The position numbers and the translations under genes are program-made. 64,000 nucleotides of DNA from Turneriella sp. (lineage in GTDB: Bacteria; Spirochaetota; Leptospiria; Turneriellales; Turneriellaceae). Below the pieces are notes generated by a model. The model was not told the origin of the DNA. It was given only the letters and a program-made list of their open reading frames with translations, and did not search any database. The stretch spans positions 62,001 to 126,000 of the forward strand of contig JABARV010000017.1 in NCBI GenBank assembly GCA_019186965.1, written 5' to 3'. Below are positions 1 through 64,000 of this stretch, in pieces. Position 1 is the stretch's first letter; every line of letters starts with the position of its first letter.

Positions 1-661
1 GCTACTTTATGGACTTTTGCCTTCTATTGAAATTAGCGAAGAGGTTTTTGAACGGGTAGACGCTTTAAAGGATAGCGAAGTCTATGCCGAGTTAACCCGA
101 ATAGATGCACACGCGGCTTTACAAAACCATCCGCACAACGTAGTGCGGATACGCCGCGCATTGGCGCTGTGCTTGGCGCAAGGGGAAAAGCCTATTAGCC
201 AGTTAAAGAAGGAAGGTGGGATAATCGACGACTTTAAAATCCAGATGCTCATTTTTGATTCCCCTCGGGACGTTTTACGTAAACGTATCCAAGCGCGTGT
301 CGCAAAGATGTTACACGAAGGGCTTGTAGATGAAATACAAAATGTATTTGATAAAATCCAGATTAATAGCAGGATGGTAGAATGGAAAAAAATTCCTGCC
401 CTTACAGGGATTGGTATCCGCGAGTTTTTTGGAGTGTACGATAAGACAAGAAAAACGCCTAAGGAACTTAGCAGTGTAGAGCTTCAAGAAGTTGTTAAGG
501 AGATAGAGCATAACTCCGCACGCTTGGTGAAGAGGCAACAGACATGGTTTAGGAATGCACAGCCAAAACCAAAAGATACAAAAACAGTTGACCCGTCTTA
601 TGAAAATGAACTAATTGCCGCGCTTCACGAGGTAATTGACCCAAGGCTCTACTATGACTAA
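1..661 (+). CDS. miaA: tRNA dimethylallyltransferase MiaA, C-terminal part (5' end outside window)
   Basis: The enzyme transfers a dimethylallyl group to A37 of tRNAs reading UNN codons. The reading frame is open from the first bases of the window, so the N-terminal P-loop and substrate region are missing. Visible MiaA signatures are a run like D[18 protein letters not shown] (about residues 30-50 of the visible part), the helical segment [20 protein letters not shown], and the terminal [15 protein letters not shown], which matches the conserved RQxTWFR end of the family. The stop overlaps the hfq start by 8 bases, the classic miaA-hfq arrangement, so the two are probably co-transcribed. A TTG at 17 is in frame but is internal to the family alignment and is not the true start. 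Confidence 0.95.
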
Positions 662-899
662 GAACAATTTACAAGATTACATTTTAAACCAAATACGCAA
701 AGAAAAAATGGGAATCACCATTTACCTTTCGAATGGAGTTCCCATAAAGGGTAGGGTTGTCAGTTTTGATAATTTTACGATTGTGCTCGAACACGACCAT
801 AAACAGACATTGGTTTATAAGCATGCAGTAACAACAATATCTCCCGAAAAACCTATACGAATGCATGCACCCGAAGGCGCCGATGCCGACGAATCATAA
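654..899 (+). CDS. hfq: RNA chaperone Hfq
   Basis: Hfq is a hexameric Sm-like protein that pairs small RNAs with mRNAs. The 81-residue product carries QD at 7-8, the Sm1 strand region ([19 protein letters not shown], 28-46) with F41, and the Sm2 motif YKHAVTTI with Y55-K56-H57. These are the residues that form the proximal RNA-binding pocket in E. coli Hfq, at nearly the same positions. I chose the ATG at 654 over an upstream in-frame start at 636 because the family begins MxKxxLQD. The C-terminal tail is short and acidic (GADADES), unlike the long tail of enterobacterial Hfq. It overlaps the miaA stop, so translational coupling is likely. Confidence 0.97.
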
Positions 900-914
900 A
901 CCTTTTTAATCCCC

Positions 915-1880
915 GTGGTTACCGATTTTTTTAGACGCCTAATCCAAATTATTGCGATTGCCTCAATCGCAGCGGTGCTTTATTTCAATTTTTTATCGGT
1001 ACCTTCGGGATACACAGCGTTCCTCGTTTCACAGGTTTCCTCCGAAGGGGGGCTTGAAAATCGCGGAGTATACCAATATGGTTCTGGAGTTACTTTTGTA
1101 CCAACGCTTTTTGTGCCCAACCGTTGGCAAAAATTCCAAATAGAGACGCGTACAAAAGTACAGGAAATTAAAATAAAGCTTCCTTTGCGTTATAGCGCAT
1201 ACTTGCGGCTAAACGACCTTTTTTATGTACAACTTAAAATAAAAATCGATGGAAAAATTCCGGAAAATGAAGCGTACAACGCTATAAAGGCTCTAGCGTG
1301 GAAGCCTACCGAACGTGAAAAATATATCGAAGAACAGTTTCATCTTTTAGCGTCTGAGTTTTTTATGGAAGTTAAAGAAGACGAAAAAAATTTAGAGAGA
1401 GCAAAGGCTCAGCTAATTACCTTTTTTAATCGCACAAATTTAGCCGAAGTGCAAAAAAGGCTCCAAACGCAATTAAACTCCACTTGGTTTACCCTTCAAG
1501 ATATTGAACTCAAAGAAATTTATGTTCCCGATAGCGCTCTTTACGCAGCGCAAATACGTGATTTGGGCGATGTTGCAAAGGCAGACCGTGCTGCACTTTT
1601 GGCACAAATTTCTAAAGAGGCAGATCTTGCGCTTGAACGTAAAAGAAACTTAGAAGAAATTGCCAAAGCAGAGCGTATGGGTGAAATGATCCGTGAAAAT
1701 CCTGCAATACTGGAATACTATAAAATTGAAAAAATTGCCCCCCGTGCAGGGAGTGTAATACTCGACGTGGCATCGGGGCTTAAGGGAGAGAAAAATCTTC
1801 CATTAGATTTTAAAACAAAAAGAGGGTTGGATGGCAAAAGCGAAAACAGCGAAGGCGGAGAGATCGGTAGAGCAAACTAA
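915..1880 (+). CDS. SPFH/band 7 (prohibitin-like) membrane-anchored protein
   Basis: The 321-residue protein has one N-terminal membrane segment (about 8-28), a beta-rich region starting SVPSGYTAFLVSQ that resembles the start of SPFH/band 7 domains, and a charged helical region (about 150-280) rich in E, K, R and A, as in prohibitin/flotillin-type proteins. Such proteins form membrane scaffolds or modulate membrane proteases; the specific role here is unknown. The start is GTG at 915, 15 bases after hfq, so it probably belongs to the miaA-hfq transcript. The last 50 bases overlap the next gene in a different frame. The domain call rests on overall architecture rather than a catalytic motif, so it is moderately secure. 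Confidence 0.6.
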   Translation: MVTDFFRRLIQIIAIASIAAVLYFNFLSVPSGYTAFLVSQVSSEGGLENRGVYQYGSGVTFVPTLFVPNRWQKFQIETRTKVQEIKIKLPLRYSAYLRLNDLFYVQLKIKIDGKIPENEAYNAIKALAWKPTEREKYIEEQFHLLASEFFMEVKEDEKNLERAKAQLITFFNRTNLAEVQKRLQTQLNSTWFTLQDIELKEIYVPDSALYAAQIRDLGDVAKADRAALLAQISKEADLALERKRNLEEIAKAERMGEMIRENPAILEYYKIEKIAPRAGSVILDVASGLKGEKNLPLDFKTKRGLDGKSENSEGGEIGRAN

Positions 1881-2946
1881 ACCAGTAAAGACCGCCAAAC
1901 AATTCCAGAACAACGGTAAACCTTTCGTGATGATTATGGCGGGTGGCTCTGGCACGCGCTTGTGGCCATTAAGCCGTATAAGTCGACCAAAGCAGTTAAT
2001 CCACATTGCGAGCCAAAAGACTCTTATCGAAGAAGCTGTCGATAGGGCACGTCTTTTGACGAGTAACGACCGCATTTACATTGGTACAAATAAAGAACTT
2101 GCTATACAAATACAAAAAATTGTTAAGCTCGATAAAAAACAGTATTTGTTAGAACCTGCGCAAAGAAACACTGCGCCCATTATTGCGTATTTCCTTTCGT
2201 TCTTAAAAAAAAATGGGGCAGATGACCAGTCGGGTGTTGTTATCCTTGCCGCAGACCACCATATCGCGCCTAAAGAAGCGTGGGTCGAAACGGTAAAACT
2301 TGCGCTCAAACGTGCAGGGGAAAGAATTTGGTGCATGGGAATTAAACCCACGCGTGCCGAAACAGGGTATGGATACATTGAAAAAGGGATTGAAATTGCT
2401 CCAAGGTTAAGTGCGATTGCGAGCTTTCGCGAAAAACCCGATTACCAAACAGCGAGCCACTACCAAACGACCGAACGCCATTTTTGGAACTCGGGAATGT
2501 TTATCTTTTCTATTGCACGCATGCGCGAAGATTTGCGCATTTACCAAAGCGCAATGCTTAAACTTGCAGACGATTGTGCGCAAAACCCTAAAATGTTCCC
2601 AAAATCCTTTTTAAAAATGGAGAACATTTCCATCGACTACGCTATTTTAGAAAAAACAAAAAAAGTAGGGCTGGTTGAGGCGGATTTTCTTTGGGACGAT
2701 GTAGGTTCGTTCGATGCAATGGCGCGTATTTACCCCGCGGACGAAACGGGAAATTATGTTATCGAAGGTAATGTAATTTGCGAACGCGCCAAAGGAAACA
2801 TTGTTAAATCAAAAATGACAGTCGCTCTTTTGGGTATTGAAAACTGTGTTATTATAGAAGACAAAGGTGTGCTTCTTGTCGCTAAGCGTGAGGCTCTCCA
2901 GGAAATTAAGGAGCTACGTGCAAAAGCAGATAAAAAACTGCTTTAA
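1831..2946 (+). CDS. manC: Mannose-1-phosphate guanylyltransferase (ManC-like)
   Basis: The enzyme makes GDP-mannose from mannose-1-phosphate and GTP, feeding polysaccharide or LPS synthesis. The nucleotidyltransferase signature GGSGTRLWPLSR is at about 38-49, followed by RPKQ. Later family motifs are FREKPD, WNSGMFIF, DYAILEK and WDDVGSFDA. At 371 residues it is the single-domain form without the C-terminal cupin isomerase domain of bifunctional ManC/AlgA. A Lys/Ala-rich stretch of about 30 residues precedes the first strand. No other ATG, GTG or TTG lies in frame before the core, and AGAGGG precedes the ATG at 1831, so this start and the 50-base overlap with the upstream gene appear real. 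Confidence 0.9.
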   Translation: MAKAKTAKAERSVEQTKPVKTAKQFQNNGKPFVMIMAGGSGTRLWPLSRISRPKQLIHIASQKTLIEEAVDRARLLTSNDRIYIGTNKELAIQIQKIVKLDKKQYLLEPAQRNTAPIIAYFLSFLKKNGADDQSGVVILAADHHIAPKEAWVETVKLALKRAGERIWCMGIKPTRAETGYGYIEKGIEIAPRLSAIASFREKPDYQTASHYQTTERHFWNSGMFIFSIARMREDLRIYQSAMLKLADDCAQNPKMFPKSFLKMENISIDYAILEKTKKVGLVEADFLWDDVGSFDAMARIYPADETGNYVIEGNVICERAKGNIVKSKMTVALLGIENCVIIEDKGVLLVAKREALQEIKELRAKADKKLL

Positions 2947-2962
2947 TAAGATTTTCTTTAAT

Positions 2963-3580
2963 TTAAGGATTATTTTTTTCCATTTGCGTGCGGATTTTCT
3001 GGTACGCTAAATTAAGTTTTTGAAAAACGGTTGAACGCGCAAGCCCTGTTTCTTCGACAATTTCTTCTATTTTTTTGTTTTGGAAAAAACGGAGTTCTAT
3101 AAGAAGCGTTAGTTCTTTAGGAAGTTTACGGATGGCGGAGAGCATGCTATCAATTTGTTCTTTTTCAAAAACAGTATCTTCAATATCTTCGTTGTGCGCG
3201 TGTTGCTGCTCAAAAAAATTGTTTTGTGGAGAAAGTTGAATTTCTTTACGCCGTTTATGCAAAAACTTCTCCGCAGTGCGGAATAAAATAGTCGTTGCCC
3301 ACGAAAGGAAAGGGCGGTCGGGGTTGTAACGGATAAGCGCTGTGTAGCACTCGAGCCAAAAATCCTGTACAATTTCGTCGCACGTCGCTGCGTCTAAACC
3401 ATAGCGCAAGCCAATCAGCCTTGAAAATGCACTGTGGTGGCGCTCAACAAGTACAGCAAAAATTTGTTCGGCGCTATCTTCTATTTTTCGCGCACTATTG
3501 TCTTTGCCGAGTAGCTCTTCTTGAAGCTCAGCACGCTTTAACTGCCGTATAATTTCTTCGTCTTTGAGCGTCTCGAACAT
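2963..3580 (-). CDS. RNA polymerase sigma factor, ECF-like sigma-70 family
   Basis: The protein directs RNA polymerase to a specific promoter set. Region 2 is visible as CDEIVQDFWLECYTALIRYNP followed by FLSWATTILFRTAEKFLHKRRK (core and -10 contacts). Region 4 is visible as LPKELTLLIELRFFQ then IEEIVEETGLARSTVFQKLNLAYQKIR, a helix-turn-helix for the -35 element. An acidic, Gln-rich linker of about 30 residues separates them. No anti-sigma gene is adjacent on this strand, which is unusual for ECF factors. I prefer the ATG at 3580; a GTG at 3652 would add 24 residues, and neither has a clear ribosome binding site. It converges with manC. Confidence 0.85.
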   Translation of the reverse strand: MFETLKDEEIIRQLKRAELQEELLGKDNSARKIEDSAEQIFAVLVERHHSAFSRLIGLRYGLDAATCDEIVQDFWLECYTALIRYNPDRPFLSWATTILFRTAEKFLHKRRKEIQLSPQNNFFEQQHAHNEDIEDTVFEKEQIDSMLSAIRKLPKELTLLIELRFFQNKKIEEIVEETGLARSTVFQKLNLAYQKIRTQMEKNNP

Positions 3581-3918
3581 ATAATGAAATGCCGGTACCG
3601 AGACGCCGTTGTCATTTGCAGAATTGAACCCGCAAATAATTAAGGAAGCCACGAGGCACGTATTACTCTTCGGGGTGTACCCCTACTTTTACGCGTGCCA
3701 AAGTTGGGTTTAGGACGGGCGAGCCGCGCTTCCCTTAAGCTTCCAGGTTTGTAACATTGGTTCAAATCTAGAAAAAGAAAGCCCGAACGTTCCAGAAACC
3801 GGCAAACCTATGTGCGGGATAGCACGGCGACTGCAAGTACAAAATGACCAATTGCCGTTGTCGCATAGATTTCATAGTCTTTATTTACAGTATGTTTTTA
3901 AGATACACGTAGTTCTTT
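3581..3918. other. Divergent intergenic region between sigma factor and pth
   Basis: About 340 bases separate the divergent sigma-factor and pth starts. It holds a small perfect hairpin, GGGGTGTACCCC (3672-3683), and a T-loop-like GGTTCAAATCT near 3759 that lacks a tRNA cloverleaf around it. I see no convincing ORF or known riboswitch. Regulatory sequence for both genes is expected here, but I cannot place promoters with confidence. Confidence 0.4.
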
Positions 3919-4455
3919 GTGCCTAAAAAAATTTTAGTGGTTGGCCTCATGAACCCCGGGGAGAAGTACCGCTATACACGGCATAACGCTGGAGAGATGG
4001 CCTTGGATCTCCTTTTTCCCGATGCAAAATACCGCGTGAGTAAACCGCTCCAAGGAGAAATTGCGGAAGTTGCCGAAAATGGATACCAGTTTTATTTACT
4101 TAAACCCCACACATTCATGAATCTTTCTGGCACAAGCGTAAGCAATGCGCTAAAAAAATTCTCTATAAAGCCAAACCAAATGGTAGTACTCCATGACGAA
4201 GTAGAGCTTAGCCCCAACGGTGTGCGCTACAAATTCGGCGGTGGCCACAAAGGGCATAATGGGTTGCGTAGCATCATGGCAAATTTAGGAACGGGAGATT
4301 TCCACCGTATCCGCATTGGGGTAGGGCGGCCCAAGGATGATTCACGCGGTATTGCTGATTATTTACTTTCGTTTCAGGCCGAAAAAGAACGTGTTAAAAA
4401 AGAAGAGCTTATTCCATGTTGGAAAATAGCGTTGGATGCCCTCAATAATGCTTGA
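3919..4455 (+). CDS. pth: Peptidyl-tRNA hydrolase
   Basis: Pth cleaves peptidyl-tRNAs released by stalled ribosomes, recycling tRNA. Conserved elements are present in order: VVGLMNPGEKYRYTRHNAGE, where the first Asn and the TRHN histidine are the substrate and catalytic residues; PHTFMNLSG; VVLHDEVELSPNGVRYKFGG with the catalytic aspartate; GHKGHNGLRS; and FHRIRIGVGRP. At 178 residues it has normal length. The start is GTG at 3919 with no obvious Shine-Dalgarno sequence. It is the first plus-strand gene after a long divergent intergenic region. Confidence 0.96.
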   Translation: MPKKILVVGLMNPGEKYRYTRHNAGEMALDLLFPDAKYRVSKPLQGEIAEVAENGYQFYLLKPHTFMNLSGTSVSNALKKFSIKPNQMVVLHDEVELSPNGVRYKFGGGHKGHNGLRSIMANLGTGDFHRIRIGVGRPKDDSRGIADYLLSFQAEKERVKKEELIPCWKIALDALNNA

Positions 4456-4552
4456 CCGTCGCGGCGGGTAGAGGGGCGCTGCTATATACTTGCGGTACGG
4501 ATTTATAGCAAAAATGTTAAAAATCCCGTAATTGCATATTTTTGGAGGAAGC

Positions 4553-4984
4553 ATGAAGAAAATTTTTTTAGCGCTTGTCGCGATTACTTTTGCGACGTCG
4601 GGAATATTGGCAGAAGATATTACTGGCGTTTGGAAGACAATCGACGACGAAACAGGAAAAGCCAAATCGCATGTCAATATTTGGGTGCATAACGGAGTTG
4701 CGTACGGTAAAATTACAAAACTCTTAAACCGTGGCCCTAACGAAGAGGCAGATCCATTGTGCACGAAATGCACGGGTGAATCGAAAAATAAAAAGATTAT
4801 TGGCCTTACTATTATCTGGGGATTAAAGCAAGATGACGGTGAGTGGAAAGGTGGTCACATTATGGATCCTAATAACGGAAAAATCTATAAGTGTAAAATA
4901 AAGCGCGAAGGTAATCTTTTAAAGGTACGTGGCTTTATTGGTTTTTCTCTTATTGGCCGTACACAAACTTGGCATAAATTATAG
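4553..4984 (+). CDS. Secreted DUF2147-family protein
   Basis: The 143-residue product begins with a signal peptide (MKKIFLALVAITFATSGILAE, cleavage near 22). The mature part fits the DUF2147 pattern: DITGVWKTIDDETGKAKSHVNIW near the start, a CTKCTG pair of cysteines, IIGLTIIWGLK, and a terminal LKVRGFIGFSLIGRTQTWHKL. Proteins of this family are exported lipocalin-like beta proteins of unknown function. The ATG at 4553 follows GGAGG at the right spacing. The gene stands alone between pth and fliD. Confidence 0.8.
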   Translation: MKKIFLALVAITFATSGILAEDITGVWKTIDDETGKAKSHVNIWVHNGVAYGKITKLLNRGPNEEADPLCTKCTGESKNKKIIGLTIIWGLKQDDGEWKGGHIMDPNNGKIYKCKIKREGNLLKVRGFIGFSLIGRTQTWHKL

Positions 4985-5060
4985 TTGCCTAACATAGTAT
5001 GCGGTGCGGCAAGAAGCTTTCTTGAGCGCCGCTATACTTTAAGTTTATGCCTACTTTTGG

Positions 5061-5094
5061 CAAATTGAAAATGGCTTTAGCCTTTTTCAATTTG
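5061..5094 (+). promoter_or_regulatory. Stem-loop upstream of fliD
   Basis: The arms CAAATTGAAAA and TTTTCAATTTG pair, with a T-T mismatch and then GGC-TTTA-GCC closing the loop. It lies 29 bases before the fliD start and is not followed by a T-run, so it looks more like a leader hairpin or a terminator of the preceding gene lacking a classic tail than a strong intrinsic terminator. Just upstream, TAAGTTT and GGCAAAT separated by 12 bases weakly resemble a flagellar sigma-28 promoter. Confidence 0.5.
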
Positions 5095-5123
5095 CGTCGA
5101 AGTAAAGAATAGGGAAAAAAGAC

Positions 5124-7193
5124 ATGCCAGCGCCTCAAATGTCCGGTCTCGCATCGGGAATTGACACCAAAGATATTGTACGTAAACTTGTCGAAGTTGA
5201 AAGGGCGCCAATTACCCGCTTAGAAAATAACAAGCGCGAACTTTCCGATACAAACAAGGCGTTGAACGAATTACGTAAACGCACAAAAACCCTCCAAGAT
5301 GCCCTCCATGCAATGACCTCCTTTGAGGCAGCTTTTGAACAAAAAAGGCTTAAAGCAGAACCTCCTGGAATTTTAGACGGGAGTGTACGTAAAAACGCAC
5401 CCCTTTCAACACATACCGTTAATGTCTTGCAACTTGCGTCGAAATTGAGCATTGCAACAAGCCCACTTGAAACGGGTAAAAAGCTTCCCGCTGCACGAAT
5501 AAAAATCGGCGACACCAGTTCAAATTTTACAGGAGGCACGCTATCTGCCCTGCGCGAACACCTCCAAAAATACCATGGTAAACAAATAAATACAAGTATT
5601 GTGCAGGTAAAAGAGAATGAATCGATACTTGTTGTCGACAGCATCGAAGAAGGGGAAAACGCACTACTTAAAATTGAAGACCCTGACGGCCTTTTAAAAT
5701 CATTAGGGCTCATTAGCGGCGTGGCGTTACCCAATACAGATAAAAAAGAAAAAGCAAAACCAGACAAAAAAGAGGCTCCAAAAAAAGACGAAAAAGAAAC
5801 GGAGGAAATTGAGCTTTGGGCAGTCAATCCAGCGCAATTAGAGACAGCAGTAGGAGCTCCTCCTCAACTTAGCGAGGACAAGAAGTCAATGACTGTTCCG
5901 GAAAATTCTACAAGCCGGTATAAATTTTTGGCAGGGCAGTTAAGCGTAGCAAATAAGCGTTTAACAAAAATTTCGTTATCTGCAATGCCTCCCCAGGGCG
6001 CAGAGGCAAACGATGATGCGCCTGAAAGTTTGAACGATGGGGCACGCGATAATCTTAATATTAAGGGAATTGAACTTGAGACGTATAATATCACGCGGAC
6101 ACGCCGGAAGGAAATACTTAAAGATAGTGACTACGGTGTGGTATTGCGCTTTGAAAATGGAAGCGAAAAGAAAATTTCACTTAAAGGAAAATCTGGTAAA
6201 CAAGATTTCGCGGTTGAAGCTGGGTTAAATTCTGTCGATTTTTATTCTCTCGGCGCGGATGTCCTTTTTGAACCGATGGCGCTGACGTACATGGTGAAAC
6301 CACAACCTAAAATTGACCCAACAAATGAAGAGAAATCCCAAACTCCGCACGAAGCAGAGCAGAGAAAAGTTTTTCCAAACTTGATTCGGGCAGCGCAAAA
6401 CGCAGAACTCAAAATTGACGGTGTGCGTATTACCCGTAAAACAAACCGAAATTTATCGGATATTATCGAAGGTGTTTCGTTGAACCTTTTACGCGCCTCT
6501 ACAGATAACGTACAAACCGAAATTTTAAACGATAACGAGACTGCGCAAAAGCAGGTTGTAAGCTTTGTAAAAGCATACAACGAACTTTTGCAATTTGCCG
6601 ACGAGAACGCTAAAGTAGCCCGTGTTAAAGAAGCGGGAAGATACCAAGAGATGCGAAAAGAATCAGGGGTATTGGCAACAAATGCAACAATCCGCCAGCT
6701 TGTCAATGGGCTTAGGATGCATACGTCGAACGCGTATCCGACGTTGCGAGAACCCCATTTTCGTACTTTGGCACAAATTGGAATATCGACTGGCCCTATA
6801 GGTGCCGACAGAGAGGAAGTCATTAAAGGCTATTTACAGGTAGACGAGGCAAAACTGTCGCAAGCGTTCGCCGAATCGCCGCGTGCGGTAAAAGAACTTT
6901 TCGCAAGCGATATTAACGGCGATTTGCGTTTGGATAATGGGTATGCCTACGTAACGGAAAAGTTTTTAGAGCCGTTTACTCGCTTTACCCGTGGCCTTAT
7001 TACCGAGCAAATTAAATCCAATTCTGAACGCAGCAAACAAATAGACCGCGATATTAAGCGCCAAGAAGAACACGTTAAAAACTTTGAGGCCAAGCTACGC
7101 ACAAAATTTGGTTATATGGAAAGCTCTGTCATGAAGAGTAAATCAACAGGAAAGTATCTTAAACAAAAACTGGGTGTGAAAGAAGATCAATAA
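5124..7193 (+). CDS. fliD: Flagellar filament cap protein FliD (HAP2)
   Basis: FliD caps the growing flagellar filament and guides flagellin folding. The N-terminus SGLASGIDTKDIVRKLVEVERAPI is the conserved FliD_N start, followed by a long heptad-rich helix (about 35-65). The C-terminal half contains VVSFVKAYNELLQFADENA and a closing coiled-coil helix (about 635-670), as expected for FliD_C. The 689-residue length is near that of other spirochaete FliDs. Two features are odd: a Lys/Glu low-complexity insert at about 207-235, and another charged linker with GAEANDDAPES near 300. AGGGAAAAAAG precedes the ATG. Its presence implies periplasmic flagella. Confidence 0.92.
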   Translation: MPAPQMSGLASGIDTKDIVRKLVEVERAPITRLENNKRELSDTNKALNELRKRTKTLQDALHAMTSFEAAFEQKRLKAEPPGILDGSVRKNAPLSTHTVNVLQLASKLSIATSPLETGKKLPAARIKIGDTSSNFTGGTLSALREHLQKYHGKQINTSIVQVKENESILVVDSIEEGENALLKIEDPDGLLKSLGLISGVALPNTDKKEKAKPDKKEAPKKDEKETEEIELWAVNPAQLETAVGAPPQLSEDKKSMTVPENSTSRYKFLAGQLSVANKRLTKISLSAMPPQGAEANDDAPESLNDGARDNLNIKGIELETYNITRTRRKEILKDSDYGVVLRFENGSEKKISLKGKSGKQDFAVEAGLNSVDFYSLGADVLFEPMALTYMVKPQPKIDPTNEEKSQTPHEAEQRKVFPNLIRAAQNAELKIDGVRITRKTNRNLSDIIEGVSLNLLRASTDNVQTEILNDNETAQKQVVSFVKAYNELLQFADENAKVARVKEAGRYQEMRKESGVLATNATIRQLVNGLRMHTSNAYPTLREPHFRTLAQIGISTGPIGADREEVIKGYLQVDEAKLSQAFAESPRAVKELFASDINGDLRLDNGYAYVTEKFLEPFTRFTRGLITEQIKSNSERSKQIDRDIKRQEEHVKNFEAKLRTKFGYMESSVMKSKSTGKYLKQKLGVKEDQ

Positions 7194-7207
7194 ATTGCTA
7201 TAATTAT

Positions 7208-7954
7208 TCAATACCCCATTATGGTGTCATGGATTGCGCGGCGCAGTACAATTCGTACGTCTTTATCTAATTCTATTTCCATAGCGCGTTCTAAATCGGC
7301 TAGGGCTTCTTTATTTTTAGAGTCTCCCAAAATTTCAGCTGTACGCATGCGAGCAGCGCGGTCTGCGCTATAGAGTATTTTGGTAAGAAGGGAAATATTT
7401 TCTACATTCGCCCCGTTATGGCGTAGCGCTGCGCCCAAGAGTTCTGCCCGTATAAGATCGTCTTTTTCTTGTTTAGCAAGGTTTGCCGCTTGTACAGAGG
7501 CATCTTTATCGTCGATATCGTAAAATGCACGCGCAGTACGCCGGCGGATATAATCGCTTTTGTCAGTAGCATAAGCAGATAACGTCTTTACATCCGCCTT
7601 GTTACCAATAAGCCCTAAAGCGCCAATCATAGCGCCTTTTGCATACACATCTTCTTCTTTAGAAAGCATCTGCAAAAGAGGTTCACGCGCTTCAATGGCG
7701 CGGAGCCTGCCCAGAGCGTTTGCGCTTTCACGGCGCAGGACGGCGTTTTCTTTCCCTTCTTTCTTAAGTTGCGCAATAATAGGGAAAATACATTTTTGTA
7801 TTTTGCTGACTGCACATTCGCGGATTGCATTTTCTTGGCGGCTAGCGCTTTCTTCGCTTACCTCGGTTGCCCGTCTTATACGGTAATCCGTGCTTGTTTC
7901 CGCATAGAGTGCAAACGAAGCTAAGGCATAAATGGTGAAGCGGATAACTCTCAT
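7208..7954 (-). CDS. Exported HEAT-repeat protein
   Basis: The 248-residue protein starts with a likely signal peptide (MRVIRFTIYALASFALYAE). The mature region is built of helical pairs of HEAT/PBS-lyase type: RRESANALGRLRAIEAREPLLQML, VYAKGAMIGALGLIGNKADV, YIRRRTARAFYDIDD, RAELLGAALRH, RMRTAEILGDSKNKEALADL. Such repeats bind other proteins. The ATG at 7954 is preferred to a start 69 bases upstream because it opens directly on the signal peptide. It is divergent from the lipoprotein gene at 8041, and its stop lies 14 bases from the fliD stop. Confidence 0.75.
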   Translation of the reverse strand: MRVIRFTIYALASFALYAETSTDYRIRRATEVSEESASRQENAIRECAVSKIQKCIFPIIAQLKKEGKENAVLRRESANALGRLRAIEAREPLLQMLSKEEDVYAKGAMIGALGLIGNKADVKTLSAYATDKSDYIRRRTARAFYDIDDKDASVQAANLAKQEKDDLIRAELLGAALRHNGANVENISLLTKILYSADRAARMRTAEILGDSKNKEALADLERAMEIELDKDVRIVLRRAIHDTIMGY

Positions 7955-8040
7955 AAGGTTACGCCACAAATTGGTAGAGACGCCGTCAACGGTTTCTATA
8001 AAAAGTGTTGCCGCCGCCCGCAAAAATACAACGAGAGTAC

Positions 8041-8688
8041 GTGCGCCGTTTGGGGTTCTTTTTGCTTTTTGCTTTGCTATTTAGCTGTGCGGAAAATCAG
8101 TTGCAAACACGAGTTTACACTATTGGAGAAAATGGCTTACTTCTCCCCGCGGAAAAAGGAGAGGTTATACTTTCAAAAGAGCCGCAGCTTTTAAAACTTT
8201 CTTTTCCCGATTCTTCTTCTCTTGAAAATACCGCTGAACTCTATAAGCTTAAACCGGCAACAAAGAGTACACGTTTACCACCTCTTACATTTGTACAATT
8301 TGATTTTTCAAATAATGGTTTAACGGCGTGGAATATAAATCCTTCACAAATTATTTTTCAAGATACTCACGGAAGAAAGTTTAAAGCTGTTTCGGAAAAA
8401 AAGTATAACGAACGCTTTACATCTGTCGCGTATAACCGTTACGAATATAAAGTCTTTTATGCTTCACAGATTACAAAACGCGGCAAAGAAACTCCTAAAG
8501 ATTCGTTTGCGTTCCAATCGTTTTCTCCTTTTGAAACAATTTCGTTACAAGATGGCGAAGCGGGCTCGCAAATTCTTCCCTTTGATTTTATCCCCGAAGG
8601 CACCGAGTCCCTAACGGTTATTTGGGCAGACGGTAAAGACGCTAAAAAAGTAACAACATTCAAAATTTCGAGTGAGAGAGTAAAATAA
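8041..8688 (+). CDS. Predicted lipoprotein, function unknown
   Basis: The GTG at 8041, preceded by GAGAG, gives MRRLGFFLLFALLFSC, a lipoprotein signal with lipobox LFSC, so Cys16 would be acylated. The mature 200 residues are beta-rich with LTFVQFDFSNNGLTAWNINPSQIIFQD, which looks like an immunoglobulin-type fold, and end in SLTVIWADGKDAKKVTTFKI. I do not recognise a family. The stop is 2 bases from the next gene, so it is probably co-transcribed with the YhhN-like membrane protein. Confidence 0.7.
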   Translation: MRRLGFFLLFALLFSCAENQLQTRVYTIGENGLLLPAEKGEVILSKEPQLLKLSFPDSSSLENTAELYKLKPATKSTRLPPLTFVQFDFSNNGLTAWNINPSQIIFQDTHGRKFKAVSEKKYNERFTSVAYNRYEYKVFYASQITKRGKETPKDSFAFQSFSPFETISLQDGEAGSQILPFDFIPEGTESLTVIWADGKDAKKVTTFKISSERVK

Positions 8689-8690
8689 TT

Positions 8691-9311
8691 ATGGAATTAC
8701 GTATGTTAATTTTTGTATCTCTTGTTGTTCTTGCTGTGCTCACAAAGCTCTTTTGGCGCCGTGCGTATATTTTTGCTAAACCGCTGCCCGTTATTTTTAT
8801 TATCGTAAACGCTTTCGCCTCTACAACGCGTATCGAGACGTATTGGTTTGCCGCAATTTCTTTTGGATTAGCGGGAGATATTCTTTTGTTGCACCCCCGT
8901 GGGTTTGTTGCGGGACTTTTGAGTTTTCTCTTTGGGCATATCTTTTACATTTTTGCGTTTAACCGAGAAGGAGGGGGATGGTACCAGGACATTCCAATAA
9001 GCCTCGCAATTTTTTTGGGAGTATTGCTTTTGGTTTACTATTTGGTGCGTCATTTAGTCAAAACGCGACAAAAAAAATATATCCTTCCAGTTTTTGTTTA
9101 TACCGTTGTTTCTGGCCTTTTTCTATTGAGTTCTATGCACAACCCAATACAATCGGCAGCGGTTATTGGCGCATTTTTTTTCTGTTTTTCAGATTTTTTG
9201 TTGGGATTTCACAAATTCGTTCGTCCAATATGGTATGTTCAGGCAGCGGTGTCCATTACATACTATATGGCACAGTGGCTCTTGGCGCTCCACTTTGGGT
9301 ATATCCGTTAA
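8691..9311 (+). CDS. YhhN/TMEM86-family membrane protein (lysoplasmalogenase-like)
   Basis: The 206-residue protein has about seven to eight membrane helices. Family landmarks are AKPLPVIFI near the N-terminus, FGLAGDILLLHPRGFVAGLLSFLFGHIFYI in the middle, and AVIGAFFFCFSDFLLGFHKFV near the C-terminus; the paired GD and SD acidic residues in membrane helices are typical. Characterised members hydrolyse the vinyl-ether bond of lysoplasmalogens. Whether this organism has plasmalogens cannot be told from the window. It follows the lipoprotein gene by 2 bases. Confidence 0.8.
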   Translation: MELRMLIFVSLVVLAVLTKLFWRRAYIFAKPLPVIFIIVNAFASTTRIETYWFAAISFGLAGDILLLHPRGFVAGLLSFLFGHIFYIFAFNREGGGWYQDIPISLAIFLGVLLLVYYLVRHLVKTRQKKYILPVFVYTVVSGLFLLSSMHNPIQSAAVIGAFFFCFSDFLLGFHKFVRPIWYVQAAVSITYYMAQWLLALHFGYIR

Positions 9312-9341
9312 GATACCTAAAGTGGAATTTTAAGGAGGAGT

Positions 9342-9662
9342 ATGGAGCACGTACGAATAACACGGATTCAAGTTTTTCCACAAGAGGAAAACAAGAATAC
9401 CTTGGGCTATGCACACGTTACACTATCAGATGCGTTTGTGGTTAAAAACCTACGCCTTGTAAAGGGAAAAAAGGGCGTTTTTATCGGTATGCCGTCGTAC
9501 CGCTTAAGAAACGGCGACTATGCAGATGTGTTTTTTCCTGTTTCCCGCGAGGCGCGGACGCTTTTGACAAATGCAATCATCGACGCTTTCCGAAGGGAAT
9601 ACCCAGAAATTTTAGATGGTTTGCAGGTTTACGAGGCGGAAGCTGTGCAGTATGCTTCGTAG
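9342..9662 (+). CDS. spoVG: SpoVG-family nucleic-acid-binding regulator
   Basis: The 106-residue protein starts MEHVRITRIQVFPQ and continues LGYAHVTLSDAFVVKNLRLVKGKKGVFIGMPSYR, the diagnostic SpoVG core, then VFFPVSREARTLLTNAIIDAF. In Borrelia and staphylococci SpoVG binds DNA and RNA site-specifically; the core segment and following basic residues are the binding region. Translation is supported by AAGGAGG before the ATG. It is a single gene with its own leader. Confidence 0.95.
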   Translation: MEHVRITRIQVFPQEENKNTLGYAHVTLSDAFVVKNLRLVKGKKGVFIGMPSYRLRNGDYADVFFPVSREARTLLTNAIIDAFRREYPEILDGLQVYEAEAVQYAS

Positions 9663-9822
9663 GCTAAAAATTTAGTCCGTAGAAGCATTTGTTACACGTC
9701 TTTTCTATATAGCGCTGGATTGTGGAGTGTCCAATACCGTGCGAGCGGTTAAATAGGCTATCTGCAGCTAACCGTCGTTTAAACGATTTATTAGCTAACC
9801 CAACGCATAGGAGAAAACCAAG

Positions 9823-10104
9823 ATGAAAAAAATTTCAATGATAGTTGTCGCGCTTATGTTTGTTGCAACAGGACTTTCAGCAAAAATGAGCCAAGCAGAA
9901 AAAGATTGCCGTAAAAGCGCAAACGATGCGTTTAAAAACGCACGGGAAGCGCATAAAAGTACAGTTAAAGAATGCCGCGCAACAAAAAAAGGTAAAGAGC
10001 GTCAGGAATGCGTAAAGGGTGCGGCGGAAACTTTGAAAGCTGCAAAGAAAACAAGAGAAGAGGCGATTAAAAGTTGCAAAACTTCTCCTGCTCCAGCGGC
10101 ATAA
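9823..10104 (+). CDS. Small exported two-repeat cysteine protein
   Basis: The 93-residue product has a signal peptide (MKKISMIVVALMFVATGLSAK). The mature part consists of two charged helical repeats, each spanning Cys-x21-Cys: CRKSANDAFKNAREA...KEC and CVKGAAETLKAAKKT...KSC. It ends in SPAPAA. Helical hairpins pinned by disulfides would fit this pattern. No family is recognised. GGAGAAAACCAAG precedes the ATG. The leader contains the palindrome CGTTTAAACG (9776-9785) and a direct repeat AGCTAACC (9766 and 9793), possible regulatory sites. Confidence 0.7.
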   Translation: MKKISMIVVALMFVATGLSAKMSQAEKDCRKSANDAFKNAREAHKSTVKECRATKKGKERQECVKGAAETLKAAKKTREEAIKSCKTSPAPAA

Positions 10105-10123
10105 AAACACTTTTTACACCAGG

Positions 10124-10334
10124 GAGCCTGTGCGCCAACTCGCTGAAGCAATTTTTTTACAAATTTTTGTACGCTATTTTACACAAATTCCCCCGCGAAT
10201 TGTGCCAATTCGCTTTGTGAAGGGCGAAGACGCCCGAATTTGTACAAAATTTCGCAATTTTGAGCGAACCGCGTACAAAAATTTGTAAAAAAATTGCCTC
10301 TTACTAAATGCTGCGCGAGTTGGCGCACAGGCTC
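10124..10334. mobile_element. MITE-like palindromic element, copy A
   Basis: The element of about 211 bp begins GAGCCTGTGCGCCAACTCGC and ends with its exact reverse complement (20 bp terminal inverted repeats). A second perfect inverted pair of 27 bp lies inside, at 10148-10174 and 10271-10297. The centre holds smaller hairpins such as CGAATTGTGCCAATTCG and GGGCGAAGACGCCC. The tetramer CAGG flanks both ends (10120-10123 and 10335-10338), consistent with a target-site duplication. It encodes no transposase. Copy B at 49650-49861 is a close match in reverse orientation, and a fragment lies at 54439. The element is therefore a non-autonomous mobile repeat, probably moved by a transposase encoded elsewhere. 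Confidence 0.85.
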
Positions 10335-10468
10335 CAGGCTGTCTGAGGCACTCTTGGGCAGCCAACAATATTTTATCTTTTACGGATTGGCGCATAGGTG
10401 TATCGTTTTTATAAATTTCAAAGATTTTGACCATATACCCGTAAAATAATTCATGGAGGTTTTAGTCC
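10335..10468. other. Leader of the Panacea-like gene with a possible truncated divergent ORF
   Basis: On the minus strand an ATG at 10434 opens a frame reading MVKIFEIYKNDTPMRQSVKDK and on to about 32 residues, which then runs straight into the palindromic element and ends inside it. It could be the remnant of a gene cut by the element or chance. It has no clear ribosome binding site. On the plus strand GGAGG at 10454-10458 serves the next gene. Confidence 0.3.
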
Positions 10469-11026
10469 ATGGATTACCTTGAGCAGATTTATACCGATAA
10501 CGAAAAATTTCGAGCCATGGTTGTTTTTATCCTGCGCAAGTTACCGGGAAAATTAAACCGTGTAGCTTTGTGTAAAAACTTGTATTACGCCGAGACCCAC
10601 TTTTTCCAAAAACACCAAAAAACCATTACAGGGCTCGATTATCTGCACGTTGAGTCTTCGCCGGTACCTCGTTTTTTTAACGAAATAATTAGCGCGATGG
10701 TTGCAAAAGAAGAAGTCCGCATTGTACCGCACGTTGCTCCAGAAGTTATTAACGGGCGCCAAATTATGGTTTTACGCGGGATGGTTTTTGAATGCGACGC
10801 GCCTCTTTTGGCTGTGCTTAACCGCGATGAATTACGCGCTGTGCGGATGGTCGCATCTACATTACAAAATGAAATGAACTTAGAAACACGGTATTTTCCC
10901 CAATACTACCAGCACTATGTACAGACGGGGCTTTACGAAACCATTCCTTTTGTAAAGTTTCCCAAACGTCCACATTTACAGTTTAAGGCCTGGAGCCGCA
11001 AAATCTATCGTCTTATGTGGCAATAG
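10469..11026 (+). CDS. Panacea/SocA-like (DUF4065-type) domain protein
   Basis: The 185-residue protein resembles the Panacea/SocA-like domain: FILRKLPGKLNRVALCKNLYYAETHFFQKHQKTITGLDY (about 16-58) mimics the family pattern of a KLxKLLYFAD helix followed by G-x-P-I-T-G-x-D-Y, and then SSPVPRFFNEIISAMVAKEEVRIV. In toxin-antitoxin systems this domain neutralises diverse toxins; in phage proteins and SocA it acts as an adaptor. No toxin gene is evident beside it, only a possible divergent remnant cut by the palindromic element. The ATG follows GGAGG. The last ten bases, including the stop, are the first ten bases of the 55-bp repeat downstream. The domain call is by eye and needs profile confirmation. 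Confidence 0.6.
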   Translation: MDYLEQIYTDNEKFRAMVVFILRKLPGKLNRVALCKNLYYAETHFFQKHQKTITGLDYLHVESSPVPRFFNEIISAMVAKEEVRIVPHVAPEVINGRQIMVLRGMVFECDAPLLAVLNRDELRAVRMVASTLQNEMNLETRYFPQYYQHYVQTGLYETIPFVKFPKRPHLQFKAWSRKIYRLMWQ

Positions 11027-11194
11027 GACGTTGCATACTTCGCCACGCCATGGATGGCATTGTGGTGAAGTGTGGCAATAGGACGTTGCATACTTCGCCA
11101 CGCCACGGATGGCATTGTGGCGAAGTGTGGCAATAGGACGTTGCATACTTCGCCACGCCATGGATGGCATTGTGGCGAAGTGTGGCAATAGGAC
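11017..11194. repeat. 55-bp tandem hairpin repeat (three units plus 13 bases)
   Basis: Units start at 11017, 11072 and 11127, each beginning GTGGCAATAGGACGTTGCAT, with a partial fourth unit at 11182-11194. Units 1 and 2 each differ from unit 3 by one base. Within each unit ACTTCGCCAC pairs with GTGGCGAAGT around an inner GCCA/TGGC pair, so each can form a hairpin; the unit 1 change only turns one pair into G-U. The first unit begins inside the 3' end of the upstream gene, so its terminus and stop codon have been repeated. Small minus-strand ORFs here are by-products of the repeat. Confidence 0.95.
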
Positions 11195-11201
11195 ATGCTC
11201 G

Positions 11202-13514
11202 TTAGATAAATTTTGTAATATGTTCTGGCCTTATACCTTTAAGGGAGGAAATTCCCAAAACACGCATTGTTTGTTTAAGCTCTTCGTTATACGAGCGGAT
11301 TAGGCTCTGCACTCCGCACCGACCGTACCCAACTGCAATTATTGCGATCGGCCTTCCGACAAGAACTGCTTCGGCGCCCAAAGCCAGCATACGAAAAACA
11401 TCTGCTCCTGAGCGTACGCCGCCGTCTGCTAAAACTTGCATCTTGGGTGCATTGAGTTTTACCCATGCGGCAATTTGTGGCAAGACGCGTGCGGTTCCAG
11501 GGAGCGCATCAAGTACTCTGCCGCCATGGTTTGAAACGACAATTGCCGATGCACCTGCAAGAGCGGCAATTTCAGCGTCGCGTATGTTCATCACTCCTTT
11601 GATAATAAAAGGAAGCGATGACGCTAAACGTAATTCTTTAAGTTCTTCTAAAGACTTATGGCGGGTTTCGGCGCTTTTTAACACCATCGTTTTAAAAGAG
11701 ACACCGTCGATATCCATTGCCCAAGCTGTTGCTCCCGATTTTTCAGCGTCTTTAATCCGCAAAATTAGCTCTTTTTGGTTACTGCGGGGCTTAAAGACAG
11801 GGATACCTTTTCCCAAGCCTTCGATGGCGTGCAGGCCAATTTTATATTTGTCGGGTGAAGCTCCATCGCCAAAAGTGGGGATAAGATTTAAAGCCACCAT
11901 CGCAGAACCTGTTTCCATTGCATAATCGTATTCGGTAATGGAGCCTCCCATGTTGGTAACGCTTCCTGTGATGGGAGCGGACAAGATAGGCGCCGAAAAT
12001 GTAAGGGCTTTACTATGGAAAAGCTGGAATGAAATGTCGATTTCTTTTTCAGGAGGTATTTGGTGGATGTAACTGGGAGCAATTTTGTATTCTTGCAGGG
12101 CATTAATGTTGTCTTGAAAACTATCCATGAGGCCAGGGCCCCCCATCCCGGGAACGCTTGAGGCGCAATAAACACCGTCGCAAACCTTGCATACCCAACA
12201 AAACGCATTATTCCATTTTGTGCGTGAAGCTTTGGACATTTTGCGCCAGTTATATTCTGGAATTTTTGTCGTAAATTTTAGGCGCTCCTTTACGCTTTCG
12301 TACAAATTTTCTGCGCTACTTAAAGTGTCGCTTTGGATTACTGTGTGGTAGACTTTACCCACGTTGTTTTGCAGGTTTGAGACGGTGTCGCCATTTTGGT
12401 AGTTTTTAAAAATTCGGATTAAACCTTGTGGCCGAAATTCATTTTCGAGTTGTTGTATTTCTTCCGCGCTTTTAAGGTTGCACAACTCTCCTGCGGTAGC
12501 GTACATAGAGCGCTCAATTGCAAAAGCCTTTGTTTGTATCGACTCTGCATAAGGAAGGATTACCGATGCGTCGTGCTGCATTAGGCGGATAAACATCTGC
12601 ATTAAATTTTTTTTATGCGCAGCGGGGTAGGTGTGTGTGCTCATAAACCCTCCTGAAAGTCTACCGGCAATTTCTCCGATAAAGAGTTCACCTTGAGGTG
12701 TAAGGCGTAAATCTCCCTTGAGGGCGCCATGGTACGGTTTATTGGACAGAGAAGAAAGCGCGTCTGCGTAACGCTGCATTGTATTTTGTATAAGAGTGTA
12801 TTCTTTTGAAGAGAAATTTCCAGGAAGAGTATGTCCTGTTTCAATAAAAAAATGGCGGTCTTTAATTTCAATAATGCGATCTGCGACTCCCGTCAAAAAA
12901 ACTTTTCCTTCAAAAGAAAGCGCATCGACAGAAATTTCTCTTGCCTCGATAAAATGCTCCAGAATAATTTCATTTTTTTTATCTTTAGTAGAGGCAAATT
13001 CAAAAGCAAAAGCGAGTTCATCCGCCCTTTTTAAATACATGACGCCTCGTGCGCCCATATTTTGTGCAGGTTTTATAACATACCCTTTTTCAGAAGGGTT
13101 TTCTTTTGCCCAAGTTTCTGCATCTTCTTTTTTTTGCGTTACAATAAAAGGCGGGCATAGAAAGCCATTTGTTTTGCAAAAATTGCGCATTTCGCCTTTA
13201 TGGGTAAGAATTTTTCCTTGCGCAAAGTTTGGCCCCGTAAGCTTTAAAGCGTCGTTTATATAACCTACTATATGCGTAAAATCGGTGGCGACAGTTGCGA
13301 CAAATTTTAGCCTTTCACGATAAGGGACTAGCGCCGAAAGAACTTTTTCACCATCGGAGATTTGTACAGTTAAAAAAATATCTGCATCTTTTGCAGCAAT
13401 CGCCTCAGGGTTTTGGTCGAGAGCAATTGTGTAAAGTCCTCTATCTTTCGCTTCTTGCAGAAAAGGCTGCTGCAAAAGGCCAGCACCTAAAAGCGCGACT
13501 GCGTTTTTTTGCAT
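11202..13514 (-). CDS. ATP-grasp / FMN-dependent 2-hydroxyacid dehydrogenase-like fusion
   Basis: This 770-residue protein joins two enzymes. Residues 1 to about 400 form an ATP-grasp carboxylate-ligase-like unit: a Rossmann-like start (AVALLGAGLLQQPFL), then KGYVIKPAQNMGARGVMYLK, IILEHFIEAREISVDAL and DLRLTPQGELFIGEIAGRLSGG. Around 439-447 lies CKVCDGVYC followed by SVPGMGGPG, then a TIM-barrel of the LldD/glycolate-oxidase class: FIIKGVMN (Lys), IVVSNHGGRVLDALPG (catalytic His and Arg, about 661), and VLADGGVRSGADVFRMLALGAEAVLVGRP for FMN phosphate. The D-x-P-x-L-G-x-R loop of hydroxyacid oxidases is changed to MDIDGVSFK, so the substrate may differ. It is the last gene of the operon that begins with the glycosidase. 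Confidence 0.85.
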   Translation of the reverse strand: MQKNAVALLGAGLLQQPFLQEAKDRGLYTIALDQNPEAIAAKDADIFLTVQISDGEKVLSALVPYRERLKFVATVATDFTHIVGYINDALKLTGPNFAQGKILTHKGEMRNFCKTNGFLCPPFIVTQKKEDAETWAKENPSEKGYVIKPAQNMGARGVMYLKRADELAFAFEFASTKDKKNEIILEHFIEAREISVDALSFEGKVFLTGVADRIIEIKDRHFFIETGHTLPGNFSSKEYTLIQNTMQRYADALSSLSNKPYHGALKGDLRLTPQGELFIGEIAGRLSGGFMSTHTYPAAHKKNLMQMFIRLMQHDASVILPYAESIQTKAFAIERSMYATAGELCNLKSAEEIQQLENEFRPQGLIRIFKNYQNGDTVSNLQNNVGKVYHTVIQSDTLSSAENLYESVKERLKFTTKIPEYNWRKMSKASRTKWNNAFCWVCKVCDGVYCASSVPGMGGPGLMDSFQDNINALQEYKIAPSYIHQIPPEKEIDISFQLFHSKALTFSAPILSAPITGSVTNMGGSITEYDYAMETGSAMVALNLIPTFGDGASPDKYKIGLHAIEGLGKGIPVFKPRSNQKELILRIKDAEKSGATAWAMDIDGVSFKTMVLKSAETRHKSLEELKELRLASSLPFIIKGVMNIRDAEIAALAGASAIVVSNHGGRVLDALPGTARVLPQIAAWVKLNAPKMQVLADGGVRSGADVFRMLALGAEAVLVGRPIAIIAVGYGRCGVQSLIRSYNEELKQTMRVLGISSLKGIRPEHITKFI

Positions 13515-13847
13515 TTATAGGGCGTTAAAACGCTCAATTACAAAAGAGTGTAGTCCTGCGTCGGTCTCGGGTTTTATTGCCGCAAAAATTTCACGATGAA
13601 CCTCAATACGCGATTTCCCCTTAAAATTTGCGTCGCTAATATGCAAACGGAAGTGGGTTTGTCCTTTGCGGGTGGCGCCGTATGTTGCCGCATGCTCGCG
13701 TGCGCCTTCGGGTGTGTTGCTTGTTGGGCTTTCGTGCGCCAAAACTTCTGAGTGGTCTGCGTGGTGCGCAGAGTCGTTGAATAAAGTAAAACTTGCGTTG
13801 GGGAAACGCTCGCGTAAAAGTGCTTCGAGTCTTTCGTGGCGTGTCAT
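13515..13847 (-). CDS. BolA-family protein with a His-rich insertion
   Basis: BolA proteins work with monothiol glutaredoxins in iron-sulphur cluster handling. The second half is clearly BolA: GQTHFRLHISDANFKGKSRIEVHREIFAAI and GLHSFVIERF, matching the THFxVxIxSxxFxGxxxxxRHRxVY and HAL patterns. The usual short loop between the first strand and the THF strand is replaced by a longer His-rich segment (about residues 26-60, with HHADH and REHAATYG). The product is 110 residues. Its stop abuts the start of the fusion gene, and it follows lplA by 7 bases, so all are one transcript. Its pairing with lplA fits a link between cluster supply and lipoylation. Confidence 0.85.
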   Translation of the reverse strand: MTRHERLEALLRERFPNASFTLFNDSAHHADHSEVLAHESPTSNTPEGAREHAATYGATRKGQTHFRLHISDANFKGKSRIEVHREIFAAIKPETDAGLHSFVIERFNAL

Positions 13848-13854
13848 GGACGTC

Positions 13855-14574
13855 TTATCTTGAAACGGATTCCGTTTGAAAAGGCGTAATGAAAGTTGTG
13901 TCTTCTATCTTTAAAGAGCGAAGGGTTGCCCCGAAACTTTGGGCAATTCCTAAGCGTACGTAACGCATTAAGGTTGTGCGCGTATAGCAGGGAAGGGTGT
14001 GCGCCATAAAACCTTTGTGCGTACGTCCCTCACGGTACTTAGGTTCTTTAGGTGGAGGGCGTAGGTAGTACGGTATTTCGCGCACTGCACGCTTTGAATA
14101 GAGCAATGTACCATGGTGCATAATGAGCCCACGCTTACGGCACTGCGCGTTTCCAGAGAATTTTCGCATTTCCCCTTTTGTGAAAAAAGCAAGGTCTGAG
14201 TAACCTTTGCGCGAAATATTTTTTCCTAAAAAATATTTTACTGCGTCTAAAATTTTTTCATAAGAGTAAGAGACATTAAACATTTCTGGAAAATCCGACA
14301 GGGATAAAAATAAACTAAAATTAAGGTTGCCTACCGTGTGGAGTACAGACCCCCCGCCTGAAATACGGCGGTATACAGGGGGATGTTTTTTTGTGGTGTA
14401 AATTTCATTTTCAATTTCGAGAGATTTTCCCAAAACTAAAGATGAAAAATTTTCGTAGAAAAATAAATACATTGTTTGCGGTGTAATTTTTCGGCGCAAG
14501 AATTCATCCTCGAACGCAAGGTTTATCGCTGCACTTTTTGACTTTAGTTCAGCAGTATAAAGCGTTAAAGACAT
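13855..14574 (-). CDS. lplA: Lipoate/octanoate-protein ligase-like protein
   Basis: The enzyme family attaches lipoate or octanoate to E2 and GcvH domains. Family motifs are present: SSLVLGKSLEIENE, YRRISGGGSVLHTVGNLNFSL (the RRxSGGGxVxHDxGNLNxS loop), and RKFSGNAQCRKRGLIMHHGTLL (K-x-S-G-x-A-Q-x-x-x-H-x-x-H-x-G-x-L) for adenylate binding. At 239 residues it lacks the C-terminal accessory domain of E. coli LplA, so it could be the short LplA/LipM-type form. Its start overlaps the end of the glycosidase gene by 10 bases. Confidence 0.9.
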   Translation of the reverse strand: MSLTLYTAELKSKSAAINLAFEDEFLRRKITPQTMYLFFYENFSSLVLGKSLEIENEIYTTKKHPPVYRRISGGGSVLHTVGNLNFSLFLSLSDFPEMFNVSYSYEKILDAVKYFLGKNISRKGYSDLAFFTKGEMRKFSGNAQCRKRGLIMHHGTLLYSKRAVREIPYYLRPPPKEPKYREGRTHKGFMAHTLPCYTRTTLMRYVRLGIAQSFGATLRSLKIEDTTFITPFQTESVSR

Positions 14575-16940
14575 TTACGTTGTACAAGCTTGAGGCGTAC
14601 ATCCCCGTCGTGTTTGTCAAGAAGGTAGTATGTTCGCTCGTCGCTCAAGTGGAGTAAAATATGTGAGGGAGGAATTTTTTGTAGAGGTGTGTTTGTTTTT
14701 TCGTAATACGCGTCATAACCAACGGGAAGCGAAAAAATATGTGTTTCTTCTTTGGAAATGTTTGATAAATGTAGTACTTTATCTTTGAGGCGAAGCGACG
14801 CTGTTGAATGCGGTGTGTAGATATTTTCTACAGAAGCGCCCGCTTCAAGCCACTTATTCCTAAAACCCGAAAGCCAAATAAGCGCACGCTTTTTGTCTTG
14901 TAGGGTTACTTCGCGCACAATTAAATTGCGGATAATAATTATTGCCTCCGCAGATGCCCAACCGTGGAAACCATCTCCCATACAACCGCCACGTGTGCGT
15001 ATATTTATCGCTTCGGGGTAAGTGTATGCCTTTTGAGCGCGGTCTTTGATTGTACGCAAGATTTTTCGTGCCTGTGAAGTTTTTCCTATATAAAGATAGC
15101 TTTCCGCCATTTGCAATGTTAAATAAGGGTTTAATCCTGAATGGATGTTTTCTTGAAAAAAACAGCCGTTAAAGAAATAATTTTCGTGGATAATCGAAAG
15201 CGTGCGTAAAAATCTTTCATCACAAAATTCGCTTAACTCGAGGGGGTATCCAACAATTACGGAACCAATCATCCCTGCATCTTTAGTACGGCCAAGTGCG
15301 GCGGGAAAATATGCATACGCTTCAAGGTAGCATTTTAAATTTTCGACCAAAGAGGTGTAGAGATTTTGGGCACGCACGTTGAGTTCGGTATTTTGGATGT
15401 AAGGAAGAATTTCTTTAAGACCTCCCAACGCCCAAAAATTATCCCAGAGGTACCAATCGGCGGGACCTAAATGTTCGGCAGAAAATCCTGGAGGCAAAAC
15501 CCCGCAGTTGTCGGTAAGAGTTCTCTCAAACCAGCCAAGCATGCGACCAATTTGTTTCTGCATTTTATCTACTATAGATGTGTCGTGCGTGTAGGTAGTG
15601 TATTTAGCTAAAATCCAGAGCGCTTGCCCGTTTGCATCCCACTCGCCGCTTTGCGAGGCAAAAAGCCCAGAAGGCTTTACCATGTTTGTGAAACGTTCGA
15701 TAATAGGCTTTACCGCCTTGTGTGCGCCTAAAAGCAACAGTGCGTACATCATTATTACTGCATCGCGTATCCAAAAATGGTGGTATGTATAAGAACCGGG
15801 CTTTATCGAATCAAAATCCCAAAGCGCAATCAGGTGTTCTTTTGCATGGCGTAGCCAAGTTCCGTAGTCTTTGTAAAGGTGCGCGTTTAAAGTTTTACCA
15901 AAAAATACATCCACAATTTCAGCGGCGCTTTTCATTTGGAATGCATTGGGCAAAATATCGCCTTGGTGGTCTTCGATGTGTCCGCTCAATGTGTCGGCTT
16001 TGTCAAAAAAGAACGACGCGGTGCTTAGTCCCGTGGTGTCCTTTATGTCGCTAACTTCTAAGTCGCCTTCCTGTGGGTTTCGCATTTGTGCAGCAATGCG
16101 ACGGAGCGCATCCCCCGATTGCCTATTGGATAAGAGGAACCGCGACGGAGCAGCGTTAAAGGTGAAATCTACATCGCCTGTTAAGTGCATTTTTTTTTCG
16201 TTGTAATGGAGTTTGTAAATGAGCGCAGGACCTTCAAAATTAAAGGGGCGTACAGAAAAAAGGAGGGGTTTGTTTCCTTTTGCTTGAAATTCAATGCCGC
16301 ACTCTGTGGCAGTGTAAGTAATTGTAATCCCCTGCCACTTGCATTCGATTTGGTAGGAAGATTTAAGATTTATCTCAACATTTTTTTCATCGCTTTGTGG
16401 GCGAAGCACCCGTTCGTTCTCGAGCGTTGCAAACTCGACGGTGTAAGAACCTGGGTATACCATAATGCTTCCTGCCATATCAACAGAAGCTTCGAGAGAG
16501 CGTCCCGGAAAGCCGATTCCAATCCAGTTGCGGTGCGTTTGATTAATCGATAAAACATTGTGCGAGCGCGGCAAAAAAGAACGCGAAGCTGGGTTGTATT
16601 GTTTTTCAGCCCAGTACGGTGGCAGAAATTTTCTATTAAATTGAAAAAAACTATAGTTCCAAAAACCAGAGGCAAAAACTCGCGCATTCATAGGGATTGT
16701 TTCCTGTGGCCATTGTGCCTTTGTCGGATTACCAAGCTTCATTGCCGAGCGTAGCATATCGGTTGCATCGTGCGTAAACCCGATGCGGCGTAAAAAAAAA
16801 CGAGCAATAGCAAGTTTTATGCGATGCCAGCGCGAATCTTTTTGTAAAATTTCATGGTCTTGGAATCTCAAAGGAGAGGTTGGAGGCTTTCTTAAAGGCA
16901 CGCGTAATAATTTTATTTTTAGACAGGGGGAAACCCACAA
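14565..16940 (-). CDS. Six-hairpin glycosidase (GH15/GDE-like), cytoplasmic
   Basis: The protein of up to 791 residues has an N-terminal beta-rich half (about 90-300) and a C-terminal alpha/alpha-barrel half. The barrel has YTYHHFWIRDAVIMMYALLLLG (about 385), ASQSGEWDANGQALWILAKY, GPADWYLWDNFWALGGL, a pattern seen in GH15 and amylo-1,6-glucosidase-type enzymes; the Asp and Glu residues in WIRDA and GEWDANG are candidate catalytic or substrate-binding residues. No signal peptide is seen, so an internal glucan or trehalose-type substrate is plausible. The start is uncertain: the frame opens with a TTG at 16940, and ATGs occur inside. It heads the operon with lplA, the BolA gene and the fusion gene. 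Confidence 0.75.
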   Translation of the reverse strand: MWVSPCLKIKLLRVPLRKPPTSPLRFQDHEILQKDSRWHRIKLAIARFFLRRIGFTHDATDMLRSAMKLGNPTKAQWPQETIPMNARVFASGFWNYSFFQFNRKFLPPYWAEKQYNPASRSFLPRSHNVLSINQTHRNWIGIGFPGRSLEASVDMAGSIMVYPGSYTVEFATLENERVLRPQSDEKNVEINLKSSYQIECKWQGITITYTATECGIEFQAKGNKPLLFSVRPFNFEGPALIYKLHYNEKKMHLTGDVDFTFNAAPSRFLLSNRQSGDALRRIAAQMRNPQEGDLEVSDIKDTTGLSTASFFFDKADTLSGHIEDHQGDILPNAFQMKSAAEIVDVFFGKTLNAHLYKDYGTWLRHAKEHLIALWDFDSIKPGSYTYHHFWIRDAVIMMYALLLLGAHKAVKPIIERFTNMVKPSGLFASQSGEWDANGQALWILAKYTTYTHDTSIVDKMQKQIGRMLGWFERTLTDNCGVLPPGFSAEHLGPADWYLWDNFWALGGLKEILPYIQNTELNVRAQNLYTSLVENLKCYLEAYAYFPAALGRTKDAGMIGSVIVGYPLELSEFCDERFLRTLSIIHENYFFNGCFFQENIHSGLNPYLTLQMAESYLYIGKTSQARKILRTIKDRAQKAYTYPEAINIRTRGGCMGDGFHGWASAEAIIIIRNLIVREVTLQDKKRALIWLSGFRNKWLEAGASVENIYTPHSTASLRLKDKVLHLSNISKEETHIFSLPVGYDAYYEKTNTPLQKIPPSHILLHLSDERTYYLLDKHDGDVRLKLVQRKCL

Positions 16941-16986
16941 AATACAACTTTGGTTGCCGCCGACTCTCCACCGCCAAGACTACCCC

Positions 16987-18750
16987 ATGCTACCCGATTA
17001 TTACCAGTTTTCACTGCCCACAAAAGTACGCTACGGCATTGGCATGGCTTCAAGGCTTGGCGAGGAACTTGCGGATTTTCCCGGCAAGCGGGCGCTCCTT
17101 GTAACCGATAAAACAATCGTTAAGGCAGGGCTTGCGAAAAAAGTAATCGATGGATTAAAAGGTTCCTCGATTGCAATCGTTGCAACTTACGACGATGTTC
17201 CACCCAATAGCGAGATAAAAGTAGTTACCGAGGCTGCAGATTTAGGTGTTAAAAATAAATGCGATATGCTTATCGCCTTAGGCGGCGGTTCTGTAATCGA
17301 TTCGGCGAAGGTTATCAACCTACTTATGGTAAAAGGAGGCCCACTGGAAAAGCACATGGGGGCACAGCTTATCAAAGATAGGCTTTTACCCAGTATTGCA
17401 ATCCCTACCACGTCGGGGACAGGCTCAGAAGCCACGCAGTTTGCGGTTATCTCCGACGATGCGAACTCTGTAAAGTTGCCTTTTGCAGAAGATGCCTTCT
17501 TGCCCGATGTGGCTATACTCGACCCCGAGATGACGCAAACAATGCCGAGTAAAGTCACCGCAGCTACGGGAATGGATGCGCTTACGCATGCAATTGAAAG
17601 CTATGTAGGTTCTAACCAAAACCCTGTTTCAGATGCACTTTCGCTTTATACAATAGAACTTATTACACAAAATATTCTGCAAGCTGTTGCAGTACCCAAC
17701 GATTTAAACGCACGTGGGGCAATGCTCACGGCGTCTTTTCTTGCAGGGGTTGCGTTTAACCACGGCGGAGTGGGGATTGTCCACGGGATTAGCCATGCTT
17801 TAGGCGGAGTTTACCATATACCGCACGGGCTTGCAAACAGTATAATTTTACCCTTTAGTATAAAGCATAACATGGAATCGAGCGCGGCGCGTTACGCACG
17901 CATTGCACAGATTTTTGGAGATAGCGGTTTTTATCCCGTGCAAGAGATCAATAGGATAGTTGCACAATTTGATAATTTTACAATTAACCAAGTAGTTTCG
18001 CAACTATCCCTCGTCGACGATTGGCTTGTAAAACGCCGCGCCGAATCGCTTGCACAAAAACTTTGGATGCTAAACCAAAAACTAAATGCACTTTGTGGAC
18101 ATCCGCTTAATTTGCGCGATGCGGGGATAAAAGACGGCTTTAAAAAAATAGACCAGCTTGTGCGTACAGCGCTCGACGACGCGGCGATGCTCAACAACCC
18201 CGAACCTGTAACAGAAAATGCAGTACGTGACATTTTGCAAGAAGCGTATGCACAAAATTTAAAGCCAGTCGCCGTTTCCAAATCGGAACTTAAAGCGGCA
18301 CGGACACAAGGCACAGCAAAAAAACTGAAAGGAATTTTTAAAGACGACACTGCGCTTTACGATATTTTGGGAACTTATTTTTTAAAGGTGCAGGCAGACC
18401 CAAAACTTTTTGCGCCACTTAAAGATTCAAAACTCAAAATCCGTTTTAACTATACCTCACCCGATGCGTCGATTGCTCTTGACGGTTCAACCGACGATAA
18501 ATCTAAACAAATTTTGCGCGGAGAAGCCGCACGTGCGTTTAACCCCGAAGTTGAATTTACGCTTTCGGCGGATATGTCACACTATTTTTGGCATGGGCAA
18601 GTAAATTTGATGCAAGCCCTTGCGCGTAAAGAAGTGCTCCCCAAAGGGAACCTAGCGCGTGCGATGCGTCTTTTACCGCTTTTGGAGCCGCTTTACGAAT
18701 TATACCCTCAGTATTTACGCGAGCGCGATTTAGGGAAGTTAGCATTGTAG
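16987..18750 (+). CDS. Iron-containing alcohol dehydrogenase fused to an SCP2-like domain
   Basis: The first 390 or so residues form a group III Fe-ADH: a nucleotide-binding part with ALGGGSVIDSAKVINLL and IPTTSGTGSEATQFAVI, and metal ligands in TGMDALTHAIESY, VGIVHGISHALGG and YHIPHGLANS. After a helical linker, residues about 460-580 (LKIRFNYTSPDASIALDGS ... FTLSADMSHYFWHGQVNLMQALARKEVLPKG) match an SCP2 sterol/lipid-carrier domain. The fusion suggests oxidation or reduction of a long-chain or lipid alcohol/aldehyde, an inference. The ATG at 16987 is chosen because family proteins start about ten residues before KVRYGIG; upstream in-frame codons overlap the divergent glycosidase. Confidence 0.88.
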   Translation: MLPDYYQFSLPTKVRYGIGMASRLGEELADFPGKRALLVTDKTIVKAGLAKKVIDGLKGSSIAIVATYDDVPPNSEIKVVTEAADLGVKNKCDMLIALGGGSVIDSAKVINLLMVKGGPLEKHMGAQLIKDRLLPSIAIPTTSGTGSEATQFAVISDDANSVKLPFAEDAFLPDVAILDPEMTQTMPSKVTAATGMDALTHAIESYVGSNQNPVSDALSLYTIELITQNILQAVAVPNDLNARGAMLTASFLAGVAFNHGGVGIVHGISHALGGVYHIPHGLANSIILPFSIKHNMESSAARYARIAQIFGDSGFYPVQEINRIVAQFDNFTINQVVSQLSLVDDWLVKRRAESLAQKLWMLNQKLNALCGHPLNLRDAGIKDGFKKIDQLVRTALDDAAMLNNPEPVTENAVRDILQEAYAQNLKPVAVSKSELKAARTQGTAKKLKGIFKDDTALYDILGTYFLKVQADPKLFAPLKDSKLKIRFNYTSPDASIALDGSTDDKSKQILRGEAARAFNPEVEFTLSADMSHYFWHGQVNLMQALARKEVLPKGNLARAMRLLPLLEPLYELYPQYLRERDLGKLAL

Positions 18751-18783
18751 TAAACTGTATAGAGCATACCTTTTAAAAAAGTT

Positions 18784-20187
18784 ATGGCAGAAAAATTATG
18801 GCATGGCCGTTTTGAGAAGGCGCCTTCAAAAATTACTGAAGAAATTTCTGAATCAATTTCGTACGACCACGCACTGTACAAAGTAGATATACGTGCTTCA
18901 TTAGCGCATGCAAAAATGCTCTGCTCTGTAGGAGTAATTTCATCCGAAGATTTTTCTGCGATAGAAAAAGGATTAAACCAAATCGAAAGCGAGATAGCTT
19001 CTGGGAAAATGGAATTTTCATCCGTACTCGAAGATATCCACATGCACGTGGAGTCACGGCTTATAGAGCTTATTGGTGAAAGAGGAAAAAAACTCCATAC
19101 AGGAAGATCCAGAAACGATCAAGTCGCGGTAGATACACACCTTTTTACGCGCAAAGCGCTCGAAGAGCACCGAAAAGATTTAACTGCACTCCTCCAAAAA
19201 ATTTTGTCGCTTGCACAAAAAGAAGTCGGCAAAATTTGGATTGGGTATACGCATTTACAAATTGCCCAACCAGTTTTGTTAAGCCATTATTTACTGGCAT
19301 ATTTTTGGCAGTTTGCGCGTGACCTTGAAACACTCGATTTTGTATACGAATCTGTGCGGTTTTCTCCATTAGGCGCGGCAGCATTGGGAGGAGCAAACTA
19401 TCCCATCGACAGAGAGAAAACCGCGCATGATCTGGCGTTCGATGCGCCATACCCTAATAGTATGGATGCTGTCGCTAACAGAGACTATCAGCTCAATTAC
19501 CATTTTTGTGCGCTTAGGCTTTTTTTGCATATCTCGCGTTTTTGCGAAGATATAGTTATTTATAACTCAACCGAGTTTGGATATGTTACTTTGGGGGATG
19601 CGGTCACTACGGGTTCTTCAATTATGCCACAGAAAAAAAATCCAGATATAGCGGAACTTTTGCGCGGTAAAGCAGGGCGGGTAAACGGAAATATGCAGGC
19701 GCTTATCACAAACCTCAAGGGGCTTCCTTTAACGTACAACCGCGACCTCCAAGAAGACAAAGTGTACCTCTTTGATTCGATAAAACAAGTCCGGCAAGGA
19801 CTTTTGGGAATGCTTGAAATTTTAAACCATATCCATTTTAACGAAGAACGTTTACTTGAAAACCTTTCCCGTGCTTTCGCTTTGGCAACCGATGTGGCAG
19901 ATTATCTGGTGCGTGAAAAAAATATTCCCTTTCGAGACGCACACAGAGTTGCTGGGTCTGCTGTAAAATTTGCTGAAGCACACCACAAAAGGCTTGAAAC
20001 TTTAAGCGAAAAAGAATGGGAAAAAGTAGCTGGTTATCCTTTAAACTTTCCGCAGGATTTCTTTTCTGCACAGGCGTCTATTTCACGCCGGCAAGGGTAT
20101 GGTTCGACAAATCCCGAGGCTGTAAGCGTACAAATACAAGAAGCTGCTGCGTTTTTAGAAAAGAACGTAGGCGATACCAAAAAATAA
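18784..20187 (+). CDS. argH: Argininosuccinate lyase
   Basis: ArgH catalyses the last step of arginine synthesis, splitting argininosuccinate into arginine and fumarate. The N-terminal LWHGRFEKAPS, the segments EDIHMHVESRLIELIG and KLHTGRSRNDQVAVDTHLF, and the superfamily signature GSSIMPQKKNPDIAELLRGKAGRV (with the catalytic Ser loop) are all present. Length (467) is normal. It lies 33 bases after the Fe-ADH gene on the same strand and may be co-transcribed, although no functional link is obvious. It converges with the minus-strand gene ending 3 bases away. Confidence 0.97.
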   Translation: MAEKLWHGRFEKAPSKITEEISESISYDHALYKVDIRASLAHAKMLCSVGVISSEDFSAIEKGLNQIESEIASGKMEFSSVLEDIHMHVESRLIELIGERGKKLHTGRSRNDQVAVDTHLFTRKALEEHRKDLTALLQKILSLAQKEVGKIWIGYTHLQIAQPVLLSHYLLAYFWQFARDLETLDFVYESVRFSPLGAAALGGANYPIDREKTAHDLAFDAPYPNSMDAVANRDYQLNYHFCALRLFLHISRFCEDIVIYNSTEFGYVTLGDAVTTGSSIMPQKKNPDIAELLRGKAGRVNGNMQALITNLKGLPLTYNRDLQEDKVYLFDSIKQVRQGLLGMLEILNHIHFNEERLLENLSRAFALATDVADYLVREKNIPFRDAHRVAGSAVKFAEAHHKRLETLSEKEWEKVAGYPLNFPQDFFSAQASISRRQGYGSTNPEAVSVQIQEAAAFLEKNVGDTKK

Positions 20188-20190
20188 TTT

Positions 20191-21000
20191 TTAAAGCTGC
20201 ACTTTTTCGCGTGGAAAATACATTACCGCATGCGTGGATGAATTTGAGGCAGAGATAGTAAAATATTTTAGTGGGTCAAGACCCATTTCGTAATAGATTT
20301 CGTCTGCCATGGCGATACCAAACCCCGCAGATTCTGTGACGTCCAGATAGTCTGGACCAAAATAGTCGGTTGAGCGTCCTTCGGTAAAAAGCGCTTTATG
20401 TATTGATCGGCTTTGTTCGATACGCGCCATATCTTTGGCGAGGATGGGGGTGTCGTTAACGACGTTAAAAGTAATCCGGTCTTCGGTTAGTGCGATAGTA
20501 AAGTGGATGAGTACTTCTTCCTCTTCGAGAAGCCTTTTAAATTCGTATAATAGTTCCAAGTCTTTTTTGGAAAGTAGGTTAATACGTCCCGTACGTTTTT
20601 TATCATCAATTTGCAAGACAGTATTAACGCGCTTTTTCAATTTGTCTGCGACAATATGCCGTGCCATAAAGTCGCGCAACGCTTCTTCTTGAAAAATAAT
20701 TTGTAAAAGTTCGTCGATATTTTCAAATTTTTGGCGTATCAGTTTTGTTTTAACTTCAGACTTAAAAAAAACATGTTTTGCGTTCGCCTTAATTGCGTTA
20801 AAAATAATTTCGACTACCGCAGAATAAAGGTTAAAGAGCATCGCGGGGTTAAACCCAAATTCGGTAAATAGCTGTGTAAAAATAGTCATCAGCTCTTCGC
20901 GGCCAATACGCGTTAACGCGTTTATACGAAAGATAACGATACGGTCACGCTGTAACTTTTCGACAGCTCGGGTCGCTTTGTTTTTTTGTATTTCGCGCAT
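20191..21000 (-). CDS. Unknown protein with histidine-kinase-ATPase-like (GHKL) features
   Basis: The 269-residue soluble protein contains LFNLYSAVVEIIFNAIKANAKHVFF (about 56-80), resembling the N-box helix of GHKL ATPases, and a C-terminal VTESAGFGIAMADEIYYEMGLDPLKYFTISA, resembling the G2 loop and last strands (GFGIxxA). Between them is a long helical insertion rich in K, E and L. There is no phospho-acceptor histidine domain. It could be a serine kinase/anti-sigma-like or degenerate ATPase fold; the assignment is tentative. It follows kdsD by 1 base in the xseB-kdsD operon. Confidence 0.55.
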   Translation of the reverse strand: MREIQKNKATRAVEKLQRDRIVIFRINALTRIGREELMTIFTQLFTEFGFNPAMLFNLYSAVVEIIFNAIKANAKHVFFKSEVKTKLIRQKFENIDELLQIIFQEEALRDFMARHIVADKLKKRVNTVLQIDDKKRTGRINLLSKKDLELLYEFKRLLEEEEVLIHFTIALTEDRITFNVVNDTPILAKDMARIEQSRSIHKALFTEGRSTDYFGPDYLDVTESAGFGIAMADEIYYEMGLDPLKYFTISASNSSTHAVMYFPREKVQL

Positions 21001-21001
21001 T

Positions 21002-21979
21002 TTAACCGCCTACCATTAAATCGTGCATCCGAACAATTCCGATAGGCTTTTTGGCTGTGTTGACAACGGGCAGAGTATACGTCTTTTTCTCTTGCATGAG
21101 TGCAAACGCCTCGTCGACTAACGCAGAGTCGTGTATAGTTGTCGGATTAGGTGTCATAATTTGTACGGCGGTCGAGGAGAAAAGCTCAACGGGAGTTTTT
21201 TTAAATTGCTCCAAAGAGCGTTTGATGTCTCCGTCGGTGAGTATACCACGCACGTGGCCTTTGCTGCCCACAATAATCACCGCGCCCAAGTTTGCAGAAA
21301 TCATACTGGGGAGTATTTCACTAAAGGGAGTGTCACGCGTAAGCAAAATCTTCTCGGCAGGTTGCATTACGTCTTTTACCCGCGTTAAAAGCTTTCTTCC
21401 AAGCGTTCCTGAAGGATGGAATTTTCCAAAATCTTCGCGCCGAAATTTTTTGAGCTTGATGAGCGCGGTTGCAATCGCATCGCCAATTACTAAAGATATT
21501 GTCGTCGACGCCATTGGCGCAAGTTCGAGGGGACATCCCTCGCGGGTAATCGAATACGTAATCGCGCTATCTGCAGAGGTCGCCAGTGTGCTTTCCGCTT
21601 TTTGAGAGACTGCGATGAGCTTACCTTGAAGGCGCTTTATGTGGGGGAGTAATTCGACAATTTCGCGAGTTTCACCAGAATTAGAAAAAGCAAGCACCAC
21701 CTCTTTAGACTGCAAGTTTCCAATATCGCCGTGGAGGGCGTCTGCAGGGTGTAAGAAGACTGCGGGGGACCCCGTCGACGTAAGCGTCGCAGCGACTTTA
21801 CGCGCAATAAGCCCCGATTTCCCCATACCGCAGGTAAGGATCCTGTTTTTGGATTCTGCCAAAATTTCGGCTGCGTGCATTACCTGTTGGGTAAAATTTG
21901 GATTTTCCAAATTTTGTGCAAGCGAGCTTTCTGCAGCGCGAAATGTGTCGACAATTGCAGATTGGATGCCGTCTTTCAA
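21002..21979 (-). CDS. kdsD: Arabinose-5-phosphate isomerase (KdsD/KpsF family)
   Basis: The enzyme makes D-arabinose-5-phosphate from ribulose-5-phosphate, the first step to Kdo, so it implies Kdo-type LPS or a related surface sugar. A SIS domain occupies about 35-170, with ILTCGMGKSGLIARKVAATLTSTG, VFLHPADALHGDIGNL and VVLAFSNSGETREIVELL. Two CBS domains follow (about 205-325), with LGAVIIVGSKGHVRGILTDGDIKR and TLPVVNTAKKPIGIVRMHDL. FHPSGTLGRKLL links the two, as in KdsD. The start ATG overlaps the xseB stop by four bases. Confidence 0.93.
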   Translation of the reverse strand: MKDGIQSAIVDTFRAAESSLAQNLENPNFTQQVMHAAEILAESKNRILTCGMGKSGLIARKVAATLTSTGSPAVFLHPADALHGDIGNLQSKEVVLAFSNSGETREIVELLPHIKRLQGKLIAVSQKAESTLATSADSAITYSITREGCPLELAPMASTTISLVIGDAIATALIKLKKFRREDFGKFHPSGTLGRKLLTRVKDVMQPAEKILLTRDTPFSEILPSMISANLGAVIIVGSKGHVRGILTDGDIKRSLEQFKKTPVELFSSTAVQIMTPNPTTIHDSALVDEAFALMQEKKTYTLPVVNTAKKPIGIVRMHDLMVGG

Positions 21980-22275
21980 AACATTTGCCCTTGCAACTCG
22001 TTTTGTTCTGGGATTTTTTCATTACCCATATTTTCTGCAATTACAGTGCCATCTTTTTTCTTTTTTAAGATAAGCCATTTGCCTTCTGCTTCTTTAAGCT
22101 TTTGTTCACAGAATTCTTTGAGTTGTAATCCGTATTCGTAAAGTTGCATCGATACTTCAAGAGATTCTTTGCCCGTTTCGAGTTTTTCTGTGAGTTCTTC
22201 AAGCTCGAGTAAAGCTTTCTCGAAGGTTAAATCCGCCGGCAAAGAGGTCCCCGTTGGCTGTTTTTTAGCCGCCAT
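21976..22275 (-). CDS. xseB: Exodeoxyribonuclease VII small subunit
   Basis: XseB binds the large subunit XseA to form the single-strand-specific exonuclease VII. The 99-residue helical protein has LTFEKALLELEELTEKLETGKESLEVSMQLYEYGLQLKEFCEQKLKEAE, which matches the family core (FExALxELExIVxxLExGxLxLExSLxxYExGxxLxxxCxxxLxxAE). The large subunit is not in the window. It is the first gene of the xseB-kdsD operon, divergent from the acyl-CoA dehydrogenase gene. Confidence 0.94.
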   Translation of the reverse strand: MAAKKQPTGTSLPADLTFEKALLELEELTEKLETGKESLEVSMQLYEYGLQLKEFCEQKLKEAEGKWLILKKKKDGTVIAENMGNEKIPEQNELQGQMF

Positions 22276-22366
22276 GGGAGAACCTTAACGTGGAAAACGC
22301 GGCGTCAATCAATAGAGTTCTTCCCTAAGCTCTTTACGCGACGGCAAATTCCAAAAAAGCATCCGT

Positions 22367-23551
22367 ATGAGCTCTTTCGACCTTTTTAACCCCACAGAAA
22401 ACCATAAAGCGTTGCGCGAATTGGTACACGACCTTGCAAAAGGTGTCCTTGAACCACAGGTGAAAGAATTTGACGAGAAGGAAACACTCAACGAGACACT
22501 ACTACGCCGTATGGGAAGCGAGTATTCTCTTTTTGGAATTACAATCCCGTCGGATATAGGGGGGCACGGGCTTGATGCAACGGCATCCGTAATCGTACAC
22601 GAAGAACTTAGCTATAGCGATGCAGCGTTTACGTTAAGTTACCTCGCACATGAAGTTTTGTTTATCAATAATCTTTACCATTCAGCAAACGACGCACAGC
22701 GAAAAAAATTTATCCCGCCAGTTTTGGATGGGAGTGCGCTTGCAGGTATGGCGATGTCCGAACCTGGTGCAGGTACGGATGTCTTGGGCATGACGACAAG
22801 CGCAGTAAAAAAAGGGGATAAATACATACTTAACGGGGTTAAGCAATGGATTACGAATGGAAACGTGGGGCGCTATTTCATTATCTACGCACGAACAGAT
22901 AAAACGAACCGCCAAGCGATCTCGAGCTTTGTTGTCGATGCAACGCAAAAAGGTTTTAGTGTTGGCAAAAAAGAGATCAAAATGGGGATGCGCCAATCTC
23001 CAACGTGCCAGCTTATTTTAGAAGATGTCGAGGTTCCTGCCGAAAATTTAATCGGTAAAGAAAACGGTGCTTTGACGCACATGATGCGCAATTTGGAAAT
23101 CGAACGCCTTACTTTAGCGGCGATGTCGATTGGCATTGCACGCCGTGCTTTGGACGAGATGGTGCGTTATGCATCTACTGAGCGTAAGGCGTTTGGAAAA
23201 CCACTTACAGATTTTGGGCAAATCCAGCAACTTATAGCAGAATCTTACGCACGCTACAGGGCAAGCCGTGCTCTTGTGTACGAAACAGCGCTTAGGGTTA
23301 ATCCGACATCGCGTGAATCATTGTCGGCAGCGGCGGCAAAGCTTTCTGCCACGCAGATGGCAGAATTTGTTGCGCGTGCGGCAATCCAAGTTTTTGGGGG
23401 CTATGGGTACACGCGGGAGTACGCTGTGGAGAAATTGTTGCGCGATGCAATCCTCCTTTCTATAGGCGGAGGAACAAACGAAGCGATGCAAAAAAATATC
23501 GTCAAAGATCTAAAGGAAAGCTCTCTGCTTTCCAACCAGTCTCTACCGTAA
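22367..23551 (+). CDS. Acyl-CoA dehydrogenase (isovaleryl-type catalytic base position)
   Basis: The FAD enzyme introduces the first double bond in acyl-CoA oxidation and passes electrons to ETF. The core is typical: AMSEPGAGTDVLGM, LNGVKQWITNG, GMRQSPTCQLILEDVEVP, ERKAFGKPLTDFGQIQ and VFGGYGYTREYAVEKLLRDA. At the usual catalytic-glutamate position (YEGT in MCAD) it has SIGGGTNE with Gly, while NLEIERLTLA carries a Glu where isovaleryl-CoA dehydrogenase has its base. A branched-chain or isovaleryl-like substrate is therefore plausible. It is 394 residues long, and the etfBA-thiolase operon at 55-59 kb supplies partners. Confidence 0.92.
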   Translation: MSSFDLFNPTENHKALRELVHDLAKGVLEPQVKEFDEKETLNETLLRRMGSEYSLFGITIPSDIGGHGLDATASVIVHEELSYSDAAFTLSYLAHEVLFINNLYHSANDAQRKKFIPPVLDGSALAGMAMSEPGAGTDVLGMTTSAVKKGDKYILNGVKQWITNGNVGRYFIIYARTDKTNRQAISSFVVDATQKGFSVGKKEIKMGMRQSPTCQLILEDVEVPAENLIGKENGALTHMMRNLEIERLTLAAMSIGIARRALDEMVRYASTERKAFGKPLTDFGQIQQLIAESYARYRASRALVYETALRVNPTSRESLSAAAAKLSATQMAEFVARAAIQVFGGYGYTREYAVEKLLRDAILLSIGGGTNEAMQKNIVKDLKESSLLSNQSLP

Positions 23552-23561
23552 ATATTAGCGC

Positions 23562-24812
23562 GTGGCAGAAAATGCAGAAGAAATAATCCTTCCGCGTGAA
23601 GTTGAAGAAGAATTTACCGAACTTACGCGTGGTATAGAAGAAGTTTTACCTGTACACGAATTTAGAAAAAAACTTCTTAAAGCATACGAAACGAGAACTC
23701 CACTACGCGTTAAAGCAGGGTTTGACCCTACAGCGCCAGATTTACACTTGGGGCATACTGTCCTTATCCAAAAACTGCGGCAATTCCAAAAATTTGGGCA
23801 CCGTGTGCTTTTTTTAATCGGCGATTACACAGCGATGATTGGCGATCCGACAGGAAAATCGGAAACGCGCAAAGTGCTTTCCCGTAGAGAAGTTGAAGAA
23901 AATGCAAAAACGTATAAAGAACAGGTATTTAAAATTTTGGATGTACAAAAGACCGAAATTGTTTTTAATTCCACTTGGCTTTCCTCTCTTAAACTCGAAG
24001 ATATTTTACACCTTACGGGAAAATATACGGTTGCTCGGATGCTTGAGCGCGATGACTTTTCAAAACGTTACCACGACGGCCAACCCATTTCGCTTGTTGA
24101 ATTTATGTACCCTCTTATGCAAGGTTACGATTCGGTTGCTTTAAAATGTGATGTGGAACTTGGCGGTACAGACCAAAAATTCAACTTGCTTGTGGGACGC
24201 GACCTACAAAGTGCTTATGGGCAAAGTACGCAATGCGTTATTATGACTCCACTTTTGGTTGGCCTTGATGGCGTAAAAAAAATGTCCAAGTCTTTGGGAA
24301 ACTATATTGGTATTAAGGAAGCTCCCGGCGACATTTACGGTAAGCTCATGAGCATCTCGGATAGTTTGATGCTCGACTACTATACTCTTTTATCCGATAA
24401 ATCTACGGCAGATTTAGAGCGGATTAAAAAAGAAATTGCAGAAGGGAAAATACATCCCAAAAAAGCAAAAGCAGATTTAGCATTTGAAATCACTGCGCGG
24501 TTTACTTCAGAAAATGTTGCACGCGAAGTAGCAGCAGAATGGGAAAAAATCCACAATCCCAAAGAACGTGGTTTGCCCCACGATATTCCAAGCTTCAGCT
24601 TTATTCCGGGAACAGAACTTGCTTTACTTCTTAAAGAAGCGAAACTTGCACAATCAAATTCAGAGGCGCGGCGCATGGTTGAGCAAAATTCCATTTATCG
24701 CGTGGATGAAAGCGGTAACGAAGAAGTTCTTACTGATTTTAAAATGCCTATCCGCGAAGGCTTTATCTTACGTGCAGGTAAGCGAAAGTTTTTGCGTATT
24801 GTACCGCATTAA
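23562..24812 (+). CDS. tyrS: Tyrosyl-tRNA synthetase
   Basis: This class I synthetase charges tRNA-Tyr. The HIGH-type motif appears in [19 protein letters not shown] (HLGH, about 64-67), and KMSKS occurs in [13 protein letters not shown] (about 240-248). [17 protein letters not shown] and the tyrosine-pocket segment [26 protein letters not shown] fit the TyrZ-like type common in diverse bacteria. The C-terminal 70 residues form an S4-like RNA-binding domain ([23 protein letters not shown]). Start is GTG at 23562, 10 bases after the acyl-CoA dehydrogenase stop. The 3' end overlaps the opposing MFS gene by 4 bases. Confidence 0.96.
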
Positions 24813-26074
24813 CTTTCAATGTAGTTTAAATCCTTTCCATGAGTTTCGGGAATTGTAAGCGTCGCCCAAATCCCTAAAAGGAGTGCACCGCCGCCAACAA
24901 TGAGCGCAGCGGGCACCATGCCTTCTGCACTGTTGACAAGCGCAACACCAAAAACCTTTTGATCAAAAAACAAAAACGCTGTTGTTAGCAAAGGAACCGA
25001 GCCACGCACAAAATTGGGAACCGTTGTCGCAACAGTGGCGCGTAAATTTGTTCCAAATTGTTCTGCACCAATAGTTACAAAAACTGCCCAGTATCCGTTA
25101 ATAAGTCCTAAAAAAACACATAGTGTGTAAAAGTACACAGGGCCAAAACCACGCGAGAAGAGGTAGAGTAGAAGAGCGCCGATATTAAGTATCTGGCATG
25201 CAAGTACGACTTTACGGCGCGACCCAATACGTTGGCTGATGTACCCCGTTAAAAAATCTCCCACAGAAAGCCCTGCGTACATAAACCCAATCGCGTGGCC
25301 TGGATTAACAGTAAACGTTGCCCCCAACGCAGTGCCAAACTCTCTAGAAAAAATTACAAGAATGCCTACGGCAAACCAGAGCGGAACACCAATAAGAATT
25401 GAGCGCAGGTAGCGCATAAAACGCTCGCGGGAAGTAAAAAGATAAAAAAAGTTGCCCCGCGCAACATTTTGTGTAGCAGTTTTTTCGTACATTCCCGATT
25501 CGTAAACGCCAATACGGAAAATAAGGAGTAAAAAACCCATCACGCTTCCAATAATGTACGCTGTTTGCCATTTAAACACATCACCGATGAGTGTCGCAAC
25601 GACTGCCCCTAAAATTCCAAAGCCCGCAACAATCATCGTGCCATACCCGCGTTTTTCAATCGGCATAAGTTCCGAAACGAGGGTAATTCCCGCACCTAAT
25701 TCTCCTGCCAAACCAAAGCCGGCGATAAAGCGTAGGTATTCGTAGAGTTTAAGTGCGGTTGCGTTATCAAAGCGGTCGACGAACGCGTTTGCAAAGTTTG
25801 CAATCGAGTAAAGAAAAATGGATCCGAAGAGTACCGAAAGCCTTCCCTTTTTATCCCCCAGAATTCCCCAAACGATTCCCCCCAAAAGCATTCCAAACAT
25901 TTGGTAATTGAGGAGTGTGGCGCCGACTTCTTTCATCATCGCATCGGGAACTCCGAGGGTTTGTAAACTGGGTACGCGCACAATTCCGAAGAGGAGCAAA
26001 TCGTAGATGTCGACGAAGTAGCCGAGTGCGGCAACAACGATTGCCACTTTTGCAGCACGAGAAATTTGGCTCAT
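24809..26074 (-). CDS. MFS transporter
   Basis: The 421-residue protein has about 12 membrane helices. The loop 2-3 motif of the major facilitator superfamily is present as [17 protein letters not shown], with a related loop in the second half ([16 protein letters not shown]). [28 protein letters not shown] resembles sugar/metabolite proton symporters of the SP or MHS type. Substrate cannot be told. The ATG at 26074 begins directly before the first helix; a frame extending upstream would add a basic, non-homologous tail. Confidence 0.88.
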
Positions 26075-26153
26075 ACGGTTTTTTCTATAAGGTAGATGTG
26101 GTGGAAATATATTTAAGGATTGTGGGGGTGTTAAATTGGAGGAATTTGTCCTT

Positions 26154-27212
26154 ATGGGAAATACGTACCGGTTAGTTAGGCCGATAGTTCCAATCGGTTT
26201 AGTTTTGTTTCTTTTTTTGTGTTTAGTTTTACTCTCTAAGTCAACAGCATTTTCCACGAATTCTTCTTTGTTCTCCCTTGCAATTACTTTAGATTTAATC
26301 TTTGCTATTCCTACTTTATATTTTTTACTTATCCGAAGAACCAAAGTTCATAGGATAACCGTTCTTCTGGTTTTGGTTATTGGGTTAATTGTGGGTACCT
26401 CTATTTTGCCAGCTGAAAAACAATATTTTCTTTCTTTATTTAAAGTTTGGGGATTACCCTTCATTGAACTTGTTGCATTAGCGTTTGTTATTGCTAAAAT
26501 CCGAAGCGTCGTCAAAATACGCAAGAAAGAAAAACAAAGTCAAAGTGATTTCTTCACTTCCGTAAAGGCAATCTGTACACAATTTTTACCCCAAAAAGTT
26601 ATCCACCTAATTGCATTTGAAATCGCGGTGCTCTATTATGGATTTTTTAGTTGGAAGAAGATAGAGTTGGGAGAGAATGAATTTTCATACCACAAAAATA
26701 ATACTACTCTAAGCTTATTTGGAATATTTATATTTCTGACGGCCATTGAAACATTTGTGCTCCATCTTCTCGTTATAAAATGGAGTTTTTGGATTGCATG
26801 GATTTTATCTGGCGCCAGTTTTTATTTGGTAGTGCAACTTTTTGGGCTGATGAAATCTTTCGCACGAAGACCGCACACTATAGGCAAAGATAGGCTATTG
26901 CTACGTTATGGAATAGCAACTGAAACAGAAATAAAATTTGAAGATATCAAGGAAGTTATTTTGTCAAATAAAGATCTTGAGAATAATAATCTTACAAAAA
27001 AATTATCTATTTTAGGAGATCTTGAAGGGCACAATGTTATTATTAGGTTAAACAAAGAAAATATCTTAACTTCTCTATACGGACTCCAAAAAAGGTTTAA
27101 CGTTTTGGCTTTATACGTAGATAATGCAGAGAGTTTTAAACAAAAGATTGATGCTGCGATCAAAGGAGTAAAAGTAATCGCGGCTCCATTAGAGCAATGG
27201 AAAGAAATATAA
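26154..27212 (+). CDS. AT-rich multi-pass membrane protein, function unknown
   Basis: The product (352 residues from the ATG at 26154, with GGAGG eleven bases upstream) has about six hydrophobic segments in the first 235 residues and a soluble C-terminal part with EIKFEDIKEVILSNKDLENNN, like a membrane-associated PH-type or DUF domain following helices. I do not recognise the family. Base composition is visibly richer in A and T than the flanking genes, with many TTT, AAA and ATA-type codons, which suggests recent acquisition. It stands alone between divergent and convergent neighbours. Confidence 0.65.
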   Translation: MGNTYRLVRPIVPIGLVLFLFLCLVLLSKSTAFSTNSSLFSLAITLDLIFAIPTLYFLLIRRTKVHRITVLLVLVIGLIVGTSILPAEKQYFLSLFKVWGLPFIELVALAFVIAKIRSVVKIRKKEKQSQSDFFTSVKAICTQFLPQKVIHLIAFEIAVLYYGFFSWKKIELGENEFSYHKNNTTLSLFGIFIFLTAIETFVLHLLVIKWSFWIAWILSGASFYLVVQLFGLMKSFARRPHTIGKDRLLLRYGIATETEIKFEDIKEVILSNKDLENNNLTKKLSILGDLEGHNVIIRLNKENILTSLYGLQKRFNVLALYVDNAESFKQKIDAAIKGVKVIAAPLEQWKEI

Positions 27213-27280
27213 GTAGTAGAAGAGAAAAGTAGCAAAACCATTTTTGGAATGGGCAGGTGAAAAAACACAGCTTCTTTCTT

Positions 27281-29299
27281 TCAGTCTAAATTTTTTTCTA
27301 ATTGCGAAAGCGATGCGAAAGGAGCACTACAGGTGAAATTGCGGCATAGCCAATACGCCTCTTTTGTGTTATCGTAATTTTTAAGGTATAAAAAACGTTC
27401 TTGGAGTTTAGTATCTAAAGTTGTAACCGCAAGGTTTGGCAAGTAGCGTTTTGATAAAATTTTAAAAAACTCTTTTGGTGGTTTTGCAATTACAAGCTCT
27501 GCAGTATTTTGTGAAAGAAGGTATACACTAAGCGCATAAGCGCAGCTTGTCGGAATTTCTGCTGTAAAGCCGGCAAAAAGCAAAAGGAGTTTATCAAACG
27601 CGTCGCCGTACTTAGAATCGCTTGTTATTTGGAAAAACCTTAACAAGTTCTTAAGCATCACGGCGTTACCTGTAGGTAGAGCGCCGTCAAAGAAATCTCG
27701 TGTGCGGATTACAAGTTCATCTTTTTTATTGTGCGCAGTGATAAAAAAGCCACCGTCGTCTCCTGAAAAATTTTGGAGTGCAAAACCTGTAATATCCGCC
27801 GCGACTAAAAGAATTTTTGTCTCTTGCGAAACTGAGTAGTATTCCAAAAGCCCCCATACGCAAAATGCGTAATCTTCCAAAAATCCAGGGATTTGCTCGC
27901 GTGAGTTTTCTACGTGCCAAAGTTTTCCTTCGCTGGCGCGGGATATTAAAAATTCGGCAAGGTCTTTTGCATCGTTCAAAATTTTTGCATCTTCTAAAAC
28001 TTGGCCTGCTTTAGAAAGCGCAGCCAAATATAACCCGTTTGTGTCTGTCAGGATTTTGTCGTCCAAGTGCGGTTTAACGCGTAAGTTACGCGCCGCTAAA
28101 ATTTTTTTACGGATAGGTTCAAATTTTTCAAAATCACAAAGAGCATCCCAGTTTATCGAAATCTCCCCTGTAGGTTTTTCTACCCAGTGGAAAATATTTG
28201 CGTTTGTTTCTTCTCCCGTTGCTTCATCATAGAAATTTCCACGTTCGCGAATGCTTAAGTGTTTAATAAGAAAATCCATCTCCTCTGCTTCAAGAATTTC
28301 ACGCAACTCGTGGTATGTAAAAATATAATACTTACCTTCTTCGTGCTCACTATCTGCATCAAGCGCTGTATAGTAGCCGCCTGTAGGAGATTTAAAGGTA
28401 CTTTGGGTAAATTCGATTGTTCGCAAAATTATTTTTTTGTAAAGAGGGTTTTGTGTTTTTTGGAAAAGCTCAGATAAACACAAAATAAGCATTGCTTGGT
28501 CGTAGAGCATTTTTTCAAAATGTGGAAGATGCCAACGTGCATCGGTTGAATACCTGTGGATACCAAACCCAATTTGGTCATAAATACCGCCTGCGATAAT
28601 TTCGTAAATTGTTTTCTCGACAATTTTGAGCGCGTGCGCATCGTTAAAGAAGTGCGCATAGTGCGTTAGAAAAATTAAATTGTGCAATGCCGGAAATTTT
28701 GTCTTGGAGCCAAAACCTCCGTGCTTCTCGTCAAATTTTTTCTTAAAAGAATTTACCGCATTTGTTGTATGGCTAATATCTATTTTCCCTGCAACTTCAA
28801 AATTTTTTCCACGGATTTCTCCCAATACTTCGTTTGCTTCTGCCTCCAGTGCGCTTCTTTGGTTTCTCCATACTGCGACGACATTGCGTAGAAGCTCCAT
28901 GAGCCCCAAACGGCCATACTTTGAATATTTTGTAAGGTACGTACCTGCAAAAAATGGGCGTTTGTCAGGAAATAAAATGAACGTTAGTGGCCATCCGCCT
29001 TGGCTCGTCATTGCGTAGCATAGGTGCATATACGCCTGATCGATATCGGGCCTCTCTTCGCGATCAACTTTAACAGCGATAAAGTTTTCGTTGAGAAACT
29101 GCGCTACTTCCGTATCTTCAAAGGATTCGTGCGCCATTACGTGGCACCAATGGCAGGTAGAATAGCCAATAGAAAGAAAAACAGGAATATCGCGTTTTTG
29201 TGCTTCTTCAAATGCTTCGTTGCACCACGGATACCAATTAACCGGGTTCGTTGCATGTTGCTTTAAGTATGGCGAACTTTCTTTTGCAAGGCGATTCAT
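27281..29299 (-). CDS. Thioredoxin-domain protein of the DUF255/YyaL (SSP411) family
   Basis: The 672-residue protein starts with the DUF255 thioredoxin-like domain: [44 protein letters not shown] (redox CHWC at about 49-52), [20 protein letters not shown] and [21 protein letters not shown]. The remainder is an alpha/alpha barrel like N-acylglucosamine epimerases, with [17 protein letters not shown] and [20 protein letters not shown]. The family is widespread and its role is poorly defined. Length is normal. Confidence 0.93.
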
Positions 29300-29366
29300 A
29301 AATTTTACGTAGTGAAAGAGAGTTACACACCGTACAGAATAATGGAATAAGGCGTAGGTAATTTAT

Positions 29367-31094
29367 ATGAAACGTTCAAAACTTTTCCTTATTATTTTTA
29401 TATTCTTTTCGTGTAGGGGAGAACCATTCCATAGTTTTCGAGATGCGTGGAGGTCTTTACCTGCACAAATGCAGGGAGAAACTCAAGGAATACCCGCTAA
29501 TTGGGCTCTCTATGGAGAAGGAGGCGCTGTTTCGACTGCGAACGCGCTTGCAAGCGAGGCAGGAATACAAATTTTAAAAAAAGGGGGGAATGCCATCGAT
29601 GCGCTACTTGCCATCCAGTGGGTTTTGTCTGTTACAGAGCCGCAATCGTCGGGATTGGGAGGCGGTGCCTTTCTGCTTTACTACGACGCAAAACACAAAA
29701 AATTTTTTGCATTCGATGCGCGCGAAGAGGTGCCTGCACTCGCAGGGGAAAATTTGTTTTTAGGAAAGGACGGCAAGGTGTTACCTTTTTTAGAGCGTAT
29801 TAAAGGAGCGCGTGCAGTGGGAGTTCCCGGAACGGTTGCGCTTATGGAATATGTAAAAAAGAAATTTGGTTCACCTGCTATTTCTTTTAAAGAAACCTTT
29901 GGAAAGGCAATCGTTTTGGCAAAAAATGGTATTCGAGTCTCGCCACGCCTTAGCGCAGCGATGGAGCAAAACCGCTCCCGTCTTCTTCTACAAAATGAAG
30001 GAGCTATACCGTATTTGCGTGGAGGGGATGCGTACCGTGTGGGAGAGATTTTATACCAGGATGATTTACGTACTACTCTAGAAATTTTAGCAGAAGAAGG
30101 ATCTATCGCTTTTTACGAAGGCAATATCGCCAAGGATATTGTTAATACTGTTTCTAAAAACCGGATTTACGCCTCGAGCATGACTTTAGCCGATCTTAAA
30201 GACTACCGTGTTGTCGAAAGAAAAGTCGCGCAGCGTAATTTTTGGGGAGCTTCGCTTTTTTCGGTAAGTGCGCCGGCGTCGGGAGAATACACCCTTTACG
30301 CTGTATCTTTACTCTCGGCGTTCCAGGACGAGGAAATCGGCCTTAGGCAAAACCTTTTATCCCAAAAAGAAGCTTTTCGTTTGCGCGAGAGTACTTTGGA
30401 AGATCCCGATTGGGTAAAGGCTATAAGTCGTAAAAGCGCACAGTACGAGAAGAATTTGCACGAAAGCGAAAATACAACGCATGTTTCCATAATCGATGCA
30501 GAAGGGAACGTGGTAAGCTATACCTCGTCGGTCGAAATGAGTATGGGAAGCGCCCTCGTGGTAAAAGGTAGGGGGTTTTTACTAAATAATCAACTTACCG
30601 ATTTTAATCCTGTACCGGGAAAAATAAACAGCGTAGAAGGCGGGAAAAAAACACGCAGGACAGCCCTTAATGAAGAAGCAAAACAAACGCAAGGAAGAAA
30701 AAGACCCAAAAGCTCAATGTCCCCCGTAATTTTGCAAAAAAACGACGGTACAATTTTTGCGTTTGGCTCCCCCGGAGGGCCAACAATCGTGGGAACAAAC
30801 GCACTTTTTGCGTCCTTGCTTTTGTCGGGAGAGAGCATGGAAAAAGCTATTTTAAAATACCGTGCAGTAATGCTACCCAACCAAGAAGCGATTGTCGAGC
30901 TTCCGCTTAGGACTAAAAATAATTTTATCATGTCTTTAAAAAGAAGCGGCATTCCTGTCGCATTAAATAGGCGCATTCTTTCCATCGGTTCTATACAAGC
31001 CGTGTCTTACAATACACGTACAAAAACCTTTTCAGCTATTTCTGATTTACGCCGCGAGGGGTTGGCTCTTGTAGTGAAGCCGCAGTTGGACTAA
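29367..31094 (+). CDS. ggt: Gamma-glutamyltransferase, predicted lipoprotein
   Basis: GGT cleaves gamma-glutamyl bonds such as in glutathione and self-processes at a threonine. The N-terminus MKRSKLFLIIFIFFSC is a lipoprotein signal. Core motifs: GEGGAVSTANALASEAGIQILKKGGNAIDALLA, SGLGGGAFLLYYD, FDAREEVPA, the processing site ENTTHVSIID (nucleophile Thr at about 370), GFLLNNQLTDF and FGSPGGPTIVGTN. Length 575 is normal. The stop overlaps the ATG of the symporter gene by one base, suggesting translational coupling and a joint role in using extracytoplasmic gamma-glutamyl compounds. Confidence 0.95.
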   Translation: MKRSKLFLIIFIFFSCRGEPFHSFRDAWRSLPAQMQGETQGIPANWALYGEGGAVSTANALASEAGIQILKKGGNAIDALLAIQWVLSVTEPQSSGLGGGAFLLYYDAKHKKFFAFDAREEVPALAGENLFLGKDGKVLPFLERIKGARAVGVPGTVALMEYVKKKFGSPAISFKETFGKAIVLAKNGIRVSPRLSAAMEQNRSRLLLQNEGAIPYLRGGDAYRVGEILYQDDLRTTLEILAEEGSIAFYEGNIAKDIVNTVSKNRIYASSMTLADLKDYRVVERKVAQRNFWGASLFSVSAPASGEYTLYAVSLLSAFQDEEIGLRQNLLSQKEAFRLRESTLEDPDWVKAISRKSAQYEKNLHESENTTHVSIIDAEGNVVSYTSSVEMSMGSALVVKGRGFLLNNQLTDFNPVPGKINSVEGGKKTRRTALNEEAKQTQGRKRPKSSMSPVILQKNDGTIFAFGSPGGPTIVGTNALFASLLLSGESMEKAILKYRAVMLPNQEAIVELPLRTKNNFIMSLKRSGIPVALNRRILSIGSIQAVSYNTRTKTFSAISDLRREGLALVVKPQLD

Positions 31095-32734
31095 TGCACT
31101 TTACCGATATTTTAGTCGTCGCGTCCTATTTTTTAGTTACGCTTGGCGTAGGAATTTTTGCATCACGAAAGAAAAACGAAACGACAGAAGATTATTTTCT
31201 CTCTGGCCGTAAGATACCGTGGCATTTGGCGGGGCTCTCGATGGTCGCAACAACTTTTGCCGCAGATACTCCGCTTGCTGTTACGGGAATAACGGTTGAA
31301 CGCGGTATCGCAGGAAACTTTCTTTGGCTTTCGCTTATCCCTGCAGGAATTATGACGGCAGTCTTTTACGCACGGCTCTGGAGGCGCTCGGGTGTTGTAA
31401 CAGACGCCGAGTTTGCAACGCTGCGCTATTCGGGGAAATCTGCTGTATTCTTACGCCGCTTCCGCGCACTTTATTTAGCGCTTCCCGTAAACCTTATCAT
31501 CATGGGGTGGGTAACGACAGGAATGGCGAAAGTAATGTCTGTTTTTTTTGATTACCCCATGTGGCTTACCTTGGCGACACTCTATGCGTTTACTGTCCTC
31601 TATATTATTTTGTCGGGGCTTTGGGGAGTTGTCCTTACCGATGTACTCCAATTTATAATTGCAATGGCGGGCTGTATAATCTTAGCGCTGATTGCTACCG
31701 AAAAAGCCGGCGGGCTTTCAACGCTTTGGGTAAAAGCGGCCTTACAATTACCGCCTTCAGGAACAGAAGTATATCCGTGGTACTACTCGGGACCTTTTTA
31801 TGTTGTTTGCGTTTGGCTTGGCATCCAGTGGTGGGCTTCGTGGTATCCTGGGTTTGAACCGGGAGGGGGAGGGTATGTTGTACAACGCCTCTTGTCGACG
31901 AAAAATGAAAACCATGCGGTAGGTGCGGCAATTCTTTTTAATATTCTACACTTTGTTGTACGTCCTTGGCCGTGGATTATTACCGCGCTTGCCGCTGTAG
32001 CGGTTCTTCCGCACGGTATAGATAAAGAACTACTTTATCCGCAGGCCATCCAAGAATGGTTACCCCCCGGCATTAAGGGGCTCTTGATAGCAGCTTTTTT
32101 AGCGGCGTTTATGTCAACGATTGCAACGCATTTAAACTGGGGTGCATCTTACATTGTGCATGACGTTTTGCAGGATACGCGCTTTTTGCCGCAGAGTGAT
32201 TCTGGCAAAATTTGGTTTTCTCGAGTCGTTATTTTATTCCTTGCGTTTGGCGCTATTGGCGTTTCGTTTCTTATGACGTCGGTAAGCCAAGGTTGGGAAC
32301 TTATCCTAATGCTTTCCGCAGGAACAGGGCCCGTTTATCTTTTAAGGTGGTACTGGAAAAGAATAACTGCATGGAGTGAAATTGCCGCGATGGCGTCTTC
32401 GCTTCTGTATTCGCTTGTCGCTTTACGTTTGGGTTACGCGCAAGAGACACGCCTTGTTTTTGTTGCTCTTTTAACAACGGCAACATGGGTAGCTGTCACA
32501 TTTTTAGTAAAACCGACGTCGTATTTGCAATTAGAATCATTTGAAAAAAAAGTAAAACCAAAGCCGTGGAAACTTTCGGAAATGGCTGTTTTTCTTTTGG
32601 CAGTTGCTGCAATCTACGCTTCATTTTTTGCGTTAGGAGAGCTTTTAAAAGGAAATTATATAATTGCATTTATACATGCAACCTTTGTTTTAATAGCGTC
32701 TTTTTTAACTGCGCATTTTCTTAAGTTTAGTTAA
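31094..32734 (+). CDS. Sodium:solute symporter (SSS family)
   Basis: The 546-residue protein has about 13 membrane helices. SSS landmarks are the first helix LVVASYFLVTLGVGIFASR, EDYFLSGRKIPWHLAGLSMVATTFAADTPL, FYARLWRRSGVVTDAEFATLRYSG, and LIAAFLAAFMSTIATHLNWGASYIVHDV, where small and hydroxyl residues form the sodium site. The solute is not predictable from motifs. Its start overlaps the ggt stop, so it may take up a product of that enzyme, such as glutamate or Cys-Gly; this is inferred from position only. Its 3' end overlaps the opposing gene by 8 bases. Confidence 0.92.
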   Translation: MHFTDILVVASYFLVTLGVGIFASRKKNETTEDYFLSGRKIPWHLAGLSMVATTFAADTPLAVTGITVERGIAGNFLWLSLIPAGIMTAVFYARLWRRSGVVTDAEFATLRYSGKSAVFLRRFRALYLALPVNLIIMGWVTTGMAKVMSVFFDYPMWLTLATLYAFTVLYIILSGLWGVVLTDVLQFIIAMAGCIILALIATEKAGGLSTLWVKAALQLPPSGTEVYPWYYSGPFYVVCVWLGIQWWASWYPGFEPGGGGYVVQRLLSTKNENHAVGAAILFNILHFVVRPWPWIITALAAVAVLPHGIDKELLYPQAIQEWLPPGIKGLLIAAFLAAFMSTIATHLNWGASYIVHDVLQDTRFLPQSDSGKIWFSRVVILFLAFGAIGVSFLMTSVSQGWELILMLSAGTGPVYLLRWYWKRITAWSEIAAMASSLLYSLVALRLGYAQETRLVFVALLTTATWVAVTFLVKPTSYLQLESFEKKVKPKPWKLSEMAVFLLAVAAIYASFFALGELLKGNYIIAFIHATFVLIASFLTAHFLKFS

Positions 32735-33245
32735 GAAGAATATTGCGGTGTGTTCCAGCAAAATGGCGGAATAATCCGCCCTTCTCAACAAGGCATTGCC
32801 GCCACAGGTCGGTTGAAATATCGTAAAAAATAAGGTCTGCACGTGCATCCAAAAGAATCCAACTTTTTGTGTGGATTTCGTATTCGAGTTGCCCTGTCGC
32901 CCAGCCTGCGTAGCCAGCGTAACGGCGGTACGGTTGTCCTTCTTCAGCAAGAGTCTCGAGGAGTTCGTCGGAACTTTCGAAAAAGACATTTTCTAAAACT
33001 TGTCTTTGGCTTGCAAAAAATGCAGCGCCGTGGAGAAGGGCACGGTTATCCGGATCGACAGGCCCCCCTTTAAAAAGGGGATTTTTACGACGCTTATCGG
33101 AAGGTAATGGATTATTAAGGATTAGTCCAAGCGAGCCACGTGAATCGTGTTCGACAATTAAAATGACGCTTTGTATAAAGTGGCCATCAAGCAAATTCGA
33201 ATTGGCAATAAGTAATTTCCCTTTAAGTGAACGCTTCTCTTCCAT
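32727..33245 (-). CDS. AlgH/YqgE-family protein (UPF0301/DUF179)
   Basis: The 172-residue protein has the family start LKGKLLIANSNLLDGHFIQSVILIVEHDSRGSLGLILNNPL, the FKGGPVDPDNRALLH segment, and YAGYAGWATGQLEYEIHTKSWILLDARADLIF. All are strong AlgH/YqgE signatures. Function is unresolved; the name comes from alginate regulation in Pseudomonas. It follows the large unknown gene on the same strand by 3 bases, so the two are probably one transcript. Confidence 0.93.
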   Translation of the reverse strand: MEEKRSLKGKLLIANSNLLDGHFIQSVILIVEHDSRGSLGLILNNPLPSDKRRKNPLFKGGPVDPDNRALLHGAAFFASQRQVLENVFFESSDELLETLAEEGQPYRRYAGYAGWATGQLEYEIHTKSWILLDARADLIFYDISTDLWRQCLVEKGGLFRHFAGTHRNILLN

Positions 33246-33248
33246 AAT

Positions 33249-35231
33249 TTATGTATGAATCGTTTTAAGTTCTTCGAGGAGGCCAAGCTCGACAAACTTT
33301 CCAAGCGCATTTCTGTCTGCAGAATCGTTCCCAATAAGCCGCACAATTTGCGAAGCTACATTCGATACTTCGTTTGCCATAAAGTTCTGTGAAACCTCAG
33401 GCAGTTTTCGTGTCATTGAATAAAGTCTTTTTGCTCGAGTTGCAATTTCACGTTGCACACGATTTTGTAATTGTTTGCGGGTATCACCAAGTTTTAAATT
33501 CCACGTGTCTTCTAATTTACGCATTGTATCGGAAACGTTTTTTTCTCCAATAAATTTTGTCTCCACCATTGCAAGAATTCGATGCCATTCGGTATCTTGT
33601 AAAACTGTTTGTCCGTGGGCAGGCTTTTCGTTTTCAACAATTTCTACTTCTTGTTGTTGGTTTGTGGAACCTATACCAAAAATTGAAAGCAACCAACGTA
33701 GGAAAGGATAGCGAAATAAGAATGGTAATTCGGAACGAACCTGTGCATAAATTTCACGGCGATCAAGTTCCAAAAGCGAGTGTACTAATTTGAAAATAAC
33801 GCGGTTACCAAAAATAAAATAATGGTTCTGTAAATTAGAACTTACCGCGTGACGGCTAACGACATGAAACGCATTTACAATCAATTGTGGATTACTGAGG
33901 AAAGCGGAAAGAATTGGTTCGTGGTTTCTCACATATTTTGCAACATCTTCCGCAAAAAATTCATCAAACTCCATTGATGATCGACTAGCGTTTCTTAGCA
34001 TTAGCGCGTACCATAGTTTTCGAAAGCGCGACAGTAACTCCGTACGTACTCGCTTGCGTTCGGATTCAAAAAAAATCAATACAGCTTCACGGTGGATAAA
34101 AAAATCTTCGTCGCCAACGCGAATTTTAATAATTGCCGGCAAAAGCTCACGCTCGTCTGCTTGAAAAACAGTGTAGTCCGCAAGCATTTGGTTGACCATA
34201 GTTTCGGTGTCGTTAGCGTTAAGAATCGACTTCAACCCTTCAAGTCCAGAAGCGCCTTGGAGTACTTTTTGGATTATGCCGTTACGCGAAAGTAATTCGG
34301 GAAAATCAGCCATCCGATTGACGATTTTCATCGCGTTTTCTTTAATTTTATTTTGGTTGTTTTTTTCCGATTCCAGCCAAGCGTCGTAGCTTTTAAAACC
34401 TTCGACTAAACGCGCTGCTTGGATGAGCGTTAGCATTCCCTTTTTTTCTTTGTCGATGGTAAAGTATGCAGCTAACCGGTTTGCGAGGTTTACGACGTAA
34501 AGAGGCGTTTCGTTCTCTATACGCGACAAAATTCTACCAATCCTTTCGATGGATGTTGTTTTTTGCGGCATAAGGTGTTGCATATCTTTTACAAGATCTT
34601 CGCCGAGTCGGTTTTGCGCGGCACTAATGACAACATTCTTAAGTTTTAAAAAACAAACCTCAAGCATGTTGTCGATTGTCTTGGCTGTTACGCAGACTTT
34701 TTCAGACATTTCATTAAAATTAAAAATGATAAGACGTTTTTCTTCTTGTAAACGGTGGTCTTGCCCGCTAGCAATATCGCTTACAGGAAGTTCAATCGAA
34801 TTTTGTGGAACAAGGTATTTAGAGATAGATTCGACATCGGGAAAAGGCATCGCCAAATTCGAGAGCATTTGCGAGTAGTAATCGTTCAAAAATGCTTCGA
34901 GTGGATCTTTAAGATAAAATTTTGTTACCTCTCCTTCTTCAATATCGAGGTCTAAAAAATTTTTATCGCGCAGAGTATAAGCAGTTTGCGCCATCAACCG
35001 CCGAACATTTGGCAGGGTACGTAGTTTGGGAATATTAAACTCTTCTCCGCGGGCGACAAGCGCGTCTGTTACACGCGCTGCAGAGAAGTTTAATGTCTCG
35101 TTTGCGCGTGCGTAGTCTGCATACGCTTCAAGGACAATAAATTCATCCTCGAGAAGAAGAGACTTCTGTGCGAACTCACGAAATTCGAGTTCGTTTAAGT
35201 CGATATAGAATGGCCTTGTCTCCATCGCCAT
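33249..35231 (-). CDS. Large soluble protein of unknown function
   Basis: I do not recognise this 660-residue protein. It is mostly helical and charged, without signal peptide. The only hydrophobic stretch is LPFLFRYPFLRWLLSIFGIGS (about 505-525), which may be a membrane-associating helix. The N-terminal third has ETRPFYIDLNELEFREFAQKSLLLEDEFIVLEAYADYARA; the C-terminal part is a Lys/Arg-rich helical region with QKTTSIERIG-type amphipathic repeats in the middle. There are no evident catalytic motifs. Its start is ATG at 35231, and the AlgH/YqgE gene follows it by 3 bases. Lineage-specific spirochaete conservation is likely but untested. Confidence 0.7.
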   Translation of the reverse strand: MAMETRPFYIDLNELEFREFAQKSLLLEDEFIVLEAYADYARANETLNFSAARVTDALVARGEEFNIPKLRTLPNVRRLMAQTAYTLRDKNFLDLDIEEGEVTKFYLKDPLEAFLNDYYSQMLSNLAMPFPDVESISKYLVPQNSIELPVSDIASGQDHRLQEEKRLIIFNFNEMSEKVCVTAKTIDNMLEVCFLKLKNVVISAAQNRLGEDLVKDMQHLMPQKTTSIERIGRILSRIENETPLYVVNLANRLAAYFTIDKEKKGMLTLIQAARLVEGFKSYDAWLESEKNNQNKIKENAMKIVNRMADFPELLSRNGIIQKVLQGASGLEGLKSILNANDTETMVNQMLADYTVFQADERELLPAIIKIRVGDEDFFIHREAVLIFFESERKRVRTELLSRFRKLWYALMLRNASRSSMEFDEFFAEDVAKYVRNHEPILSAFLSNPQLIVNAFHVVSRHAVSSNLQNHYFIFGNRVIFKLVHSLLELDRREIYAQVRSELPFLFRYPFLRWLLSIFGIGSTNQQQEVEIVENEKPAHGQTVLQDTEWHRILAMVETKFIGEKNVSDTMRKLEDTWNLKLGDTRKQLQNRVQREIATRAKRLYSMTRKLPEVSQNFMANEVSNVASQIVRLIGNDSADRNALGKFVELGLLEELKTIHT

Positions 35232-35281
35232 TTTTTTATTTTCGACTAAAAGGTCTTGAAATTAAAGTAAATGGCGCTATT

Positions 35282-37009
35282 TTAAAAAAGTAGAAATCGT
35301 AGATCGGCTGCATAAACGGCGTATTTTGAAAAGTCGCTCAGCGAGGCAAGAGCTTGTATTCCCAGCGGGAGGGATGAGCGGTTAAACAGAGATTCTTTTA
35401 TTGTGGGCAAAACAACAAGCTCGATGCTTTCGGATTGTTTAACCCCCAAGGTGTTGCGTAACGCGTATAGCGCATGGGAAATCCCCCCGGAGCTGTCAAC
35501 AAGAGAGATTTTTTGTGCACGCTCCCCCGAATAAACACGGCCCGAAGCGTGTGCCCTTATTTCTTCTTGGCCACACCCACGCCCCAGAGCAACATCGCGT
35601 AAAAATTGTTCGTAAATAGAGTGCATATTTTCCGATAAAGCCCGTTGGTCATCTTTACTAAAATCAGTAAACGGAGACAAAAGGGGTGAGGGATTTTTGA
35701 GCGGAGCGCGATCGACTGTAACACCCAATTTTTTTAGGAATGGTGCGATATTAAATTTCCCGCCAACAACACCGATAGAACCCGTTATCGAGACAGGCGT
35801 TGAAAAAATTTTATCCCCTGTTGCAGAAAGGTAATATCCACCCGAGGCGGCAACATTGCCTTGCGAAACAAAAATGGGAATCTTCTTTTCTTCGCGCTTT
35901 TCATCTTCTTTGTCTGGGTTTATTTTGTCCTTTTCGGAATTTAGTTTTGTAGGTAGTATTTTCCCTGTAGCAAGCATCCATTCCTTCCACAAAAGCTGCG
36001 AAACAAGCGCAGAGCCACCTGGGCTATCAACGCGCACAAGTGCACCCGCAAAACCGTCTTCGCGTAGCGCGTCGGCAACCTCTTGGTAAGAAGGCCAGTT
36101 GATAGTACCTGGCCTTGGCTGAGAGCTTTCGATAATATTTCCCTGTGCCATAATGAGTGCGACACGTTTTTTCTTCTTAAAATTCAAAAGTCGAAAATAA
36201 AAGCGTTGAACGAGCTTGTTGAGCGTAAAATTATCAATTGAGCTAAGGTTCTCGTCTTCGTCTCTTTTATTAAATTCAGAGTAGCTACAAATTGCGTCAA
36301 CAAACCCAAGTGCTTGCGCTTTGGTTGTATCGAGTATTTTTCTTGCTTTGCCTGAAATTTGTACTTTTGTTTTTTCTTCAATAGCGCAAAAAAAAGTATT
36401 TTCAATATCGGATAAAAGCTCCTCGCTTTGCTTACGTGCTGCGGGAGACATTTTTGTTTTTGTAAAAATTTCTGCGGCGCTTTTGTAAGTCCCGACAGAG
36501 ATAAACTGCGGCTTTACTCCCAGTTTTGCAAAAAGACTTTGTAGAAAAATTGCTTCGTGCGTAAAAGGTGAGAAATCAAAAGTTGAACCTTCGGGACTAT
36601 AAATAAAATCGGCAGCGCTTGCGATAAAAAGCGATATACGATCGTCAGAAAGAAGATATACCTCAGTATAAACTTGTTGCTGGCGAAAATCTATAAGGAT
36701 AGAACGTACTTCCCAAGCTTGCGCCCATCCTAAATTGTGCGATTCTAAAGTGATACGAATTTTTTTAAGTTTTATTTTCTTTCTTTCGACAGCTTTAAGA
36801 GCGCTTGCAAGTTCCAGAATAAATAAATAGAAGCGATCTTTGGCAGGTTTTATAAGCGTCCAGATTCCGTGAGAAAGCGGCGCTTCGGTAAAATCGCCTT
36901 TAATTGCAAGGTTGAGTATTAAACCACGGTGGAAACGGCGCATGAATACGTAAAGAAAAAATAAAAACCGTAACGGCAGAAGTCCTGTAATTACAAGAAG
37001 GCGGAACAT
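35282..37009 (-). CDS. sppA: Signal peptide peptidase SppA (protease IV-like, S49)
   Basis: The 575-residue protein has an N-terminal membrane helix (about 5-28) and two SppA repeats, as in the long bacterial form. The first repeat carries the general base lysine in FISVGTYKSAAEIFTKTKMSP. The second has VALIMAQGNIIESSQP, ALVRVDSPGGSALVSQLLW and the nucleophile in VSQGNVAASGGYYLSATGDKIFS, then SITGSIGVVGGKFNIAPFLKKLG. It would degrade released signal peptides in the membrane. A K/E/D-rich insert sits between the repeats (about 355-375). Confidence 0.93.
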   Translation of the reverse strand: MFRLLVITGLLPLRFLFFLYVFMRRFHRGLILNLAIKGDFTEAPLSHGIWTLIKPAKDRFYLFILELASALKAVERKKIKLKKIRITLESHNLGWAQAWEVRSILIDFRQQQVYTEVYLLSDDRISLFIASAADFIYSPEGSTFDFSPFTHEAIFLQSLFAKLGVKPQFISVGTYKSAAEIFTKTKMSPAARKQSEELLSDIENTFFCAIEEKTKVQISGKARKILDTTKAQALGFVDAICSYSEFNKRDEDENLSSIDNFTLNKLVQRFYFRLLNFKKKKRVALIMAQGNIIESSQPRPGTINWPSYQEVADALREDGFAGALVRVDSPGGSALVSQLLWKEWMLATGKILPTKLNSEKDKINPDKEDEKREEKKIPIFVSQGNVAASGGYYLSATGDKIFSTPVSITGSIGVVGGKFNIAPFLKKLGVTVDRAPLKNPSPLLSPFTDFSKDDQRALSENMHSIYEQFLRDVALGRGCGQEEIRAHASGRVYSGERAQKISLVDSSGGISHALYALRNTLGVKQSESIELVVLPTIKESLFNRSSLPLGIQALASLSDFSKYAVYAADLRFLLF

Positions 37010-37098
37010 GTGTTTCTTTCAAGAGGCATCGACATGCCGAAAAGTAGAAACTTATGCGCTCTTACTTGATGCAGAGACTCTGCTCCCCAAATTGGTGT

Positions 37099-38124
37099 AT
37101 GTTGAAATTGGGTCTTACTTATGCGGCTATCTTCTTTAGTTTGTTTGTTTTTTGTGCCGGAAAAAATACGCGTAGAGTAACAGGTATTGAAGAAGGACTT
37201 GCACTTGTCCAAGCAAACGTGTCGACTTTCCCCGAAGGTGCCGATAAATCCTTGCCGCAGGTTAAAAAATTTTCCCAAGAAGATATTACACTCCTAGCGT
37301 GGTCAAAAGATTTTGGCAGAGGGCATGTTGTGCTTTTCGAAGTAAAATCAACAACAAATCTCTCGGGGCTATCGTTATTTATCGATGCAAAAGAATATAA
37401 ACTTATCGCTGGGGAAAACTGTGTATTTGCTCTTTTTGCCAACCCTCCTAAAAGTCCACTTAAAAAAAACACTGTAGAAGTTCGTCGTAGTGGAAAAAAT
37501 ATTTTAACGGCGGATGTACCCGTTTACCCTTTTAAATACCCTGTTGCAAAATCAAAACTGGATGTAACCCTGTCGTCGAATGCGACAAAGCCTTTATCCG
37601 AAGAGATTAAAAAATTTATTGCTGAAAGTTGGAAAAAAAAGCAAGCCGCATTTGTCTCTGCGCAAAAAAATTATTTTTCCACTACGCTACGTTACCCACG
37701 CGATGAACACAAAATTACATCACCTTTCCATATCAAGCGCGTGTACGAAAGATATAAAATTGTAAAGGGAAAAAAGAAGCCTTTGAAAGGCCGTGTCTCG
37801 TACCATGGCGGCACAGACCTTAAAGGGCTTACTGGATCGCCAATTTTTGCCGTTGCAGATGGCATTGTAAACTTGGCTGAGCACCTTTATTACGAAGGCA
37901 ACATTACGCTTATCGATCATGGGTATGGCGTAATGACGGGATATATGCACCAAAGCGAAATCCTTGTAAAAAAAGGTGAGCGTGTTAAAGCGGGACAACT
38001 TATCGGAAAAACTGGCGCGACAGGAAACGTCACAGGACCACACCTGCATATTTTACTACTTGTCCACGGAGTCCAAGTAGACGCCTTGAGCTTACTTGCG
38101 CTTCCTATTCGGCCTGCAAAGTAA
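37099..38124 (+). CDS. M23-family peptidase (LytM-like), predicted lipoprotein
   Basis: The C-terminal 110 residues form a lysostaphin/LytM domain: VSYHGGTDLKGLTGSPIFAVADGIVNLAEHLYYEGNITLIDHGYGVMTGYMHQSEI, with the zinc ligands in HGGTD and GPHLHI. Such enzymes cut peptidoglycan cross-bridges or regulate amidases. The ATG at 37099 gives MLKLGLTYAAIFFSLFVFC, a lipoprotein-like signal; an ATG 45 bases upstream adds an unlikely prefix. The N-terminal half is beta-rich (LSGLSLFIDAKEYKLIAGE) and may be a protein-binding module. It converges with folD, two bases apart. Confidence 0.9.
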   Translation: MLKLGLTYAAIFFSLFVFCAGKNTRRVTGIEEGLALVQANVSTFPEGADKSLPQVKKFSQEDITLLAWSKDFGRGHVVLFEVKSTTNLSGLSLFIDAKEYKLIAGENCVFALFANPPKSPLKKNTVEVRRSGKNILTADVPVYPFKYPVAKSKLDVTLSSNATKPLSEEIKKFIAESWKKKQAAFVSAQKNYFSTTLRYPRDEHKITSPFHIKRVYERYKIVKGKKKPLKGRVSYHGGTDLKGLTGSPIFAVADGIVNLAEHLYYEGNITLIDHGYGVMTGYMHQSEILVKKGERVKAGQLIGKTGATGNVTGPHLHILLLVHGVQVDALSLLALPIRPAK

Positions 38125-38126
38125 TG

Positions 38127-39035
38127 TTACGCAATTAGGTTTTGCTTATTTATACGTACGGCGTTTTGGAATGTATTAAAAAGAAGCATTGCAATGGTCA
38201 TTGGGCCAACGCCGCCGGGTACAGGCGTATAAAATGCCGCACGGCCTTCGACAGGAGCCAAGTCTAAATCGCCCGTTAGCTTGCCGTCTACACGGTGCAT
38301 ACCCACGTCTATTACGATGCTACCTTCTTTCACGCGTGTTGTGTCGATAATCTGCCGAACCCCTGTCGCGCTCACGAGTACATCCGCCGCAGACACAAAC
38401 TGCTGCAAGTTTTGCGTACGCGAATGGCAAATGGTTGTCGTCATGTTAAGGAGAGAAAGCAGAAGTTGCGCCATGGGCTTACCGACGATATTGGATCGGC
38501 CAACAACTACCGCATGCTTTCCTGCAAGAGAAACGGGAAGGGATTTAAGCATCAAAATAATTCCTGCAGGGGTGCATGCAAGGGTTGTGCTTTCACCCGC
38601 AAGTAGTTTCCCTTGGTTTATAAAATGGAAACCATCCGCATCTTTTTCTGGTAAAATTGATTGCAAAACCTGCTGTTCGTTTACGTGAGGCGGCAAAGGC
38701 AGTTGCACCAAAATACCGTGGATGGCGCTATCGTGGTTAAATGTATGGATGTGTGAAACGATTTCTTCTTGTTTGGCGTTTTTAGGAAGACGTACAATGC
38801 GCGAAAGAAATCCGACTCCTTGCGCTGCCTTTTCTTTTGCACCTACATAAACCTGAGACGCAGCATCATCCCCGACAAGAATAACGGCAAGTCCTGGAGT
38901 AATTTTCTCTTTGAGAGCCTCTTCTTTTATATAGCCCCGCACAAGTTCGGCAAGGTTTTTACCTAAAAGTTTTTTTCCTTCGACCCATTTATCGAAAGAA
39001 AAATTTGTTTGTGGTAGAGAATCGGTAAGAGGCAC
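38127..39035 (-). CDS. folD: Bifunctional methylenetetrahydrofolate dehydrogenase/cyclohydrolase FolD
   Basis: FolD interconverts methylene-, methenyl- and formyl-tetrahydrofolate. Signatures are present: PGLAVILVGDDAASQVYVGAKEKAAQGVG (with the catalytic Lys of YVxxK), HGILVQLPLPPHV, PEKDADGFHFINQGKL, PAGIILMLKS, VVVGRSNIVGKPMAQLLL for NADP, and FYTPVPGGVGPMTIAMLL. The length of 302 is normal. It lies 34 bases downstream of the GAF-domain gene on the same strand. Confidence 0.97.
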   Translation of the reverse strand: MPLTDSLPQTNFSFDKWVEGKKLLGKNLAELVRGYIKEEALKEKITPGLAVILVGDDAASQVYVGAKEKAAQGVGFLSRIVRLPKNAKQEEIVSHIHTFNHDSAIHGILVQLPLPPHVNEQQVLQSILPEKDADGFHFINQGKLLAGESTTLACTPAGIILMLKSLPVSLAGKHAVVVGRSNIVGKPMAQLLLSLLNMTTTICHSRTQNLQQFVSAADVLVSATGVRQIIDTTRVKEGSIVIDVGMHRVDGKLTGDLDLAPVEGRAAFYTPVPGGVGPMTIAMLLFNTFQNAVRINKQNLIA

Positions 39036-39069
39036 GCTGGCTAAAGATAAGGCCGAGATATACCATCAA

Positions 39070-40659
39070 TTACGATTTAAAAAGCAGTTCAAATTTAATT
39101 TTAGGGGTAGAAGGGCGTGCGTAAATTTTATGCTGAAAAATCGGTCTTTTGTCTTCGTCGTTAAAAATTTTGGCTGCTTGCTTTTGTACGATGCGTGAAA
39201 GCCGCCATGCATCGCCTGCTTCTTTTTGCCGTAAAATACTTACGAAGTGGCCGTTAAAAACTTCTGTTGAAAAGTCCCGCGCATCCAAAATTTCGCGGAG
39301 TGCTTTACGGGTAAAATCGCGTATTTCTAAAGCAAAAGCGTCGCCGTACAAATTACTTAACCTTGTGTAGTTGGCTAGGCTCGTTACGATAATAGAATAT
39401 GGCTCTTGTGTTTTTGTAAGATTTTCTTCGCATTCATCGATAGTGCTTTTAATAGCGATTACGGGATTGTCGACTTTTTGTATAGTGGAGCCTCTCTGGC
39501 TTTGTAGGGTTGCTATGTGGTTTTGTAGCACGTAAAGGCGAATAATTTGCTTAAGCGCCTCTAATTTTTCTTTGTCGTTTTCTATAATGAAGGCGAGGGC
39601 GATGAACTCTTGGTGGTGTAAAATTTTATATGCCGTCGCTTGTTTGTATGCAGACAAGAAAGAGAGCGCGTCAGACTCTTCGAAATCTTGTGCGGTAATT
39701 GTTTCTTGCCCTTGCTTTATTTTTTCGATAACACTGTCGACCAAATTGACTTCAAGATGCGCGACGTTTTCTCCCGAAAACCCAATTGCGCTATGCCGGC
39801 GAAGAAAAAAATCCTCCCGCGTAAGAAGAAGTAGTGCGCTTTCGGGAAAATGGCGTGTAATTTCTGCGTCGAAGGCATCCCTAAGCGAATCGCTATTTGC
39901 AAGGTTTTCAAGCGTTGTAGAAAAACTGGAAACATATTCGCGGTAAAGTTTTGAACGATCAAAACGGGAAGAGCGTTCTTCCGCCGCAGAAATGAGGCGT
40001 AGTTGCGATTCCATCGCGCCTAAAAGCTCTCCACAAATTTTTAAATAGAACAAGTCGTCATTATCGAAGGTTGGGTTATTTTGCGGAGGATTGATAAAGA
40101 TAACTCCGCGAATTTCTTCGTAGCGAAAAACAGGGATTGCATATTTTGCACGAATTTGTGTAAGAAATTTCTCTTCCCGTTCTGAAAACGTAGCGATAAA
40201 ATTATCAATAAAGAGCGCTTTTTTTTCTCGTGCCAAAGCAAGGCAAAGTTGGCTATTTGCGGCAAAAGAATAATCAGAAGCAAGGGTAAAACCAAGAGCG
40301 TATTTTAACTCCATCCGTTGCTCGTCTTCCATAAAAATTGCGATATACTTTGTACCAAGCTGCGCCATGAGAGAATATGCGATAACTTCCCAAAGGTCTT
40401 TACTCGAACGTACTTGCCCAAACTCTTTATAAACTTCAATAAGGTTAAGTACCGCGTCGAGGCGCGATTTATGCCCCATCGTTTCTGGAAAATCGCTGCT
40501 TGTAACGTTCTGTTGCTTTTTTTCTATAGGGGTAGCATCGGGAGTTGAAGAAGAAGCGGGAGGTTTTTTAGTCGCTGGTTTTAATTCAAGCCCCAAATCG
40601 ATACCGGAACTATCGCCAACTGCTTTGGAGTAGTCGCTCGCACGTTCCCGCAATCCCAT
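39070..40659 (-). CDS. GAF-domain protein with a degenerate GGDEF-like C-terminus
   Basis: The 529-residue cytoplasmic protein has a disordered Pro/Lys N-terminus, a GAF-like domain (about 75-220: WEVIAYSLMAQLGTKYIAIFMEDEQ ... RAKYAIPVFRYEEIRGVIFIN), a second GAF-like or helical part, and a C-terminal segment (about 400-529) that matches the GGDEF fold: SIIVTSLANYTRLSNLYGDAFALEIRDFTRKALREILDARDFSTEVFNGHFVSIL. The active-site GGDEF is replaced by FNGHF, so diguanylate cyclase activity is unlikely; it may bind a nucleotide or partners. The start is 3 bases after the acidic-repeat gene stop, so both are translated from one message. Confidence 0.75.
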   Translation of the reverse strand: MGLRERASDYSKAVGDSSGIDLGLELKPATKKPPASSSTPDATPIEKKQQNVTSSDFPETMGHKSRLDAVLNLIEVYKEFGQVRSSKDLWEVIAYSLMAQLGTKYIAIFMEDEQRMELKYALGFTLASDYSFAANSQLCLALAREKKALFIDNFIATFSEREEKFLTQIRAKYAIPVFRYEEIRGVIFINPPQNNPTFDNDDLFYLKICGELLGAMESQLRLISAAEERSSRFDRSKLYREYVSSFSTTLENLANSDSLRDAFDAEITRHFPESALLLLTREDFFLRRHSAIGFSGENVAHLEVNLVDSVIEKIKQGQETITAQDFEESDALSFLSAYKQATAYKILHHQEFIALAFIIENDKEKLEALKQIIRLYVLQNHIATLQSQRGSTIQKVDNPVIAIKSTIDECEENLTKTQEPYSIIVTSLANYTRLSNLYGDAFALEIRDFTRKALREILDARDFSTEVFNGHFVSILRQKEAGDAWRLSRIVQKQAAKIFNDEDKRPIFQHKIYARPSTPKIKFELLFKS

Positions 40660-40662
40660 AGT

Positions 40663-42312
40663 TTAGAGACCAAGTTTATCCATAATCTTCTGGTAAAGCT
40701 TAAAATACTCAGATTGTGCAAATTTTTCGATAACGTCGTCGGGAAGTTCACCCAAAAGGTTATCCAAATATTCCATAACCGATTTTAGTTCAGTTGTGTC
40801 TGGAGTTTCGTCTAGTTCTTTTTCTACAATATCGCTTTCGGGAACGAGGGTGGCGCTCTCGAGATCTTCTTCAAAAACTGTTGCCGGTTTTTCTGTATTT
40901 TCTTCGAGAGTTTTCTCGCCAGCGCCTGTATCCATGGGCGATAGGGGCACCATAGGCGCCTCTGGCGTTACCTCGTGCGCGTCGGCAGCGATTCCTTCGA
41001 GTTCGTCGAGAGAAAGCGCGATGGGGCCATCGTCTTCTTCCACAGTAGATGAGGGAGCTTCTCCAGCACTTGGCGCTTGTGCCTCTTCGGGAGTTGCGCT
41101 TGCGGCAATACCGTCGAGCTCATCGGCAGAAAGTGTAATACTTTCGTCTTCTCCTGTGTCTTCAAAAAAACCTTGTGCGTCGGCCGCTACAGGTTCATCT
41201 AACTCGGGTTCATCTGCATCGGGCTGCGCCGGCATTGGAAGCGATGTATCGGGAGGGACTTCCCCTGGATGCTCTATGGGAGCTTCATCTGCATCCATCA
41301 AAATTCCATCGAGTTCGTCGTGCGAAAGCGCAATGGGTTCGTCGTCTTCGACTTCGTGTGTGGGTGCAACGGGTGTACTTTCTAACGCCATTTCCTCGGT
41401 TTGTAAAGGAACATCTTCTGTCTGTGTTCCTGATTCGAGAATACCGTGGAGTTCGTCATCCGAAAGCGTAATTGGTTCATCGTCGTCGCTATCAAAAAAA
41501 GCGCGGCTTTCTTCTGCGCTTACAGGGGGGGCAGTATCTTCAAGTCCTAAATTATTATCGAGAAGGTGTGGCTCTTCTTGTTGGCTTGCCTCCGCGTCGG
41601 CAAGAATTGTATCGAGTTCGTCGTCTGAAAGCGCAATGGGCTCCTCATCGTCTAAAGTTTCAGAAGATGGTGTCCTTTGTGGAGATGCGCTGCTGGGCGC
41701 TGTTTGTGGCTTCGCTTGCCCTCCACCTCCTTTTTCTTCTAGGAGGATTTCATCTAAATCTTCATCGGAAAGAGAAATGGGAAGTTCGTCGTCTGGAATT
41801 GCAGAATTTTCTGGAAAATTTGCTCCACCGTGTTCGAGCATAGGGGGAGTACCAGTGTTTTCAATGTTTGCCGGAAAATCGGGATGGAATTCTTCGTCTG
41901 TATCTGGGCCAGTATTTAAAATTCCGTCTAATTCTTCATTGGAAAGCGTTATCGGCCCATCTTCGTCTTCTGCAGGCATTGTAACAGGGGGCAAAGAAGG
42001 AAGTCCATGAGCATCGATATCGTCGGAAGATAAAATATCGTCGATATACGCATCTTCTGCATGCGCCTGTGTAGGCGTATCTAGAATAATTTCTGTCGAT
42101 AAATCTTCTAAAGTAGGGGGAGGGGATGTGTGCGGGGGGGAGCTATGGGCTGCTACTGTGGCAGTCGAACCATTTTTTGTACTGACTTTCTCTTTAGATG
42201 AATCGTACAGGATAACAAACGATTTATCGTCCGCTTCGCTTACGGCTAAATCGCCGTGTATATCGAATTCGTCGTCTTTTATTTTTCTCTCTTCCACCAG
42301 AGCCTCAGCCAT
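40663..42312 (-). CDS. Acidic repeat protein with seven P-I-x-L-S-x-x-E-L motifs
   Basis: The 549-residue protein is highly acidic and Pro/Ala/Ser-rich. Seven copies of a short motif occur between about residues 115 and 440: GPITLSNEELDGIL, LPISLSDEDLDEIL, EPIALSDDELDTIL, EPITLSDDELHGIL, EPIALSHDELDGIL, ESITLSADELDGIA and GPIALSLDELEGIA. They are separated by disordered linkers of 35-60 residues. The last 50 residues (ELKSVMEYLDNLLGELPDDVIEKFAQSEYFKLYQKIMDKLGL) look folded and helical. Repeated short helical motifs on a disordered chain suggest a multivalent scaffold or docking protein. It is co-transcribed with the GAF protein and divergent from the hybrid kinase. No enzyme motif is present. 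Confidence 0.8.
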   Translation of the reverse strand: MAEALVEERKIKDDEFDIHGDLAVSEADDKSFVILYDSSKEKVSTKNGSTATVAAHSSPPHTSPPPTLEDLSTEIILDTPTQAHAEDAYIDDILSSDDIDAHGLPSLPPVTMPAEDEDGPITLSNEELDGILNTGPDTDEEFHPDFPANIENTGTPPMLEHGGANFPENSAIPDDELPISLSDEDLDEILLEEKGGGGQAKPQTAPSSASPQRTPSSETLDDEEPIALSDDELDTILADAEASQQEEPHLLDNNLGLEDTAPPVSAEESRAFFDSDDDEPITLSDDELHGILESGTQTEDVPLQTEEMALESTPVAPTHEVEDDEPIALSHDELDGILMDADEAPIEHPGEVPPDTSLPMPAQPDADEPELDEPVAADAQGFFEDTGEDESITLSADELDGIAASATPEEAQAPSAGEAPSSTVEEDDGPIALSLDELEGIAADAHEVTPEAPMVPLSPMDTGAGEKTLEENTEKPATVFEEDLESATLVPESDIVEKELDETPDTTELKSVMEYLDNLLGELPDDVIEKFAQSEYFKLYQKIMDKLGL

Positions 42313-42407
42313 TTTAATACCCCATTTATTATCGGTTTTAAAGGCATCAACCTTAAATTGCTCCTAAATAGCTGTACCCACGAAATTCAAATCGAAGACT
42401 AACCTTA

Positions 42408-44567
42408 ATGTTTAAGCGCTTACGGTTGCGCACGGTTACAAAGCTACGTAAAAAATTACGAGGCCGCTATGTTCCCCTTTGGGGTAAAAGTGCGCTCGTG
42501 ACGAGCCTTCTTTTTATCTTCCCTTTCGTTATACTTAGTTATTTTTCTATCCAAGACAATATCCGTTCAAAAAAAGATTCTCTTTACCAAAATTTTTACT
42601 TGCGGGCGCATGCTTTCTCTTTGGAGGTGCGTTCATACCTAAAAGATAAAGTAGACTTGGAAGAAAAAAACAGCTACCTTTTAGCGCGGTCGTACTTCTC
42701 AACAACTTACGATTTACCAGTTCCAGAATCAGTGCAGCTAAACGCTGCACAATGGCTTGCCGATAAAGACGCAGGGACATCTTACATTGACTTCTTTATA
42801 GAGCCTAAAAACAGCACTCCGCGCATTTTGTATCTTGAAAGGCATAAGGGATTTCGGTATTCTATTTTTGGAGCGGCGTTTTTGTCGCGCCTTCTCGACG
42901 TATCACAAAATATTTCTGCAGATGACCGTATTTTTATCTATAACGTACACGAAGAACCATTCCTTTCCAACACTATCGAGGCAGAATACCGTGTCCCCAG
43001 CGAATGGCTTGCACGAATCCATAAACTTTTTTGGCAAATGGACACCAATAGTATTCAAGAGATAAAGTTAAAGGAAGGCAGTTTTATTATTTCAAGATAC
43101 CAAATTCGTGACTTGCCTCTGGTTATCTACATTGCGCGTCCATACAACATTGCAATGCGAGAAGTTAAAGAAACAACACGGCAATTATTGCTTATTTTTA
43201 TCTTTGTCGGCATCATGGTTTTTATAATGCTGATGTATTTTTTTCGCGATCAAGTTGGAACACTACGGCACCTACGCGCATTTATCGATGGTACTCTAAG
43301 CGCAAACCATGCCAAAAGGTTCTTCTTCATTGGCGACGAGCGTACAGAAATTTTCAAAGATATTATTTCAATACGTGAACAGGAAAAAAAGGCCCTGCGC
43401 GAACGCGACGCAGCACAGGAACGCGCCAAAGCAAAGGGCGACTTTCTTGCAAGTATGAGCCACGAAATCCGTAATCCTTTAAACGCTATTTTAGGTATTG
43501 CGGATTTATTACGCCAAAAAGCGCGTAACCCTGAGGAAAGCGGATACTTAAACCTTATCCGCGAATCGGGAGATAGCCTTTTAAGGATAATCAACGACAT
43601 TTTAGATTTATCTAAAATCGAAAATAATAGGCTTACCCTTGAAGAAATTACCTTCGATATCCGTAAATTAGTGTACGATCTACAATTTTTATATAGAGCC
43701 AAAGCTGAGGCGCAGCATAACGATCTTATCGTAAGCGTAAAACCAAGTACCGGCCCATTGGTTTTGGGAGACTCGACACGCGTTCGGCAAATACTTATCA
43801 ATTTCATCTCGAACGCTCTTAAATTTACGCAAAACGGACGCGTTATTGTGCGCGTTAAAAGATTTTTAGCCTCTAAAAGCGTACACTTTTTTGTACACGA
43901 CACGGGAATTGGAATTTCTTCTGAAAATATTAAACGGATATTTTCAGAATATGAACAGGCAGATGCTTCGACAACGCGCAAATACGGCGGAACAGGATTG
44001 GGGTTAAGTATCGCTTTAAAGCTTGCACGCCTTATGCAAGGAAACGTACGTTGCCGCAGCCGGATAAACCACGGGACATCTTTTTATTGCCGTATCCATT
44101 TGCCGCGTGTAATCGCTACAGAAAGCAAAGAGCAAGTAGAGCGGCATACATTAGAAGCTTCGATTGATGAAATTAAGCCCATGCGTATACTTGTCGCTGA
44201 AGATAACGAAATTAACCAAATGATTATGCGAGAAAATTTAACGCCACTTGTACGAGAAGTCGTGTTCGTCGAAAATGGACGAAATGCACTTGAAATAGCA
44301 ATCCACCAAAAATTCGATTTAATTTTTATGGATATTGTAATGCCAGAATTAAATGGGTTGGATGCGACTATCGCGCTTAGAAAAATTGAAAAAAGCGAAA
44401 ATAGGCCAGAGGTTCCCGTAATTGCCCTTTCTGGAAATGCAATGCCAGAAGACATTGAAGCGTCAAAAAAGGCGGGTTGTAATGCGCATTTAGCAAAACC
44501 TGTACGGCGTGACGAACTTATCGAGATTTTGCGCGAATTTTCTCCGGCAAAAACTCTTGCGGAATAG
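42408..44567 (+). CDS. Hybrid sensor histidine kinase/response regulator
   Basis: The 719-residue protein has two membrane helices (about 27-46 and 259-280) enclosing an extracytoplasmic sensor of about 210 residues without a recognised fold. A HAMP-like linker and coiled coil lead to the kinase: H-box FLASMSHEIRNPLNAILGIADLL (His about 352), N-box LINFISNALKFTQNG, and VHDTGIGIS plus YGGTGLGLSIALKLARLMQG. A receiver follows (about 590-719): RILVAEDNEINQ, phospho-acceptor Asp in DLIFMDIVMPELNG (about 640), ALSGNA and LAKPV. No Hpt domain is attached, so a separate phosphotransfer partner is expected. The last 50 bases overlap the opposing gene. Confidence 0.95.
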   Translation: MFKRLRLRTVTKLRKKLRGRYVPLWGKSALVTSLLFIFPFVILSYFSIQDNIRSKKDSLYQNFYLRAHAFSLEVRSYLKDKVDLEEKNSYLLARSYFSTTYDLPVPESVQLNAAQWLADKDAGTSYIDFFIEPKNSTPRILYLERHKGFRYSIFGAAFLSRLLDVSQNISADDRIFIYNVHEEPFLSNTIEAEYRVPSEWLARIHKLFWQMDTNSIQEIKLKEGSFIISRYQIRDLPLVIYIARPYNIAMREVKETTRQLLLIFIFVGIMVFIMLMYFFRDQVGTLRHLRAFIDGTLSANHAKRFFFIGDERTEIFKDIISIREQEKKALRERDAAQERAKAKGDFLASMSHEIRNPLNAILGIADLLRQKARNPEESGYLNLIRESGDSLLRIINDILDLSKIENNRLTLEEITFDIRKLVYDLQFLYRAKAEAQHNDLIVSVKPSTGPLVLGDSTRVRQILINFISNALKFTQNGRVIVRVKRFLASKSVHFFVHDTGIGISSENIKRIFSEYEQADASTTRKYGGTGLGLSIALKLARLMQGNVRCRSRINHGTSFYCRIHLPRVIATESKEQVERHTLEASIDEIKPMRILVAEDNEINQMIMRENLTPLVREVVFVENGRNALEIAIHQKFDLIFMDIVMPELNGLDATIALRKIEKSENRPEVPVIALSGNAMPEDIEASKKAGCNAHLAKPVRRDELIEILREFSPAKTLAE

Positions 44568-45339
44568 CGAAGCGTAAGTTTTGTACGGGAAAAAGGCGAT
44601 GGCGGCGTGTCGCAATAGGAACAACGCTCAAACTCGAAACATACTTTTTAAGAAAATGTACGCTAGAGCCACGCAAAAGGCTAAGCGAACGGTAAAACCC
44701 CTTTTGGCTTGTTTGCATTAGGTATTGCCATTCGTTAATTTCGTTTGTAAAACGGGGAAACTCTTCGTGCAAAAACTGCCAAATCGAGCGTTGTTTAGCA
44801 CGACGCTTGACTACTTTGCCACGTTCACGCTCCGCCGTAAAAATATAGAGAGAAAGAGCGCGATCGAGCGGGTGTTTTTCTAAAGTCAAAGCTTCCCGTG
44901 ACCTATCCGAATGCGCAAGGTGCGCACGAAGCGAAGCCTGTTCCGCTTTGGGCATTGTGTATAAGAGTTGAAAAAGATAATTTTTTGCGATAATATTCTG
45001 CTGCGGCATGAGGGTTTTTATAATTTCGTACGGAATAAAATAACCACCCTCAGGGTGCATCAGTACCCATGGAATTTTTTTTTCTAATTTTTGGTATTTT
45101 GTACGCATACTTACCCGTTGATCGTGGCCAAAGTATTTAAGAAGCGTTTCAAAATACTTTTTTTCTCGCGACGAAAGCTCGGGTATAACCAATTGTGGAT
45201 GGTATTCAATAATTAAGTGTTGCCAAAAACGGTGTATATATTCTGATTTTTCTTGGGTAATAAGAAACTGCGTTTTGCGCGACAAATAACGCAAATATAA
45301 AGGGTCGTTGTAGCGTAGAATTTCACCCAAGGTTTGCAT
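44518..45339 (-). CDS. Basic helical protein of unknown function
   Basis: The 273-residue protein is rich in Lys, Arg, Tyr and His and has no signal peptide. Recognisable pieces include ILRYNDPLYLRYLSRKTQFLITQEK at the start and a Trp/Phe-rich helix RSIWQFLHEEFPRFTNEINEWQYLM in the second half. I cannot assign a family. Its ATG shares one base with the purD stop (TAATG), which supports translation from the purD message. Its 3' end overlaps the histidine kinase 3' end by 50 bases on opposite strands, unusually long for this region, so a shorter product is conceivable but no alternative stop exists. Confidence 0.65.
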   Translation of the reverse strand: MQTLGEILRYNDPLYLRYLSRKTQFLITQEKSEYIHRFWQHLIIEYHPQLVIPELSSREKKYFETLLKYFGHDQRVSMRTKYQKLEKKIPWVLMHPEGGYFIPYEIIKTLMPQQNIIAKNYLFQLLYTMPKAEQASLRAHLAHSDRSREALTLEKHPLDRALSLYIFTAERERGKVVKRRAKQRSIWQFLHEEFPRFTNEINEWQYLMQTSQKGFYRSLSLLRGSSVHFLKKYVSSLSVVPIATRRHRLFPVQNLRFAIPQEFLPEKIRAKSR

Positions 45340-46640
45340 TATATACCTTGGGCAATATCTTCGCGCCAGTATAAATCGGGCATTGAATGCGAATTTGCGA
45401 CGGAAAAATCTTTGAGGTATTTATACGCATTTTCACGCGCTTCGTCTTTTGTTTTGCCGTATGAAACAATACTAAAAATTCTTCCCCCAGTAGAAAAATA
45501 CTTTCCGTTTTCTTCTCGAATTCCGGCTCCAATGGTATGCAGCTTTGCGTCTTTAATTTTGGGAAAGACAATAGGAATAGATTTCTTAAAGTTTGCCGGA
45601 TAGCCTTTTGCGCTGATAACAACGTTCACGACGGCACCGCGCATGTAAGGTATAAATTTTACACCTTCGCTGGATAAAAGGGGAAAGTCCGCCGCGCCTC
45701 CATCTGTCCAGCACAGGTACTCGAGAAGATCTCCCTCTAAAAGAGGAAGAATAGACTGTGTTTCGGGATCTCCCCACCGCACGTTAAACTCAACGACTGC
45801 TACGCCGTCATCTTTTTCAGAAGCCACCATAAGCCCTACATATAAAAGCCCTTTGTATTTAAATTTTTCTAAAACAGGTTGGATAATTTTTTGGAGAACA
45901 AATTTTTTTTGCCCGTTTGTTAAATGGTGCGCAGGAGTATACGCACCCATGCCACCGGTGTTTTCTCCTTGGTCGTGTGTAAGTGCGCGTTTGTAATCGC
46001 GTGCCGTTGGCAGTAAAAGGGCTTCACTCCCGTTGCATAACGCAAAGAGCGAGGCTTCAACACCGTGAAGAAATTTTTGCAGAAGTACGCGGTTTCCCGA
46101 TGCGCCAAAAATTTTCTTTTCAAAAATTTCAGAAAGTTTTTGTGCCGCAGATTCAACATCGTTATGGATGCTTACCCCTTTCCCTGCTGCAAGGCCATCG
46201 GCTTTTATAACAAGCGGGAATACAGAGTTTTGCAATTTATCTTTTGCCTCAGCCAAACTTTGCACCACGACGCTTTCACCGTGGGGAATTTTAGCTTCGA
46301 CCATAAACGCATCGGCAAACGCTTTTGATCCTTCAAGCGCTGCGCTATTTTGATCTGGCCCAAAAACGGTGTGTTGCGGAAACTTTTGCTTTAGAGCGTC
46401 GCGTACTCCGTTTACGAGGGGCGTTTCGTTCCCCACGACGGTGAAATCTATTTTTTCGCGCTCGATAAATTCTTTTAAAGCGTTAAAATCCGCTTCGATA
46501 GGTTTTGCATCGACGCGATCTTTTTTTTCGACAAGCCCGTTTCCCGGCCAAACAAAAACACGTTCAGATTTGGAAGATTCCTTTATTTTTCGGTACAGCG
46601 CATGTTCACGGCCACCAGAACCCAAAATTAGTATACGCAC
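45339..46640 (-). CDS. purD: Phosphoribosylamine-glycine ligase (GAR synthetase)
   Basis: PurD is the second enzyme of purine synthesis, an ATP-grasp ligase. Motifs in order: RILILGSGGREHALYRKI, FTVVGNETPLVNGVRDAL, GPDQNSAALEGSKAFADAFM, FPLVIKADGLAAGKGVSI, DQGENTGGMGAYTPAHHL, LLYVGLMVASEKDDGVAVVEFNVRWGDPETQSILPLL. Start is GTG at 46640. At 433 residues its length is normal. It is followed with a one-base stop/start overlap by the unknown basic protein. Confidence 0.97.
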   Translation of the reverse strand: MRILILGSGGREHALYRKIKESSKSERVFVWPGNGLVEKKDRVDAKPIEADFNALKEFIEREKIDFTVVGNETPLVNGVRDALKQKFPQHTVFGPDQNSAALEGSKAFADAFMVEAKIPHGESVVVQSLAEAKDKLQNSVFPLVIKADGLAAGKGVSIHNDVESAAQKLSEIFEKKIFGASGNRVLLQKFLHGVEASLFALCNGSEALLLPTARDYKRALTHDQGENTGGMGAYTPAHHLTNGQKKFVLQKIIQPVLEKFKYKGLLYVGLMVASEKDDGVAVVEFNVRWGDPETQSILPLLEGDLLEYLCWTDGGAADFPLLSSEGVKFIPYMRGAVVNVVISAKGYPANFKKSIPIVFPKIKDAKLHTIGAGIREENGKYFSTGGRIFSIVSYGKTKDEARENAYKYLKDFSVANSHSMPDLYWREDIAQGI

Positions 46641-46739
46641 TATTGGCGGAGATACAAATTTTAGAGTTTGTGCGGCAATCCAAAAATAAAGTGCTATGCT
46701 ATGGCCAAAATTACTTTTGGCGTGGAAGCGGAAGAGATT

Positions 46740-47204
46740 ATGGTGGTACGCAACTATAGTTCTATATTTTTTGTAGCGGTGGTGCCTTTATTTTTTTCTT
46801 GTATGCAGATGGAAAAAATAACTTTGGAATATATCAACGCCCCCGTTAGTTTAGAAATAGAAAAAATCTCTGCAAACACGTACGAACTCCAGTTTTATTC
46901 CGATAACCGCGAAGGAAATTTTTCAGGTTATGGTGTTTTTACCGGCAATACTTTTTCTGAGGTAGCGCTAAGTGGCGACTTGCTTCCCATCGCTACAACG
47001 GCAGCGCAAGGCTTTTGTAGCACAGGAACACAGGCTCTTTATGCGACGCGCATTAAAATACGTGTTGGGCCACAAAGTTCGTCCGATGCGTTGTGCAACC
47101 TTACGTCGCTGTCACTAATTTCTGGAACGTATGTAGGGTTACGTGCACGGGTAGAGCGCCAAGAAAAAGCGTGGTCTGCCGCCGCTATAGTCCTTGTTCC
47201 TTAA
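46740..47204 (+). CDS. Predicted lipoprotein, function unknown
   Basis: The ATG at 46740, with GAAGAG upstream, gives MVVRNYSSIFFVAVVPLFFSC, a lipoprotein signal ending in FFSC. The mature part (about 134 residues) is beta-rich with two further cysteines near CSTGTQALYATRIKI and ALCNLTSLSLISG that could form a disulfide. The pattern VSLEIEKISANTYELQFYSDNREGNFSGYGVFTG suggests a fibronectin-like strand arrangement. No family is recognised. It ends 4 bases inside the 3' end of the opposing adenylate cyclase gene. Confidence 0.65.
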   Translation: MVVRNYSSIFFVAVVPLFFSCMQMEKITLEYINAPVSLEIEKISANTYELQFYSDNREGNFSGYGVFTGNTFSEVALSGDLLPIATTAAQGFCSTGTQALYATRIKIRVGPQSSSDALCNLTSLSLISGTYVGLRARVERQEKAWSAAAIVLVP

Positions 47205-48589
47205 TGTATTACTTTATAGATTGTCATTAGCTCCTCGCGACCTCGAATTTTTACGCGGCCAATTTTTTGTGTTTCCATAGGATGCGTAAGGTGTAAGGCG
47301 ACAGTTTCCGAAACGAGGAAATCCGCCTGTGCTTTTTTACACAAATGTTCAATGCGCGAAGCAGTATTGACGGCATCGCCAATAACTGTGTACTCAAGTT
47401 GTCCCGCACCGCCCAAGTTTCCCACGAACGCCTCCCCTGCATGGATGCCTATACCAAAACGGATTGGGATTTCCCCTTTTGCTTCACGCGCCGCGTTAAA
47501 TTTAACTAAAGAGGAGTGCATTGAAAGACCGGCACGTACAGCGTTTTGTACGTCGAGGGTAAAAGAGCCAGAAGAATGTGGCGCACCAAAAACAGCCATA
47601 ATAGCGTCTCCCATAAATTTATCAACCATACCGTCATTTTGGAAAACTGCCTCTATTTGGAATTGGCGTAATTCGGAGAGCATCTGCGCGATTTCGGTAA
47701 CAGGCATTTTTTCTGAAAGTGTAGTAAAGGAGCGTATATCTGCAAAAAGAACAGCAATTTGGTGCCTTTTCCCATCTTTAAGTTGCGGCAAAGTCGAATC
47801 TTTTTGGATAATTGCATCGACGACCGCTGGAGAAAAATAGCGTGCAAGTTCTTTTCGTTCCCCTTCCGTTTTACCTATTTCGCTAATCATACGTATAGAG
47901 CGAAAAATCGCATACCCGAGAAGGGAGGCAATTGCGAGCGGGAAAAGAATCCATACGCCAAGCCATGCGGGGTAAATAATTGCGTTTCCTAAAATGTATT
48001 CTTTCCAAACAGTCGTTGTAGGGGCGTGCGAAAGGTGCGCATACCCCCATAAAGCAAAAACTACTGTCAGCTGTATTGCAAGAGAGAAAAAAAGAAGGGT
48101 AAGCCTAAACTGTACAAGTGTCGAGAGTATGGGTATTAAAAATAAAATCATGTAAGGTGATTTTAAAACATGGTTAAAATTATCGGGGCTGTAGTGGATA
48201 AAATAGAAAATGTTGAGCGCTGCAAACAAGATGTAATCTGCCAAAACAAGAAAGTAATTGAAGCGGCGCAAAGCACGCGCTTTCTTCTTATAAAGCAACA
48301 AACCTTGTAAAAAAATAGCAACTCCGTAGAGGGATGCAAATATAAAATTAGAAAATGTATCTTTAAGAGAAGGGGATGCAGTTAACCCTCCAAGGAGAAA
48401 AAGTATAAAAAAGAATACGCGAAAAATAAGCATTGTGCGCGTACCGTTTTCCTCCTCGCGCAATAATACTTCTTTTACTGCTGGTGAAAGTTTTCCACCT
48501 ACTGGTGAAAGTCCTCCACCTACTGGTGAAAGTTTTCCACCCTGCACTGCACAAAGGAGGTTGTACAATTTTCTAAATTTTCGTACCAT
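47201..48589 (-). CDS. Membrane adenylate cyclase, class III
   Basis: The 462-residue protein has a 40-residue cytoplasmic N-terminus with a heptapeptide repeat, six membrane helices (about 53-235), and a C-terminal cyclase domain. The catalytic features are IAVLFADIRSFTTLSEKMP (first metal Asp), DGMVDKFMGDAIMAVFG (second metal Asp and adenine-specifying Lys), and LEYTVIGDAVNTASRIEHL (adenine-contact Asp and the transition-state Asn). This points to ATP to cAMP conversion. Multi-pass class III cyclases are abundant in leptospires. AGAGGA precedes the ATG at 48589. Confidence 0.93.
   Translation of the reverse strand: MVRKFRKLYNLLCAVQGGKLSPVGGGLSPVGGKLSPAVKEVLLREEENGTRTMLIFRVFFFILFLLGGLTASPSLKDTFSNFIFASLYGVAIFLQGLLLYKKKARALRRFNYFLVLADYILFAALNIFYFIHYSPDNFNHVLKSPYMILFLIPILSTLVQFRLTLLFFSLAIQLTVVFALWGYAHLSHAPTTTVWKEYILGNAIIYPAWLGVWILFPLAIASLLGYAIFRSIRMISEIGKTEGERKELARYFSPAVVDAIIQKDSTLPQLKDGKRHQIAVLFADIRSFTTLSEKMPVTEIAQMLSELRQFQIEAVFQNDGMVDKFMGDAIMAVFGAPHSSGSFTLDVQNAVRAGLSMHSSLVKFNAAREAKGEIPIRFGIGIHAGEAFVGNLGGAGQLEYTVIGDAVNTASRIEHLCKKAQADFLVSETVALHLTHPMETQKIGRVKIRGREELMTIYKVIH
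48481..48543. repeat. 21-bp tandem repeat in the adenylate cyclase N-terminus
   Basis: Three units of 21 bp, CTGGTGAAAGTTTTCCACCT plus A, lie head to tail; the middle unit differs by two bases and the last at its end. On the minus strand they encode a heptapeptide, GGKLSPV/GGGLSPV/GGKLSPA, near residues 17-37. Unit length is a multiple of three, so copy-number change keeps the frame. Confidence 0.9.
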
Positions 48590-48667
48590 GGTTCATTCCT
48601 CTGAAAACTTTTACCGTGTACAATCGCTTTTTACTTGCCGCGCATTTGTTCGCTTTGATTCTGCTCT

Positions 48668-49612
48668 GTGTTTTTTTTGCGTGAACTTATTTATTTAGGA
48701 ATTCTTTTAATTTTTTCCTTAGAAGCCAAAGTGCATACAAAGCTTATTATCCATCCACGCCTACCATCAGGAGTATACCAGCATACTTACAAAGATGTAA
48801 CGCGTCCTTACATTGTACACCTTCCTAAAAACCACGAGTACGATAACAACCTTCCACTTGTCATTGCGCTCCACGGCGCCCCCGGTACTGCGGCAAATAT
48901 CCACGATTTCTCTGGACTTAACGCTATGGCCGATAAAGCGAAATTTATTGCAGTCTATCCAAATGGACCATCGCTTAATGTTGAAAGGCAACCCGAGTGG
49001 AATACGTGGAATTGTTGTTCTAAGTCGAACCCTTCTGTTGAAGAAGACGTAAACTATATTTTAAGCCTTGTCAAAACTCTTGTGCGCGAATACCACATTA
49101 ACGAAAAGAGGATTTACGCCGCAGGTTTTTCAAAGGGCGCGATGATGGCAGAATTTTTAGCGTGCCATAAATCTGGAATATTTGCTGGGATTGCGGATAT
49201 AGCCGGTGCGATAAATTTTAGTACGTGTAAACCCAAGCGTGGTGTCAAAGTTATCATTATCCATGGGCGTGACGACAAGAATGTTAAGTTTGGCGGTGAC
49301 GTCACATATCCATTACCTCCCTTGAAACCACGGGAAGATAGACCAGTTGCACACACAACGAATGTTTGGAAAAAAATTAATAAATGTAAAAACAAGCGGA
49401 TAATTAAACACGCTGGAATTGAATACACGCATTACGATTGTATGCGAAAAGGGGGAGGGCTACGCGTTGTTGCTATCGACAAAGAAGGGCATACTTGGCC
49501 AGGCTCCCGCAGTGGAATTATAGGATCTAACAAGCCCACACAGCAAATAAACGCGAATAAAGAAATGTGGAGTTTTTGGACTGAAAGTAAAAGGAAAAAA
49601 ACGAAAAAATAA
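48668..49612 (+). CDS. Exported esterase of the PHB-depolymerase/LpqC family
   Basis: The protein of up to 314 residues has a signal-like N-terminus (FFLRELIYLGILLIFSLEAK). The alpha/beta-hydrolase core is clear: LPLVIALHGAPGTAANIHDFSG, the nucleophile elbow YAAGFSKGAMMAEFLA, the acid in VIIIHGRDDKNV, and the histidine in KEGHTWPGS. WNTWNCC after the oxyanion region is typical for feruloyl/PHB-depolymerase-type CE1 enzymes, where the cysteines form disulfides. The product is probably secreted and hydrolyses ester bonds. Start codon choice (GTG at 48668) is uncertain by a few residues. Confidence 0.9.
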   Translation: MFFLRELIYLGILLIFSLEAKVHTKLIIHPRLPSGVYQHTYKDVTRPYIVHLPKNHEYDNNLPLVIALHGAPGTAANIHDFSGLNAMADKAKFIAVYPNGPSLNVERQPEWNTWNCCSKSNPSVEEDVNYILSLVKTLVREYHINEKRIYAAGFSKGAMMAEFLACHKSGIFAGIADIAGAINFSTCKPKRGVKVIIIHGRDDKNVKFGGDVTYPLPPLKPREDRPVAHTTNVWKKINKCKNKRIIKHAGIEYTHYDCMRKGGGLRVVAIDKEGHTWPGSRSGIIGSNKPTQQINANKEMWSFWTESKRKKTKK

Positions 49613-49649
49613 AAAATCTATTGCGCTTTTGAGACACATTGGATAGAAG

Positions 49650-49861
49650 GAGCCTCATGCGCCAACTCGCACGGTGTTTATGAAGGGGCAATTTTTTTGT
49701 AAATTCTTGTACGCGGTTCGCTCAAAATTGCGAAATTTTGCACAAATTTGGGCGTCTTCGCCCCTCGCAAAGCGAATTGGAACAATTCGCGGGGGAATTT
49801 GTGCAAAATAGCGTACAAAAATTTATAAAAAGATTGCTGCAGCGAGTTGGCGCACAGGCTC
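49650..49861. mobile_element. MITE-like palindromic element, copy B (reverse orientation to copy A)
   Basis: The sequence matches the reverse complement of copy A (10124-10334) across its length with scattered differences. Its left end is GAGCCTCATGCGCCAACTCGC and its right end GCGAGTTGGCGCACAGGCTC. The internal inverted pair (GCAATTTTTTTGTAAATTCT and its partner near 49810-49836) has diverged slightly, so the two arms no longer pair perfectly. AAG lies at both borders. The right end is eight bases from the start codon of the following gene, so the element forms most of that gene's upstream region and may supply its promoter or leader. Confidence 0.85.
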
Positions 49862-49869
49862 AAGGTGCT

Positions 49870-51387
49870 ATGGATCCCAGAAGGAATTTTACGAATTTTT
49901 TTTTGGGAAGTCTGTCCAAAAGCTTACGCAATTCCTGGTGTAGGCTTAACCGTTTATTCTTTTTTGCTCTGCTGCTTATTAACCTTTTAGGAGAAACTTC
50001 ACAAAGAATTTTTGCGCAAGAGCCTTCCGAACTAGCACGCGTTGGAATTTTGCGGTTTATCAATAACACACAGAGCGAAAATTTTGGGTGGGTCGAACAA
50101 AGCTTACCAGATGCCATTGATCTTTCAATGCGTGCACGTTTTGAATATGTACGTTTAAACCACGAACAGGTTCAAAAAGCAAAAGACAGCGTTCCCCCCA
50201 CAGAAGTTATCGAAGGAGGGTTGCACCGTTTTTCACAAAACGACGCCGCCCGTATTGCACAATTATCGAGCGCTGACATTTTAATTTATGGAGACTTTAT
50301 TGCCGACGAAGCAAATAGTGAAATTGTGCTGCGTAGCGTTATTTTTAACGCTGCCAGTGGCCGCGTTATTGGGCGGGTAGAAAACCGTACGCCAATGAAT
50401 ACCCGTATTTTCCGTAACATTGACCAAATGGCTGCGGAAATTGTTTCTGAAATTTATCGGTATGCGTTGCAAGAAAACCAAAATTCTGCACGGGCAAAAG
50501 ATAACCTAAAACTTCTTGTGCTTGTTCCTTCGTACAAAACTGCAAAAGAAGAGCGCCAAGCAAAAGAAGAGCTTGAGGTTTTAAAACGCGAACTTTCTGC
50601 AAGAACACCAGGACGCTACCTAACAATTTTTGAGTTTTTTAACGAGTACCGTGTTACTTTGCAAGAACAAACGGCTTCGCTAACTTACGCTAAAAATCGC
50701 CAAAAAATTCGGTTGCAACTTTGGTTAGAAGGTTATGGCGTACGCGATGCGATGATTGTCCTTGTGAGCGAAAACAAAGTCAACATTACAGCAATTGGAA
50801 CGAAAAAAACTGCGCAGGTTTCCTATGCCATTTCGGCGTCTCCAGAAGAAAAAGCAAAACAGATGGAAGAAGTACAAGAGAAGATGCGCGGTAAAATGGA
50901 ACTTGTAAAAAGCGATGGTATAAGCGACAGGCGCCTTACCGTTTTAGTAGGTTTTGGTGCAAGCCGTGGGATTCTTACGGCGGGGAACCATCTGGGACTT
51001 TTTACTGGCGCCAACGTGCATGCTTCGTATAAGCTCACGCGATTTTGGGAACCGTTCGTGCATATCGAAGGAGGGTACGGCTTACCCTTCGAGAATGTAT
51101 CGTACGCATTTTCGGGGAGTATTTTGTCTGGGCTTTCGTTGACGACCTTTTGGGGGCGTTTTGCTGTCTCTCCTTATTTAGGTACTGGACTTTATGCCAT
51201 TCAAATACATGCAAAAGCGGGAGTTTTTAATGTACTCCTTTCCAGCGTGGGAGGTGGATTTTCTCTTTTTTTTATGGTTACTCCAGCATGGGGAATTGCA
51301 CTAGACGGGCGAACACAATATATTTTTGATTTAGAAACTCCCGCACTTTTTATGGGAGGCTCGCTGGCCACAGTACTACGGTTTTAA
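49870..51387 (+). CDS. Exported protein with TolB/FlgT-like N-terminus and C-terminal barrel-like region
   Basis: The 505-residue product begins with a long signal sequence (basic residues then LNRLFFFALLLINLLGETSQRIFAQE). The next part reads ARVGILRFINNTQSENFGWVEQSLPDAIDLSMRARFEYVRL, like the N-terminal periplasmic domains of TolB, FlgT or CsgG proteins that bind partners. The C-terminal third has alternating strands (RFWEPFVHIEGGYGLPFENVSY, RFAVSPYLGTGLYAIQI) and ends in a phenylalanine, the usual signal for outer-membrane barrel insertion. I cannot name it further. The ATG at 49870 with AAGGTG is chosen; upstream in-frame codons fall within the palindromic element. Confidence 0.7.
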   Translation: MDPRRNFTNFFLGSLSKSLRNSWCRLNRLFFFALLLINLLGETSQRIFAQEPSELARVGILRFINNTQSENFGWVEQSLPDAIDLSMRARFEYVRLNHEQVQKAKDSVPPTEVIEGGLHRFSQNDAARIAQLSSADILIYGDFIADEANSEIVLRSVIFNAASGRVIGRVENRTPMNTRIFRNIDQMAAEIVSEIYRYALQENQNSARAKDNLKLLVLVPSYKTAKEERQAKEELEVLKRELSARTPGRYLTIFEFFNEYRVTLQEQTASLTYAKNRQKIRLQLWLEGYGVRDAMIVLVSENKVNITAIGTKKTAQVSYAISASPEEKAKQMEEVQEKMRGKMELVKSDGISDRRLTVLVGFGASRGILTAGNHLGLFTGANVHASYKLTRFWEPFVHIEGGYGLPFENVSYAFSGSILSGLSLTTFWGRFAVSPYLGTGLYAIQIHAKAGVFNVLLSSVGGGFSLFFMVTPAWGIALDGRTQYIFDLETPALFMGGSLATVLRF

Positions 51388-51400
51388 CGCTTTTTCTACT

Positions 51401-51994
51401 TTAACCCCAGACAGGGGCATTTTTTTCGTATGCGCTGATTGCCTTTTCGAACTGGAGGCTCCACCCAATATCGTCAAGGCCCTGTAGAAGTTTTTGCCGT
51501 AAAGGTTCAACTAAATCGAAAGCAATAACTTTCCCATTATAAGAAATTTCTTTTTTTTCAAGATTAATTTCAAATAGTGTTGCTGCATTTGCTTGAACCG
51601 CTTTAAATAAATCGTCAACCTTTTGCGCGTCGAGAAAAATGGGCAGTATGCCATTTTGGAAGCAGTTGTTATAGAAAATATCTGCAAACGAAGGCGCAAT
51701 AATAATTTTAAATCCGTAGTCTAAAAGCGCCCACGGTGCATGTTCGCGTGACGAACCACAACCGAAATTATCGCGTGCAAGTAAAATCTTCGCATTTTTA
51801 TGTTCTGCCTTATTGAGAACAAAGTCCTTGTTTTCGCTACCGTCGTCGTTAAAACGCCAATCGTTAAAAAGGAACGCTCCAAACCCTGTGCGTTCAACAC
51901 GCTTTAAGAAATTCTTGGGAATAATTTGGTCGGTATCGACGTTCGGCATATCCAACGGGCATGCAATTGATTTTATGGTTTGAAATTTTTCCAT
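51401..51994 (-). CDS. leuD: 3-isopropylmalate dehydratase small subunit
   Basis: LeuD with LeuC converts 2-isopropylmalate to 3-isopropylmalate in leucine synthesis. The small-subunit signatures are present: VDTDQIIPKNFLKRVERTGFG near the start and LLARDNFGCGSSREHAPWALLDYGFKIIIAPSFADIFYNNCFQNG in the middle. Length 197 is normal. It follows leuC by 26 bases on the same strand, with AAGGAAAAG before the ATG. Confidence 0.97.
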   Translation of the reverse strand: MEKFQTIKSIACPLDMPNVDTDQIIPKNFLKRVERTGFGAFLFNDWRFNDDGSENKDFVLNKAEHKNAKILLARDNFGCGSSREHAPWALLDYGFKIIIAPSFADIFYNNCFQNGILPIFLDAQKVDDLFKAVQANAATLFEINLEKKEISYNGKVIAFDLVEPLRQKLLQGLDDIGWSLQFEKAISAYEKNAPVWG

Positions 51995-52020
51995 AGTCTT
52001 TTCCTTATTTTTATCCTATT

Positions 52021-53472
52021 TTAAGTTTCTACTTCGTGCCGTGCGTCGACAAAGTGTCCGTGTACCGCCGCTAAAGCCGCCATTGCAGGCGATACCAAAT
52101 AAGTGCGGCCACCTTTCCCTTGCCGGCCTTCAAAGTTGCGGTTAGAAGTAGAGGCACACCTTTCGCCGGGTTCTAAAACATCGTCGTTCATCGCAAGGCA
52201 CATAGAGCAACCGGGTTCACGCCATTCGAAGCCTGCACCTTTAAAAACTTTATCGAGCCCTTCTGCTTCTGCTTGGTCTTTAACGCGGTGGCTTCCGGGG
52301 ACAACCATGGCAAGTTTAATCGTCGGAGCAACTTTGCGGTTTTTAATCATTTTAGCAGCTTCGCGTAAATCTTCAATACGTGCATTGGTACACGAACCGA
52401 TAAAAATTTTATCCAGTTTAATATCTTCTAAACGTGTTCCCTCGTTAAAATCCATATACTCGAGGGCTTTTTCAAAACCAATACGCTCGACATCGTTTTT
52501 TGCGTCTTTTAACAAAGGAACACTTTTTTCAATATCGACCACCATTCCGGGAGACGTACCCCAAGTTACCTGTGGAGCAAGTTTGGAGCAGTCAATCTCT
52601 ACCTCGGCGTCAAAATGTGCGCCTTCGTCCGTTTTGAGCGTACGCCAGTACGTAACCGCTTTTTCCCAAGCATCGCTTGCGTCGGGATTTTCGCCTCCTG
52701 GAGAATATTTGCGTCCTTTGATATACGCAAATGTCTTTTCATCGGGAGCAATCATACCTGCACGGGCGCCTGCTTCGATAGACATATTACAAATTGTCAT
52801 ACGGCCTTCCATCGAAAGGTTTTCGATAGCTTCTCCAGCGTATTCAAGAACGTACCCTGTCGCTCCTGCTGTACCGATTTTTCCAATGAGCGCAAGCACC
52901 ATGTCTTTTGCGTAAACGCCCGGAGAAAGTTTTCCTTTAAAAGTTACACGCATTGTTCTGGGTTTGCGCTGTACCAGGCACTGTGTTGCAAGAACGTGCT
53001 CGACTTCGCTTGTGCCAATGCCGAACGCAAGGGCGCCAAAGGCACCATGCGTCGAGGTGTGCGAGTCGCCGCAAACAACCGTCTTGCCCGGATGCGTAAG
53101 GCCAAGTTCGGGGCCAATAACATGGACAATACCCTGGTCGTAACTTTGCAAGTCGAAGCAGGGAATACCAAATTCTGCGCAGTTGCGTTTTAAGTATTCC
53201 ATTTGCTTGGCGCTAATGGGATCTTTAACCGGCTTATCGCGGTCTTTCGTGGGGACGTTATGGTCCATTGTTGCAAAAGTTAAATCGGGACGGCGCACTT
53301 TGCGTTTATGCATCCGAAGTCCGTCGAACGCTTGTGGGCTTGTTACCTCATGGATAAGGTGCAAATCTATGTAAATGAGGTTCTTGTTTTCCTCGCGGCG
53401 GGGAGCGCCTTCTAAATCCCATATACCGACAAGGTGCGCATCCCAAACTTTTTCAAAAAGGGTCTTTTTCAT
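52021..53472 (-). CDS. leuC: 3-isopropylmalate dehydratase large subunit
   Basis: LeuC carries the 4Fe-4S cluster of isopropylmalate isomerase. The characteristic motifs are [74 protein letters not shown] (first cluster Cys) and GCSMCLAMN (other two), with [24 protein letters not shown] near the end. Length 483 is typical. The promoter (53479-53506) ends six bases before the ATG, so the message is predicted to start at or next to the start codon (leaderless). It is divergent from a LysR gene. Confidence 0.97.
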
Positions 53473-53478
53473 GCTTAA

Positions 53479-53506
53479 AGTATAACATAGAATTTAGATT
53501 AGTCAA
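53479..53506 (-). promoter_or_regulatory. Predicted sigma-70 promoter of leuC
   Basis: Read on the minus strand, TTGACT (53506-53501) and TATACT (53484-53479) are separated by 16 bases, close to the sigma-70 consensus. Only six bases (TTAAGC) separate the -10 element from the leuC ATG, so transcription should begin at or within a base or two of the start codon. Confidence 0.7.
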
Positions 53507-53514
53507 ATAAATAC

Positions 53515-53543
53515 TTGATATGGCATCCATAAGAAAATCTAAT
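53515..53543 (+). promoter_or_regulatory. Predicted sigma-70 promoter of the LysR gene
   Basis: TTGATA (53515-53520) and TCTAAT (53538-53543) are spaced by 17 bases on the plus strand, giving a start near 53550 and a leader of about 15 bases. Its -35 lies eight bases from the leuC -35 on the other strand. The two boxes form the symmetric TCAAATAAATACTTGA (53503-53518), a possible LysR site that would cover both promoters. Confidence 0.6.
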
Positions 53544-53565
53544 GTACTAAAGAAGTTAAACTCTT

Positions 53566-54429
53566 ATGGAACTTAGGCAATTGCGTTACTTCCACGAAAT
53601 TTATTTAAGCGGTAGCATTACGCAAGCTGCTGAAAATCTTTCTATAACGCAGCCTGCACTTTCACAACAGATGGCTCTTTTGGAACGTGAACTTAAAGTA
53701 GAACTTTTAGAACGCTCAAAAAATGGGGTACGCCTCACCCGTGCAGGTGAAATTTTTGCCTTTTACGCACAGGAAATTATGCGCAAAGTAGGGGAGCTTT
53801 CCGATGCACTGCGCCCTCCTGAAATTTTGCCCCAGTTGCGTATTGCAACAGGAGAAACTCTTGCGTCGCATTTCGTACCACGGCTTTTAACCCATTTGCG
53901 TGCGCGTTTTCCAACGCTTCGGTTACGTGTTATTGAAAGTAACCTCACGCAAATGCGCCAAGCGCTTAAAGACGATATTGTCGATTTCGCTTTAAGCCCC
54001 GAAGCAATTAGCGACACTTCTTACATCAACCGCTACCTTATTGAAGACCTCATTGTACCGGTTGTGGCAAAAAATTCTTCCCTTGCACAAATTACCACCT
54101 GGCAAGCTTTAAAAGATTGTGAATGGATTTTATTCCATCCTGGTTCTGCAATAAGAAAAATGAGCGATCATGTTTTTCATAATATGGAAAAAAAATATAT
54201 CCCGAAGATAGCTATGGAATTTCGTAGCGTACCCGGGCTTGTGCGTTGTATTGAAGAAGGTTTAGGGGTAGGTTTTATTTCACGGCTTTCTTTAACGGAA
54301 AAACTTATTGCGCTTCCTATTCCAGAACTAACGCGGAAAAGGCGTTTTTACCTTACGTACAAAAAAAAGCACCAAGATTTATTGCCTATTACCGAAGCAG
54401 TTTTGGGTTTTACTATGAGCTTACTATAG
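53566..54429 (+). CDS. LysR-family transcriptional regulator, probably of leuCD
   Basis: The 287-residue protein starts with the LysR helix-turn-helix, MELRQLRYFHEIYLSGSITQAAENLSITQPALSQQMALLERELKVELLERSKNGVRLTRAG. The rest is a periplasmic-binding-protein-like effector domain (LRIATGETLASHFVPRLLTHLRARFPTLRLRVIES). Divergent transcription from leuCD, over a shared promoter region, suggests it controls leuCD in response to a leucine-pathway metabolite, which is inference from position. Start is ATG at 53566 with AAAGAAG upstream. Confidence 0.93.
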   Translation: MELRQLRYFHEIYLSGSITQAAENLSITQPALSQQMALLERELKVELLERSKNGVRLTRAGEIFAFYAQEIMRKVGELSDALRPPEILPQLRIATGETLASHFVPRLLTHLRARFPTLRLRVIESNLTQMRQALKDDIVDFALSPEAISDTSYINRYLIEDLIVPVVAKNSSLAQITTWQALKDCEWILFHPGSAIRKMSDHVFHNMEKKYIPKIAMEFRSVPGLVRCIEEGLGVGFISRLSLTEKLIALPIPELTRKRRFYLTYKKKHQDLLPITEAVLGFTMSLL

Positions 54430-54438
54430 ATACCTTTA

Positions 54439-54472
54439 GAACCTGTGCGCCAACTCGCTGGAGCAATTTTTC
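54439..54472. repeat. Fragment of the palindromic element family (copy C)
   Basis: GAACCTGTGCGCCAACTCGC followed by TGGAGCAATTTTT matches the left end of copy A (one change in the first terminal 20 bases, then a short diverged tail). The other arm is absent, so this is a remnant of a once complete element or a partial insertion. It lies between the LysR gene stop and the next gene. Confidence 0.75.
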
Positions 54473-54514
54473 TGAATTATTTGACGCCCTCTCCCATAGG
54501 TTTTGGTACGCAGT

Positions 54515-55318
54515 ATGAATTGGAAAATACTCATCGCCACAGGGATTGCCACTTTAACAGCGTGCAATCCCAAAGAAAATAACGCGGCCATGCACCAAGT
54601 AGACGAAACCATTATTTATGAACAAAACGGTCAAAAATTTGAAGGCTTTGTTGCTTACCCTAAAGGTAAAAAAGAAAAATTACCTGCTGTAATTGTCGTC
54701 CACGAGTGGGATGGCTTGGGTGGCTATGCCAAAATGCGTGCAAAAATGCTCGCCGAAAATGGTTACTTTGCTTTTGCGCTCGACATGTACGGGCAAGGCA
54801 AACGTGCTAAAGATTACAAAGAAGCGGCGGCACTTTCAGGCGAGTATTATAAAGACCGTGCGCTCCTGCGTTCGCGTATCCAAACTGCGCTTGAAGTACT
54901 TAAAAAACGTAAAGAAGTGGATGCATCCAGAATTGCTATTATTGGTTATTGCTTTGGTGGTATGGTTGCCATCGAAGCAGGGCTTATGGCATCTGGCGTA
55001 AAAGCGATTGCGGCATTCCACGCATCGCTCAAATTTCCGTCATTAACTAACGACGCCAAAAATATCAAAGTACCGGTGTTAATCCACCACGGTGGGGCCG
55101 ATAGCGCAGTTCCCGAAAAAGATGTAAACGCCTTAAAGGCAGCATTTGGTAAAGCTGGGGTAAAATACCAATTCATTGTACACCCGGGTGCAACGCATGC
55201 TTTCACAAATAAAAAGAACACAGGCGGACCTGAAACAATGGGGATGAAGTACGACGCCAAAGCCGACCTTGCGTCGTGGGCAAGCTTGCTCTCGTTTTTA
55301 CATAATAACTTGAAGTAA
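54515..55318 (+). CDS. Dienelactone hydrolase-family lipoprotein
   Basis: The ATG at 54515 gives a lipoprotein signal, MNWKILIATGIATLTAC, so Cys17 would be acylated. The alpha/beta-hydrolase body has the family pattern LPAVIVVHEWDGLGGYAKMRAKMLAENGYFAFALDMYGQGK, the cysteine nucleophile in IAIIGYCFGGMVAIEAGL, HHGGADSAVPEKDV (acid) and HPGATHAFTNK (histidine). Dienelactone hydrolases open lactones in aromatic degradation; the extracytoplasmic placement here makes a different ester substrate possible. Length is 267. Confidence 0.88.
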   Translation: MNWKILIATGIATLTACNPKENNAAMHQVDETIIYEQNGQKFEGFVAYPKGKKEKLPAVIVVHEWDGLGGYAKMRAKMLAENGYFAFALDMYGQGKRAKDYKEAAALSGEYYKDRALLRSRIQTALEVLKKRKEVDASRIAIIGYCFGGMVAIEAGLMASGVKAIAAFHASLKFPSLTNDAKNIKVPVLIHHGGADSAVPEKDVNALKAAFGKAGVKYQFIVHPGATHAFTNKKNTGGPETMGMKYDAKADLASWASLLSFLHNNLK

Positions 55319-55329
55319 GCAAAGGGGAT

Positions 55330-55481
55330 GTCTAAAAAGTCGCGAACCGCGCTATGAGGCGCGGCGAAGGTGCGAAAACAGGCCATTTCTGGCCGTTTTG
55401 CAAGCGGTTTGCTCGCCAAACCGCGGCGTTTTCGCTCCTTCGGCAACTTTTTCGACTGCCCCTTATGGACATTTTTTAGAC
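55330..55481. repeat. Composite inverted-repeat region between convergent genes
   Basis: GTCTAAAAA at 55330 and TTTTTAGAC ending at 55481 form outer arms. Inside, GCGAAGGTGCGAAAAC (55364-55379) pairs with GTTTTCGCTCCTTCGGC (55428-55444) except for one base. The centre contains GGCC-ATTTCT-GGCC and GCGGTTT-GCTCGCC-AAACCGC hairpins. It contains no gene. It may be a bidirectional terminator or a second mobile-like palindrome; no other copy of it is in the window. Confidence 0.7.
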
Positions 55482-55494
55482 AATCTCACGCGGT

Positions 55495-56856
55495 TTACGC
55501 TTTTTCCAGAATCAAAGCGCCGCCCACGCCGCCGCCGGCGCAGATGGCTCCCATCGTGCGGGTTGCTCCCGCTTCCAAATCCATCAATTGGTTAATCACC
55601 ACACGGATACCGGTTGCCCCTAAAGGATGGCCAATTGCTAATGTTCCACCGTTAGGATTGACATCGCCTTTATTTAAACGTGCAACCAAGTCGTAACCTA
55701 ATTCGTCACGCGCAACAACCATTGAACCTAGCGCGGTTGCTGCAAATGCTTCGTGTATCTCGTACTTATTAATGTCGTCCCACGAAAGTCCCGTGTTTTG
55801 GAGCGCCTGCTGCATCGAATATGCAATCCCTAATCCCATGATTGCAGGATCGACTCCGCCATAACCCCAGCCTTTCACTTTCGCCAAAATAGGAAGCCCC
55901 AATTCTTTTGCTTTTGACGCGGTGGTCATGATGACTGCACCTGCACCGTCGGATTGTGGGCATGCGTTGAAAAGTGTCACGACAGGCTTTTTAGATTCGT
56001 CGTATTTTTTGCCAATCCATTTTTCAAATTTATCGTAAAGACCTTTGAGGCCGCCCGGCATCTTTTCGTAAATTACGGGAGACTTTGCAAAACGCTCTGG
56101 CTTTTCAATAAACCCAGTTTTGCTCATTACAAATTCGTCTTTATCGAGAGTTTCAGAATTGTTTTCGCCGTATTTAATCGGTAAAAGGTATTTGTCGTAC
56201 TTTCCTGCAACAAGTGCATCGTGCGCTTTTTTATACGAGCCATGCGCATAGTTATCCAACTCTTCGCGCTTTAGGTCGAGTTTCTGCGCCACAATTTCAG
56301 CAGTCGCAAACATCATCGCGTCGCGTATAGGGTCATTTAAACCCTCTGCCACGCCGTCGATGAGTTCAACGTCGGTCATGCTGGGCACCTCTGCCCAGTT
56401 GGCCTTGAGTTTTTCAACGGTCGCTGTTTTTTTGTTACGCTTAACGTTATCCAAATAGATGGGGAAGTTCGACATCGACTCTTCACCAATTACCATCACG
56501 ACTTCATTTTCGCCCGTGATGATGCGTCGAGCTGCTTCAAAGACTGCCTCAAAACCGGATACACAGTTATTCGCAATTGTGACCGCATTGGCGGTGAGGG
56601 GAAGTTCATTTTTTACTGAAATAACACGCGCTGCGTTGGGTGCTTTGGACGACTGCCCAATTTCACCTGCGACGACACCGTCTATTTTATTTTTATCGAG
56701 TTTGGTACGTTTCAATACTTCATCGACCACAAGCGAACCCAACTCGAACGAGTGTTTGTGCGAAAGCGCAGAACCAGCCTGTCCCACGGGTGTTCTAACA
56801 GCGCCGACGATGACAATCGCATCACCGTCGCGGTCAAATTTTAATTTTTTTTCCAT
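55495..56856 (-). CDS. Acetyl-CoA acetyltransferase (thiolase)
   Basis: Thiolase splits 3-ketoacyl-CoA or condenses acetyl-CoA. The 453-residue protein carries IVIVGAVRTPVGQAGSAL, the nucleophile in TIANNCVSGFEAVFEAARRI, YEIHEAFAATALGSMV, NPNGGTLAIGHPLGATGIRV and the second catalytic cysteine in MGAICAGGGVGGALIL. A mid-protein segment is longer than in the 390-residue biosynthetic thiolases. AAGGAG sits right before the ATG. It is the last gene of the ArsR-etfB-etfA-thiolase transcript, so the set looks like beta-oxidation with its electron carrier. Confidence 0.93.
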   Translation of the reverse strand: MEKKLKFDRDGDAIVIVGAVRTPVGQAGSALSHKHSFELGSLVVDEVLKRTKLDKNKIDGVVAGEIGQSSKAPNAARVISVKNELPLTANAVTIANNCVSGFEAVFEAARRIITGENEVVMVIGEESMSNFPIYLDNVKRNKKTATVEKLKANWAEVPSMTDVELIDGVAEGLNDPIRDAMMFATAEIVAQKLDLKREELDNYAHGSYKKAHDALVAGKYDKYLLPIKYGENNSETLDKDEFVMSKTGFIEKPERFAKSPVIYEKMPGGLKGLYDKFEKWIGKKYDESKKPVVTLFNACPQSDGAGAVIMTTASKAKELGLPILAKVKGWGYGGVDPAIMGLGIAYSMQQALQNTGLSWDDINKYEIHEAFAATALGSMVVARDELGYDLVARLNKGDVNPNGGTLAIGHPLGATGIRVVINQLMDLEAGATRTMGAICAGGGVGGALILEKA

Positions 56857-56878
56857 AGAATCTCCTTGCCTTCTTTCT

Positions 56879-56904
56879 CCCCCTCTCCACAGGTGGAGAG
56901 GGGG
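56879..56904 (-). promoter_or_regulatory. Intercistronic hairpin between etfA and thiolase gene
   Basis: CCCCCTCTCCAC and GTGGAGAGGGGG form a perfect 12-bp inverted repeat with a two-base centre. It has no T-run, so it is more likely an mRNA-stability or processing hairpin between the cistrons than a terminator. This type of CCCCTCTCC/GGAGAGGGG sequence occurs as a repeat in many genomes. Confidence 0.6.
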
Positions 56905-56916
56905 GTGGGGGGTAGG

Positions 56917-57867
56917 CTATTTACCTAAAGCCGCCTTGAGCTCTTCCTTTAGTGGCGGCAATACGTTGAAGAGGTCATCTACCACGCCGTACGTTGCAAC
57001 CTTGAAAATTGGTGCATCGGGGTCTTTGTTAATCGCCACGATATACTTAGACGATCCCATTCCCGCTAAATGTTGGATTGCACCCGATATACCAACAGCG
57101 ATATAGAGGTTGGGTGAAACGGTTTGTCCCGTTTGGCCAATTTGTAGCGTATGGTCGCACCAGCCTGCATCAACAACTGCACGTGTTGCTCCTACACCGG
57201 CACCTAAAAGGTCTGCGAGTTGTTCAATAAGAGGGAAGTTTTCAGGGCCTTTGATTCCACGGCCAGCCGAAACGACAATGTCCGCTTCTGTTAAAGAAAC
57301 ACGTGTACCGCCCGATGCTTCAAATTTAATTTGTTTTGCCTTTGACGTTGCTGCATCTACGCTAATATTTTCGATTTTGCCAGCTCCCGCTGCATCGGCG
57401 ATGGGATGTGCGTTAGGGCGAATAGTTACCACCTGTGGCGATGATTTTACTTTGAGCGTAACAAACGCTTTCCCTGAATACACGGGTTTACGGATTTTTA
57501 CACGATCGCCATCCATAGAGAGTTCCACCGCATCGGAAATGACACCTGTGTTTAGGAGGGTCGCAATGCGCGATGAAATATCGCGGCCAATCCACGAATG
57601 GGGTAGGATTACAATCTCAAAACCGTTATTTTTTACTACATCGGCGATTGCTTTTGCGTATGCTTCGCCGTTATATGTGGCTATTTCGCCGACGTAAACG
57701 GTCTCTGCGCCGTGCTTTGCCACCTCGGGTGCACCCGCAGCCGCGCCAGAGCCAATGAGGATTGCAGCCACTTCGCCACCTAATTTTTTTGCAACGCTTG
57801 TTGTTTCGCGTGAGGCTTTTTTTAATACCCCACCTGAGATTTCACCAACTGCTAATATTTTTGCCAT
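56917..57867 (-). CDS. etfA: Electron transfer flavoprotein alpha subunit
   Basis: EtfA with EtfB carries electrons from acyl-CoA dehydrogenases to the respiratory chain and holds the FAD. The C-terminal FAD domain is clear: VVSAGRGIKGPENFPLIEQLADLLGAGVGATRAVVDAGWCDHTLQIGQTGQTVSPNLYIAVGISGAIQHLAGM and IVAINKDPDAPIF. The length is 316. AAGGAG precedes the ATG, and etfB ends ten bases upstream of it. Its position beside a thiolase indicates beta-oxidation rather than nitrogen-fixation-type ETF. Confidence 0.96.
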   Translation of the reverse strand: MAKILAVGEISGGVLKKASRETTSVAKKLGGEVAAILIGSGAAAGAPEVAKHGAETVYVGEIATYNGEAYAKAIADVVKNNGFEIVILPHSWIGRDISSRIATLLNTGVISDAVELSMDGDRVKIRKPVYSGKAFVTLKVKSSPQVVTIRPNAHPIADAAGAGKIENISVDAATSKAKQIKFEASGGTRVSLTEADIVVSAGRGIKGPENFPLIEQLADLLGAGVGATRAVVDAGWCDHTLQIGQTGQTVSPNLYIAVGISGAIQHLAGMGSSKYIVAINKDPDAPIFKVATYGVVDDLFNVLPPLKEELKAALGK

Positions 57868-57877
57868 GGGGTACTCC

Positions 57878-58633
57878 TTAAATTGCTTTAATTTCTTCGC
57901 GTAACGCTTTTACAAGCGCCTTCGCTTTTTCTGCGGCGTCTGCGCCGTCGATGGTGCGGCCTGCTGGTCGCGCTGGTGGCGGTTCAAAACCAACCACTTC
58001 GATTTTAGTTTCAGCTGCTATATTTACAGTTTTGCTTTCAATAGGTTTCTTTTTAGACGCCATAATGCCCTTGAGCGATGGATAGCGTGGTTCGTTGAGA
58101 CCAGCGTTTGCGGTAATTACAACGGGGAGTGAAGACTCGTACACCGCTTCGCCACCGTCTGCTTCGCATTCGACCACGGCTTTGTCACCTTGGATTTCTA
58201 CTTTCTTTGCGAATGGAATGCATCCCCAGCCTTTAAGGGTTGCAAGGATTAAGGGAACTTGGCCGTTATCCGAGTCGGAACCTTGGCGTCCCGCAAGAAT
58301 AACTTTGTAGTCTGCGCCTTCGATTGCGCCTTCGATTGCCTTTGCAATGCCAAAGCTGTCGAGCATTTGGTAGCTGTCGACTTTAACATGGATTGCATTA
58401 TCTGCGCCCATTGCAAAAGCTGACCTTAACGCATTTTGAACCGAGTCGTCGCCCACCGCAATTGCGGTAACGGTGCCACCCGATTTTTCTTTCATACGAA
58501 TCGCTTCTTCGAGCGCAATCTCATCGTAGGGAGAGATTCCCCATTTTATGCCCGCCTCGGAAATTTTGCCGCCAGCGACGTTGATTTTCGCTTCGGTATC
58601 AGGCACTTGCTTAATTAAAACCAGTGTATTCAT
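57878..58633 (-). CDS. etfB: Electron transfer flavoprotein beta subunit
   Basis: The 251-residue subunit starts MNTLVLIKQVPDTEAKINV and has ISPYDEIALEEAIRMKEK, ALRSAFAMGADNAIHV and VILAGRQGSDSDNGQVPLILA, all typical of EtfB, which binds AMP. AAGGAG precedes the ATG. It sits between the ArsR regulator and etfA on the same strand and is translated from the same message. Confidence 0.96.
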   Translation of the reverse strand: MNTLVLIKQVPDTEAKINVAGGKISEAGIKWGISPYDEIALEEAIRMKEKSGGTVTAIAVGDDSVQNALRSAFAMGADNAIHVKVDSYQMLDSFGIAKAIEGAIEGADYKVILAGRQGSDSDNGQVPLILATLKGWGCIPFAKKVEIQGDKAVVECEADGGEAVYESSLPVVITANAGLNEPRYPSLKGIMASKKKPIESKTVNIAAETKIEVVGFEPPPARPAGRTIDGADAAEKAKALVKALREEIKAI

Positions 58634-58644
58634 CCGTTACTCCT

Positions 58645-58992
58645 TTAATTACCCTCGATACTATTTAGCACTTTGTCGATGCTCCGTATCGAGCGTTTAA
58701 TATTACGCAGGTTTAAAGAATAGTGCACCTCTTTTCCCTGCTTTTCTGACTTCACTACTTTCGCGTCTTTTAAAACTTGCAGGTGGTGCGAAACGGTTGG
58801 TCGCCCTAAATTAAAATGGGCGGTTAAATCGTTTACGCACAACGCGCCATGTTTTCCTAAAAGGACGATAATCCCTTGCCGGGTTTCGTCGGAAAGCGCT
58901 CTTAAGACCTCTGTCTTGAAGAGGTAAATGTTCTCTGCCGAGACGGATTTACGCCTTTGAGGTTTACCTGAAAGCGCATTTTCGTTCTGCAT
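58645..58992 (-). CDS. ArsR-family regulator upstream of etfBA-thiolase
   Basis: The 115-residue winged-helix protein has LRALSDETRQGIIVLLGKHGALCVNDLTAHFNLGRPTVSHHLQVLKDAKVVKSEKQGKEVHYSL, the standard ArsR core. It lacks the metal-binding ELCVC motif, so the effector is likely not a metal; it has one Cys in ALCVND. It is eleven bases before etfB, forming one operon, so it probably autoregulates the etfBA-thiolase genes. A palindrome at 59004-59017 is a candidate operator. Confidence 0.92.
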   Translation of the reverse strand: MQNENALSGKPQRRKSVSAENIYLFKTEVLRALSDETRQGIIVLLGKHGALCVNDLTAHFNLGRPTVSHHLQVLKDAKVVKSEKQGKEVHYSLNLRNIKRSIRSIDKVLNSIEGN

Positions 58993-59003
58993 CGCATTAA
59001 TCT

Positions 59004-59017
59004 AACTAATGTTAGTT
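59004..59017. promoter_or_regulatory. Candidate ArsR operator
   Basis: AACTAA-TG-TTAGTT is a perfect inverted repeat with a two-base centre, 12 bases upstream of the ArsR start codon. Its size and position fit autoregulation by the regulator of the operon. No other copy was noticed in the window. Confidence 0.5.
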
Positions 59018-59044
59018 TTCATCCACACTTATGTAGAGAAGTCT

Positions 59045-59070
59045 AACGCGTCGAAAATTATCGACGCGTT
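59045..59070. other. Perfect 10-bp stem-loop
   Basis: AACGCGTCGA and TCGACGCGTT are exact complements around AAATTA. It lies between the ArsR gene start and the desuccinylase-like gene. No T-run follows. It could be a regulatory site or a relic repeat; its function is unknown. Confidence 0.55.
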
Positions 59071-59164
59071 GCCTATTTGAGAAGTCGAGATAGAGAGCAA
59101 AGGAAAAACGTATCCGTAAAGAGCTTGTCCGTATATCGTTCGACAACATAAAACCTAACCAGAA

Positions 59165-60127
59165 GTGAGTAGGTGGCAACAAAAAAGTATTCCCTTTGAG
59201 GCAGACGCATCGGAAAGGCCATGGTCTTTTCCCTACCTTCTTTTAGAAGGCGAGGCGGCACACCCCAAAGTGACAATTATTGCAGCAATCCATGGTGATG
59301 AACTCAACGGAATCCGTATTTTGCACGAATTGGCAGCATATTTAGAAGAAACGGGTATTCCTGTAAAAGGCTCTATTTGTCTTGTTCCCGTTGCAAACCT
59401 AATGGGGTATACCAACCATTCGCGCTATTTACCCGATAGGCGTGACCTCAACCGTATGTTTCCCGGCCTTCGTGAAGGAAGCGAAGGGGCAAGGCTTGCT
59501 TATTTTATTTGGTCGCATTTTGCTTGCGATGCGGATTTTCTCGTTGATGTACATTCGGGAAGTTATAACCGGTGGAATTTTCCCCACGTGCGTGGCGATA
59601 TGAAAAACGAAACGATGCGCTTCTACGCTTCACGATTACAGGACCAACTTATTTTGACGAGTACCGGAGTTATAGGTAGCTTACGCAAAGAAGCGGGAAA
59701 GCTCAATAAACCTGTTTTTCTTATTGAAGCGGGGGAAACGGGACGCTTTGAAAAAAAAATTGTCGGTGCGGGGTTAGTCATACTTTTGCAAATTTTGGAT
59801 GCTTTTGGGTTTATTAAGTACAATGCGGAAAAAATAGGTACACCCATAGGCCTGCAAAATGCGCCACAAAAAGAAGCGCCCCGTGGTTATTACCGAAAGG
59901 CTATTTGGCAGCGTGCAACGCATGCAGGGCTTTTTATTCCGCGTGTAGATGCAGGAGCGTACGTGTCGCGTGGTGACGTGTTGGGAGACATTACCGATTT
60001 ATTAGGCAAAAAGCGTGCTGAGATACTTGCGCACGAAGATGGGCGTATTTTGGGGATGCATTTGCACCCACAGGTTGTCCCCGGGCGTGCACTTTTTCAC
60101 GTCGCATACGACTTCAAAAAGTTTTAA
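59165..60127 (+). CDS. Succinylglutamate desuccinylase/aspartoacylase-family zinc enzyme
   Basis: The 320-residue protein is of the M14-like AstE/AspA family. Zinc ligands are in IIAAIHGDELNGIRIL (His and Glu) and FLVDVHSGSYN (His); VANLMGYTNHSRYLPDRRDLNRMFPGL supplies the typical RDLNR stretch, and FLIEAGETGRFE the catalytic glutamate. A C-terminal beta region (DAGAYVSRGDVLGDITDL) resembles a biotinyl-lipoyl fold seen in these enzymes. The substrate is an N-acyl amino acid of unknown kind. Start is GTG at 59165. Confidence 0.88.
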   Translation: MSRWQQKSIPFEADASERPWSFPYLLLEGEAAHPKVTIIAAIHGDELNGIRILHELAAYLEETGIPVKGSICLVPVANLMGYTNHSRYLPDRRDLNRMFPGLREGSEGARLAYFIWSHFACDADFLVDVHSGSYNRWNFPHVRGDMKNETMRFYASRLQDQLILTSTGVIGSLRKEAGKLNKPVFLIEAGETGRFEKKIVGAGLVILLQILDAFGFIKYNAEKIGTPIGLQNAPQKEAPRGYYRKAIWQRATHAGLFIPRVDAGAYVSRGDVLGDITDLLGKKRAEILAHEDGRILGMHLHPQVVPGRALFHVAYDFKKF

Positions 60128-60152
60128 CCCCAAAAATTTTATCGGAAGAATT

Positions 60153-62444
60153 GTGAATTTAGAACAATACATCGAATCTTTGGCCGAAAGTGAAGGGGAT
60201 AGCATTCGGAAAATTCTTGAAGTGCCCGCAAAAGAGGCGTCGTTTGCGCCTATTCCGCAGGAAGTTGATAACCGACTAAAAGCTGCTCTTAAAGAACGCG
60301 GAATAGAAAAACTTTATTCGCACCAAAATAGTGCATTTATGCTTTACCAAGAAGGAAAAGATTTTGTCGTAACAACTCCCACTGCATCGGGAAAAACTCT
60401 TTGCTACTTGCTCCCTATTTTGGCAGCAAAACTCAAAAACCCTAAAGGAAAGCACCTTTTTATGTTCCCTACGAAGGCGCTTGCACAGGACCAGCTTGCT
60501 GCATACCGTTCGTACGCAAATAATTTAAACGCTACGTGGAATATCAACACATTCGACGGCGATACTCCCGAAGAAGAAAGGCGGCAAGTACGCAAAGCAG
60601 GGGATTTTATTTTGACAAACCCCGACATGCTCCATTCGGGAATACTACCGCACCATTCGATATGGAAGTCTTTTTTTGAAAACTTGGAAACAATTGTCAT
60701 AGACGAGATGCATACGTATATTGGCGTTTTTGGTTCGCACGTTGCAAATGTCCTTCGCCGCCTCAACCGTATTTGTGCACACTATGGATCGAGGCCTCGG
60801 TATATTTTTTGTTCGGCAACGATTGGAAATCCCGAAGAGCTTGCGGAAAAACTTGCCGAGCGCACATTTACAGCAATAACACAATCGGGAGCAAGCGAGG
60901 GAAAAAAGTACTTCCTCTTTTATAAACCACGTTTTTTTGATTCATTACAAATAAGCGAATCCCCCTATAAAGCAGCAGCGCGTTTAGGTGCAGGGTTAAT
61001 CCAAAATTCAATAGCGACAATTTTTTTTGCGCGTTCGCGTAACCGTGTAGAGCTTTTAACGCAATTTTTGCGTAAGCGCCTTCCTGAGCACCTACGCCGC
61101 CAAGTGCGTACTTACCGTGGCGGTTTTCTTCCTTTGGAACGCCGCCATGTGGAACGTTCGTTACGCGAAGGCACGACGCTGGGAGTCGTATCGACAAATG
61201 CGCTCGAATTGGGGATTGATATTGGTTCGCTCAATGCAGTTGTTTCGGTGGGCTATCCAGGTAGGCTTAGTTCTTTATTCCAACAGTTTGGGCGTGCAGG
61301 TAGACAAAAAGAACCTTCGCTTGCAATTTTGGTTGCGTCGCCTTCTGCACTGGACCAGTATTTATTACGCAATACAAATTATATTTTTGAAACGAAGGGA
61401 GAGGCGGCTATTGTAAATCCCGATAATCTTTTAATTTACCAAGACCAACTAAAGTGCGCAGCGTACGAATTGCGCTTTAGTGTTGGGGAAAAATTTGGCG
61501 CTTTTCCTGTAGATCCTTTTTTAGAGGGACTTGTAACAGAGCGCATTCTTTTAGAGCGCGATGGAGGATATTTTTGGACAAGCCAAACTTACCCTGCGTC
61601 GAATGTCTCTTTGCGTTCGGCGGCGACAGATAATTTTGTAATCGTCGACAAGACATCTCCCGGAAACGAAAAAGTTATTGGAGAAATTGATTATTTTAGC
61701 GCACCGCTTTTTATCCACGACGAAGCAATTTATATGCATGGTACGAAGCACTTTTATGTTGAAAAACTCATTTGGGAAGAAAGGCGTGCAGAAGTCAAAG
61801 AAGTAAAATCAGATTATTACACCGATGCACACGAAAAAGTCCATAAGAGTATTTTACACATCGAAGAAACAGCTTCAAACGCATTGGGAAATCTCAACTG
61901 GGGCGAGGTGACACTGCGTAGGCAGGCATACCTTTATAAAAAAATAAAAATAGAAACTTCTGAAAATTTAGGTTGGGGGCACATACATACTCCCGAAATT
62001 GAAATGCATACGCAAGGCGCATGGATAGATTTAAACAATAATTTTTTTACTGAAATTCCAGAAACCCTGCAAAGCACACTTTTAACGCGGTTGGCATACC
62101 TTTTACGGCAACTTGCGCCACTTATTGCGCTTTGCGATAGCCGCGACTTATCTATCTCGGCGGGGTTTAAAGATGTTGCATTCGGCGAGCACGCTATAAT
62201 TTTTCACGATAATTATCCTGGCGGTGTAGGACTTTCGTACAAACTTGCCTCGAATATTGAAGCGCTTTTTCGCCTTTCTTTCCAAGCGGTTACAGGGTGT
62301 AGTTGCCAAAGCGGATGCCCTTCGTGTATTGGGGTTTGGGATAGCGAAGAAGAACAAAAGGCGTCTGAAAAAAGTACGGAAAACCTTAAGTCTCTTGTTA
62401 TGCAGTTACTTAAAAATATGCTCGCTGTTTTCACCCCGACATAA
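60153..62444 (+). CDS. DEAD/DEAH-box helicase with DUF1998 (MrfA/YprA-like)
   Basis: The 763-residue protein has helicase motifs TTPTASGKTLCYLLP (Walker A), PTKALAQDQLAAYRS, VIDEMHTYIG (DEVH-like), FCSATIGNPEE, ATIFFARSRNRVELL, STNALELGIDIG and QFGRAGRQ, then a C-terminal region ending in CSCQSGCPSCIGVW, the cysteine cluster of DUF1998. This architecture matches Bacillus MrfA, a repair helicase for mitomycin-type DNA damage, and yeast Hrq1. Start is GTG at 60153 with GGAAG upstream; upstream in-frame codons lie in the preceding gene. It may be coupled to the desuccinylase gene, 25 bases before. Confidence 0.92.
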   Translation: MNLEQYIESLAESEGDSIRKILEVPAKEASFAPIPQEVDNRLKAALKERGIEKLYSHQNSAFMLYQEGKDFVVTTPTASGKTLCYLLPILAAKLKNPKGKHLFMFPTKALAQDQLAAYRSYANNLNATWNINTFDGDTPEEERRQVRKAGDFILTNPDMLHSGILPHHSIWKSFFENLETIVIDEMHTYIGVFGSHVANVLRRLNRICAHYGSRPRYIFCSATIGNPEELAEKLAERTFTAITQSGASEGKKYFLFYKPRFFDSLQISESPYKAAARLGAGLIQNSIATIFFARSRNRVELLTQFLRKRLPEHLRRQVRTYRGGFLPLERRHVERSLREGTTLGVVSTNALELGIDIGSLNAVVSVGYPGRLSSLFQQFGRAGRQKEPSLAILVASPSALDQYLLRNTNYIFETKGEAAIVNPDNLLIYQDQLKCAAYELRFSVGEKFGAFPVDPFLEGLVTERILLERDGGYFWTSQTYPASNVSLRSAATDNFVIVDKTSPGNEKVIGEIDYFSAPLFIHDEAIYMHGTKHFYVEKLIWEERRAEVKEVKSDYYTDAHEKVHKSILHIEETASNALGNLNWGEVTLRRQAYLYKKIKIETSENLGWGHIHTPEIEMHTQGAWIDLNNNFFTEIPETLQSTLLTRLAYLLRQLAPLIALCDSRDLSISAGFKDVAFGEHAIIFHDNYPGGVGLSYKLASNIEALFRLSFQAVTGCSCQSGCPSCIGVWDSEEEQKASEKSTENLKSLVMQLLKNMLAVFTPT

Positions 62445-62457
62445 AAAATAGCGCGTG

Positions 62458-63579
62458 ATGCCTAAAAGAAAAACTTTTACGTTAAAAAATACAGTTAAAC
62501 TTATATCTTGGAAACTTCGAAAAACTTATAGATATTCTACAGGTTGTTTACTTTTCTTATTTGCTATTTTTTTCTTTTGGCTAGCATGTAAAAAGCAGGT
62601 GGATTGGAAAAAAGAAGAAGTCGCTTTTGGCGCGTACGTTGACGCTCTGCCAGATTTACGCGTTACGCCAAGGGGAACTTTACAAAATCCACAGACTCTT
62701 CTTGTGCGTTATGTGGAAAATCCACAACTTCCAAAGCTTACAAAGGAGGTGCGTGAAAGAATTTATTTGTCGCTTAAAGAAAAGGCGTTGTCTGTTTTTG
62801 GCTACCATCTCTATATCGATGAGGTTGAAGCTTTAACAATTGCGCAGTTTTTTAGTAAAAAAGAAAAAGCGTTCCAAACCTCGCCAATCCAATTTCCTGC
62901 GCACGATTATTTAATTTCGTGGTTTTCCCAAAACCGCGATACAGAAATTGAAAAACGCGTCCGTGAAGCTCTTGCAAAAAAATCACCGGAAATTTTATTT
63001 GCATATTTTGGTAAAGAGCATAGCGCCTTGCAGGTAGCCCAAAAATTTATATCCCGCTTAGGAGAAATTTATGCAGAAAAAAAACCAGAGGGAAATCCTC
63101 TTCTAAGTGCGCACAATAAAGAAGAAGAGATTTGGTATTCGTACGGGCATTGGGATACTCTCCTTTACGCAGAAAAAGATGTAGATTTTATTTTTACAAA
63201 TATAGGAATTATCGGCGCAGACAATGGAATGCCAATTTATGTAATCGCACGCGGCGGAGTCACTAGCGCGTTTGTCGAAAATAGCGCACACCGTCCATAC
63301 CAAGGAGTGGGAGTTTTTGGTGCGTATCCATTTTTTGCTGACACTGTTTTTTTTAATAGGGAGCGTGGTGTACTAACGCAAGAGCAGAAAGAAGAAACGG
63401 TAGTGTGGGTGTGGCTACACGAATTGGGGCACCTTCTCCTTAAAAAAGAAGAAAATTATTCTTTTGCAGATTCTGTCCACCGTGCACCTCCAAACTTAAA
63501 ATACTACGAATGGGTAAAGCGCGTGCGTGCGTCTAAAAACCACCACACGAACGAAATTCCTATAATGAAAAAGTTTTAA
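62458..63579 (+). CDS. Membrane-anchored HELGH zinc metalloprotease-like protein
   Basis: The 373-residue product has a basic N-terminus and one membrane segment or lipoprotein-type signal (TGCLLFLFAIFFFWLAC, about 30-46). The only clear motif is VVWVWLHELGHLLLKKEE (HELGH at 321-325), a zinc-binding HExxH helix. It is followed by FADSVHRAP with a histidine that could be a third ligand. Before it, IGADNGMPIYVIARGGVTSAFVENSAHRPYQGVGVFGAYPFFADTVFF resembles the active-site cleft strands of gluzincin-type proteases. I do not recognise the family. The ATG at 62458 and a GTG at 62455 are equivalent. It ends convergently with an overlap of four bases. Confidence 0.7.
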   Translation: MPKRKTFTLKNTVKLISWKLRKTYRYSTGCLLFLFAIFFFWLACKKQVDWKKEEVAFGAYVDALPDLRVTPRGTLQNPQTLLVRYVENPQLPKLTKEVRERIYLSLKEKALSVFGYHLYIDEVEALTIAQFFSKKEKAFQTSPIQFPAHDYLISWFSQNRDTEIEKRVREALAKKSPEILFAYFGKEHSALQVAQKFISRLGEIYAEKKPEGNPLLSAHNKEEEIWYSYGHWDTLLYAEKDVDFIFTNIGIIGADNGMPIYVIARGGVTSAFVENSAHRPYQGVGVFGAYPFFADTVFFNRERGVLTQEQKEETVVWVWLHELGHLLLKKEENYSFADSVHRAPPNLKYYEWVKRVRASKNHHTNEIPIMKKF

Positions 63580-64000
63580 GCGGGTAAAGTTATACGAAAC
63601 CTTTCGCCGCGTTTAAAAGACGCATTATCTAAGCGGCCACGCAAGTAGTTTTCCGTAAGGTACTCGACAGCGCCGTTCTTAACGTGTTCGGCAATTGCCC
63701 AAAATTCTTTTCCCGCTACACGCTGTGCGTACGCAATAGCCATTTTGTTTTTAAGCTCGATAAGGCGGCCAATGCGTTCACGGATAACATTGCCGTTAAT
63801 TTCTTGGTATGCATTTTTATCTTTTGCCATTTTTTCGCGCCGTTCTAACCAGTCGACAATGGGTGTGTTTCTTCTTTTTGAGAAAGGAAAAATATGTATG
63901 TTCGCAAAGTCGGCGTTACGGCAAAAGTCTAGCGTTTCGATAAATTCAGCTTCACCCTCAGAAGGAAATCCTACAATAACGTCGGTACCTATATGGATGT
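63576..64000 (-). CDS. mtaB: MtaB-like tRNA methylthiotransferase, C-terminal part (5' end outside window)
   Basis: The frame is open to the window end and reads HIGTDVIVGFPSEGEAEFIETLDFCR, then ANIHIFPFSKRRNTPIVDW, then a helical section with AYAQRVAGKEF and a terminal TRAM-like strand segment LTENYLRGRLDNASFKRGERFRITL. These are features of MiaB/MtaB radical-SAM methylthiotransferases, whose FPFSxRxGTxA segment is diagnostic. MtaB modifies N6-threonylcarbamoyl-A37; the exact subtype (MtaB or RimO or MiaB) cannot be fixed without the N-terminal part. The internal ATG at 63830 is not the start. Confidence 0.85.
   Translation of the reverse strand, partial: IHIGTDVIVGFPSEGEAEFIETLDFCRNADFANIHIFPFSKRRNTPIVDWLERREKMAKDKNAYQEINGNVIRERIGRLIELKNKMAIAYAQRVAGKEFWAIAEHVKNGAVEYLTENYLRGRLDNASFKRGERFRITLPA

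Follow-up and report, generated by a model that had tools for sequence, protein, structure and literature searches.

The closest described systems to the locus studied here are two enzyme families, a group of stand-alone proteins and a glycan pathway. The PF01070 family includes glycolate oxidase, LldD, mandelate oxidase and MftD, and the ATP-grasp L-amino acid ligases include BL00235, RizA and BacD. Stand-alone proteins of the FMN_dh family, 337 to 350 amino acids (aa) long and carrying four cysteines, are found in Clostridia, Nitrospirae and Desulfobacterota. For the flagellin glycan of Treponema denticola, the predicted pathway genes fit a methylated hydroxy-acyl nonulosonic acid. The sugar is said, in work attributed to Kurniyati in 2017, to be a pseudaminic-type acid whose N7 carries a 2-methoxy-4,5,6-trihydroxyhexanoyl group, and we know of no enzyme of the acyl step. 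PMC9481697 describes this glycan, of 450.2 Da, as essential for filament assembly and motility.

We analyzed a window of 64,000 nucleotides from Turneriella sp. (contig JABARV010000017.1, positions 62,001 to 126,000). Four minus-strand genes were found with the overlap and gaps exactly where the initial annotation had placed them, and this spacing suggests that they are co-transcribed. The features are as follows.

11202..13514, minus strand: fusion gene, 770 aa; gap of 0 to the BolA gene
12255..13514, minus strand: ATP-grasp half (residues 1 to 420), with the fold of the L-amino acid ligase BL00235 (3vot) and of 4dim
12165..12200, minus strand: four-cysteine motif C439-x2-C442-x2-C445-x4-C450, candidate [4Fe-4S] site
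11202..12107, minus strand: FMN_dh half, 2-hydroxy-acid dehydrogenase fold, from a profile match and conserved residues
13515..13847, minus strand: BolA-like protein gene, 110 aa; gap of 7; upstream of the fusion gene
13855..14574, minus strand: LplA-type lipoate/octanoate ligase gene, 239 aa; 10-base overlap with the glycosidase gene
14565..16940, minus strand: putative glycosidase gene, 791 aa; TTG start; weak trehalase/GDE-like match

Pfam matched the 110-aa protein to BolA (PF01722; E 1.6e-12) and the 239-aa protein to the LplA catalytic domain (PF21948; E 7.6e-28). The 791-aa protein is weakly assigned as a glycosidase, from matches to TreH1 trehalase (E 6.4e-7, far under its cut-off) and GDE_C (E 0.055). 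A promoter scan of the operon performed no better than on shuffled sequences. Just downstream of the fusion gene lies a 55-bp tandem repeat (11016-11194; 3.3 copies, 97 percent matches), which has no other occurrence within the window. Positions 10469-11026 encode a weakly matching SocA/Panacea antitoxin-like protein; four further genomes from this order have a homologue close to the fusion gene. A gene for the flagellar cap protein FliD occupies 5124-7193, 4 kb from the operon.

The 770-aa protein had been read from its letters as a carboxylate-ligase-like ATP-grasp domain fused to an LldD-type FMN enzyme, with a CxxC...C segment in between; Pfam, AlphaFold and Foldseek bore this out. FMN_dh (PF01070) matched residues 609 to 767 (E 2.1e-51; 175.5 bits versus a cut-off of 24.9), and ATP-grasp_4 (PF13535) matched residues 145 to 293 (E 9e-8). 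The AlphaFold model comprises two domains (mean pLDDT 92.5; pTM 0.89). Using Foldseek, we found that the N-terminal half shares its whole-length fold with the L-amino acid ligase 3vot_B (TM 0.84), while the C-terminal half, a TIM barrel, resembles mandelate and glycolate oxidases (TM about 0.78). Profile matches of the ATP-grasp half were to 4dim (E 4.9e-44) and 3vot (E 1.7e-41). In alignments of homologues, the motifs KPxxNMGARG and GEIAxRLSGGFMS were near-invariant in this half, and the charged residues K106, K148, E186, D268 and E281 were invariant. The modeled fold, with the conserved charged residues of the ATP site, places the half among the ATP-grasp proteins, and its greatest similarity appears to be with ligases that couple carboxylates and amines. 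It differs from the known L-amino acid ligases in its identity of 17 percent, its own motif GExAxRLSGGFMS, its flavin partner and its flagellar glycan link.

The flavin half is like the PF01070 enzymes in fold and profile and keeps K639, H663, R666 and D603, which correspond to the catalytic Lys230, His254, Arg257 and Asp157 of GOX. It differs from them in its N-terminal cysteine motif, in the ATP-grasp fusion and at three positions of the profile alignment: Arg577 replaces Tyr129, Asp601 replaces Thr155, and GOX Tyr24 has no aligned counterpart. Given the changes of Tyr129 to Arg and Thr155 to Asp, a simple 2-hydroxy acid is unlikely to be the substrate. By its sequence, this half would represent a divergent PF01070 branch without the substrate-binding Tyr24 and Tyr129, and we do not assume that it acts on simple 2-hydroxy acids. 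The segment between the domains in fact holds four cysteines (CX2CX2CX4C), which were kept in 46 of the 46 sequences having the segment and form a possible [4Fe-4S] site. The same four cysteines occur in the stand-alone proteins mentioned above, which are 41 to 49 percent identical to the flavin half but are not joined to an ATP-grasp half.

Our first homologue search covered 61 genomes of the phylum from 19 families. Full-length fused homologues, 30 to 67 percent identical, were found in most of these families, with the reading frame open throughout. This excludes a frameshift or sequencing error as the origin of the fusion, the circumstance under which the initial annotation would have given up its pathway idea, and we consider the fusion genuine. 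A wider sample of 149 spirochaete genomes contained the ATP-grasp half in 143 and the flavin half in 130; its tables gave an intact fusion in about 90. Outside the spirochaetes, a named scan located the fusion in Nitrospinota and Hydrogenedentota, as well as in a single groundwater bacterium that is unplaced. Clostridia, Nitrospirae and Desulfobacterota have the flavin half as a lone gene, and the 13 genomes with a stand-alone flavin gene that we tested had no orthologous ATP-grasp gene, adjacent or elsewhere. Conversely, several spirochaete lineages (f10, f11, f16, f25, f28, f32, f38, f40 and f41) have an ATP-grasp half but lack the flavin half, which is therefore unnecessary for ATP-grasp function there. 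In Brachyspira, the fused gene has an intact ATP-grasp half and a degenerate flavin half without cysteines (one aligned sequence, L058), and most Brachyspira genomes possess an additional, separate and intact flavin gene. In the Treponema family the halves are two genes; in each of the four genomes read, one of them a T. pallidum-sized genome of 1,139,633 bases, no cysteine of the four is missing from the flavin protein. Our literature search on this domain pairing and on the T. pallidum flavin gene returned only generic annotation.

Two further arrangements were observed. Directly upstream of the stand-alone flavin/four-cysteine gene in Firmicutes and a Sumerlaeota MAG (L136, L143, L122, L131, L146 and L164) is an HAD phosphatase gene; these genes are homologous to one another, and NCBIfam classes that of L136 as Cof-type. 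The HAD and flavin/four-cysteine genes are a conserved pair across phyla, and a Cof-type HAD gene also lies directly upstream of the flavin gene in the 1,139,633-base Treponema genome. In a Brachyspira-type genome, a putative biosynthetic cluster holds four ATP-grasp paralogues in tandem (G146:C90:7432-14232; E 1e-40 to 1e-48) and a radical-SAM match (11959-12819); the genome of L134 has a cluster at identical coordinates.

We compared the distribution of the ATP-grasp half, rather than that of the flavin half, with flagellin. Matches of E 1e-80 or better were counted as orthologues, and weaker, paralogue-level matches in four genomes (G195, G222, G237 and G312) were set aside. Flagellin was encoded in 117 of 159 genomes of the class Spirochaetia. 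Outside the Borrelia-like family f36, the ATP-grasp gene was present in 83 of 84 genomes with flagellin and in 1 of 42 without (Fisher P about 7e-31, for genomes that are related and not independent samples). The one flagellin-negative genome with the gene (G303) carries it with an internal stop. Flagellin-negative genomes identified by name fall in four families (f43 genus g89, f44, f47 and f48), and a further 22 were counted without names. Within f43, seven genomes of one genus lack both flagellin and the gene, and three of a sister genus have both. The 33 genomes of f36 encode flagellin and have neither the ATP-grasp nor the flavin gene. In the phylum sample, spiroSPASM showed nearly the same distribution as the ATP-grasp gene and was missing from the same two groups, f36 and G179. 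Flagellin is also encoded in each of the six fusion-bearing genomes from outside the spirochaetes that we tested. A link of the fusion's ATP-grasp half to flagella is thus well supported.

Gene order in genomes with split halves points to the kind of flagellar function. In several families, Treponema and relatives among them, the order is spiroSPASM, a GT-fold protein, a CTP_transf_3/PseG-like/methyltransferase protein, the ATP-grasp gene (here with a C-terminal extension), an N-acetylmuramoyl-alanine amidase, Germane and FlaA. SpiroSPASM is a radical SAM/SPASM protein (TIGR04321; 520 bits), and the 826-aa operon protein combines CMP-sugar synthetase (PF02348), PseG-like (TIGR03590; E 1.1e-7) and methyltransferase parts. 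Another operon protein, of 319 to 368 aa, matched nothing in Pfam or NCBIfam; its predicted fold resembles polypeptide (protein O-)GalNAc transferases (pLDDT 82; E 2.5e-12), which makes it a candidate flagellin glycosyltransferase. L180:2388-3347 and its relatives (alignment A4) are this GalNAc-transferase-like protein. In other classes, a CMP-sugar synthetase gene lay beside spiroSPASM in 12 of 20 loci read. In the 1,139,633-base Treponema genome, spiroSPASM, the GT-fold protein, a cytidylyl/methyltransferase protein and Cof HAD directly precede the flavin gene, so that the glycan genes adjoin this gene and not the ATP-grasp gene. The published annotations of TPASS_0285, 0289, 0290 and 0291, tabulated in PMC4403809, agree with this cluster. 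A correction (PMC5951579) notes misaligned cells in that table, and the agreement therefore rests on the gene order found here.

The fused gene of L055 is preceded, at a distance of 3 bases, by the gene for a methyltransferase of the cluster's family, itself downstream of a polysaccharide pyruvyltransferase gene. Nitrospinota have an HpcH/HpaI aldolase gene immediately behind the fused gene, with a gap of 0 or a few bases of overlap. Aldolases of this type make 2-keto-3-deoxy acids. Such aldolase-like genes (L082:5517-6302, and those at L080, L095, L104 and L099) adjoin the fused gene in Nitrospinota and in a single unplaced bacterium. The genome from which the window comes has CMP-sugar genes next to neither the fused gene nor spiroSPASM.

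The reading we favor, at roughly even confidence, is that the 770-aa protein takes part in glycosylating spirochaete flagellin, as an enzyme whose ATP-grasp half amide-links an acid to a sugar and whose flavin half sets the 2-keto/2-hydroxy state of that acid. The ATP-grasp half would activate a carboxylic acid with ATP and form an amide with an amino group on a nonulosonic acid, either CMP-linked or free. The FMN/four-cysteine half would set the C2 oxidation state of that acid, from 2-keto to 2-hydroxy or back, the cysteines possibly providing a [4Fe-4S] electron outlet, and the cluster methyltransferase could cap the 2-hydroxyl. The fitting product we take to be the acyl group of the T. denticola flagellin sugar, 2-methoxy-4,5,6-trihydroxyhexanoyl at N7 of a pseudaminic-type acid. 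This group corresponds to 2-keto-3-deoxygluconate after reduction at C2, O-methylation and amide linkage, for which the flavin enzyme, the methyltransferase and the ATP-grasp enzyme would be suited in turn; the steps may follow in that order.

This reading is favored by the predicted closeness of the ATP-grasp half to amide-making amino-acid ligases, by the apparent 2-hydroxy-acid oxidase fold of the flavin half with its catalytic Lys, His, Arg and Asp, and by the cluster context of the split halves, the L055 methyltransferase, the Nitrospinota aldolase, the co-occurrence with flagellin and the GalNAc-transferase-like fold. Against it stand the ATP-grasp-bearing lineages without a flavin half, the widespread stand-alone flavin genes of Clostridia, Nitrospirae and Desulfobacterota, the flagellin-bearing Borrelia-like family with neither gene, and the absence of CMP-sugar neighbors in the window's genome. 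The role of the ATP-grasp half in the flagellar glycan is the firmer part; that of the flavin half is weaker because several lineages do without it.

Some of these same observations would suit two functions joined by chance or convenience, with the ATP-grasp half serving the flagellar glycan and the flavin/four-cysteine half being, in its own right, a redox enzyme of anaerobes for 2-hydroxy acids or flavins. Each half occurs without the other, the flavin half in many anaerobes and the ATP-grasp half in many spirochaetes, and the Brachyspira arrangement, a degenerate flavin half fused to an intact ATP-grasp half, with a separate intact flavin gene, points the same way. However, the fusion persists over most of the phylum and in other phyla, and in the 1,139,633-base Treponema genome it is the flavin gene, away from the ATP-grasp gene, that sits among glycan genes; we think such a joining rather unlikely. 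The expectation that the pathway idea fails if the domains are usually separate with unrelated neighbors met a mixed outcome. In other phyla the flavin half mostly stands by itself, without an orthologous ATP-grasp in the genome; the split spirochaete halves have related neighbors. A mycofactocin-like redox peptide system, in which spiroSPASM would mature a peptide for oxidation by the MftD-like FMN half, with amino acids ligated by the ATP-grasp half, seems improbable. The flavin half has MftD (TIGR03966; E 1.4e-27) as one of its best named matches, and spiroSPASM is of the radical SAM/SPASM type, but the 96 bits obtained fall far short of the MftD equivalog cut-off of 470.85, and the CMP-sugar synthetase, PseG-like and FlaA neighbors and the flagellin tie fit a glycan better.

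The initial annotation had instead taken BolA and LplA as signs of an iron-sulfur or lipoyl pathway, acting on a 2-hydroxy acid. The window operon is tight, and further genomes from the same order likewise have LplA-type genes next to the fusion. Nevertheless, BolA lies beside the fusion in the same genus only, the glycosidase in that genus and one close genus, and LplA in the same order plus, on the opposite strand, one genus elsewhere; other genomes have MnmG, MnmA, an aspartyl protease or others in these places. An association that is only genus- to order-wide does not carry such a pathway, which we dismissed as a general explanation and regard as very improbable, and the BolA-like protein is probably outside the fusion's pathway. 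That both domains share a pathway remains plausible, since the split halves neighbor the same gene set; its iron-sulfur/lipoyl identity does not.

Spirochaete motility depends on glycosylated flagellin, and as far as our literature search showed, the enzymes that make the glycan are unassigned. It is possible, though we hold this only tentatively, that a single polypeptide prepares a 2-hydroxy (3-deoxy) sugar acid with its FMN/Fe-S half and attaches it as an amide to a flagellin nonulosonic acid with its ATP-grasp half. Such a route would differ from acyl-CoA-dependent N-acylation, and its ligase would serve nearly all flagellated spirochaetes outside the Borrelia-like family. Together, these results tie to the flagellin glycan pathway a set of near-universal spirochaete genes without names: those for the ATP-grasp, flavin/four-cysteine, spiroSPASM and GalNAc-transferase-like proteins.
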